Origin: a virus
IMG/VR virus record: IMGVR_UViG_3300020182_000119
Location: 1 to 32,006 of that record
Direction: 5' to 3' (one strand)
DNA length: 32,006 nucleotides
In this document: positions 1 through 32,006 of the stretch, in pieces
Layout: each line of letters begins with the position of its first letter
Numbering within the stretch: the stretch's first letter is position 1
Made by a program: the position numbers and the translations under genes
The notes under the pieces: generated by a model
The model's input: only the letters and a program-made list of their open reading frames with translations
The model's database searches: none
Told to the model about the DNA's origin: nothing

Positions 1-253
1 CGATCTCACCCTCATAGTAGCCCTCATCAAGCACCAACTGGGTTCCTGAGAATGAAAAGACAGCAATACCGTCTGCAAAGTTGCCACCTACGTCAGCAGC
101 CGCCAATGTAAACAAAGTAGTGGTGGTGCCTTTGGCCCTAAACTTCAGCGCACAAGAACCACCAGAAAAGTCTATAGCTGTGCCTGTGTCATCACGGGTC
201 AGCTTTGCTTGAATCTGTGGGGCTTGATCGCCCTGTACTAATTGATAAATCAT
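1..253 (-). CDS. Tail/baseplate protein, BppU-like N-terminal domain (partial, cut by window edge)
   Basis: This is the N-terminal 84 codons of a gene that runs off the left edge. It starts at ATG 253 with a good ribosome site (GAGGTGA) four bases after the stop of the preceding gene. The translation begins MIYQLVQGDQAPQIQAKLTR and continues with an alternating beta pattern ending in LDEGYYEGEI. That resembles the immunoglobulin-like N-terminal domain of baseplate upper proteins (BppU_N), a virion domain in which this pattern precedes the last beta strands. It follows tail-tip genes, which fits a peripheral tail or receptor-binding role. The match is by pattern only, and the rest of the protein is not in the window. 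Confidence 0.6.
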   Translation of the reverse strand, partial: MIYQLVQGDQAPQIQAKLTRDDTGTAIDFSGGSCALKFRAKGTTTTLFTLAAADVGGNFADGIAVFSFSGTQLVLDEGYYEGEI

Positions 254-257
254 TCTA

Positions 258-698
258 TCACCTCGGCTCAGTTGGCCATATTATATCATCTAAAGACGTA
301 GCTTCAGAATGCGTTTCTGGTATGTCTCGCAGGGCTTGCCTGTAGGTCGCCCATTCTGCCTTCTTTGCGTCTGTAATCTGGGAATCAAGAATTTGCGTCC
401 AATCGCAAGAAAACAGCTTAATGTCTCGGCTGCCTCTTACATCACCCCAAAACAATGCACCACTAAATGCCCACGCTGAACCTACCCACTCATGGTATAC
501 GGAAGGCTGAGAATCCCTTGTCTGCCAGCCATTATTCCAATACCAAGTATTGATAACGTCCTGATCATTAGATTCATGGCTTATATGCCTAGCAACGCAT
601 CCACTATATTCTTGACCATCGACGTACATATTATCAACAGCAGGACTGATCGTATATGCCACCTGACCATCTGACTGCACCATTGCTACTTTTATCAT
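258..698 (-). CDS. Phage tail assembly chaperone-like protein (Phage_tail_APC type)
   Basis: 146 residues. The C-terminal half carries the signature DWTQILDSQITDAKKAEWATYRQALRDIP (split here only by reading: DWTQ, then KKAEWATYRQALRDIP). This is typical of short phage tail or fibre assembly chaperones of the Phage_tail_APC/XkdW group, which help fold or attach fibres. The N-terminal half is rich in Trp and Tyr and unassigned. The start overlaps the stop of the upstream gene by 4 bases (695-698), so translation is probably coupled. It sits between tail-tip proteins and a BppU-like protein, which suits a host-binding accessory role. The C-terminal family is fairly secure; the partner is unknown. 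Confidence 0.7.
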   Translation of the reverse strand: MIKVAMVQSDGQVAYTISPAVDNMYVDGQEYSGCVARHISHESNDQDVINTWYWNNGWQTRDSQPSVYHEWVGSAWAFSGALFWGDVRGSRDIKLFSCDWTQILDSQITDAKKAEWATYRQALRDIPETHSEATSLDDIIWPTEPR

Positions 699-1387
699 GT
701 CAGTATTCCAATTAGATTTGTCTTGAAGCCGCCACCAAACGATCCAGATGGACTAGGCGCTGCATTAGTTACTGGCGTTATTTTCCCAGCTATCGTTTTA
801 GCAGTAAAGTTGAACTCCTGAAAGAACGAATACAGTATTGAGAAGTTAGGGAAGCCTTGAGGACTTCTGCCAACCTGATTTTTGCCGCTCATCAACGTAT
901 ATACTCCGCTCATAGATGCAACCGTAAATGATGTCGGGGTAGTAGATGTCGATGTTAAGTCATCAAATGACACTGCTGATACTCTTAAATTAGAGTTGTT
1001 CGAGCTATACGCCTGCTCACCATTAGCTTTGTAAACATTTAAGCCGTGATCTGGTGAGCTATTAGTAGGCATATCTCTCGATCTAACACCTATAAAATAA
1101 TCTACAGTAAAGCTAGAGCTTGCCTGCCAAGGGGCGAAGAATGCGAACCCGTCAGAATACACCGCTAAAGTTATCTGCCTAGTAAATGTTTGTGCAGTTG
1201 GCTTGGCAAATATCAGATAATCAGTTGGCGTATTAGCAGGAAAAGAAACCTTGTTAAGGGTCTGAGTCCCAGCAGAATTGACATAGCTTCTAGTCACCGA
1301 GCCACTAGCAAACGACGATATGTTGTCGTAGGTTGCGTCAATCTGCGTGAAGCCTGATTGGTTTTTAACCAATATGCCGTAGCTCAT
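695..1387 (-). CDS. Tail-tip associated structural protein (MSYGI-type)
   Basis: 230 residues, predicted beta-rich, with no signal peptide. It starts MSYGILVKNQSGFTQIDATY, which parallels the start of the upstream 93-residue protein (MAYGLKVYDASSNIRLDTTD). I know this opening from small tail-tip proteins of marine phages. The C-terminus is Gly/Ser/Pro rich (PSPSGSFGGGFKTN). The start overlaps the upstream stop by 4 bases. The position directly after the tail-tip J-like gene implies a virion component, possibly a fibre or decoration of the tip. No enzymatic motif was seen and the exact role is unknown. Confidence 0.65.
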   Translation of the reverse strand: MSYGILVKNQSGFTQIDATYDNISSFASGSVTRSYVNSAGTQTLNKVSFPANTPTDYLIFAKPTAQTFTRQITLAVYSDGFAFFAPWQASSSFTVDYFIGVRSRDMPTNSSPDHGLNVYKANGEQAYSSNNSNLRVSAVSFDDLTSTSTTPTSFTVASMSGVYTLMSGKNQVGRSPQGFPNFSILYSFFQEFNFTAKTIAGKITPVTNAAPSPSGSFGGGFKTNLIGILT

Positions 1388-1665
1388 ATCCTAAACACCT
1401 GCACGTTATATGTGCCAGCATTTGTGCTGTCAGTATTAGTCACGGTGAACTGATTAGTGCCGATACTAAGCTCTAAAAATAGATTGCTTCCCTGAGTTTC
1501 ATTAAGCCCCCAAGTGCCATCATTAGTTAGCCCAGATACAGATACGTTAGTCGATGAACTAGCCGATACTGACCCAGTATAAAAAGCCACATAGCGAAAC
1601 TCTCTATCAGTCGTATCTAGCCTGATATTAGAGCTTGCGTCATATACCTTTAAACCATAAGCCAT
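1384..1665 (-). CDS. Small tail-tip associated protein (MAYGL-type)
   Basis: 93 residues, Ser/Thr/Asn rich and beta-strand-like throughout, starting MAYGLKVYDASSNIRLDTTD. Its first ~20 residues resemble those of the next gene, suggesting a shared attachment segment. The start shares a base with the stop of the J-like protein (at 1665), and it overlaps the next gene by 4 bases. It is probably a virion protein of the tail tip. No catalytic motif was seen. Confidence 0.6.
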   Translation of the reverse strand: MAYGLKVYDASSNIRLDTTDREFRYVAFYTGSVSASSSTNVSVSGLTNDGTWGLNETQGSNLFLELSIGTNQFTVTNTDSTNAGTYNVQVFRI

Positions 1666-4600
1666 TAGGACAGGTCACCAAGTTGAACGCGGAGCGTTGA
1701 TCCTTCGTAAATCTTTATAACGTCCGACTCTATCTCCATCCTTGATCCGCTTGCAGCAGACTTAATGCTAATTCCCGCGCTTGCAGTTCCTGCAATATTT
1801 ACCTGACTAACATCAATAGTGCCTGTCTTTAGCAGGCCGCCATTGATAGTAGTAATCTCAGTGCTAGATGCATCAGCAAGCTCACTGTTTAGATTAGTAA
1901 ATGTCACCAAGCCATCGAACTGGAAGCTTGCAAAAGGTGTACCAAACGTAAGAGTCTGTGTCCCGCCAAACGTAGCTTCTGTAACATAATAACTGGTAGC
2001 CCAATACTTAGCGTCACCCCCAGTGTTAGTTGGCGGTGTTCTTGACCAGTTAGTAGTGAGACCACCAAATGCTCCAGTGCTAAAGTTGTAGGACGTTGCA
2101 GACGGGCTTGACGGTGCAGTAGCACGTGACAAATAGTAATAAACATACCCAGCAGCATTTCTAGGGCCGTCAGCTCCTGTGATACTTTGCCCGTCTTCTC
2201 CGTTCTGCACAAAAAGAACAGGCGTAGTCCAAGATAAGCTAGAGTCAGTACCAGTCGCCCCGCTAATTTGCGCTTTGGTTATCGATATATAAACAGGGTC
2301 AGTTCCGCTTGGTATTTCCTCAGACCAGCCAGATGGGGCAGTAATCGTATTAGTAGTAAAGTTATAAGAGCCTCCAGACGGTGCGCTGGGTGTAGTTGAA
2401 TCCCTTTTATGAACAGCAAACGTAAATGTACTTAAACCATCAGTGCCATCATCACCATTTTCAGCAATAACCACGGGTGTTGACCAAGTGCCTGCTGTAA
2501 CCGTACCTGTATCACCAGATATAGAGAATTGGAATGTAGCCTCGTAGATAGGATCAGTTCCAGAAGGTATAGTTACCGACCAACCGCTAGGGGGTGTTAG
2601 TACGTTAGTTCCAAAGTTAAACGTGCCGCCTGTTGGAGTAGATGGCGTGCTAGTGTCCCTTTTGAAGATTGGAGCCGTAAAGGTAGACTTGCCGTCAGTA
2701 CCATCAATAGCAGCCGCGTTAGTGGTAGCTGATACCTCTGCCGTATATAGCGGGTTACCATTCCCATCGACAGTCTTATTTCCACTGTAATCAACCGATC
2801 TAAACTTGTAGTAATAGGTCGTTGCGTCAGCCAAGCCGCCATTCAAGAACTCAGCATTAGCACCAAAGCCACCCCCTACAGTAGCGACCTCAGAGAACGA
2901 TCCACCAGAAGATGTGGCACGATAGACCTCCACATTAGAAAAGTCCTTATCCGATGGGTTAGTCCACTCAAGACTGATTGATTTATAACCAGCGGTTGCT
3001 GATATAGGTGTCGGCAATGCAGGCGCAGTAGTATCTCCGACAGAGCCTTCGTTGGCATATACAAACCCACTCTTAACGCCAAGCGAGTTGATTGATCTAA
3101 CTCTGGTGTAGTAGGTCGCACCAGCCTCAACTGGAGAGATTCTATAAAGCGTATCGTCAGTCACTACAGACTGGAATGTGCTGTTATCTGTAGACCACTG
3201 AACATCATACTGATCCACGAATGAGTCGGTACTTGCTGTCCACGAAACAACCATAGAGGTAACGATAGTTCCGTCCAGAGCAACACTGGTCTCAGCGTTA
3301 GCCTGTAATCCAGTAGGAGGTACAACACTAAATGGATCAGGTAAGTTTGGAGCAGGGTACGCTATCTCTTCGGCAGAGGTATCATAGGTATAAATTGAAC
3401 TATCATATTCAATTACATTGACAGTGCAGGTGCCATTATAATTTAAAGTGATTTCCTCAACCTGAAAAGGCTTTCCGACCCAAGCTGGAGTCGGATGGGT
3501 AACAGTGACAATATCGCCAACACTTAATTTAATCGACTCACTTGTTGCAGTAAAAGATGCTCTTGTTGCACTTCGTGATCTTCTGAGCATCACTCTTGCT
3601 AAGTCCCTAGCGACATAAAAGCTGGTCACTGTTTCTAAGTCCATATTCTCAACTAAAAGAGTGCCACCATCTTCATTCAAAAAGGTAGTTTCTTCTGTAG
3701 AGCCAGCATCAGGCCATACTGCTTGGTCTGGCTGGTAATCAAGTTCAGCGTTAGGAAACTTGACAATCATCCTGTTAAATTTGTCTTTCTTTTCCTCACC
3801 CTTGATCGAAATGCCACCAATTATTGTGTCTGTGTCAAATGCAAAAACACTAGACCCAGACTTGTCTATTTTTAACCCATATTCACCCTGAGTATAAGGA
3901 AGGAACCCACGGCATCCTTGAAGCATTGTTTTGATGTTAGAAAATAAAGTTTCATCGGTCTGCAAAACAGCGTGCGTCTGGAATATCTTTTGTCCTGATG
4001 GGCCGCCAGAATAAAAAGTCACACTCTCGTCGCAGTCAGTAGCTGCTGCTGCAAATGCAGTGTCATCAATCGCTGATGATGGCAACCCCTTCCCGTATCG
4101 TGCATTAGTAAGGTAATCACGAATACATAAAGCAGGGTTATCACTATACGCATTAGCCGCGCTAGGACTTCTAGGATCGTAGACTTTCTTGCCACGCACT
4201 AAAGCAGTTATTTCAGGTATGCCGCTAAATGCGTCCTGATCCCACTTTAATCTTATTCCAATGTATGCAACACCACTTAGCTTATGTGCTGTAGTCCAGC
4301 CACTAGCCTCTGCCAACAATGAGTCATAGGTTTGATTGTCAGCACCAGTATGCACATTAACAGTGTAGAGGCCAGTATATTGACTGTCGGTAATAGGCTT
4401 ATCATCTAAAAATATATTTGTAATGGCATCGACTTCGCCCTCACATAATGTCAAAGCAATATATAAGTATTCATTTGGATCGCCACCACTAGCATCTCTA
4501 GTAGAAACAAATACCCTGACACCACCGACACGCCTAGTGCCATAAATTACAGGCAAAGGCTCAATGTTTGATTCTTTGTTAACAAGCACACCAGCCATAG

Positions 4601-4700
4601 CATCAGCTTGTTTCTTAGCCTGCTTTTTAGCTGATTGAATGCTGGAGTAACTAATCCCAGCAGATACTGCAAACAGTGCTGCGACAACCCAAAATGCCAT
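1665..4700 (-). CDS. Tail tip/host specificity protein (J-like, with FN3 domains)
   Basis: 1011 residues. The N-terminus has one hydrophobic helix (AFWVVAALFAVSAGISY) and a Lys/Ala helix. Residues ~40-460 match the phage tip-attachment (phage-tail_3) family, including NIEPLPVIYGTRRVGG and YLYIALTLCEGEVDAI. A fibronectin-III-like pair follows at ~465-680 (PTGLQANAETS; WTASTDSFVDQYDVQW; YYYKFRSVD). The C-terminal ~300 residues hold three related units (KSTFTAPIFKRD, LSTFTFAVHKRD and a diverged third), then a short end domain. In this family the protein forms the tail tip beneath the tape measure and contributes to receptor binding. It follows the distal tail and hub genes in the usual order. 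Confidence 0.88.
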   Translation of the reverse strand: MAFWVVAALFAVSAGISYSSIQSAKKQAKKQADAMAGVLVNKESNIEPLPVIYGTRRVGGVRVFVSTRDASGGDPNEYLYIALTLCEGEVDAITNIFLDDKPITDSQYTGLYTVNVHTGADNQTYDSLLAEASGWTTAHKLSGVAYIGIRLKWDQDAFSGIPEITALVRGKKVYDPRSPSAANAYSDNPALCIRDYLTNARYGKGLPSSAIDDTAFAAAATDCDESVTFYSGGPSGQKIFQTHAVLQTDETLFSNIKTMLQGCRGFLPYTQGEYGLKIDKSGSSVFAFDTDTIIGGISIKGEEKKDKFNRMIVKFPNAELDYQPDQAVWPDAGSTEETTFLNEDGGTLLVENMDLETVTSFYVARDLARVMLRRSRSATRASFTATSESIKLSVGDIVTVTHPTPAWVGKPFQVEEITLNYNGTCTVNVIEYDSSIYTYDTSAEEIAYPAPNLPDPFSVVPPTGLQANAETSVALDGTIVTSMVVSWTASTDSFVDQYDVQWSTDNSTFQSVVTDDTLYRISPVEAGATYYTRVRSINSLGVKSGFVYANEGSVGDTTAPALPTPISATAGYKSISLEWTNPSDKDFSNVEVYRATSSGGSFSEVATVGGGFGANAEFLNGGLADATTYYYKFRSVDYSGNKTVDGNGNPLYTAEVSATTNAAAIDGTDGKSTFTAPIFKRDTSTPSTPTGGTFNFGTNVLTPPSGWSVTIPSGTDPIYEATFQFSISGDTGTVTAGTWSTPVVIAENGDDGTDGLSTFTFAVHKRDSTTPSAPSGGSYNFTTNTITAPSGWSEEIPSGTDPVYISITKAQISGATGTDSSLSWTTPVLFVQNGEDGQSITGADGPRNAAGYVYYYLSRATAPSSPSATSYNFSTGAFGGLTTNWSRTPPTNTGGDAKYWATSYYVTEATFGGTQTLTFGTPFASFQFDGLVTFTNLNSELADASSTEITTINGGLLKTGTIDVSQVNIAGTASAGISIKSAASGSRMEIESDVIKIYEGSTLRVQLGDLS
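1905..2705 (-). repeat. Tandem repeat units in the C-terminal part of the J-like tail protein
   Basis: Three tandem protein units of about 85-90 residues lie in frame in the tail-tip gene (limits approximate). Units 1 and 2 are clearly alike: STFTAPIFKRD / STFTFAVHKRD, then TPSTPTGGTFNF / TPSAPSGGSYNF, PPSGWSVTIPSGTDPIY / APSGWSEEIPSGTDPVY, and an ending TPVVIAENGDDG / TPVLFVQNGEDG. Unit 3 is more diverged (RATAPSSPSATSYNFSTG, TNWSRTPP). The units look like an array of beta domains on the tail tip, made by duplication. DNA identity between units is limited, so the duplication is not recent. Confidence 0.7.
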
Positions 4701-5255
4701 CTATTTTTTACCCCATTTCAAGTCTTTGATTGTATTTGCGGCAAACTCAAATCCTTCATCATTAGGAAAGTGTAACGCTTGAGAGTTGTGGTTAGTTTTT
4801 CTGCCGTTTAACTTTTCGAAGTCAGCCCAATGAGAAGCTGTAGTTACGCTAATCTCACTAGAGCTTTCATCATCTTCGATTGAGAACCCTGTAATAAAAC
4901 CATCGAACACTAATATCGGGCTTCCAACAACAGCATCATTACTATCAAGCACAGCCCTATATAGCTTAACAGGAACGTCAACATAATTTTGCGTGAGGAA
5001 TATGCTGACATAACTTTGTTCGACAGAGCTAAGAGTTATATCTATACCATTGACAGCTAACTCTGCGGATTCAGATGAAGAGCCAAAGCTGAGAAAGTTA
5101 GCACTGCTGGCCCATGTGCTTGATAATGCAGATATGTCTCTATCCCAATCAGTTATCCTGATGGCAGTAGAAAAACCAAAATAGATTAGGGTTGCAAAAT
5201 TAAATGAGTCACCCTGTAAAGCTGCCTCTGTGCTTGCATTGATCGATCTGGTCAT
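4701..5255 (-). CDS. Tail hub/baseplate protein (DUF2163-like)
   Basis: 184 residues, starting MTRSINASTEAALQGDSFNF and containing LIYFGFSTAIRITDWDRDI, LSSVEQSYVSIFLTQNYVDV and VKLYRAVLD. This pattern matches the DUF2163-type tail proteins that lie between the distal tail protein and the tip protein in many siphoviruses. It sits directly between those two genes, ending one base before the J-like start. Its stop region ends in basic residues (DLKWGKK). The family fit rests on pattern and position. The likely place is the tail distal end. Confidence 0.68.
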   Translation of the reverse strand: MTRSINASTEAALQGDSFNFATLIYFGFSTAIRITDWDRDISALSSTWASSANFLSFGSSSESAELAVNGIDITLSSVEQSYVSIFLTQNYVDVPVKLYRAVLDSNDAVVGSPILVFDGFITGFSIEDDESSSEISVTTASHWADFEKLNGRKTNHNSQALHFPNDEGFEFAANTIKDLKWGKK

Positions 5256-5833
5256 TAGATTGCCTCAATAAAGTCAACTTCATATTTTACGAGTGAGGCC
5301 AGCCCTACAGAATATTGCTGCAAATCGTTATTTAAACGTACAGTAAATGGTACGTTATCATAAGTAATCGCAGTGTCATTTGCAGTAGCTTCACGAAGAG
5401 CAGGCTCAATAGTAAGAGTGCCTGATCCAGTTAAATCAGAAACCACCATATAAACTTTATTATGGTTAGCGAACTTAATGACATCTCCAGCCTTTAGGGT
5501 GCCAGACAATCCGTCAATGACAATAGAAGTTTCACCAATACTATCTGCTCCAACTGTCTGTACAGTGCCTGTGGCATTGCCTGATTTAGAGCTTATTTCT
5601 GGTAGCACGATCTGAAAGGTTTCAGCCATGCCATTTTGTGCCATTATAAAAGCATAAACAGGAGCAAATTCTGCGGTAGTCAAAGGCGGGTATGTAGCCT
5701 TAAATTCAAACCGTTGGCCGCCAATATTGCGTACCTGAGTACGCCCAGACAAGCTCTCGCTCATTAGGTTGTATGACTTAGAGGTAAACCCGACCGAGTT
5801 AAAAACGGGGGTGCTGGGATAAGTTCCACTCAT
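5255..5833 (-). CDS. Distal tail/minor tail protein
   Basis: 192 residues. The text QRFEFKATYPPLTTAEFAPVYAFIMAQNGMAETFQIVLP is a pattern I associate with minor tail proteins just after the tape measure. A central insert (residues ~85-150: GTVQTVGADSIGETSIVIDG and LKAGDVIKFANHNKVYMV) is a small beta domain. The start overlaps the tape-measure stop by 4 bases. It is probably the distal tail or a minor tail protein joining the tube to the tip. The assignment depends on position as much as sequence. Confidence 0.65.
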   Translation of the reverse strand: MSGTYPSTPVFNSVGFTSKSYNLMSESLSGRTQVRNIGGQRFEFKATYPPLTTAEFAPVYAFIMAQNGMAETFQIVLPEISSKSGNATGTVQTVGADSIGETSIVIDGLSGTLKAGDVIKFANHNKVYMVVSDLTGSGTLTIEPALREATANDTAITYDNVPFTVRLNNDLQQYSVGLASLVKYEVDFIEAI

Positions 5834-7629
5834 ACTAGGCTCGCTGCTCCTTTGTTATTCATCGCTTGATTAATCATGCCAATAATCTGGCCTCTGCGAG
5901 ATTGTAACAGTTGATCGAACCCTTTAGTGTCATTCGCCTGAATAGTAATATTTACAGCAGGAGCTACTCCTTGACCTTTGCTGTGGTCAATGACAGTTTC
6001 ATTAGGATGCAGAATAGCAGGGAAACCACCTTTGCCGTCAACACCGCCAGCCCTTGAGCCGCTGCCAGTAAAGCCACCGCCATCAAAAGATTGCGATCTA
6101 ATCTGGGCAACCTGAGCAAGACCAGCAGTTACTACACCAGCAGCCATCATAAAGTTTAGAGGTGTTGAGTAATCACTCAGGGCTTTAGAGGCTCCAGAAT
6201 AAGTGTTCATTATCGCCTGCCCAATCTGGAAGGCTTTATTAACCGCAAATAGCTTTTTGCTGTGGGCTGAAGATGCGGCAAACTGCTTGCCAAGCTCACC
6301 CACTACTTGCTGTGTCTTTTCGGTAGCTGTCAGGGCTTCGAACTTAGCTAAGTTAATAGCACCTTTCCGCCTTATTTTATCTTGAAAAGTTTCTTGCTTT
6401 ACAGCCTTTTCACCTTCAGCGGCTAATACTGCTGCGGGAGAGTTAGCGGCTACAACCTCTGCGGTTTCACGGGAGGCCAGTTTTATCTCTTCATATGCGG
6501 CAAGAATCCCCTCAGCAGGATTCATCGTTCGCATTATTTCTATTTCGGTTTTGAGTTCTTGGATGCCTGCATTAGCATCGTCAAAAAAGGCAGTTATTCC
6601 ATCACCGATTATTGGCTTGCCTAGCTTTTCAGCAATAGCATCGTATAAGCCTATAAACGGACGAATTGCATCTACTAGCTCTTTACCAATAAACACGGCC
6701 AGCTGGTAAAATACTAATTTAGCTTGCTTGGCAAATATAGACATAGAGTGCAACGCACCCTGAACCTTAGCAAAAGCAGTAACCAAAGCATCTGCTACAC
6801 GTTGGCCAATATTACCAAACTCAGCAGAGTCTACAGCAGACTGCCTAAAGAGGTTCGCTACCGTTTCAATGATCGGAGCAAAAGCAACGGCTAACTGATT
6901 ACCTAAGCCAGTGAATACGCCTTTAGCCCTAGTTATAGAATCATTAGCCGCTTCAATCTGTGCAGTGTCTGCTCGGCTCATAGCCAGACCAAGTATATTG
7001 GCCTCTTCTGCCATTCTAGCCAGACCCTCAGAACCACCTGCTAACGTATTAACAAGGGCAACACCTTCAGAATCAAACAGCTTCATAGCAAGGCGAACTT
7101 TATCTGACTGGCTTTTTACTTTAGCCATAGAATCAGCAATCACATTCATCTGCTGGTCTAAAGGTAATTGCTCTAGCTCAGACGCATTAATGCCAAGCTC
7201 ATGCAATGCCCCTACAGCCTCTCCTGTGCCGTTAGCAGCCTCACTAACTCTTCGGGTAAGGCGTTGCATTGCCATATCCATAGTGCCAGCAGAAACGCCT
7301 GTAAGCTCTGCTGCATGACGCAACCCAGCTAAAGCCTCTGTAGTTATACCTATCTTGTCTGCCGTCTTTGCTAATTGGTCGCCTGATCTAAGAGATGAGA
7401 CTGTCAGCGCAGTCATTGCAGTTGCGGCAGCAGTTATAACCACAACCGCAGCTTGGAAGGCTTTTTTAGCAACCGTGGCTAAACCGCTAATAGCTTTTGT
7501 AATAGTAGGGAATCGTTTTTTAACTTTGTCTGCGGCTTTACCTATCTTTGCAAAACCATTGCGAATGCCTGCGAATGCTGCTTCGGTCTTATCAAAAGCC
7601 TTGATTATAATGTTTACATTTTCAGCCAT
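5830..7629 (-). CDS. Tape measure protein
   Basis: 599 residues, Ala/Lys-rich and largely helical. There is a hydrophobic stretch near residues 55-80 (AAVVVITAAATAMTALTV) and another near 470-490. The N-terminal region (LAKTADKIGITTEALAGLRHAAELTGVSAGTM) is a typical tape-measure segment. The C-terminal region with GGFTGSGSRAGGVDGKGGFPAILHPNETV is the characteristic end of many tape measures. In this family length sets tail length, and 599 residues is short, implying a tail near 90 nm if the usual ~1.5 Å per residue applies. The start lies inside the end of the upstream frameshift ORF (7622-7629), as in lambda. Confidence 0.9.
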   Translation of the reverse strand: MAENVNIIIKAFDKTEAAFAGIRNGFAKIGKAADKVKKRFPTITKAISGLATVAKKAFQAAVVVITAAATAMTALTVSSLRSGDQLAKTADKIGITTEALAGLRHAAELTGVSAGTMDMAMQRLTRRVSEAANGTGEAVGALHELGINASELEQLPLDQQMNVIADSMAKVKSQSDKVRLAMKLFDSEGVALVNTLAGGSEGLARMAEEANILGLAMSRADTAQIEAANDSITRAKGVFTGLGNQLAVAFAPIIETVANLFRQSAVDSAEFGNIGQRVADALVTAFAKVQGALHSMSIFAKQAKLVFYQLAVFIGKELVDAIRPFIGLYDAIAEKLGKPIIGDGITAFFDDANAGIQELKTEIEIMRTMNPAEGILAAYEEIKLASRETAEVVAANSPAAVLAAEGEKAVKQETFQDKIRRKGAINLAKFEALTATEKTQQVVGELGKQFAASSAHSKKLFAVNKAFQIGQAIMNTYSGASKALSDYSTPLNFMMAAGVVTAGLAQVAQIRSQSFDGGGFTGSGSRAGGVDGKGGFPAILHPNETVIDHSKGQGVAPAVNITIQANDTKGFDQLLQSRRGQIIGMINQAMNNKGAASLV

Positions 7630-7771
7630 TAGATTCGCTCTGTATTTTGAAATAGGCCATCCATTCGTGGAAATGGTTAAGCGGCATATTTTCTGCTTCT
7701 TCTATTGTGAGGTGGAGGCGGTCAGCCAAGGAAAGCAGGTTCATCCTCGACTGATCGCTTTTTAGTTTCCC
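7622..7771 (-). CDS. Tail chaperone extension (T part of G-T), reached by -1 frameshift
   Basis: The -1 frame opens at the slippery heptamer 7765-7771, just before the stop of the upstream chaperone, and runs to TGA at 7622. It adds about 47 residues (LKSDQSRMNLLSLADRLHLT and on to FKIQSESNG). An internal ATG at 7744 could allow separate initiation, but the exact frame match to the slippery site favours a fusion protein. In lambda and many other tailed phages the equivalent G-T fusion binds tape measure and tail-tube proteins during tail assembly. The end overlaps the tape-measure start by 8 bases. Confidence 0.82.
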   Translation of the reverse strand, partial: GKLKSDQSRMNLLSLADRLHLTIEEAENMPLNHFHEWMAYFKIQSESNG

Positions 7772-8109
7772 TCAAGTGCCTCAGATGTCTCAATCTCTGC
7801 AAACATCTGATTGGCAATTTCAGAGATAACACTTGTCTCCTCACCCATCAGGTCAATGCGATCCTCAGCAGAAGTAAAGAGCTTGGTGCCGCCCTCGTCT
7901 TCTGCCTTCATGCAAATCAAATCTACCATTGCACCGACAGTAGTGTTTTGAAGAAAGTTAGGGTGCTTCTTCTGCAACTGGTCTAAGTCATAGCAGGTAA
8001 TGCTTCTGCAATACAACTTAAACGCTCCAGATTCGTCACCCCATTCTGGCACCTGCACTTCTCGTGCCTCAACCTTTCTTCTACTGCGTAACTCTTTAGC
8101 TAATCCCAT
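7762..8109 (-). CDS. Tail assembly chaperone (gpG-like)
   Basis: 115 residues, acidic toward the C-terminus (EDRIDLMGEETSVISEIANQMFAEIETSEALEGN). It lies between the tail tube and the tape measure, the invariant place for the gpG-type chaperone. The N-terminus (MGLAKELRSRRKVEAREVQVPEWG) has the basic-then-acidic character common in this group. Its last codons, GAG GGA AAC TAA, form a slippery site letting some ribosomes continue in the -1 frame. The protein acts in the cytoplasm during tail assembly and is not expected in virions. Confidence 0.85.
   Translation of the reverse strand: MGLAKELRSRRKVEAREVQVPEWGDESGAFKLYCRSITCYDLDQLQKKHPNFLQNTTVGAMVDLICMKAEDEGGTKLFTSAEDRIDLMGEETSVISEIANQMFAEIETSEALEGN
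7765..7771 (-). promoter_or_regulatory. Programmed -1 ribosomal frameshift site (G GGA AAC)
   Basis: On the minus strand the heptamer reads G-GGA-AAC in the zero frame of the chaperone gene, immediately followed by the stop TAA. This fits the X-XXY-YYZ rule, and the lambda G-T site is the near relative G-GGA-AAG. After a one-base slip the next codons are CTA AAA AGC GAT, leading into the open T-part frame. The site, position and downstream ORF agree, so the frameshift is very likely functional. Confidence 0.85.
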
Positions 8110-8121
8110 GGTTTAATCCCC

Positions 8122-8523
8122 TTATGCTGTTGCTTCAGTTACTGCTCCGCTGCACTGGATGGAGAAGCTGGCTTCTACCATACCATCGAAAGAACCAGTA
8201 ATAGAGCGTGAAGTTACAATGCCGCCACCAGAGAAATAAGTCTCGCCAGTGCCAGTACCTGTTGGATAAATCTCAAAATCTACCGCAGCGCGTTCGTCAA
8301 GAACAAGTTGCTGTGCGTCAGCCTCATCCCAGTAGCACTCGATAGTTACTGTATTGGTTTTTAGACCTTCTTTGTAAGATCGTGCGGTATCGCCCATTAC
8401 ACTATCCTCAATGGTATCTGCTGAACCATCAAACGTGAAAGAACGAACCTCACCCACAACGGCCACAGAGCCGCCAGATGCCGCGATTTTTACTACACCA
8501 GATGCGCCTGTTTTAGTCGCCAT
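8122..8523 (-). CDS. Major tail (tube) protein
   Basis: 133 residues, starting MATKTGASGVVKIAASGGSV, with EVRSFTFDGSADTIEDSVMGD, VTIECYWDEADAQQLVLDE and a closing strand GMVEASFSIQCSG. This is the standard layout of small phage tail-tube proteins of the TP901-1/lambda gpV fold class: an N-terminal strand, an acidic loop, then paired strands. Its place between a tail-terminator-like gene and the chaperone G/G-T supports the call. Its own ribosome site is AGAGGTAATT. It should polymerise around the tape measure into the tube. Confidence 0.85.
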   Translation of the reverse strand: MATKTGASGVVKIAASGGSVAVVGEVRSFTFDGSADTIEDSVMGDTARSYKEGLKTNTVTIECYWDEADAQQLVLDERAAVDFEIYPTGTGTGETYFSGGGIVTSRSITGSFDGMVEASFSIQCSGAVTEATA

Positions 8524-8544
8524 GATAATTACCTCTAATTAAAG

Positions 8545-8979
8545 TTAAGTTGTGCCGCGAGTGTACTGATACAGAACGCGGATTGTCATAATGACCCCAC
8601 CAACGGGATCAATAGAACCTTCGTCGATCTCGACTCTAGTGATCTGCGTATCTAGTGCATAACCACCACGCAAACGATCAACGTCAAGACCCTCTTCGAT
8701 TGCTTCGATAATGTTGTTTCGGGCCGAATCAATAACAGACCCCTTAACGTAGCAAATAAATTCGTAGTTGATAGTAGCCATACGCTGAGTGATTGACCCA
8801 CCTATGCTGCTATCTTCTCTATCCTCATCTGCACTTCGAACAAGGATAGCAGGAAACTGTGCGCTTGATAACTTAGTGAAATCAAACGGCTCTCTCGTTA
8901 CATACTTAATATCTACTGGCGTTTTAACCGCCTGTAAAGTAGCTACTAAGTTGTTTGCAATGTTCTCTCTTACACTCAT
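8545..8979 (-). CDS. Tail terminator/tail completion protein
   Basis: 144 residues, starting MSVRENIANNLVATLQAVKT and containing KYVTREPFDFTKLSSAQFPAILVR and INYEFICYVKG. An N-terminal helix, a substrate-like loop and then strands are typical of the tail terminator family (gpU-like) and of DUF-type tail completion proteins. The start overlaps the upstream stop by 4 bases. It lies between a head-tail joining protein and the tube protein, as expected. It probably caps the tail end that joins the head. Confidence 0.75.
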   Translation of the reverse strand: MSVRENIANNLVATLQAVKTPVDIKYVTREPFDFTKLSSAQFPAILVRSADEDREDSSIGGSITQRMATINYEFICYVKGSVIDSARNNIIEAIEEGLDVDRLRGGYALDTQITRVEIDEGSIDPVGGVIMTIRVLYQYTRGTT

Positions 8980-9398
8980 TTCAACGCCCTAAAGAATACT
9001 TCGCCTAGTTGCTTTTCTTCTCTGCCGCTAAACCCAAAAAACGGCCTAGTCTTATTATTCATTGCCGCCTTCTTTGACTCGGTAGCTCTAGTAAAGAATA
9101 TCTCAGCCTGCCTACTGCTTGCCCTTGAGGTCATTGAGCTTAACATCTGACCTGTAAACTGTAGGTCTGGATTAGTGCTTCTGCCTCTACTAGCCCTAAA
9201 TGCTGCATAGATTGGCGTGTACTTCTTAAACTTGCCGCCCTTAAAGCCAACACCTTTACTGGTACGGGCTTCAATAATATTAATACCAACCTGAGCAGTA
9301 ACCGATAGCGCCCTTTTGACACTAGCTGATAGCTCTTTGCCCTTTTTGCCAATACGCTTTGCAACAGCCTTGGCATTGGTATCAATCTTTACATCCAT
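8976..9398 (-). CDS. Head-tail joining/neck protein (HK97 gp10-like)
   Basis: 140 residues and strongly basic. The N-terminal helical part (AVAKRIGKKGKELSASVKRA) is followed by INIIEARTSKGVGFKGGKFK, YTPIYAAFRASRGRSTNP and LQFTGQMLSSMTSR. The last segment is a hallmark of gp10/gpG-type virion morphogenesis proteins. It ends with GFSGREEKQLGEVFFRALK. It shares one base with the upstream connector stop. It probably lines the neck between connector and tail terminator. Confidence 0.75.
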   Translation of the reverse strand: MDVKIDTNAKAVAKRIGKKGKELSASVKRALSVTAQVGINIIEARTSKGVGFKGGKFKKYTPIYAAFRASRGRSTNPDLQFTGQMLSSMTSRASSRQAEIFFTRATESKKAAMNNKTRPFFGFSGREEKQLGEVFFRALK

Positions 9399-9808
9399 TA
9401 TCTATCTAACCGCTGCCCGACAGGTTGCTTCTCATCATAATCAACTGTGCCGTCACCATCTTCATCATAGTCAACGCCATCAGCTAATACAGATTCTAGC
9501 TCTTCACCGTATCGCGCCTTGTAGAAGTCAATCATGTTTCCGAATCGATCGCCCTCTGTCCAGTTAGTCAACTGGGGTAGAGCATAACGCCATAGGACTA
9601 GGTAAGCACTAGCCATCGTAAACTGTGTTGCTGTGAGCTTAGTATTGTCCATCTCACCCGCTATGTTCTTTCTGGGCCACCACTTGATCCGCAGTTCACG
9701 CTGAATATCTGCCTGCGCTTTCGGGTGTTCCAATACAAAAGACTCGATACCTAGATCGAGAATATCGGGAATCAGTTTTAATAAATCTGCGTCGCTTGAA
9801 TAAGCCAT
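9398..9808 (-). CDS. Head-tail connector (adaptor) protein with EF-hand-like loop
   Basis: 136 residues using ATG 9808, chosen because it forms a TAATG junction with the upstream stop (a GTG two codons earlier is possible). The body is helical (LLKLIPDILDLGIESFVLEH, QFTMASAYLVLWRYALPQLT), as in head-tail adaptors that bind the portal. Near the C-terminus, residues 115-126 read DEDGDGTVDYDE, which exactly fits the 12-residue EF-hand calcium loop (acidic at 1, 3, 5, 9 and 12, Gly at 6). Calcium binding by a connector would be unusual and is inference. Position between capsid and neck genes supports the adaptor role. Confidence 0.72.
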   Translation of the reverse strand: MAYSSDADLLKLIPDILDLGIESFVLEHPKAQADIQRELRIKWWPRKNIAGEMDNTKLTATQFTMASAYLVLWRYALPQLTNWTEGDRFGNMIDFYKARYGEELESVLADGVDYDEDGDGTVDYDEKQPVGQRLDR

Positions 9809-10095
9809 TACCACTTCACCTTATCTGCCCAGTATGCCGCTGAAGCTGTTTTATCTTTGCGGCCTCTTGCTATGTCTTTAGCAAACCGAGCTTTAAACGA
9901 TCTGCGTTTAGCTTTGTCTGCTTCTGATTCGTTCTTGCGGGGTGGCTTGTTGTCTGCACCCTTCTGACCGAACCTGATTAGCTTTATCTTGTCGCCTTCT
10001 TTAGCTAATACAGCGTGACTCTTGCTGTCATGCTTGGGGGTGCGCTTGGGCTTGTTGTAGCCCTCGAACCTTTCACCGCGATAAGTTATAGCCAT
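9808..10095 (-). CDS. Small basic virion-cluster protein (DUF6321-like)
   Basis: 95 residues, highly basic. It contains KRTPKHDSKSHAVLAKEGDK and KLIRFGQKGADNKPPRKN and ends with AAYWADKVKW. This pattern (conserved His-Asp, then an IRFG motif, then a C-terminal aromatic YWADK) matches small proteins that phages carry near capsid genes, which I associate with DUF6321. Function is unknown; strong positive charge suggests nucleic-acid contact. It follows the capsid gene after a stable hairpin, which may adjust expression between them. Confidence 0.6.
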   Translation of the reverse strand: MAITYRGERFEGYNKPKRTPKHDSKSHAVLAKEGDKIKLIRFGQKGADNKPPRKNESEADKAKRRSFKARFAKDIARGRKDKTASAAYWADKVKW

Positions 10096-10112
10096 ATAAA
10101 CCTCGTAAGAAA

Positions 10113-10132
10113 GCCCCCTCCGAAGAAGGGGC
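10113..10132 (-). terminator. UUCG-capped hairpin after the capsid gene
   Basis: Minus strand GCCCCTTC-TTCG-GAGGGGGC: an 8-pair stem (one G-U) capped by the very stable C(UUCG)G tetraloop, then TTTCTTACG, a weak U-tract. It lies 8 bases past the capsid stop and 18 bases before the next start. It may be a leaky terminator or an mRNA-stabilising 3' end giving the capsid more mRNA than the genes downstream. Confidence 0.7.
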
Positions 10133-10140
10133 AGTCAGTC

Positions 10141-10974
10141 TTACAGTGCAGCGTCAGACAGAATCTCAACACCGAATGCATCGTCAAGCTCGGCAACACC
10201 ATATACAGCAGTGGCGTTAAGCTCAAAGGCACGCAGAGACTCATCACGCTGAGGCGCAATGTTGAAGTCACGCTTCATAGCGATCATCAGAGCTTCAGGA
10301 GCAAATACAGCGCCTTTAGCGTCGTCATTACCGTCGATAGCTACGTTAGATGACTCGTATACGTTGATGCCAGCGATAGTACCAACATAACCGTTGCGCA
10401 TTGCTTCGTTCTGCAAGTCGCCACCATTGGGGTTAGCAAAGGTGTTGGTCAGGTTAGCTTTCAGCTGGTAAGCCTGATAAGGGTGTACAACAGCGTTGAT
10501 CACGCCAGTTACCTTGTTGGCACGCAGAGTAGCAGCAGCCTTGAACAGATCAGCTACAGTAATCTCAGCACCAGCAGTACCGATAGAACCAGAGAAGCCG
10601 TCAAACAGGGCAATCAGGTCGGTATCAATCTTAGTGGCAATAGCGTTACCAAGAACAGTACCCAGCTCAACAGCAGGGTTGCCGTCACCGTAGGTAGCCA
10701 TGTCAGTCAGCAGAACCTGTGCGCCTACTTCACCAACAGTTACAGAAACTGAGCTAGTAGATACAGTGGTGCTGGTCATGTCAGTGCCTTCGGTCAAGTC
10801 GGCAGCAGCGATTGCTGGGTACTTAGGAACCTGAATGGTCTTACCAGCTTGGGCTTGGATGTTGTACTGAGTAACCAGACCCATCATTAGTGATTGCTCT
10901 TCGGCAGTGAAACGAGCCTGAGCGACGATATTGACGAACAGGTCGTCGAGAGTTGTTGAAGTTGTTGCAGCCAT
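10141..10974 (-). CDS. Major capsid protein (HK97 fold)
   Basis: 277 residues. It begins MAATTSTTLDDLFVNIVAQA and contains AGKTIQVPKYPAIAAADLTE, VGAQVLLTDMATYG and VINAVVHPYQAYQLKANLTN. The middle/end region YVGTIAGINVYESSNVAIDG and ALMIAMKRDFNI is the typical A-domain and C-terminal ending of HK97-fold capsid proteins of this size. It has a good ribosome site (AGAGG) and directly follows the scaffold. A UUCG hairpin follows its stop. No protease was found, so assembly probably uses the separate scaffold without cleavage. Confidence 0.88.
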   Translation of the reverse strand: MAATTSTTLDDLFVNIVAQARFTAEEQSLMMGLVTQYNIQAQAGKTIQVPKYPAIAAADLTEGTDMTSTTVSTSSVSVTVGEVGAQVLLTDMATYGDGNPAVELGTVLGNAIATKIDTDLIALFDGFSGSIGTAGAEITVADLFKAAATLRANKVTGVINAVVHPYQAYQLKANLTNTFANPNGGDLQNEAMRNGYVGTIAGINVYESSNVAIDGNDDAKGAVFAPEALMIAMKRDFNIAPQRDESLRAFELNATAVYGVAELDDAFGVEILSDAAL

Positions 10975-11013
10975 GATAATGCCTCTAAATAAAATTAAGT
11001 TGTGGTTTGGTGG

Positions 11014-11673
11014 TTACTTTCGTTTCATAGCAGCAAATGCTTCTTTGCCGCCATCGCTCCAGTTAGCAACCATATCTGCCACAGATTGAGGCTTCTGTGT
11101 CGAGCCACCAGCGTTACCCATCGAGCCAGTGCCGCCTTGGGAGGCTTTGACCATGTGTGGGTTTACTGTCAAGAACTCTGCTACCATCTCATTAACTGAT
11201 AACAGATCACCGCTGTCATTGTAACGCGGAGTACCGTTATCGTCTAGCACCTCTACATTGCCGTCATCTGACAGGCGTGTATTGGTTTTGAGTAGCTGAG
11301 ACACTTGAGTTGGGTTTACAGCGTTATTGTTGGAAGCCGCGCCAAGAATCGCTCCATCTACTAGCGTCTGTTGCAGCTTGCTTTTATAACTCTGTATCTC
11401 CATGTCTTTCTTTTCGACCGTTTGCTTCAGGACTTTATCGAACTCCCCGCGCTCTTTCTGTCGCTCTAGCTCTGCGGCTTCTTTTTTTGCCAGCAGGTCT
11501 TTAGCTTCATCAAGGTCTACGCCTGACAGTCTTTTATCGAACTTGCGTTGCTCTCTGGCAACACGATCCGCAACAATGCGGTCTAGTTCTTCCTGAGTAA
11601 AGGTCTTGCTTTCCTGAGTTTCTACTGCCGCAGTTTCAGTCTCTGCTTGGTTTTCCATGATTTCATCGCTCAT
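11014..11673 (-). CDS. Head scaffolding protein
   Basis: 219 residues. The acidic N-terminus (MSDEIMENQAETETAAVETQ) is followed by a long charged coiled coil, roughly residues 27-110 (FTQEELDRIVADRVAREQRK, LLAKKEAAELERQKERGEFD). Then come a polar linker and the C-terminal basic helix ADMVANWSDGGKEAFAAMKRK. This is the typical form of phage scaffolds, whose C-terminal basic helix binds the capsid protein. It lies just upstream of the capsid gene. I see no protease motif. Confidence 0.85.
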   Translation of the reverse strand: MSDEIMENQAETETAAVETQESKTFTQEELDRIVADRVAREQRKFDKRLSGVDLDEAKDLLAKKEAAELERQKERGEFDKVLKQTVEKKDMEIQSYKSKLQQTLVDGAILGAASNNNAVNPTQVSQLLKTNTRLSDDGNVEVLDDNGTPRYNDSGDLLSVNEMVAEFLTVNPHMVKASQGGTGSMGNAGGSTQKPQSVADMVANWSDGGKEAFAAMKRK

Positions 11674-11722
11674 GTAACGTGCCTCTTAAAGAGTATTGGT
11701 GAATCGTTAGTCTAGCATAAAT

Positions 11723-11797
11723 TTACGTTTTGGTTTTTTTCTTCTTTTTCTTAGGTCGTCCTACTTTGCTACCGTATGTACCTTTACCTGCTGGCAT
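11723..11797 (-). CDS. Lysine-rich 24-residue protein
   Basis: A short ORF of 24 codons plus stop: MPAGKGTYGSKVGRPKKKKK, then KTKT. Its ATG shares a base with the stop of the MuF-like gene (TTATAATG), with an upstream GAGG. I know similar Gly/Lys-rich peptides with a GTYGSKVGRP core as small genes in the portal/capsid regions of other phages. Function unknown; the extreme positive charge suggests binding to nucleic acid or to the acidic scaffold. Confidence 0.6.
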   Translation of the reverse strand: MPAGKGTYGSKVGRPKKKKKKTKT

Positions 11798-12552
11798 TAT
11801 AATTCCTCTTCAAATACTGGTCTAAATTGATGTCCGCAGTTATAACCACCGCGAACGATGAAAGGGTCACCAGCGGCTTTACCAGCCCAACTGCCTGACC
11901 ACAAATCTTGAATTTCTTCATCAGTAAATGTTTCGCCTTCATGCTCTCGACAAAAAGGTCTAGACGTTGCGATTATACGCCCAACATACTTCCACTTAGT
12001 TGCGCCAGATTCTTTACCTATTGCAGTGTTAACCGATGCATCGAACTGCATAAGGCTGTCATGTACCTGTTGTTTTGCATATTGAGAAAGCCTGCCGCCT
12101 GCTACCTCTTTTATCACCTGAACACTTGCAGCAAAACTAGCGCCTGTTAGCGTGTTCCTGTATACCTCTCGGCTAATAGCGTCAAGATACTCTGCGCCTA
12201 TATCTTGGAAACCTTGAAACTGCAATGACTGCAACTGGCTAATTATGCGTGGATCAAGTTGCGTAAAGGTGCCGTATGTTCCCAGCATTTCATAGGTGCT
12301 GGCAGCAACAGCCGTATACTCTCTGATTATTCTGTCTACCTCAGCCAGATACTCTTCCTCAACTATCTGGCGTATCTCAGCCCTTGCTTGAATAGCCCAC
12401 TCTAAGTCGAATAGGTTTCCATCCTGCAAAGGTGCGGTAGCAAGCAAATCAGCAATGCGTTGCTCTAGCGTTACCAGTGCTGCGGCCAACTGCCTTTGAT
12501 GAGCATCAGCTATCTGGTTGAGTTCTTCAACGTGATCAACGTCTGCTGGCAT
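11797..12552 (-). CDS. MuF-like minor head protein (SPP1 gp7 type)
   Basis: 251 residues. The N-terminal ~150 residues are helical (LVTLEQRIADLLATAPLQDG, AEIRQIVEEEYLAEVDRIIR). The C-terminal domain carries the family signature: TSRPFCREHEGETFTDEEI, LWSGSWAGK and FIVRGGYNCGHQFRPVF. The conserved Cys/His/Glu positions are typical of Mu gpF-like domains. In this family a few copies sit near the portal and may be ejected. The start shares one base with the portal stop. The domain appears without a fused toxin. Confidence 0.83.
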   Translation of the reverse strand: MPADVDHVEELNQIADAHQRQLAAALVTLEQRIADLLATAPLQDGNLFDLEWAIQARAEIRQIVEEEYLAEVDRIIREYTAVAASTYEMLGTYGTFTQLDPRIISQLQSLQFQGFQDIGAEYLDAISREVYRNTLTGASFAASVQVIKEVAGGRLSQYAKQQVHDSLMQFDASVNTAIGKESGATKWKYVGRIIATSRPFCREHEGETFTDEEIQDLWSGSWAGKAAGDPFIVRGGYNCGHQFRPVFEEEL

Positions 12553-13946
12553 TAGATTTCTTCAGGAACCTGCTCAGTAAACTGGCCTAGTACCTGAGTG
12601 CCAGATTCAATCTCTGCATGGGCTTTAGCTAACTGTTCGTCATCGAGGATTAGGTCACTGATCTTTTTGTCTATCTCCATAGCAAGGGTCGCAGACTTAA
12701 CGCCTGTGGCTCTCATCTGCTGTAGGAACATTAACTCTTTATCGTAGTCGCGCAGGTCGAACGCGTCTGGATAGAAAACCTCCACATCGGGGGTGACATC
12801 CTGCCAATCACAGAACAACAACCAGAGCTGCTCTTCAGCTAACTCTAGAAGGTCTGCTTTCTCTGATAGCTTGGCATTAAGCATCTGGAACTCTGTCTGC
12901 ATAGCAACGCCACTCATCGTCATGGCTTCTGTGCCGCGTACTGCACCCATGTGACTCATGCGGTTTATAGACTGAATCTTATCTTCTATAGATGCGCGTA
13001 CAGCGTCTAGGTTCTGACCGCTAGGTTGCAGCTGGTAAGGCTTTAACTGTGCATCCATATCGTCAGGCAGGTTGATAATAGAGCCAGCACCAGCACTCGC
13101 GTCTGTGCCAAACGACTTGACCAGAGTTGGGTGGTTGCTTATTCGTATCAATTGCTCGATCTCTGATAGCTCTTGATAGATAGCTCGCTGCATGTAAGCA
13201 GCATCAGATATGTCGCTCAGTCCTATACCTCTAGTAACTGACCGTTGAGCAGGTAGGAACACCGCAGGAATGCGGCCAAGTACGTTGTCGTCTACTTCTA
13301 CCATCTTATCTAGGTCATTGACTGAGTGCCACTGCTCTACGCGGTCTTTGTACCAGACGCGGTAATAGGTCTCTGTAGTGGTCTCGTCAACACGGATAAC
13401 GCTCTCTCTTACCTTCAGGTAATCAAGCTCAAAGCGACCGCTTGCGGTGCGAACGTAGTTCCAGTCTAAAACGTTTTCAGGCGTAAACATCGTTACATAC
13501 GGTCGGATGTCTTGGGCTAACTCTTCTGCCTTAGTACCAGCATTAGACTTTGGCTTATCCATCATCAGCCATACATGACCATAGACACTAGACCAAATCT
13601 GAGCTTCACGCATAAAAGCATTAAAGCTGCGGCCATCGAGATCACAATCATCTAGGAAAGGCTCAAGGGCTACGTTATTAGCTGCACTGTTGTATGCCCT
13701 CGTAGGCGGTACACGCCAAAGGAAGCTGCTGTAGATGTGGACTATGTTTTTACAGTGATTATCTAGGGGTGTCAGATCAAGTCTGCGGTCGTAGTCATCA
13801 CTGGTTTCGGATATGTAGCGCGTCAGGTATGCGCCATTGAAGTAATCTTCTCCACCCATGTAGCTGCGAACATAAAACTCCCAGCGGCTTTCGTACTTAT
13901 CATAATCAGGGTGCGTTGTATCTGCGTTCAATCTCATCAAGTCCAC
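12552..13946 (-). CDS. Portal protein
   Basis: 464 residues. The N-terminal half carries YLTRYISETSDDYDRRLDLT, LDNHCKNIVHIYSSFLWRVP and FMREAQIWSSVYGHVWLMMD. The centre has PYVTMFTPENVLDWNYVRTA and YYRVWYKDRVEQWHS, and the following part has GIGLSDISDAAYMQRAIYQE and MSHMGAVRGTEAMTMSGVAM. This layout and length fit SPP1 gp6/DUF4055-like portals, the 12-mer ring at the capsid vertex through which DNA is packaged. It overlaps the terminase large subunit by 10 bases and precedes the MuF-like gene, the standard order. Confidence 0.87.
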   Translation of the reverse strand: MDLMRLNADTTHPDYDKYESRWEFYVRSYMGGEDYFNGAYLTRYISETSDDYDRRLDLTPLDNHCKNIVHIYSSFLWRVPPTRAYNSAANNVALEPFLDDCDLDGRSFNAFMREAQIWSSVYGHVWLMMDKPKSNAGTKAEELAQDIRPYVTMFTPENVLDWNYVRTASGRFELDYLKVRESVIRVDETTTETYYRVWYKDRVEQWHSVNDLDKMVEVDDNVLGRIPAVFLPAQRSVTRGIGLSDISDAAYMQRAIYQELSEIEQLIRISNHPTLVKSFGTDASAGAGSIINLPDDMDAQLKPYQLQPSGQNLDAVRASIEDKIQSINRMSHMGAVRGTEAMTMSGVAMQTEFQMLNAKLSEKADLLELAEEQLWLLFCDWQDVTPDVEVFYPDAFDLRDYDKELMFLQQMRATGVKSATLAMEIDKKISDLILDDEQLAKAHAEIESGTQVLGQFTEQVPEEI

Positions 13947-15148
13947 CTTTGTGGTTGTGGCGTAGCGTATTCTGTGCGAACTGGGAACAGGTGTTCGACC
14001 AAGTAGCCTAAGGCATCGTTCATGTGATCATAGCCGTCGTCTTTATTTGGAACGCTTGTTCCTTCTTTGTATGTCTGTCGCTCCAAGCTCTTAATGGTCT
14101 GCTTGCATTTTGGGCTGACAAACAAATGCCGTCCACCATCACTCGACAGTAAACGACTATTCACAGCGTTGATACGATCCCTGACCAATGCGTGTGAGTT
14201 CTTCGCCTTAACGCTGAATCCTGCGTTTTGTAAGATCGACAAATCTGTGCGACCACCAGCAGAAGTTTTCCGCTGTCTTGATGCTGGGTCTGGATAGACA
14301 ATTATATTGCGCCTAGGGTAGCGGCTTATTATCTCCGCAACCATTTCATCAGTGTTAGACCCGTACATGACTATCTCGTCAACGGCAATCAGCGTCCCGC
14401 CTTTACGAATACAGATAACGGCAGACATGGGGTCTAAGTTGAAGTCCATCCCAATGTGGAGTGTACCACTATCGTCATCAATCGCCAATACAGAGTCTTC
14501 ACGGTTAAAGCCGTAATAGATCAGGCCAGCATAGGTTACGAATGCAGCCTCATACTCTTGCTTGAATGTTCTTTCGTCTAGGTCTTGTCTGGCTGCTTCG
14601 ATCTCTGCCTGCGGTACGTTGCCACCCTCAAGGGTTGTATATTGAAATGACTCCCAGTCATCAGAGTTATGCCCCTGCGCCCATAGATCATAGAAGTGGT
14701 TTCTCCCTTTAGGCGTACCGATAAACATAGCACCCCCTTGCCGATCAGATAAGCTAGGGCGAATTACCTCATACCAAGCCTCTGGGCGCATATCTGCAAA
14801 CTCGTCAAGGACAACAAAGTCTAAAGCTCGTCCGCGCAGGTTGTTTGGCTTTTCGGCTCCTTTGAGGCTGATAACAGAGCCATTGATTAGCCTAAGTGTT
14901 AGGGAGCTTTCGTTAGTCTTCGATATATACTCATGAGGAATAGAATGAATAAGCATCTGCCAAGCAATCTCTTTGGCAGAACCGTAGGTGGGAGCAACAT
15001 ACCATACATTCTTATTCTTGCCTGACACTGCTGCTTTTAGCAGAGAACCTGTAGATAGAAAGGTCTTGCCGAAGCGCCTTCCTGCTACAACAGAAACAAA
15101 TCTGGCCTCAGATAAAAATATTTCAGTCTGAGGTTTGGTTAATTGCAT
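13937..15148 (-). CDS. terL: Terminase large subunit
   Basis: 403 residues, an ATP-driven DNA packaging motor and nuclease. Visible motifs: Walker A AGRRFGKT (residues 22-29), Walker B VVLDE (~112-116), and the coupling motif FIGTPKG (~145). The C-terminal RNase H-like nuclease shows IGMDFNLDP (~230) and the distal acid pair KDDGYDHMNDALGYLVEH (~370-387). Length and motif order fit a complete Terminase_3/6-type protein. It overlaps the small subunit by 26 bases and the portal by 10. The window gives no cos or pac site that I can recognise. Confidence 0.93.
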   Translation of the reverse strand: MQLTKPQTEIFLSEARFVSVVAGRRFGKTFLSTGSLLKAAVSGKNKNVWYVAPTYGSAKEIAWQMLIHSIPHEYISKTNESSLTLRLINGSVISLKGAEKPNNLRGRALDFVVLDEFADMRPEAWYEVIRPSLSDRQGGAMFIGTPKGRNHFYDLWAQGHNSDDWESFQYTTLEGGNVPQAEIEAARQDLDERTFKQEYEAAFVTYAGLIYYGFNREDSVLAIDDDSGTLHIGMDFNLDPMSAVICIRKGGTLIAVDEIVMYGSNTDEMVAEIISRYPRRNIIVYPDPASRQRKTSAGGRTDLSILQNAGFSVKAKNSHALVRDRINAVNSRLLSSDGGRHLFVSPKCKQTIKSLERQTYKEGTSVPNKDDGYDHMNDALGYLVEHLFPVRTEYATPQPQRWT

Positions 15149-15503
15149 TGCTGTCTAGAATAATATTAATTGGCGGTATTTCTTGGACCTCTTGCTCAGA
15201 TTCTTTCCATCCAGCTTGGGTTTTTAGGTAAAAAATATTAGCCGCTACGCTACCTGCTTTCGCTAACTGTACGAGGTTGGTCCCCATGCCCACGATTTGA
15301 TTTACGCGCCCCTTTTTATAAGCCGCAAAAACTTCAGGCTGTCTTTTCTCGATAGCCCTTAAAGTATTCTCAGTAATGCCAAAATAGTCAGCGATCTGTG
15401 ACTTGTTAAGCACGGACGCAAGAGCCTTTAACTCAATTGTTTGCTCTGCAGTAAGCTCTACAACAGGCCGCCCGCCACCATCACCTTGATTGCCTATTTT
15501 CAT
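15123..15503 (-). CDS. terS: Terminase small subunit
   Basis: 126 residues. The N-terminus is Gly-rich, then a helix-turn-helix region (LNKSQIADYFGITENTLRAIEKRQPEVF, residues ~33-60) and the segment AANIFYLKTQAGWKESE (~88-104), typical of TerS proteins of this group. It recognises the packaging site and recruits the large subunit. It starts with an ATGA overlap on the stop of the TET/JBP-like gene (15500-15503), tying the modification and packaging genes together. No HNH or extra domain. Confidence 0.82.
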   Translation of the reverse strand: MKIGNQGDGGGRPVVELTAEQTIELKALASVLNKSQIADYFGITENTLRAIEKRQPEVFAAYKKGRVNQIVGMGTNLVQLAKAGSVAANIFYLKTQAGWKESEQEVQEIPPINIILDSNAINQTSD

Positions 15504-16303
15504 TTTAAAAAACCTGACAATGCATAAAAAACTAAACTGTTACGATACCCGCCGTCATGGGTAGGCTCAATAGGAGTTACTGCGTGAACATTCCTCCAAG
15601 CAGGGTAAAATAATAAACTGTCACTTGGCATTTCAAAACAGGCTTCGTAGTCAGGGACATAAAGGCAGCCGCCATTAGAGTTGTGCCTGTGTGTATATAT
15701 GGCATTCAAGGTTTGCTTTATATTCGCGGTATCTCGGTGAAAAGGCGCTGAAATGTTAAAATTGCTAATACTACTGGTAAACAAGTCGCCAAATTTCCAT
15801 TTATCATCAACAGCTGAGACCGCCTTTAATTGAGCGTTAAGGTGATCAGGCATTAGATCGGCCATTACCGCTGACATTTCTTTTGCCGATACCAGCATAG
15901 CTTTAATGAAAGTTCTGGCGGACTTAACCGCGTGGACGCTGCTTCTGTTAGGGTAAGCCCTTCTCATTAAAGGTTTTGGCGGGATGCTTCCGATAATAGT
16001 GCTGTATTGTACCGTTCCAGCCTTCTTTGCTTCAGCCCTAGTCATTCCGCTCTTAACTTTAGCCATAACGTCAGCTCTTTCTAATAGAGTCTTAGGAACC
16101 CTGTCAGAAAGAAACTCTGCATTAGCTATAGACATCAGGCTCGCAAGTTTCGGGTAATCTTTTTTGACGTCAGATATGTAAACGCCAACTAACTCATCAC
16201 CGTCATACAGGTAGCAAGATTCTTTTACGTTAGGCTCTATGTACTCGCACCTTGATCCTATTTTTCTAGAATGCTCTACTTTCTGCATTTGCAACTTAAT
16301 CAT
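15500..16303 (-). CDS. TET/JBP-like Fe(II)/2-oxoglutarate dioxygenase
   Basis: 267 residues. The C-terminal ~90 residues show the family core: FHRDTANIK (HxD = H189, D191), NGGCLYVPDYEACFEM, DSLLFYPAWRNVHAVTPIEP (distal His H240) and GGYRNSLVFYALSG (2-oxoglutarate Arg R254). H-x-D, H and R occur in the correct order and spacing, so the active site looks intact. Known members (trypanosome JBP, animal TET, phage TET) oxidise 5-methyl groups of thymine or 5-methylcytosine in DNA. The N-terminal ~180 residues are unassigned and may bind DNA. It overlaps the glycosyltransferase by 4 bases and terS by 4. Which base it oxidises cannot be told from sequence. Confidence 0.86.
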   Translation of the reverse strand: MIKLQMQKVEHSRKIGSRCEYIEPNVKESCYLYDGDELVGVYISDVKKDYPKLASLMSIANAEFLSDRVPKTLLERADVMAKVKSGMTRAEAKKAGTVQYSTIIGSIPPKPLMRRAYPNRSSVHAVKSARTFIKAMLVSAKEMSAVMADLMPDHLNAQLKAVSAVDDKWKFGDLFTSSISNFNISAPFHRDTANIKQTLNAIYTHRHNSNGGCLYVPDYEACFEMPSDSLLFYPAWRNVHAVTPIEPTHDGGYRNSLVFYALSGFLK

Positions 16304-17025
16304 ACGACTTTCCTCATGCAGTGCTTCGCAAACCCTTTGATGTCCGTTTTTATGTCGAGCCTATCGGATTTAACCTTTAATGTAACCCAAGGGCTCCAAG
16401 ACAATGCCATTTTTTTGGCGGCTTGGTGGTCTTTTTTGCTTGCGTACCATTCATGCAACCCACCCTCATTGCTGCCTACGTTCGGGCAGCTAAACCAAAC
16501 GTGATTAAACCGTAATATCCCGTTACCATTCTGGATAGTCTGCATAGCGAAATCGCGATCTTCTTTGGTATCTTCGTTATAGCTCCATTTTATTTTCGAG
16601 ACGTTCATCAGAGTGCATACTTCAGCGAACTTGCTGTTAATGCCATAGCTTTTTTTCTCAGTCCAAGCGTACTGCACATAACTCAAACCAACTATCTCAA
16701 ACGGCAATTTTTTGGCTTTGTCTTCAACGCTTTTTAGCACTGAAGCGCCTTTTCTGACTGTCTTTCCGTTGTATATCCCAAATCCGTCAACATCATCGTC
16801 ACAGAACCAAGCCCAATCGATATATTTATCCCTACACCAGTCAAGCATGAAATTTCTTACGTATGTTACGCCCTTGTCATTAGCTTCGATGCAAATTTTA
16901 TTTTTAACAGGATAAACTTCCATCTCTTGCGGCTCAATGAAGTGATATACCTCATATCCAGCATCTTCAAAAAGTTTATATGTTTTGGTTGATGGTCTCC
17001 CTTTACTTGGTATACAGACTATCAT
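16300..17025 (-). CDS. TET-associated-type (GT-A fold) glycosyltransferase, predicted DNA-modifying
   Basis: 241 residues. It opens MIVCIPSKGRPSTKTYKLF, then GVTYVRNFMLDWC with an RN pair (57-58), then the DxD-like cluster DDDVDGFGIYNG (acidic residues 76-80) for metal/nucleotide sugar, and EDRDF (155-159). The PSKGRP start and this motif order match the TAGT glycosyltransferases reported beside phage TET/JBP genes, which would attach sugar to oxidised bases. It starts by a 4-base overlap on the ParB-like gene and overlaps the dioxygenase by 4 bases. Sugar donor and acceptor base are not visible. Confidence 0.85.
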   Translation of the reverse strand: MIVCIPSKGRPSTKTYKLFEDAGYEVYHFIEPQEMEVYPVKNKICIEANDKGVTYVRNFMLDWCRDKYIDWAWFCDDDVDGFGIYNGKTVRKGASVLKSVEDKAKKLPFEIVGLSYVQYAWTEKKSYGINSKFAEVCTLMNVSKIKWSYNEDTKEDRDFAMQTIQNGNGILRFNHVWFSCPNVGSNEGGLHEWYASKKDHQAAKKMALSWSPWVTLKVKSDRLDIKTDIKGFAKHCMRKVV

Positions 17026-17621
17026 AATTTATTCTTTTCTTTGCGAAGATAGTCTAATATCAAACCACCAACATAAGCGCCCTGACCTCTCCAGAATTTT
17101 ATCAACTCTGAAGCATCTTCATAATCTTGAGCTTCAAATTCTATTTGTATAGCTTTTTTGACTTCACCAGTCATGCTTTCTAATTCATCATGGAGATCAT
17201 CATCATCTAAAATAGAATAATCAACTTCACCTTTGAAATCTGGAAGGACATCCCAACCGAGAATATCTAAATCAAAATCAAAATCAGATAACGCCTCAAT
17301 TTCTATTTTCAAAAGCTCATCGTCCCACCCAGAATTTAACGCCAACTTGTTATCAGCTATAACGTAAGCCTTTTTCTGCGCCTCTGTAAATCCTTTCAAG
17401 GAAATTGTCGGTACAGTGTCCATGCCTAGCAGTTGAGCGGCTTGTAGCCTACCATGCCCAGCTATAATGCCATTATCCTCGTCTATAAGTATTGGATTAG
17501 TAAAGCCAAACTCTTTAATGCTTGCAGCGACTTGCTGTACTTGTTTCTCGCTGTGCGTTCTTGAATTGTTTGCATAAGGAATTAGCTTTCCTGTTTGTTT
17601 CCACTCTATAGATTCCATCAT
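17022..17621 (-). CDS. ParB/Srx-domain protein of the modification cassette
   Basis: 199 residues. Residues ~5-85 are a ParB N-terminal-like domain: NNSRTHSEKQ (~18-27), FGFTNPILID (38-47) and the signature AGHGRLQAAQLLG (54-66). After an acidic linker (~125-150, LDDDDLHDELE), the C-terminal ~50 residues (IQIEFEAQDYEDASELIKFW and VGGLILDYLRKEKNKL) form a helical domain. In many phages this domain pair comes with or inside DNA methyltransferases, but no methyltransferase motif lies between them here. It may bind or nick DNA, or guide the modification enzymes. Either of the first two ATGs could be used; both overlap the previous stop. Confidence 0.8.
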   Translation of the reverse strand: MMESIEWKQTGKLIPYANNSRTHSEKQVQQVAASIKEFGFTNPILIDEDNGIIAGHGRLQAAQLLGMDTVPTISLKGFTEAQKKAYVIADNKLALNSGWDDELLKIEIEALSDFDFDLDILGWDVLPDFKGEVDYSILDDDDLHDELESMTGEVKKAIQIEFEAQDYEDASELIKFWRGQGAYVGGLILDYLRKEKNKL

Positions 17622-17872
17622 TGCTCCGTCCCGAATATCTCTTCTGCCATTGCTGCAAACTCTCTGTACCCTTCATAGGGTTCGATAGCTGCTAGGTCAT
17701 CTACTATGTTAGCAACGCCATCTTGCCAGTCGATAAGCTCTTCTCTGATCTTATGCCTTTGGACATCTGTAGTCATCAACGATTCAATAATCGCATCGAA
17801 GCGGATTATCTCGTCATTTAATTCCCAATCAAAGCAATCTTCAAGTGATTTGGTAAGGTTTAATTGATCCAT
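17618..17872 (-). CDS. Acidic hypothetical protein leading the modification/late operon
   Basis: 84 residues, very acidic (MDQLNLTKSLEDCFDWELND ... FAAMAEEIFGTEQ), predicted all-helical. I do not recognise it. It is the first gene after the promoter at 17904-17932 and is joined by a 4-base overlap to the ParB-like gene. That suggests a product needed with the cassette, perhaps a protein partner or DNA mimic, but this is only position-based. Confidence 0.6.
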   Translation of the reverse strand: MDQLNLTKSLEDCFDWELNDEIIRFDAIIESLMTTDVQRHKIREELIDWQDGVANIVDDLAAIEPYEGYREFAAMAEEIFGTEQ

Positions 17873-17903
17873 TTGACACCCCTAATGTCAGTGAACTAGC
17901 GGC

Positions 17904-17932
17904 ATTATGGCATGGTTTTAACTAAAATGTAA
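17904..17932 (-). promoter_or_regulatory. Promoter P4, start of the modification/packaging/structural operon
   Basis: Minus-strand -35 TTACAT (17927-17932), 17-base spacer, -10 CATAAT (17904-17909); GTTACA with an 18-base spacer is an alternative. The -10 flank CATGCCATAATG resembles the same region of promoter P2 (CATGCATAATG). A degenerate copy of the operator palindrome covers the -35 and spacer. The 17872 gene starts 32 bases below. Confidence 0.68.
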
Positions 17933-17933
17933 C
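17915..17933. promoter_or_regulatory. Degenerate operator O4 (GTTTTAAC-N6-GTAAC)
   Basis: Plus strand GTTTTAAC, TAAAAT, GTAAC. It matches the perfect sites O1-O3 (GTTTAC-N6-GTAAAC) in position on the promoter, spacer composition (AAAAT) and right half, but has changes in both arms. A weaker site here would let the late operon escape control first or respond differently. Binding is inference. Confidence 0.5.
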
Positions 17934-18001
17934 TATGTCAGGTCGTCGGCAGCGACTGCGCCAAGCGAAAGAATTACAAAAACTATCATATAAATTATCA
18001 C
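17933..18001 (-). CDS. Possible 22-residue hydrophobic peptide
   Basis: GTG at 18001 with a strong upstream ribosome site (AAGGGGG, 7 bases away) opens 22 codons: start-IIYMIVFVILSLGAVA followed by ADDLT and TAG at 17933. It is a single membrane helix with a signal-peptide-like AVA-A end. Its last bases are also the start of the promoter/operator O4. The ribosome site argues for translation, but the ORF is very short, so this is a tentative gene. Confidence 0.4.
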   Translation of the reverse strand: MIIYMIVFVILSLGAVAADDLT

Positions 18002-18218
18002 TGTTTGCCCCCTTGTTGGTAAGTTAAGGCGGCATTGTATAGACGATCAGTTATGATTTGAAATGCTTGTTTTAGATGATATATATACCAGTAATGATAT
18101 ATGGTTTAACTTTGTTATTATTTACGCAGTAATACTACGCATATAGGCACATTCTTAAACCAAATTTACCAAATGCGTAAAATGTATATTACAGTATACA
18201 TTGTGCAATTTATGAAAC
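18002..18218. other. Gene-free control region between two operons
   Basis: About 215 bases, AT-rich, with no convincing ORF. It lies between the terminator of the upstream operon and the 22-residue ORF. It holds several short inverted repeats: AATGTATA-N6-TATACATT (18181-18202), TTTAC-N7-GTAAA (18165-18181), and a TTTACGCA/TGCGTAAA pair (around 18121-18178). A possible weak promoter is TTTAAG-N16-TAGTAT on the minus strand. Candidate roles: promoters, regulator sites or a replication origin; no iteron array was seen. Confidence 0.45.
18181..18202. promoter_or_regulatory. Perfect palindrome AATGTATA-N6-TATACATT, probable second operator
   Basis: Eight-base perfect arms separated by TTACAG. 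It has the same 8-6-8 size as operator O1, but a different arm sequence, so it probably binds another dimeric regulator (host or phage). It stands 180 bases above the 22-residue ORF start, in the gene-free control region. Confidence 0.55.
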
Positions 18219-18258
18219 AAAAAAACCCCCCAGCCAAGTACAAATCGGTCTGAGGGGG
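18219..18258 (-). terminator. Rho-independent terminator ending the accessory operon
   Basis: Minus strand CCCCC-T-CAG pairs with CTGGGGGG (18250-18258 with 18226-18233; one bulged T), then seven U (18219-18225). It lies 54 bases after the stop of the 18312 gene and before the control region of the late operon, so it separates the two transcription units. Confidence 0.78.
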
Positions 18259-18311
18259 TGGGGGTAAGGCTCGCAACGACTTTTAACGAGCCTAGAAAAT
18301 TGTGTCGGATA

Positions 18312-18488
18312 CTACTCTTCTGAATCAAACTCAAAGTGTTCATGAAACCCATTCATTATGTATTCCTGTATGCATTGCTTTATTGTCTCAGGATTAGGCG
18401 TATCGGTATGTTTGTGCGCCCTGTTGTAGCCAGCCTCTGCACCAACTTCCACTATTTGCTCGATCAATTGATATATTTTTACTCTCAT
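18312..18488 (-). CDS. Small hypothetical protein (58 residues)
   Basis: I use ATG 18488 (MRVKIYQLIEQIVEVGAEAG ... YNRAHKHTDTPNPE ... FHEHFEFDSEE). The frame is open further upstream to a GTG at 18599, but that part is not convincing coding and includes two hairpin-like repeats. The His/Asp-rich centre and a helical N-terminus resemble small phage proteins of unknown function. It is the last gene of its operon, followed by a terminator. Confidence 0.6.
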   Translation of the reverse strand: MRVKIYQLIEQIVEVGAEAGYNRAHKHTDTPNPETIKQCIQEYIMNGFHEHFEFDSEE

Positions 18489-18629
18489 AGCATCACTCGA
18501 CTTGGTAAATAATAGTCCGTTTCGGCTCCCCAGTGGACTAATCTGGGTCAAAAGGTCTAAGGGAACCTTGGCCTGATCTGTACCGCCACAGTAGATCACA
18601 CTGATCGGAAGGGAATATGAAACCCTCGG

Positions 18630-18821
18630 CTAGTAAATTATAACCTCATAAACAACAAAAGCGGTCAACAAAGCGGTCATGGTAAATAGATGTAGTCTAT
18701 AAACTACAAGCGGTTCCTCTAGCCACTCCCTAAACCTTCTGGCCATAACCTCAGCCTTTGATCGCCTGATAGCTTTGTCAGCGTGCTTGTTAGCGTCCCT
18801 AATTAGCGTTTTAACGTCCAT
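18630..18821 (-). CDS. Small basic single-pass membrane protein
   Basis: 63 residues. A charged N-terminal helix (IRDANKHADKAIRRSKAEVM) is followed by one C-terminal membrane segment, ~45-62 (LFTMTALLTAFVVYEVII). Its ATG shares a base with the upstream stop. Function unknown. A membrane tail with a basic cytoplasmic helix could suit a superinfection or host-takeover factor, but nothing identifies it. Confidence 0.6.
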   Translation of the reverse strand: MDVKTLIRDANKHADKAIRRSKAEVMARRFREWLEEPLVVYRLHLFTMTALLTAFVVYEVIIY

Positions 18822-19276
18822 TAGTGGCTCCCCATTACAAGTCTATCTAAATAAATTAAATCCTGATACGAGTCCATTACAAGCTCTTCCATGCTTGGCT
18901 CCAAGTACAGGTATAACTGATGTCTAATTTCTTCAAGGAAGTCAGGCGTATCCAGTATGTCCTCAAAATCGTCCAGAGCCTCCGACAAGTAAGCATCATT
19001 ATCAACATCTTTAGCGTTCCTGTCAGCAGCATCGCGGAACATAGCGGCAGCCATCCTAGATGTAGCGTCCTCGCTGTAGATAGCCTCTAGGGCCAGTAAG
19101 GGCTTGTCGCTAACTGTATGAGGAAATACGTCATCCATCCAAGTCGGGTGGGTGATTAACCAGAGAGCGATAAGTCCGTCTTTGGTTTTATCTGGCAGTT
19201 CCTGATAGCTGCCTTCCCACATTGGGGTCTCGTCGCGGATAAGACCAACAGCGTCATTCAATACTTTATAAGACAT
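18821..19276 (-). CDS. Acidic hypothetical protein
   Basis: 151 residues from ATG 19276, chosen because it forms a TAATG junction with the stop of the small gene above; the longer GTG start would overlap it. It is strongly acidic and helical (TRMAAAMFRDAADRN-like region, DDFEDILDTPDFLEEIRHQL). I do not recognise it. It belongs to the cluster of small accessory genes between operator O3 and the terminator. Confidence 0.6.
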   Translation of the reverse strand: MSYKVLNDAVGLIRDETPMWEGSYQELPDKTKDGLIALWLITHPTWMDDVFPHTVSDKPLLALEAIYSEDATSRMAAAMFRDAADRNAKDVDNDAYLSEALDDFEDILDTPDFLEEIRHQLYLYLEPSMEELVMDSYQDLIYLDRLVMGSH

Positions 19277-19443
19277 TAGCACACCCCCAGATTAACGCAG
19301 TCATAGTATTCCATGTTAGAGACTATGCCGTACAAAATAAGCAGTATAGCCGCGCCTACGAATCCAGCCCTAGATTCAGCCACTTCTTGCAGCTTGGCTT
19401 CACGGGCCTTGATATCCTTTAAACAACATTCATTGATTCTCAT
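19276..19443 (-). CDS. Small membrane protein (55 residues)
   Basis: This gene is short and easily missed. It starts MRINECCLKDIKAREAKLQE and has one membrane segment at ~27-42 (FVGAAILLILYGIV), then a short end with CVNLGVC. It has a good ribosome site (AAGGAG) and its stop overlaps the next ATG (TAATG at 19276). A Cys-rich N-terminus plus a helix-and-membrane form suggests a membrane-anchored phage factor. Function unknown. Confidence 0.65.
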   Translation of the reverse strand: MRINECCLKDIKAREAKLQEVAESRAGFVGAAILLILYGIVSNMEYYDCVNLGVC

Positions 19444-19453
19444 ATTATTCTCC

Positions 19454-19660
19454 TTATATATTTGTTTTGATTACATCTATAGCATCTGGAAGATTAGCAT
19501 CGTAAAGAGCCTCACATAAAACTCCTACGCCAGCAGATATGACGTGCGACCTAACGAAATACTGTATAGTCTCGTCACTATCAGCCAATAACCTTTCCTG
19601 CATTAATTGCTTAATTACTTTTGGATCAACCTCAAGTGTGCATTCGACTTTAATTTTCAT
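19454..19660 (-). CDS. Small hypothetical protein (68 residues)
   Basis: MKIKVECTLEVDPKVIKQLM ... IDVIKTNI. An N-terminal beta strand and a helix (LMQERLLADSDETIQYFVRS) are visible. Its ribosome site (AAGGGG) follows a G/C hairpin. I do not recognise a family. Confidence 0.6.
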   Translation of the reverse strand: MKIKVECTLEVDPKVIKQLMQERLLADSDETIQYFVRSHVISAGVGVLCEALYDANLPDAIDVIKTNI

Positions 19661-19680
19661 ATTATTCCCCTTGATTGATT

Positions 19681-19697
19681 GCCCCCCCGTAGGGGGC
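19681..19697. other. G/C hairpin between two accessory genes
   Basis: GCCCCC-TAC-GGGGGC on the minus strand (one extra G), just after the stop of the 53-residue gene. No U-tract follows, so it is not a standard terminator. It may slow or stabilise the mRNA and limit expression of the 19660 gene. Confidence 0.5.
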
Positions 19698-19703
19698 GGT
19701 AGA

Positions 19704-19865
19704 TTATTTGGCTTTTACGTTAGATGGTGCGTACAGCCCTTCAAGGCTTCGGACTTCGTTGTAAACGCGCACTCTTTTTGCGGTTAACCCAGTAACAATT
19801 CCAGTCACCCAGCAATCATTGCCAGCGCACTTTACCCAAACTTTTTGATTGATTTGATATTCCAT
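19704..19865 (-). CDS. Small hypothetical protein directly under promoter P3 (53 residues)
   Basis: ATG 19865 to TAA 19704: MEYQINQKVWVKCAGNDCWV ... TGLTAKRVRVYNEV ... APSNVKAK. It looks like a small beta barrel (KVWVKCAGNDCWVTGIVTG), as in KOW/SH3-like domains, but this is only a pattern. The gene is the first after promoter P3, 33 bases below the -10, and opens the accessory operon. Confidence 0.6.
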   Translation of the reverse strand: MEYQINQKVWVKCAGNDCWVTGIVTGLTAKRVRVYNEVRSLEGLYAPSNVKAK

Positions 19866-19897
19866 TTTGCTGCCCTTTGTTTTTTGATTGAGGTGTA

Positions 19898-19926
19898 ACT
19901 ATGCGCTTAGTTTACTTAAATGTAAA
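19898..19926 (-). promoter_or_regulatory. Promoter P3 for the accessory small-gene operon
   Basis: Minus-strand -35 TTTACA (19921-19926), 17-base spacer, -10 CATAGT (19898-19903). It has the same register as P1, P2 and P4. The next gene, ATG 19865, is 33 bases downstream. The operator palindrome covers the -35 and the start of the spacer, so a bound regulator should block RNA polymerase. Confidence 0.78.
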
Positions 19927-19927
19927 C
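19910..19927. promoter_or_regulatory. Operator O3, GTTTAC-TTAAAT-GTAAAC
   Basis: Perfect six-base arms with a 6-base spacer, identical arms to O1 and O2. It overlaps the -35 of P3. The XRE-type protein at 24207-24413 is the best candidate for binding, though no binding is shown. Confidence 0.75.
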
Positions 19928-19948
19928 CCCTAAATGAAAAAAAACACC

Positions 19949-20380
19949 TTAATATTCGCCTATCCTATATTCTTCATTTTTGATTTGTGCTTTCAGATCC
20001 CTAGAAAATTGAATTACTTCTTCTCGGTCAAACTTAGGTGATGCCCTCCAAGCGAGACGCTCCATAGCTTTAACTCTGCGCTCCCCATAGGTATCTGCCA
20101 TCCACTGCCTATATCGTAGGACATAGTGCGCCTGCTTCATGCCCCACAGGTTACAACTAGGGCATTGGGGATGGATGTTTTCCTCGAATAGCTTAAAAAC
20201 TGTTCTGCCTCTAGGGATAAAGTGACCGCCCTGCATGGCCTTGTAATGGTCTATCTTGCCGCAGGTAACGCACTGGCAGTATCCGTTATCATCGCTCGCC
20301 TTTAGCCTTACAAGGCGCTGTAGGAGCTTGGCTGCCTTCTCTACTTCCTGTGCCACCGTAGTCTTTTTACGCTTTGCCAT
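19949..20380 (-). CDS. ninG: NinG-like recombination protein
   Basis: 143 residues using ATG 20380 (a TTG five codons earlier is the alternative; the ATG overlaps the previous gene by 14 bases). The signature is clear: YCQCVTCG (first Cys pair), then IDHYKAMQGGHFIPRG (His pair), LFEENIHPQCPSCN (second His/Cys set) and a helical end (YVLRYRQWMADTYGERR). NinG/Rap family proteins bind recombination intermediates in lambdoid phages. It is followed by the O3 promoter for the next operon. Confidence 0.88.
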   Translation of the reverse strand: MAKRKKTTVAQEVEKAAKLLQRLVRLKASDDNGYCQCVTCGKIDHYKAMQGGHFIPRGRTVFKLFEENIHPQCPSCNLWGMKQAHYVLRYRQWMADTYGERRVKAMERLAWRASPKFDREEVIQFSRDLKAQIKNEEYRIGEY

Positions 20381-20582
20381 TGATTTCTCGCTCAATCAAA
20401 AAATCAACGTAGTGCTTAATCTTTCTCAGCGACTCTACCCCGCCCTTATCCTTCCATCGAGTAATATACTTAACCACGTTGCCCTCACAAAAATCCATCT
20501 CGTTAGCCATTATGTATTCTATAGGCTGGATCGCTTTGTTTTTGTAATGATCTCCACCTACCTGATTGTCTAGTGCGCTCAT
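20367..20582 (-). CDS. DUF3310 protein
   Basis: 71 residues: VGGDHYKNKAIQPIEYIMAN, then MDFCEGNVVKYITRWKDKGG and IKHYVDFLIERE. This is a complete match to the DUF3310 pattern (DHYK, IQPIEYI, FCEGNVVKYITRWK, KGG, KHYVD). These small proteins are common in phage replication/nucleotide regions, and the function is not established (some are labelled nucleotide-kinase-like). Its start overlaps the zinc-ribbon stop by 4 bases (ATGA). Confidence 0.85.
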   Translation of the reverse strand: MSALDNQVGGDHYKNKAIQPIEYIMANEMDFCEGNVVKYITRWKDKGGVESLRKIKHYVDFLIEREINGKA

Positions 20583-20758
20583 TCTTCATCCTTTTTTTCA
20601 ACAACTTCAATTTCTGTAGGCAAACCAATGTTGCAATGAGAGCAAATACCGTAAGCATTGCCATCATCGCCAACCCAATACTCAAGACTATTACCACAAT
20701 CACAAAAACATTTAGTAGCAATAATTCCATTTGACGGAAAGTTAATGACATTACTCAT
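20579..20758 (-). CDS. Small zinc-ribbon protein (59 residues)
   Basis: MSNVINFPSNGIIATKCFCD, then CGNSLEYWVGDDGNAYGICS, HCNIGLPTEIEVVEKKDEE. It has a C-x-C-x-C cluster and a C-x-x-C pair, a zinc-ribbon pattern. Its start overlaps the metallophosphoesterase stop by 1 base (TGATG) and its TGA overlaps the DUF3310 ATG (ATGA), so it fits this gene chain exactly. A longer hydrophobic frame here (20503-20751) does not fit and is a shadow. Confidence 0.8.
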   Translation of the reverse strand: MSNVINFPSNGIIATKCFCDCGNSLEYWVGDDGNAYGICSHCNIGLPTEIEVVEKKDEE

Positions 20759-21924
20759 CAGCCTACCTTAATTTTAACGCGAGAATCTTCACCGCTATTT
20801 TTATGATAGACCACAGCACTCATTGATCGCTCTGCTCCGTATCCTGAGTCTGAATGCCATTGATCAGTGGCGGTCAGACTACCCCAGTGTTCGAAGTGCA
20901 TAGAACCTACTTCTCTAGCGGTGTGGTGGTGGATATGACCTAAATGGCAGTACCTGTTTTTGCTCTGACTCCACTCATTATCCAGATTCTTAATCACAGC
21001 CTGTAGTATCTGCTCATGCTTAATTCTATCACCATGATGGAATACAAATAGATTGTTGTGCCACTGATAATGTATGAATTTAGAATAATTAGGCACGACA
21101 TCAACTCGCGGCTCTTGATCGTATAGAAGCTCTAAACAGCTAGATAAGTGACAGGCCATATCGTGATCGTGATTGCCACGCACATTAATAACCACAACTT
21201 TTTTGTGGGTTTCAAGCATTTTTGTAATTAAAAACCTAAACAGCCTGCCAGCAAGTTTAAATGTTCTCGAAATTCTCGAATCCACATCAACGGGGGTTCC
21301 TTTCGTAGTAGTGTTAAAGCTGGAATCGGCATGGAAAAAATCGCCTACATTTAAAAGAACTCCAACCTCAGCATTGCCAACCCTATTTGCCAGCCTGTTT
21401 GTGGATTCTACTAATATTTGACTTGCTATCTTTATATCCCAGTCATCAGAATCCATCTTGGTCTCTGAGTCTGCAAGCATCCCAAAGTGGTGGTCGCCAA
21501 TCATATACATAGCAAGATAGTCAGAGTTTACAGATTTAGGTTCTTTTGTGGGTTTCATAAACCCTTTGAGATCGTCGGTCATGCCTTCCATCATGGCATC
21601 GATCTTGGCTCTAATATCGCGTTTCTGAGGCTCTTGTATTACCCATTGAAGGGCAACTGATCCATCATCTTTATATGCTGTGGATATTCTCTTGGCTTCA
21701 AAGCCTTCTGCGGTCTGGTGGACTAAATCCCTGTGCGGGGCTACGCCCTGACTTGATGCTATCCCCTCTAACCTGCGAAGCATCTTATCTATATTGCGCC
21801 TAGAGCTTCCGATCTTTTTGCTTGCTTTGTTAGCTGAGCCTGTCTCAATTACCGCATCTAGTATCTGATGATGCCTCTCGGTGGTTGCAAATTCCTTTAG
21901 TACCCGTGGATCGATCTTATTCAC
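20758..21924 (-). CDS. HTH-metallophosphoesterase fusion
   Basis: 388 residues from GTG 21924, chosen because it has a strong ribosome site (CAGGAGG) and its first base is the last base of the NinB stop. Residues ~10-60 look like a helix-turn-helix (ETGSANKASKKIGSSRRNID). The catalytic part shows the calcineurin-like set: GDHHFG, LNVGDFFHAD, VRGNHDHDM, FHHGDRIKH and LGHIHHH. The metal residues D, H, D, N and H are all present, so an active phosphodiesterase or nuclease is expected. The fused DNA-binding part suggests a DNA-directed role in replication or recombination. Confidence 0.82.
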   Translation of the reverse strand: MNKIDPRVLKEFATTERHHQILDAVIETGSANKASKKIGSSRRNIDKMLRRLEGIASSQGVAPHRDLVHQTAEGFEAKRISTAYKDDGSVALQWVIQEPQKRDIRAKIDAMMEGMTDDLKGFMKPTKEPKSVNSDYLAMYMIGDHHFGMLADSETKMDSDDWDIKIASQILVESTNRLANRVGNAEVGVLLNVGDFFHADSSFNTTTKGTPVDVDSRISRTFKLAGRLFRFLITKMLETHKKVVVINVRGNHDHDMACHLSSCLELLYDQEPRVDVVPNYSKFIHYQWHNNLFVFHHGDRIKHEQILQAVIKNLDNEWSQSKNRYCHLGHIHHHTAREVGSMHFEHWGSLTATDQWHSDSGYGAERSMSAVVYHKNSGEDSRVKIKVG

Positions 21925-22400
21925 TATGCCTCCTGCTGGGCTTGTAGCTCGGCATACTCGCTTTCTGCGGGTATTGATAACCGAATGCCCTGCTTGGTAG
22001 CCCAATGATAGACGTTATCAAGAAAGTGTACAAACTCGCCTTTAGTCAGCTTGCTGGTGCTTTTTACTTGCTCTGGGATGTGCTGGTTACCAATCGAGTA
22101 ACTAGCAGTTCCTAAAAACCGCTTTTTTAACCACAGCTTCCATACCTCGGCAGGATCTTCGTGATCAATCTTGTGGCCCTTTTCTGCCATTTCCTTTGCT
22201 ATTTCCCTGTACCAAATATGAGACATAGCATTCTGACTTAGGCTTCTGGGGTTTTCATAAGGGTCTAGCTTGACTGCCAAAGGCGTAATGTAGTCCCAGT
22301 CTTGCATCCGCTTAATGATATGAGGCAGCCTTTTCTCTAACTCTTCTTTGCTGCTTACCTTTACATGATCGCCCTGACTCACAGCTTCACCCGCAACCAT
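21924..22400 (-). CDS. ninB: NinB-like recombination protein
   Basis: 158 residues. Signature parts: NPRSLSQNAMSHIWYREIAK, EDPAEVWKLWLKKRF and STSKLTKGEFVHFLDNVYHW. These match the pattern of lambda NinB (RSLDQN..LW; STSRM..GEF). Lambda NinB (Orf) helps annealing proteins load on SSB-coated DNA, so a link with the annealing protein and SSB here is likely. The start is either ATG 22400 (22-base overlap with the gene above) or GTG 22382 (4-base overlap). Confidence 0.87.
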   Translation of the reverse strand: MVAGEAVSQGDHVKVSSKEELEKRLPHIIKRMQDWDYITPLAVKLDPYENPRSLSQNAMSHIWYREIAKEMAEKGHKIDHEDPAEVWKLWLKKRFLGTASYSIGNQHIPEQVKSTSKLTKGEFVHFLDNVYHWATKQGIRLSIPAESEYAELQAQQEA

Positions 22401-22696
22401 TTATCCATCATCCGTTCACAACTGTTTTCTAGCCTGCTGGCCGTTGCCACCCTTTCCCTAGCTGCCTTGTCATAACCCAGCCGATTCTTTTCAAATGCAA
22501 AGATCGGTTTTAGGTGGTCAGGCGTACAGTATTGCGCCCCGTATAGCCTGCCCTTCAAGGTGCTGTACTTCAGGGTCTCAGGGTTCATTTCGTTGCAGAC
22601 TTTTACATACTCAGCAATCGTGTAGCATTTACCATCCTCCAGCTTTGGATGCTCGCCCCTAAACTCAACTAACCTTTTTGCATTCTTACTACGCAT
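22379..22696 (-). CDS. Hypothetical protein, possible DNA-binding
   Basis: 105 residues, basic and helical (GKCYTIAEYVKVCNEMNPET, LKYSTLKGRLYGAQYCTPDH). The TIAEYVKV... STLKGRLY part looks like a helix-turn-helix, so a DNA-binding role is plausible. It overlaps the gene above by 8 bases and NinB by 22 bases. No known family recognised. Confidence 0.55.
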   Translation of the reverse strand: MRSKNAKRLVEFRGEHPKLEDGKCYTIAEYVKVCNEMNPETLKYSTLKGRLYGAQYCTPDHLKPIFAFEKNRLGYDKAARERVATASRLENSCERMMDKWLRVKL

Positions 22697-23060
22697 TCTT
22701 TAATTCCCCGTCATAATAAAAGCCAAACTTGTCGAGATAATACTGCTTCATCATTAGCTGCATATCACCATCAAGCCAGCTAATATCTGTCATCTGCATA
22801 TCTATAGACTTAGCCCTAATACTGTCAGACTTATTTTGCTTTTGAGCTTGAGGCGATCCGCCACGGTCTTGAGCGCGAGATAGCCAAGAATTAACAAAGC
22901 GTTTAATACCTTGTTTGGTCTTGCGCTTAGTAGGGTTAGCGTCGCACCATGACTCCATCGCCATTAGTTCTTGGTGGACATTGATAGCAGGGTAGGTACG
23001 CTGCCAAGCAATGACATCTTTCTCTTCTGGCTGCCAATCTTCTTTGTTATTTAATAACAT
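22689..23060 (-). CDS. Replication-module protein (DnaT/initiator-like helical domain)
   Basis: 123 residues. The core WQRTYPAINVHQELMAMESW, ANPTKRKTKQGIKRFVNSWL and SRAQDRGGSP is a pattern I know at the C-termini of phage replication initiators or helicase-loader proteins (YP..NV..EL..M..W...NP.KR.T..GI..FV..WL). Here it stands alone, without a helicase or primase domain. It lies among replication and recombination genes. A role in replication initiation is likely but not shown. Confidence 0.6.
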   Translation of the reverse strand: MLLNNKEDWQPEEKDVIAWQRTYPAINVHQELMAMESWCDANPTKRKTKQGIKRFVNSWLSRAQDRGGSPQAQKQNKSDSIRAKSIDMQMTDISWLDGDMQLMMKQYYLDKFGFYYDGELKNA

Positions 23061-23061
23061 A

Positions 23062-23616
23062 TTATTCCCCGAATGCTTGTTGATATAGGTGAGTCTCTAT
23101 CTTGCTAAAAAATGACTCCGTTGGTTCAAGTTCATTGTATTTCTTTTTGCCGCCATCTTCTCGCTCAATTAGTCCATCAGAGTTTTGACCTTTCCTCTTG
23201 ATTTCGCAAGTGTTCCAGTAATCAGATTTCCTGCACCACCCCATAAAATTAACATTGGTAGCCAGCTTCTCCCCCTTTGGAATAAGAACACTAGCAAAAA
23301 CGTAGTAGTGGCAAGGATAATCTTTCTGGTAAAGGTTGACGTGGGTATCGTAAGTCGGCAAACATTCAACAGTTCTTTGCTTGGCTTTTAGGTCAACAGT
23401 GGCTCTGCCTATCTTAAAGTCAAAATGATAGCTCGTAGCTGCTGTGTATTCATGCTCTAAAAAACGATCACTTAAAGCGTCTTTGAAAAGCAATTCAGCT
23501 AGGTTGCCAGCATATTGACCTGAACCATTATTTAACATCGTCTTGCCGTTAAATGGTTTATTAGTAGCCATCTGTTTGGCTTCTTGATGGTTCCTTTCGC
23601 TAGGAATGATAATCAT
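23062..23616 (-). CDS. PD-(D/E)XK-like nuclease, putative
   Basis: 184 residues using ATG 23616, because the GGAGG ribosome site lies just above it and inside the longer GTG start. The centre reads AGNLAELLFKDAL (helix with Glu), then YHFDFKIGRATVDLKAKQRT, a D-x(n)-D-L-K core, then CHYYVFASV strands. This order of Glu helix, Asp strand and (D/E)xK strand fits the PD-(D/E)XK nuclease fold (for example, resolvases and restriction-like enzymes). It opens the replication/recombination operon after the zinc-finger gene. Substrate unknown. Confidence 0.58.
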   Translation of the reverse strand: MIIIPSERNHQEAKQMATNKPFNGKTMLNNGSGQYAGNLAELLFKDALSDRFLEHEYTAATSYHFDFKIGRATVDLKAKQRTVECLPTYDTHVNLYQKDYPCHYYVFASVLIPKGEKLATNVNFMGWCRKSDYWNTCEIKRKGQNSDGLIEREDGGKKKYNELEPTESFFSKIETHLYQQAFGE

Positions 23617-23646
23617 TTGAACCTCCACAGTTCTATTGAATGAAGG

Positions 23647-23895
23647 TTAAATGTCGTAATTATATTCTTCTGGTATTTTTTCAGGTGGAACCCACCTTAT
23701 AGGTATTGCTGCTTTTTTCCTACGAACAGCTCTTTCTCTTCTTTTTCTTGCTAGTAATTCTGGACTAGATTTGTAATTAATAACCTTAGCTCCGTTGCAT
23801 TTTTCACAAGTTTTTGTTTCGCGCTTCATCGTTTTATAACGTAATGCTGTTATAACTCCATCACCAAGACAATGTGAACAAGTTTCTGTGTGCAT
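23647..23895 (-). CDS. DnaJ-type zinc-finger protein
   Basis: 82 residues with two Cys pairs: CSHCLGDGV and CEKCNGAKV, exactly the C-x-x-C-x-G-x-G form of DnaJ central zinc domains, then a basic Arg/Lys helix (RKRRERAVRRKKAAIP) and a Pro-rich end. Such short proteins often appear as transcription or RNA-binding factors in phages. It is the first gene after the long leader from P1 and its own possible promoter. A regulatory function is plausible, not shown. Confidence 0.65.
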   Translation of the reverse strand: MHTETCSHCLGDGVITALRYKTMKRETKTCEKCNGAKVINYKSSPELLARKRRERAVRRKKAAIPIRWVPPEKIPEEYNYDI

Positions 23896-24184
23896 TTCTT
23901 TCTCCTATGGCTCGGCAAGCCTCGCCTTGTGTATTGATAAATTATATTTTGATTACTTTTTTAAAGGTAAATTAAACCCTTTAACAACAAAAAGCTGAAA
24001 ATTTACGATCTAAGGGCTTGCGCGACTCAGCGGTATAATTCGTGACCGTATCGAATATCTAATCTATCCATTGGTAACTACCGAGCTACCGCAGGGGCTA
24101 TGTCCACAATTGGCAATGCGACTCCGACGTTTAATTTAAGATTTTCGTCAGCCTCTAGCCCGATCACTTTTTGAATGATGCCTG
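23896..24184 (-). other. Gene-free region below operator O1 (290 bases)
   Basis: No convincing gene. It would be the 5' leader of mRNA from promoter P1. A 29-codon open stretch (GTG 24167, ending TAG near 24080) with no ribosome site and a 13-codon one starting at ATG 24071 look like decayed coding DNA or chance. GAGTCGC occurs twice and CGGTAG twice. The pair GCGGTA/TACCGC (24030-24035 with 24087-24092) could close a 63-base structure. A structured RNA, pseudogene remnant or origin are all possible. Confidence 0.45.
23941..23970 (-). promoter_or_regulatory. Possible promoter for the zinc-finger/replication operon
   Basis: Minus strand -35 TTACCT (23965-23970), 18-base spacer, -10 TATAAT (23941-23946), a perfect -10. 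The ATG of the zinc-finger gene is 46 bases below. No palindromic operator of the O1-O3 type overlaps it, so it may be active without the regulator. Confidence 0.55.
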
Positions 24185-24203
24185 TAGTTTACCTAAAAGT
24201 AAA
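24175..24203 (-). promoter_or_regulatory. Promoter P1 below the XRE regulator gene
   Basis: Minus-strand -35 TTTACT (24198-24203), 17-base spacer, -10 CATCAT (24175-24180). It shares register and spacing with P2 and P3. Its -35 lies within O1. Transcription goes through the 290-base gene-free region to the zinc-finger gene. The -10 is the weakest of the set. Confidence 0.6.
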
Positions 24204-24206
24204 CTA
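24185..24206. promoter_or_regulatory. Operator O1, TAGTTTAC-CTAAAA-GTAAACTA
   Basis: Perfect eight-base arms and a 6-base spacer, the longest of the operator set. It begins directly after the stop codon of the XRE regulator and covers the -35 of P1. Sites O2 and O3 share the inner arms GTTTAC and GTAAAC. The short distance to the regulator gene suggests that the regulator controls the operon below it. Confidence 0.75.
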
Positions 24207-24413
24207 TTAATTCCCAAACGCAAGAAACTCATCTAGCGTGATATCAAGGCACATTGCAATTAACTGCGCTGTATGTAGTTTCATGTTTTTATTAGATCGC
24301 CATCTTATAACTTGCGGCTTAGAAGTTTTTGCTATTCTGGCAAGCTCACTGGAACTAATATTTTTATAGCTTTGCGCGTTTCTTACGCACTGACCCGCAT
24401 CAATAAATTTCAT
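24207..24413 (-). CDS. XRE/Cro-type transcription regulator
   Basis: 68 residues. The helix-turn-helix is seen at ~20-42: ISSSELARIAKTSKPQVIRW. The rest (MKLHTAQLIAMCLDITLDEF) is the typical C-terminal helix pair of short Cro-like or XRE proteins. Such proteins bind palindromes as dimers. The four matching operators in this window (O1-O4) make this the best candidate. The first operator is directly downstream of its stop. No CI-type cleavage domain and no integrase are seen, so it is more likely a timing switch than a lysogeny repressor. Confidence 0.82.
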   Translation of the reverse strand: MKFIDAGQCVRNAQSYKNISSSELARIAKTSKPQVIRWRSNKNMKLHTAQLIAMCLDITLDEFLAFGN

Positions 24414-24427
24414 CTTACAGAATCCTG

Positions 24428-24500
24428 TGGTATATTAATTGGGTCGGTTCCCCCGATCGACAACCTCCTATGGTTTGCCCCCCGAAAGGGGGGCTTTTTT
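24428..24500 (+). ncRNA. Possible short antisense RNA over the leader of the XRE regulator
   Basis: On the plus strand an extended -10 (TG-G-TATATT, 24428-24436) is followed at 24477-24500 by a perfect hairpin and U-tract. A transcript of about 60 bases would begin near 24443. It is complementary to the leader of the mRNA that carries the regulator gene (24414-24503), including a purine-rich AGGAGG. The -35 is poor (TTTCAT), so this is tentative, in the manner of lambda OOP RNA. Confidence 0.45.
24477..24500 (+). terminator. Plus-strand rho-independent terminator
   Basis: GCCCCCC-GAAA-GGGGGGC followed by six T, on the plus strand: a seven-pair stem with a GAAA-type loop. The minus strand has no U-tract after the hairpin, so it ends transcripts going rightward. 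No gene is on that strand here. It lies just after the SSB stop (24504) in the intergenic region before the regulator. Confidence 0.8.
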
Positions 24501-24503
24501 ACC

Positions 24504-24818
24504 CTAGAACGGAATGTCAGCATCTAGCTCTTCCATCGTCATATCTTCTTTAGCCGTAGTTCCTTGCCCCGCAGAACCTGCTGGTGATCCTGAGTCGGTA
24601 TAAAATACCTTAACATTGCCAAGAATAGGGGTTTTAGTCCCAGCGTCACGCTCTTCTTTATCGACGGTCTGGCTGATAAAACCATTGTTGTCATACTGAT
24701 CAGCTACTGCTGTATCTACAAAGGTAGTAAGGTCAAGATAAGTACCTTTTGCTCCCTTATACAGGCGCGACTTGTCGATTTTGGTAACATCAATTCGTAC
24801 TGATAAGCCTACTTTCAT
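24504..24818 (-). CDS. ssb: Single-stranded DNA-binding protein
   Basis: 104 residues. The N-terminal beta part (KVGLSVRIDVTKIDKSRLYK and GTYLDLTTFVDT) looks like an OB-fold. It ends with a Gly/Ser-rich linker and the acidic tail MEELDADIPF, the SSB C-terminal tip used for protein contacts. It overlaps the exonuclease by 4 bases. With the annealing protein and exonuclease it forms a complete phage recombination set. Confidence 0.82.
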   Translation of the reverse strand: MKVGLSVRIDVTKIDKSRLYKGAKGTYLDLTTFVDTAVADQYDNNGFISQTVDKEERDAGTKTPILGNVKVFYTDSGSPAGSAGQGTTAKEDMTMEELDADIPF

Positions 24819-25414
24819 TTTAACTTCTCCACTTGGTTTAAAATTTCCGCTAAAGCCTTATCGACCTCAGCAGACAGTTTTGCGATATAGTCATCATCGC
24901 GTTCTACGCGCACTAGAACGTGCGGCATTTCTGGATGGTAGGCAAAGAAGTCCCACCACTCCCGTTTGGTTATCCACATACAGCCTTGGATTTGCTGCCA
25001 GTATTTCTTAACACCGACCTGCGGGTCTCTGAGATAGCTCACCATAGTCTTAGGCGCAGGACATTTAATCTCCAAGCCACCCTCATCGCCTATCAGGCCA
25101 TCAGGCGAACAGCCAAACTCAAAGCTAGTATCAAGGATAAAGCCAGTCTCGATTACATCATTGCCAGATATGAACTCATACGCTTCCCTAGCTTCTGGCT
25201 CGAGCTCAGTGCCGCGCTGCATCCATTCGGTGATATGAAACGGCTCAGATTGCCCTGTAAGGCGTTCTGCGATCAATTCATTGACATACCCATCAGCAGA
25301 GGTGCTAGGCTTCCCAGTAAGCGTAATTAGCTTGGCAAACATACTAGCGGATGGCTTGCCCAGTCTTGCAGCAAGCCATTCTGGTGATCCCTGCTCATGG
25401 TCCAAGATAATCAC
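24815..25414 (-). CDS. Lambda-exonuclease-like (YqaJ) nuclease
   Basis: 199 residues. Motifs: HEQGSPEWLAARLGKPSAS (6-24), MQRGTELEPEAREAYE (65-80), GCSPDGLIGDEGGLEIKCPA with D105 and E115-x-K117, and KYWQQIQGCMWIT. This is the complete YqaJ/Red-exonuclease set, a PD-(D/E)XK 5'-3' exonuclease that makes 3' single strands for annealing. It overlaps the annealing protein by 4 bases and SSB by 4. Confidence 0.9.
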   Translation of the reverse strand: MIILDHEQGSPEWLAARLGKPSASMFAKLITLTGKPSTSADGYVNELIAERLTGQSEPFHITEWMQRGTELEPEAREAYEFISGNDVIETGFILDTSFEFGCSPDGLIGDEGGLEIKCPAPKTMVSYLRDPQVGVKKYWQQIQGCMWITKREWWDFFAYHPEMPHVLVRVERDDDYIAKLSAEVDKALAEILNQVEKLK

Positions 25415-25977
25415 TTCTTGGCCTCTAGTGCGGCAACAGCGCGATCAAAGTGTACAGCTAATATCTGATCGACTGAGTTGACCTTCAGCCACTTGCAGAA
25501 TTTCTCGCTGTCGGCACCAGTTTCATCAAGTAATTTCTTGATGGCTATAATCTGATCGTCAGTGATAACTGCGTTCGCTATTACAGGGTTTATATCTTCA
25601 CCTGCGTAGATGTAGTGACCAAGCCCAAACATTGCGAAACATTTGACTAGACAGCGCATTTTGCTGGAGTTAATAGCAAACTTATCGGGGTTTGCGATAG
25701 CCTTATTGCGGTGATCCATAACAGGAAGCCACATATGCCGCATCATCATCTGATCTTTCTCTGAGCCAGTATGTATATGGACTACGCAACTAATCTCAAC
25801 TGTCCCTGTATCCTCGCATTTATCCTCTTCGAAAGAGTAATGCAGGTCAGGATAATGCTCCATCATAGTGCCGTAAGCCCAAGCCCACGACAGATATGAT
25901 AAGTTGCCTTTTTTCTCAATATGCTGAGATACATCAATAGCAGATAGGGTCTGCCAGACTTCTTTAGATAAACTCAT
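25411..25977 (-). CDS. Single-strand annealing protein (DUF1071/Sak3-like)
   Basis: 188 residues. The N-terminal text GNLSYLSWAWAYGTMMEHYP is the DUF1071 (Sak3) hallmark, followed by WLPVMDHRNKAIANPDKFAI, SKMRCLVKCFAMFGLGHYIY and AGEDI. These proteins pair single strands with the partner exonuclease. The C-terminal helix region (ITDDQIIAIKKLLDETGADS) is a HeH-like end. The ribosome site AGGAGG is perfect. It is joined by a 4-base overlap to the exonuclease. Confidence 0.87.
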   Translation of the reverse strand: MSLSKEVWQTLSAIDVSQHIEKKGNLSYLSWAWAYGTMMEHYPDLHYSFEEDKCEDTGTVEISCVVHIHTGSEKDQMMMRHMWLPVMDHRNKAIANPDKFAINSSKMRCLVKCFAMFGLGHYIYAGEDINPVIANAVITDDQIIAIKKLLDETGADSEKFCKWLKVNSVDQILAVHFDRAVAALEAKK

Positions 25978-26122
25978 TTTGACCTCCTACAGTCATTTCT
26001 TTAGCGTATTGCTCACCATAACCAACATAGTAAGCCTCTGATTGCCCGTGTAGGGCTTGATAACCTACAACACAGTCATACTCACCGCGCTCTAGATCAT
26101 TTAATTCATTGATATTATCCAT
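25964..26122 (-). CDS. Small hypothetical protein (52 residues)
   Basis: MDNINELNDLERGEYDCVVG ... YQALHGQSEAYYVGYGEQ and YAKEMTVGGQNEFI. It has a strong ribosome site (AGGGGGAATAAA) and ends 14 bases inside the next gene start. The Tyr-rich centre (YYVGYGEQY) is a motif seen in short phage proteins of unknown function. It is the second gene of the recombination operon. Confidence 0.65.
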   Translation of the reverse strand: MDNINELNDLERGEYDCVVGYQALHGQSEAYYVGYGEQYAKEMTVGGQNEFI

Positions 26123-26123
26123 T

Positions 26124-26360
26124 TTATTCCCCCTTATAATGTCCAGCTATTTCTTCCCAGTTAATGCCTTCAAAGTCAAGAAAGTCCATAACAACTACAT
26201 CAAGATGCTTTGTTTCTAACTCAAAATGCTCTAACCATATTTCTTTGATAAAGTCAGCGGTAATTTCAACATCATCTTCTTTATAACCATCTAGCAAGCC
26301 GCCAAAGTGTAAATTAATAAGCCAAGTGTTTCTGTTAGTCCATCCGTTGTATTCTGACAT
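26124..26360 (-). CDS. Hypothetical protein (DUF7249-like), first gene of the recombination operon
   Basis: 78 residues: MSEYNGWTNRNTWLINLHFG, then ITADFIKEIWLEHFEL and GINWEEIAGHYKGE. The start (NGWTNRETWLINLHFG-type) is common in small phage proteins, which I tentatively link to DUF7249. Function is not known. It is 33 bases below the -10 of promoter P2. Confidence 0.65.
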   Translation of the reverse strand: MSEYNGWTNRNTWLINLHFGGLLDGYKEDDVEITADFIKEIWLEHFELETKHLDVVVMDFLDFEGINWEEIAGHYKGE

Positions 26361-26393
26361 AATTTATTACCTTTATTTATTGAATGTGGTGTC

Positions 26394-26422
26394 ATTATGC
26401 ATGGTGTTTACGAAAATGTAAA
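26394..26422 (-). promoter_or_regulatory. Promoter P2 of the recombination operon
   Basis: Minus strand -35 TTTACA (26417-26422), 17-base spacer, -10 CATAAT (26394-26399), close to sigma70 consensus. The operator O2 covers the -35 and first spacer bases. The first ATG (26360) follows 33 bases below. It comes directly after the terminator of the lysis operon, so a new transcript begins here. Confidence 0.82.
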
Positions 26423-26423
26423 C
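26406..26423. promoter_or_regulatory. Operator O2, GTTTAC-GAAAAT-GTAAAC
   Basis: Perfect six-base arms, 6-base spacer, same arms and register as O1 and O3. It covers the -35 of promoter P2. The XRE-type protein is the probable binder. No other purpose for the palindrome is seen. Confidence 0.77.
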
Positions 26424-26441
26424 TATTATTTAAAAAAAGAC

Positions 26442-26466
26442 AAAAAAAAGCCCCAATTAAGGGGCT
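26442..26466 (-). terminator. Terminator at the end of the lysis (late) operon
   Basis: Minus strand AGCCCC-TTAATT-GGGGCT followed by eight U (26442-26449). It lies 29 bases after the endolysin stop and just before promoter P2. It closes the late transcript that runs from the fibre gene through the lysis genes. Confidence 0.87.
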
Positions 26467-26494
26467 GCGGACATAAGTTGGTACTTTGTGTCCG

Positions 26495-26887
26495 TTAATA
26501 CGACCAGATCGCGGGGCAAGGGAAGCCATCTTCTTCAGTGCAGGCATCTAGGTGGATAAATCTACCTGATCCTTTCTGCTGGATACCTATTCTCTGTATA
26601 CCATGCTTCTGGGCCACTCTAATGATCTCTAAGGCGTTTTCTCCGCTGGCCAGTATATCTACTGCCTTACCGTGCGTATGCGCTCCTTTGACCTCTTTTC
26701 GGGCCTCTACGGGGTGTTCTGGACACCTGTAAGCAGAGGATAGTGCAAAGCTGAACCCGCATTCTTCACGAATGGCATTAAGGGTAGCCAGAAACCCTAA
26801 ATCAAATTCTACTTTACCGCACCCGCATTTGCAGGTCAGTTCTTTGGCTTTGAAATAGCCTTCTTCTTTCTTCGGTGCTTTAGCCAT
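26495..26887 (-). CDS. Endolysin, M15 peptidase (D-Ala-D-Ala carboxypeptidase type)
   Basis: 130 residues. The M15 motif is complete: SSAYRCPEHP (50-59), then GAHTHGKAVDI with zinc ligands H70 and D77, and FIHLD with H112. It also has a CKCGCG cluster near residue 19, common in this type. These enzymes cut peptide crosslinks of peptidoglycan at the end of infection. No signal peptide, so holin-dependent release is expected, and a holin gene is directly upstream. Confidence 0.9.
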   Translation of the reverse strand: MAKAPKKEEGYFKAKELTCKCGCGKVEFDLGFLATLNAIREECGFSFALSSAYRCPEHPVEARKEVKGAHTHGKAVDILASGENALEIIRVAQKHGIQRIGIQQKGSGRFIHLDACTEEDGFPCPAIWSY

Positions 26888-26888
26888 T

Positions 26889-27269
26889 TTACTTTCCTTC
26901 TATGTTCTTGGTCTTTTCGAAGCTACGCATACCGCCTAACCCTAATAGACCGCCAAGTATAGGCATAAGTGTACCACCATCTGCTTGCGGTATCACAATG
27001 CCGAATCCAGCAGCAATAGGTGAGATTAAGTAGTTGACTCCAAGGGCAAGGACGCAGACCCAGCCTGTTGCTGGTCGCCAAGAGCTTTGGAACCAGTTTC
27101 CTTTGGCTTCTTGAGTATTGAGTTTAACCTGTGCCAGTGCAAGTTCCTGTGCGTGTTTATCCGAGAGGGTGCTGATTTCGTGCGCGAGTTGAGCTTTCTG
27201 ATCTTTGTCCTCGATAAATTTATCTAGCAGCCCAGTGACGGGGCCAATGAGTGAAGTAACAATGCTCAT
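26889..27269 (-). CDS. Holin (GTA_holin_3TM-like)
   Basis: 126 residues. A charged N-terminal part (FIEDKDQKAQLAHEISTLSD and AQELALAQVKLNTQEAKGNW) is followed by FQSSWRPATGWVCVLALGVN and membrane segments (VCVLALGVNYLISPIAAGFG; LMPILGGLLGLGG), then a basic end. The NWFQSSWRPATGWVC pattern is the mark of 3TM holins found in gene-transfer agents and phages. It makes holes for the endolysin encoded 2 bases below. Confidence 0.86.
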   Translation of the reverse strand: MSIVTSLIGPVTGLLDKFIEDKDQKAQLAHEISTLSDKHAQELALAQVKLNTQEAKGNWFQSSWRPATGWVCVLALGVNYLISPIAAGFGIVIPQADGGTLMPILGGLLGLGGMRSFEKTKNIEGK

Positions 27270-27451
27270 ACAATACCTTTCTCAATTAAGAACAAGCCTA
27301 TAATTAGGGGATACATACCCCAAAGCATTAGCTCGCTTTTCCTGAACCTTTCGGCACCATCATCTAATCGCTTTTCGATGTTGGCGTATCGGATAGCGCA
27401 TTCTTTCTCGTGGCCTTCTAAACGTATCAGGGCCTCTTTGACTGTAGCCAT
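27266..27451 (-). CDS. Small single-pass membrane protein (lysis accessory, XhlA-like form)
   Basis: 61 residues: a charged helix (LIRLEGHEKECAIRYANIEK and RLDDGAERFRKSE) and a C-terminal membrane segment (LMLWGMYPLIIGLFLIEKG). This coiled-coil-then-membrane form is known in XhlA-type haemolysin/lysis helpers. It is placed directly before the holin with a 4-base overlap. The role is inferred from place and form. Confidence 0.65.
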   Translation of the reverse strand: MATVKEALIRLEGHEKECAIRYANIEKRLDDGAERFRKSELMLWGMYPLIIGLFLIEKGIV

Positions 27452-28161
27452 TATGAGTTCCTAACCAATATGGCTTCGACAAAAATTGAAACCTCGTTAT
27501 CAGAGCTTGAGCTTTTGCACTCAAAGTGAAAGTCGGTTTTTTCATCAATTCTGAAAGGCACTTGGCGGTCAAAGCTAATGCTCTGCGAGAAGGTTGCCTC
27601 TGCAACCCTTAAAGTTCTGCCAGCGGCATTTTTAGCCACGTTTCTTAAATAGAGATACTTCTGGCCATTAACAGTGCCAGAGGTGCAGTCGATTCTAAAC
27701 AGATAGATGCTGTGGCCTGCGGGTACGGTGTAGACAGATGATTGCGTAGTACCGATCTCAGCACCTATAAAGGCGTAGTTGGTGCCGCCATTGCTGATAC
27801 TAATATCACCTACGTTAGAGCCAGCTAGTATGACTGCGCTATTTATGCGAAAAAATGTTGCGCTAGTGGTTACTGCTGAAGTGCCTGTGAGGGTAACGGT
27901 CTCGCTGATAGCATCGTAATTTGCGTCAAGACCATTGATCAAAACTTCCATAGTATCTGATGCCGATGAACTCACCACACTCATAATGACCGCAGAGCTA
28001 GGATAAACATAGTTGCCGCCATCATCCCAGATAGTCTCGTAGGCTGTACCTACTGTGCGATTAAAGCCAAAGATATTAAGCGGCTGAGTATCCCAGATAT
28101 TGCCTTTGACTATATCGTGCAAAAGGTGCGGGGTGGGTCGAGCTTCATCGAACTGATACAT
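27451..28161 (-). CDS. Virion structural protein (marine-phage type)
   Basis: 236 residues, beta-rich: VKGNIWDTQPLNIFGFNRTV, TAYETIWDDGGNYVYPSSAV, DTMEVLINGLDANYDAISET and HSIYLFRIDCTSGTVNGQKY. I recognise this pattern (GxNxxxxxxYETIWDDGGxYxYPSSA; GLDANYDAISETVTLTGTSAV) from virion proteins of marine phages. It lies between fibre-region and lysis genes. It is probably an outer virion protein, receptor-linked or decorative. Function not determined. Confidence 0.7.
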   Translation of the reverse strand: MYQFDEARPTPHLLHDIVKGNIWDTQPLNIFGFNRTVGTAYETIWDDGGNYVYPSSAVIMSVVSSSASDTMEVLINGLDANYDAISETVTLTGTSAVTTSATFFRINSAVILAGSNVGDISISNGGTNYAFIGAEIGTTQSSVYTVPAGHSIYLFRIDCTSGTVNGQKYLYLRNVAKNAAGRTLRVAEATFSQSISFDRQVPFRIDEKTDFHFECKSSSSDNEVSIFVEAILVRNS

Positions 28162-28373
28162 CAGCTTTCCTCTTCTTCCTTGAGGCTGCCAGTAAGCATA
28201 GCGACAAATGCATCTTTGCCAACGGTAAGCTGGTCAAGGTTAAATTGTGTGGATTTGATTTTACGGTCGAGATCAGCGCAGTGATTTACCATAGCCTGCT
28301 GCTGCTCGGTTAGGTCTTCGTATTGATACTCAACGTCATTGATCGTAATGGGAGTGGTTTTTTTCTCGCCCAT
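28161..28373 (-). CDS. Small protein (DUF6447-like)
   Basis: 70 residues: TPITINDVEYQYEDLTEQQQ, then AMVNHCADLDRKIKSTQFNL and a short acidic end. The ITINxxxYxxEDLTEQQQAMVNHxxDLxxKIxxxxxxLDQL pattern matches small phage proteins that I associate with DUF6447. Role unknown; a coiled coil is likely. It shares one base with the virion protein start. Confidence 0.65.
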   Translation of the reverse strand: MGEKKTTPITINDVEYQYEDLTEQQQAMVNHCADLDRKIKSTQFNLDQLTVGKDAFVAMLTGSLKEEEES

Positions 28374-28426
28374 GTTAATCTCCTTTCAGGTTAGTTTGGC
28401 TTTATTGCCAGTGAACAGTCATTCTA

Positions 28427-28885
28427 TTAAATTAATCCGCTGGTTACTAGATAGTAACTGCCAGCAAAAAATGCCAGCACAAAAATAGTGGCCCCAATGT
28501 TCTTTATTGCGTCACCTATCTGACGTTGCTTCTTTAGCTTTGCCAGCCTAGCCTTCTCTAGCTTGTGCTTGTGATCCAGCATAGACTTGTTCTGTATCAT
28601 CAACATATCTCGCCAGACTTGCTTAGGCGTTATCTTCTTTAGCTCCTTCTCCTGCTCTCGTATGGCGTTCTTAGCCCATGCAAGCTCCAGAGCCTCTTCC
28701 TGTGTCAGTACATGATCGCCTGCTTTAGTAGCCTCTTCAATGCTCTCTACAGCTACCTTGCTGTCAGTGAGGCTAGTGAACAATCCCGACAGACCTGACA
28801 AGTGATCCCCAGACTCTTTTACGGTAGCAATGCCATCGTTAAGAGCCTTAAGTACACCTACAACTGCTGAGATTTCCGCAATCAT
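28427..28885 (-). CDS. Membrane-anchored coiled-coil protein
   Basis: 152 residues. The N-terminal helical part is Gly/Ala/Ser-rich (GLSGLFTSLTDSKVAVESIE), then a long charged helix (WAKNAIREQEKELKKITPKQ and DHKHKLEKARLAKLKKQRQI), then a C-terminal membrane segment (GATIFVLAFFAGSYYLVTSG). It is placed in the lysis region and might be spanin-like or a holin partner, but no family is recognised with certainty. Confidence 0.6.
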   Translation of the reverse strand: MIAEISAVVGVLKALNDGIATVKESGDHLSGLSGLFTSLTDSKVAVESIEEATKAGDHVLTQEEALELAWAKNAIREQEKELKKITPKQVWRDMLMIQNKSMLDHKHKLEKARLAKLKKQRQIGDAIKNIGATIFVLAFFAGSYYLVTSGLI

Positions 28886-29080
28886 TTACTTCTCCGCTAT
28901 TGGAGCCACAGTCACAAAGCGCAGTACAGTGACACAGCTTGCAATGATACATCCAACAACAGCTTGCCCTGCTGGTGATACAGGCAAGAAGCCTACATAG
29001 CCTTGCAGTATGCTGAGGATGGCTAGAGCAATTGAGAACTGTACAGTCTTAGACTTTAGGGCTTTGAATATAATGTCCAT
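28886..29080 (-). CDS. Small membrane protein, possible second holin/antiholin
   Basis: 64 residues, two hydrophobic segments (VQFSIALAILSILQGYVGFL and AVVGCIIASCVTVLRFVTVA), basic N-terminus, short charged end (APIAEK). Form and place in the lysis area fit a small holin or antiholin. A typical holin of another class is found below at 26889, so this may be a partner. Confidence 0.6.
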   Translation of the reverse strand: MDIIFKALKSKTVQFSIALAILSILQGYVGFLPVSPAGQAVVGCIIASCVTVLRFVTVAPIAEK

Positions 29081-29323
29081 TTATTCCTCCAGTGATGCCT
29101 GATAAGCCGCAACAACTGCATCAGTATGCACAGCAGCACAGATAGCCTGTACCTCTGCTGATTCGTTGCTGTAGTCATCACCTGCGGTTATAACGTGGCG
29201 ATGGTAGCCTGAAGATAGCTCTACGCCGTCTTCTAGGACTTTTGTGCAGGTTCTAATCTGTACGCTTTTAAACTCGCCACAAATCTCAATCTTGTCTTCA
29301 GATACTACTTTTTCAAGTGCCAT
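29081..29323 (-). CDS. Conserved hypothetical phage protein (80 residues)
   Basis: MALEKVVSEDKIEICGEFKS, VQIRTCTKVLEDGVELSSGY and HRHVITAGDDYSNESAEVQA. Pattern EICGEFKxVQIRTxTxVxEDGxExSxxxHRHVxxxGDDxS is one I have seen repeatedly in small proteins beside fibre genes of marine phages. Function not known. It overlaps the HNH gene by one base. Confidence 0.65.
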   Translation of the reverse strand: MALEKVVSEDKIEICGEFKSVQIRTCTKVLEDGVELSSGYHRHVITAGDDYSNESAEVQAICAAVHTDAVVAAYQASLEE

Positions 29324-29823
29324 TACGCGGCCTCCTTCTTATATGTTTTATTTAAAACCACATTGCTGATTGTGGCAGATGTCGTGTTATACATTTTAGC
29401 AATAGCTGTTTGTGTCATGCCACCTTGATAGAGAACTCGCATATTCTCAGCTTCTTCAAACAAAAAGTGCCTGCTTTTTAATCCTTGTTGCCTAGCAACC
29501 TCTCGTTGTTTTTCTGATGGATTACGAAGGCCAGTAGCGAAAGCGTGTTTATGGTTTTCAGAGTGATTGCACCACTCAAGGTTTGCCACTCGATTATCTA
29601 ACTTGTCACCGTTAATGTGGTTAACACAATCTTTGCTTTCGTGCTTATTACAAAACGCTAATGCGACCAAACGGTGAATTGATTGTGTTTTATTGTGAAG
29701 TCTTACTGACAGGTATCCGCTTCCCGTTACGGCTGGTTTTAACCACCTGTTAGTCTTGTAACTCCACACGCGTCCATCCTTGCTAACTGCGTATGATTCA
29801 TCGATGTTTTTAAGTTCTTTCAT
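29323..29823 (-). CDS. HNH homing endonuclease (NUMOD4 type), free-standing
   Basis: 166 residues. NUMOD4 region at ~5-45 (ESYAVSKDGRVWSYKTNRWL), then an HNH domain at ~50-95: RLVALAFCNKHESKDCVNHI, NGDKLDNRVANLEW and NHSENHKHAF. A C-terminal helix-turn-helix (~120-160: YQGGMTQTAIAKMYNTTSAT) probably recognises the target. Enzymes of this kind cut DNA in phages lacking the gene, so that the gene is copied in. It is between a fibre gene and small structural genes, and no interrupted gene is seen. Confidence 0.85.
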   Translation of the reverse strand: MKELKNIDESYAVSKDGRVWSYKTNRWLKPAVTGSGYLSVRLHNKTQSIHRLVALAFCNKHESKDCVNHINGDKLDNRVANLEWCNHSENHKHAFATGLRNPSEKQREVARQQGLKSRHFLFEEAENMRVLYQGGMTQTAIAKMYNTTSATISNVVLNKTYKKEAA

Positions 29824-29868
29824 TGTATTGCTCCTGTCTGTGCCTAGAGTCCACTAGGCGTATGGTTG

Positions 29869-31998
29869 TTAAACGTGATATGTTACTGAAAGAAAGAAAT
29901 CGTTATTTGTACCTGAAGTGCTTCCCCCATAACCGTAAATTTGCGTTCCCACTACTTGATTAGAAATTGTAATAGCATTTGAAACATCGGAAAGTGAAGC
30001 GGCACTTCTTCCTGCGGAACTAAAAGGAAGGCCGTTTATTATAAAAGAGGTGCTTGCGGGGTTAGTCTTTAGCCATGCAGTGGCCGTAACAACATCGCCT
30101 ACTTTTGTGTACCTTGCATTTACTATGCTGTTAATAACTAAGTTTCCAGCATTTGCAGGAGTCCAAGTCCCCTCCTCATAGTCATCCAGCTTGTTAGCAG
30201 CACCTGTGCCGCCTAAGTAGACACCGCCTGATAGGTAGAGGTCTTTGAAGCGTCCGCCAGAAGTACCTAAGCTGATGGACGCATCTCTTCCTGCATTGGT
30301 AGAAATGTTATGTGGACTAATTGCGTCTGACCCATCAATAAATCTAAATCCAGTATCACCTGTACCAATAGCAATATCTCCGTCTTTAGCAGCAATATTA
30401 CCTACGGCTGTGCCTGCCTTGTAAAGCTGAATAATTGCACCATCTGAGCCAACACGGTTAAATAACCCTGCTTCTGCGGTCGCCCCTGCCATGATAGTGC
30501 CGCCACTAGTTATTCCTGCGCCACTGCCGCTTGAGAATGTAAATGGAATTGTAGACGTAGTACCCACAAGCAAGTTACCGCTGGAGTCTATGCGCATGCG
30601 TTCTGACCAGCTTAAAGAAGTATCTGCTGTGCCTGATGCGGCATTAAACCATTTATGTGCGTTGTCAGTAGAGTCTTGAATATAACGCTGTGCTGTATTG
30701 GTAGTCGTGTACGCCCAGCCTGAACCACCAAAATAAGCGTTGTTGCCTATCTCCATAGCAGTTTGAGCAGAGCGACCATAAATGTAACCAGAGTTGCCAA
30801 GCTGCATAGGAATAAAAGAAGTATTCCAAGTTTCAGGAACGATACCAATACCCACACGACCGCTGGAGTCTATGCGCATGCGTTCTGTTGCGCCTGTTTT
30901 AAATACCAGCGGAGGATATGCTCCACTCCTTGCGTCAGCCGCTAGTGTTACTGCACCGTTTGCCCCACCTAAATCAAAGTCAAGGTATGTTCCTGCTGCT
31001 CCATCGTACATAAAGGTAGCAACATTCGCGTCTCCGTTACCACTTACCACGAGTTTGCTTGTTATGTCGGTAGCAGAATCTCCAATCTTCACGTTGCCGC
31101 TGGAGTCTATGCGCATGCGTTCTGCTGTAGCAGTATGAAACCGCATAGAATCATCAACGTGGTAATAGAAAAGCTGTCCTGCGTCAGCCCCATCGTTAAA
31201 ATAGATACTACCGCCGTTAGTAGCGTCACTGTGTAACCTAACGTCAGCCCATCCTGCACCCGCACTAACTTTGATTGTTTCTGATCCGCCGCCTCCACCT
31301 ACTTCTAAGCGCGTACTAGGCGAACTAATACCAATACCCAAAGACTCCGCAGACGCATCCCAGAAGAACTTAGGCGTTGTGCCTGTGTCCTCGTAGAAGC
31401 TGATGTCTCCGCCTTCTGTTATTCTAAATGTTTGTACGTTTCCTAAATCTATCTGAAATCTTGGATTCGCCCCTACGTTATTTCCATCCACATCTAGTAA
31501 TGCAACTCCATTAAGGTCTGAATATATATTTAAGAAAGAATTGTTACTACCGTTTCTAATTGACAGGGAAGATGAAGTTCCACCTGAATTTACAGTCAGC
31601 CCATCCGCCGTGACCGTACCCGTGACATCAATTCCAGAGGCTGTGGTGGCTAGTTTGAGTAACCCGTTGTGATATATTTTAACGTCGGAATCAACTGTTC
31701 CAAAAACCATTGGTTTTGTGCCGTCAGCATTATATAGACCTACGCCATTACCATTAGATGCTAAAGCTAAAACCCCGTCTCCACTATCTTTTACCCAGCT
31801 ATTAGACCCATCATGATAAATCTGTAGGTCAGAGCCAGCACCGAAGATAGCTTTTGAGTTATCGGTAAACGTAATGTTGCCAGTAAAAGCCGCACCAGAT
31901 AGCTCGGCCTTATCGGTATTTAGATTGGTAAAGTTAGCATCAACTTCATTATTAGTAAGGGGCGAGCCTTTGCCTGCCCTTGTTGTAATAGTAGACAT
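29869..31998 (-). CDS. Tail fibre protein with repeated head-binding and shaft units
   Basis: 709 residues. The start MSTITTRAGKGSPLTNNEVD, with ANFTNLNTDK, is typical of fibre N-termini that attach to the tail. The long middle has repeated short units with DLQIYHDGSNSW, the motif ERMRIDSSGN (four variants) and beta-helix-like runs. The C-terminal ~100 residues (LDDYEEGTWTP, INSIVNARYTKVGDVVTATA and ISNQVVGTQIYGYGG) are the receptor-side domain of many marine phage fibres. ATG 31998 is 8 bases from the edge; its ribosome site cannot be seen, so an earlier start outside the window is possible. Confidence 0.83.
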   Translation of the reverse strand: MSTITTRAGKGSPLTNNEVDANFTNLNTDKAELSGAAFTGNITFTDNSKAIFGAGSDLQIYHDGSNSWVKDSGDGVLALASNGNGVGLYNADGTKPMVFGTVDSDVKIYHNGLLKLATTASGIDVTGTVTADGLTVNSGGTSSSLSIRNGSNNSFLNIYSDLNGVALLDVDGNNVGANPRFQIDLGNVQTFRITEGGDISFYEDTGTTPKFFWDASAESLGIGISSPSTRLEVGGGGGSETIKVSAGAGWADVRLHSDATNGGSIYFNDGADAGQLFYYHVDDSMRFHTATAERMRIDSSGNVKIGDSATDITSKLVVSGNGDANVATFMYDGAAGTYLDFDLGGANGAVTLAADARSGAYPPLVFKTGATERMRIDSSGRVGIGIVPETWNTSFIPMQLGNSGYIYGRSAQTAMEIGNNAYFGGSGWAYTTTNTAQRYIQDSTDNAHKWFNAASGTADTSLSWSERMRIDSSGNLLVGTTSTIPFTFSSGSGAGITSGGTIMAGATAEAGLFNRVGSDGAIIQLYKAGTAVGNIAAKDGDIAIGTGDTGFRFIDGSDAISPHNISTNAGRDASISLGTSGGRFKDLYLSGGVYLGGTGAANKLDDYEEGTWTPANAGNLVINSIVNARYTKVGDVVTATAWLKTNPASTSFIINGLPFSSAGRSAASLSDVSNAITISNQVVGTQIYGYGGSTSGTNNDFFLSVTYHV
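30578..30605 (-). repeat. 28-base repeat copy 1 in the fibre gene
   Basis: First of three identical 28-base copies (also 30860-30887 and 31097-31124), coding SERMRIDSSG in frame. Within it GCGCATGCG includes an 8-base palindrome CGCATGCG. The copies are spaced 282 and 237 bases. Confidence 0.85.
30860..30887 (-). repeat. 28-base repeat copy 2 in the fibre gene
   Basis: Identical over 28 bases to the copies at 30578 and 31097, in the same reading frame (ERMRIDSSG). The codon identity exceeds what protein conservation needs. Confidence 0.85.
31097..31124 (-). repeat. 28-base repeat copy 3 in the fibre gene
   Basis: Identical over 28 bases to the copies at 30578 and 30860, in frame (ERMRIDSSG). 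A fourth, diverged motif is not this close. Confidence 0.85.
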
Positions 31999-32006
31999 AG
32001 GTAGCC

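Follow-up and report, generated by a model that had tools for sequence, protein, structure and literature searches.

A small XRE regulator, operator-like dyads and two conserved RNAs at early promoters of uncultivated marine phages

Background

How does a phage time its lytic operons when its one evident transcription factor is a protein of 68 residues and no CI partner accompanies it? To our knowledge, the timing of lytic genes in uncultivated marine phages has been little studied. The window analysed here is the entire IMG/VR record IMGVR_UViG_3300020182_000119, 32,006 bases from a marine bacterial virus, in which the gene for a small XRE protein is followed at once by a palindrome. An earlier note on this DNA had proposed the protein as a single, possibly Cro-like master switch acting on lytic operons through four operators, O1 to O4. 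We examined the protein, the putative operators and the surrounding noncoding DNA in the window and in related loci of uncultivated viruses.

Gene content of the window

All tiling open reading frames (ORFs) of the window lie on the minus strand. In the direction of transcription, profile matches give the order tail fibre, M15 peptidase (endolysin), Sak annealing protein, YqaJ exonuclease and XRE, then NinB, a repair exonuclease, NinG, Tet_JBP with TET-associated glycosyltransferase, terminase and tape measure protein; a replication-gene match at 22689-23060 was weak in the same search. The gene preceding XRE belongs to one family in 84 of 91 loci among the matches listed, and we take the acidic, DADIPF-ending tail of its product in the window to recall single-strand-binding proteins. 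The large terminase subunit shares 52-53% identity with its counterparts in the 32-kb pelagiphages HTVC111P, 202P, 026P and 112P; HTVC111P and HTVC202P, for all their related terminases, have a different gene order. In one relative (G005) partial homologues of the two end genes of the window lie about 1.7 kb apart, which suggests that the window is probably near-complete, with little missing. A NUMOD4/HNH_3 protein at 29323-29823 is a probable homing endonuclease, and neither tRNA nor tmRNA was found in the window. The features discussed below are collected in Table 1.

Table 1. Position and strand of the features discussed in the text (window coordinates; operators, promoters and RNAs as predicted).
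Feature	Position	Strand	Remarks
Sak-type single-strand annealing protein	25411..25977	-	PF06378, 3.8e-40
YqaJ-type exonuclease	24815..25414	-	PF09588, 7.5e-24
Gene before XRE (SSB-like candidate)	24504..24818	-	no Pfam match; acidic tail ends DADIPF
XRE regulator, 68 aa, single five-helix HTH domain (HTH_26)	24207..24413	-	ORF, Pfam, AlphaFold2
First P2-operon gene, Zn-ribbon-like protein	23647..23895	-	DnaJ_CXXCXGXG, under its cut-off
Genes behind O4/P4	15500..17621	-	Tet_JBP oxygenase 15500-16303; TET-associated glycosyltransferase 16300-17025; ParB_N protein 17022-17621
O1, dyad GTTTACATTTTCGTAAAC, core 26406-26423	26404..26425	-	over -35 of P1 (TTTACA, 17 nt, CATAAT; 26422-26394)
O2, dyad TAGTTTAC-N6-GTAAACTA	24185..24206	-	promoter P2: -35 TTTACT, 17 nt, -10 CATCAT
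O3, dyad GTTTACATTTAAGTAAAC, core 19910-19927	19908..19929	-	over -35 of P3 (TTTACA, 17 nt, CATAGT; 19926-19898)
O4/P4, degenerate site GTTACATTTTAGTTAAAAC at 17915-17933	17904..17933	-	-35 GTTACA, 18 nt, -10 CATAAT
Structured RNA, ~165 nt, helices P1-P6 and P4-loop pseudoknot	24006..24169	-	starts a few nt past predicted P2 start
Extended -10 promoter (TGGTATATT) of small RNA	24428..24436	+	type TGnTAnnnT
Small RNA, ~60 nt (predicted ends), antisense to XRE leader	24440..24500	+	hairpin 1 with C-rich loop, CCUCCUAUGG stretch, terminator
Rho-independent terminator (GCCCCCCGAAAGGGGGGC TTTTTT) of small RNA	24477..24500	+	U-tract co-occurs with extended -10
CCATAGGAG, Shine-Dalgarno region of first P2-operon gene	23902..23910	-	perfect 9-nt complement of small RNA, candidate target

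The XRE protein

The 68-residue ORF described earlier, for which no strand had been given, is present to the base on the minus strand; read on the plus strand, the same interval is interrupted by stop codons. Pfam HTH_26 matches the protein at E 3.7e-6, above the family cut-off, and the AlphaFold2 model (mean pLDDT 94.8) has five helices (6-17, 21-27, 32-40, 46-55 and 60-65), which together place it in the XRE/Cro-C1 HTH superfamily. HTH_3 matches it under the family cut-off, and no other protein of the window reaches E 0.001 with this profile, in agreement with the earlier note, which saw in XRE the only clear transcription factor of the window. No second domain was found: the length is 64-75 aa in all 47 representatives among the loci listed, a uniformity that owes something to the choice of start: an inner start codon giving 62-72 codons was picked by rule, and 13 of 93 XRE loci among the matches listed have a longest ORF of more than 75 codons (113 at most).

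Both profile and fold searches returned the controller proteins of restriction-modification (R-M) systems C.BclI and C.AhdI as the top solved-structure matches (profile E 1.3e-7 and 7.8e-4, respectively; Foldseek TM-score by query 0.80 for C.BclI, at 22% identity), and the single sequence searched against solved structures gave nothing at a useful E-value (best 1.3). We gathered 24 related XRE genes, and an HMM built from 8 relatives was used for the search around RNA loci described below. Tblastn found no relative at E 0.01 in 50,697 phage records, and a peptide pattern matched 204 stretches in 84,980 prokaryote genomes, none of them confirmed at the sensitivity used.

Operators and promoters

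The exact dyad GTTTACN6GTAAAC occurs three times in the window (the cores of O1 and O3, and 24187-24204 within O2), compared with a mean of 0.00 in 100 dinucleotide shuffles, and the three copies share one register in which the left arm holds the -35 box, followed by 17 bases and the -10. It is this shared register that counts, because promoter matches alone are no commoner than chance: 28 promoter-like sites were found in the window versus 34.8 expected from shuffles. P2 is absent from that promoter list because it has only 8 of 12 consensus bases. O1/P1 precedes the recombination operon whose last gene is XRE. O2 begins at the base next to the XRE stop codon and has arms of 8 bp, the longest of the set, as the earlier note had described; its promoter is predicted to drive the structured RNA and the genes behind it, and the O2/P2 layout recurs in many related loci. 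A protein sitting over a -35 box and spacer usually blocks polymerase, and the placement of the operators over -35 boxes fits repression.

The weakest operator, O4, had been assigned without coordinates to the late and modification genes; most likely it is the degenerate minus-strand site at 17915-17933, which does precede the late and modification genes (leading to the glycosyltransferase, Tet_JBP and terminase) and may control them. The row of Tet_JBP, TET-associated glycosyltransferase and ParB_N genes behind it is probably a DNA hypermodification cassette. Promoters of the form GTTTACATTT..TTAAAAC..TACAAT in the relatives G008 and G011 look like P4. A palindrome at 18181-18202 (AATGTATATTACAGTATACATT; 8-bp arms, 6-base spacer), unlike the operators in sequence, was set aside as a candidate for O4, as it differs in sequence and has no matching -35. 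A second GC-rich hairpin lies at 19678-19700, just before the gene starting at 19660, with similar ones in G003, G005, G006, G007 and G008.

Of the 116 distinct noncoding GTTTAC sites in the loci gathered, 88 are followed by a -10 at a spacing of 16-18 nt (72 of them at 17), versus 58 of the 332 coding sites. In the ten full-record relatives, two to five noncoding GTTTAC boxes were counted in G002, G004, G005, G007, G008, G011 and G012, one each in G001 and G006, and none in G003, which has two CTTTAC boxes instead. The second arm of the dyad is perfect at 6 of 7 sites in loci whose XRE carries an SKPQV recognition helix versus 0 of 96 in QQ-type loci (Fisher p 4.9e-9, uncorrected for kinship; -10 of at least 4/6, no coding filter, related loci counted); the seventh SKPQV site lies in coding DNA, and under a looser -10 rule one QQ-type locus (L155) has one perfect dyad. 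Outside the SKPQV clade, with perfect arms removed, the second arm matches on average 2.56 of 6 bases at N6, versus 1.87 in coding DNA and 2.41 at N8. These sequence comparisons link the type of recognition helix with the operator arms and point to XRE as the probable binder.

Since the dyad is weak outside the SKPQV clade, GTTTAC may in part be a plain promoter box. Taken further, this would make GTTTAC a shared box for a host sigma factor or a phage-modified polymerase, with XRE acting elsewhere, which we regard as rather unlikely: GTTTAC with a -10 does recur in relatives that have no good second arm, several such promoters have CTCAATCAA in common after the -10, and the most divergent relatives carry CTTTAC boxes, but the window has three perfect dyads and perfect second arms are tied to one recognition-helix type. 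The CTCAATCAA sequence (or CTCATTCAA) stands right behind the -10, as the first transcribed bases, at 19893-19883 of the window and at GTTTAC or CTTTAC promoters of G002, G003, G005, G007, G008 and G012. The rival readings weighed here and below are not all mutually exclusive.

The kinship in fold with R-M controllers raises the question of whether XRE might both activate and repress. C proteins bind dyads, activating at low and repressing at high concentration, and C.Csp231I is mainly a repressor, which represses its own promoter (excerpts of PMC8053105). The controllers C.BclI, C.AhdI and C.Csp231I share with XRE a small single-domain fold and have the dyad operators and timing role that are predicted for XRE. 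A classic controller-style XRE would thus activate at low dose and repress at high dose as a timed switch, for which its best solved-structure matches speak; however, where the controllers have one OL-OR box, the window has single dyads over -35 and spacer at three or four phage promoters, no paired OL-OR C-box was seen, no R-M pair was identified near XRE, and its neighbours belong to recombination and replication families. XRE has the fold of the R-M controllers, their gene neighbours and C-box were not identified beside it, and we hold dual activation and repression to be improbable.

Like lambda Cro, XRE is a small early protein without a cleavable domain, and its putative operators overlap promoters; in contrast to Cro, it has no CI partner found here and its gene is the last in its operon, not the first. 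The negative feedback exerted by lambda Cro is expected likewise for XRE, and the placement of the putative operators fits a Cro-type regulator.

The integrase search that the earlier note had called for was run, and agrees with its statement that neither integrase nor cleavable repressor was seen: PF00589, PF00239 and PF00717 each matched in 0 of 15 records, namely the window, 12 IMG/VR records (11 with the module described below; G009 is a chance match) and two pelagiphages, all of which may be incomplete. The genes expected of a temperate phage with CI-like control, for an integrase or resolvase and for a cleavable repressor, were thus not found in these records, nor, as judged from two families, was a CI partner on shared operators (S24 peptidase in 0 of 15 records, HTH_3 once in the window). 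XRE could still serve immunity in a temperate phage whose persistence would depend on a plasmid prophage state, for instance, or on an integrase of unknown type, rather than on a recombinase of the families sought here. Immunity systems are usually built in this way, from an XRE protein whose operators lie at several promoters, and the window has a ParB_N protein; against this stand the absence of all three families from the 15 records, the lack of a confirmed XRE relative or of the RNA core described below in 84,980 genomes at the sensitivity used, and the place of XRE at the end of an early operon with no promoter of its own seen. We consider a temperate phage highly improbable. The Cro-like reading is the best available, and XRE is likely a Cro-like or C-protein-like single-domain dimeric repressor that times the lytic operons of a lytic phage.

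The structured RNA

The 311-base gap between XRE and the next gene is conserved, contains no ORF in the tiling and holds the structured RNA. In an alignment of 53 sequences, 97.9% of 2067 cells are paired and 23 of 39 pairs show compensatory change, whereas shuffles gave 84.8% and 14.5, and sliding the partners left no more than 40.7% of cells paired; the pseudoknot consists mainly of invariant pairs and has one compensatory change. G.U pairs in 53 cells versus A.C in 1 point to the minus strand as the RNA strand. The 53 rows of this alignment (A2) were chosen from 72 among the matches listed, and helix P3 is misaligned in four of them; because 13 pattern-matching records had been omitted before the choice (2 cut by contig ends and 11 by an end rule, 7 of these of the L039 type without the 3' hairpin), A2 is slightly biased towards the full structure.

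A scan for the RNA core pattern, made without reference to XRE, matched at least 119 stretches of uncultivated virus DNA, and 100 distinct loci were distinguished among the matches listed (duplicates were removed only where the 300-base flanks were identical). In 93 of these 100 loci an XRE-family gene precedes the RNA in the same orientation, at 27-162 bases from the RNA core in 92 and at 361 in L130. As for the remaining seven, the XRE gene is cut in L025, L084 and L098 start at a contig edge, L076 has no XRE in its 1,473 upstream bases, and in L038, L072 and L109 the XRE gene is on the opposite strand at a distance of 2.1-2.8 kb. A covariance model found the sole copy of the window at 158.9 bits, exactly one copy in each of 10 full relatives, and divergent copies of 62-68 bits in 8 of 9 loci found via the small RNA alone; 28 of 32 loci tested match once, L032, L071 and L102 are chance pattern hits, and L150 gave no match. 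The model found no copy in HTVC111P or HTVC202P and only a 7-bit chance match in phage DSL-LC06. The core pattern occurs in none of 84,980 prokaryote genomes, and blastn of the RNA against 50,697 phages gave no match. No Rfam 15 family reached its gathering threshold in the window or in 18 related loci, and within 23850-24560 the RNA strand stayed without a match even when E was relaxed to 5. No description of the RNA or the module was found in the open-access literature searched, so far as its accessible text goes.

Variants of the structure were also seen. An insert, likely an extra hairpin, follows P2 in L013, L023, L035 and L038, and P3 in L046; the clade of L039, L051, L055 and L063 is missing the 3' hairpin and the ACCG pseudoknot partner and has an altered P4 loop. 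In L038 (228-2741) the recombination-XRE operon has been turned round, so that it is transcribed away from the structured RNA and the operon that follows it.

What the RNA may do is suggested by its surroundings. The first gene behind it belongs to 17 families in 87 loci among the matches listed (those of 98 in which a Shine-Dalgarno rule selected a downstream gene), while the RNA itself is constant, which disfavours a riboswitch specific for one gene. This variation, together with the constancy of the gene before XRE and the fact that the RNA keeps its own operon in L038, modestly favours a role in cis at the transcript head over a trans-acting RNA, a one-gene riboswitch or a replication primer. 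Tentatively, the RNA may be a cis leader that makes polymerase resist termination or pausing over the P2 operon, by analogy with the put RNAs of phage HK022: it begins near the predicted start of the P2 transcript, stays at the operon head when the XRE operon is inverted, and precedes variable genes unchanged. The put RNAs are likewise structured and located at the start of early phage transcripts, and putL lies just downstream of an early promoter and needs no dedicated protein (excerpts of PMC9378689). HK022 however has both putL and putR, of about 70 nt and two stems each, whereas each full record has one copy of an RNA of about 165 nt with six helices and a pseudoknot, for which antitermination is one candidate; moreover, the terminator search listed none on the minus strand between the RNA and the gene behind it, and only two weak ones further down the operon. 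A replication origin near the RNA was sought by GC skew, and the cumulative skew declines along the whole window and marks none.

The small antisense RNA

On the plus strand, opposite the XRE leader, the layout begins with an extended -10; after it come a hairpin whose loop is rich in C, a CUCCUAUGG stretch and a U-tract terminator. Among the matches listed, promoter and U-tract are both present in 67 of 68 distinct leaders, an AGGAG complement too in 64, and none of the three in one; by eye, L103 resembles L136 in having neither small-RNA signal. These leaders represent 84 of 100 loci, 16 being unscored (3 too short, 13 with no hairpin by the rule). In hairpin 1, 98.9% of 262 cells are paired and 5 of 6 pairs show compensatory change, versus 77.7% paired in shuffles and at most 55.6% in slid controls, although on two of the five measures a few shuffles did as well (2 and 8 of 500); the alignment (A4) comprises 44 of the 47 representatives, with L044, L081 and L134 left out for their long terminator loops. 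The plus strand is the likely RNA strand because 259 cells pair on it versus 224 on the minus strand, and G.U is seen in 36 cells versus A.C in 1. The window copy folds with z -2.55, and its minimum-energy fold pairs hairpin 1 in a register other than that of the covarying helix and draws part of the CU-rich stretch into a weak stem.

A 9-mer complementary to the small RNA is found in the window only in the XRE leader and at the start site of the first P2 gene, which makes the latter a candidate target. Among the matches listed, leader and downstream copies are both present in 57 of 91 scorable loci, the leader copy only in 15, the downstream copy only in 1 and neither in 18, 9 further loci being too short; the association of the two is confounded by kinship.

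Lambda OOP RNA is short, self-terminating and antisense to the early regulator cII, near replication genes (excerpts of PMC3349717). The small RNA is likewise short, self-terminating and antisense to an early regulator, with replication genes close by (compare PMC3349717): a promoter, an antisense overlap and a terminator opposite XRE can all be read in its sequence. OOP, however, overlaps the 3' end of its regulator, whereas the small RNA overlaps the leader and has an anti-Shine-Dalgarno loop and stretch, and an OOP-like role is offered as a lead by analogy. Anti-hemB (RF02837) and the betaproteobacterial toxic sRNA (RF02278) share with it a CU-rich stretch followed by a terminator hairpin; membership in either family was rejected at 15.2 of 49.5 and 14.6 of 50 bits, respectively, far under gathering.

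Proposed circuit

The description of XRE as a single master switch proves too simple, given that a conserved structured RNA and an antisense small RNA adjoin its gene: O2 is part of the promoter from which the structured RNA would be made, and the second RNA is antisense to the XRE leader. In the circuit that we propose, host RNA polymerase would read P1-P4, whose -35 boxes form one half of the operator dyads. P1 would yield the annealing protein, the exonuclease, the SSB-like protein and lastly XRE. As its amount rose, XRE, probably as a dimer, would cover the -35 box and spacer at P1, thereby limiting its own synthesis, and likewise at P2 and P3; occupancy would be lowest at the degenerate O4, for which it would have the least affinity. 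The P2 transcript would begin with the structured RNA at its 5' end and continue with replication and repair genes. The small RNA, transcribed from the opposite strand without an operator of its own and presumably at a constant level, would probably temper XRE, and the first gene of the P2 operon may be a second target through pairing at its start site. Repression of P1-P3 leaves late-gene activation unexplained.

Conclusions

Beyond a single protein switch, a conserved protein-and-RNA module is found at early promoters of a large group of uncultivated phages. It is possible, though we put it forward with reserve, that uncultivated marine phages have in common an early-control module not described before. 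Its components would be a repressor of one domain, an anti-Shine-Dalgarno RNA antisense to the repressor leader, and a pseudoknotted leader RNA of about 165 nt, of a new class, at a repressed early promoter. Independently of the gene behind it, the leader RNA would work in cis on RNA polymerase or take part in replication, and protein and RNA would jointly set early timing with no CI partner involved. The circuit is compact, with one small repressor, defined operator candidates, an antisense RNA and a strongly covarying leader RNA that matches no Rfam family. Should this leader prove to act on polymerase or replication, it would be a new RNA class with a defined role in phages; if not, its covariance model still marks the early promoter in a large phage group that is not yet in culture collections.
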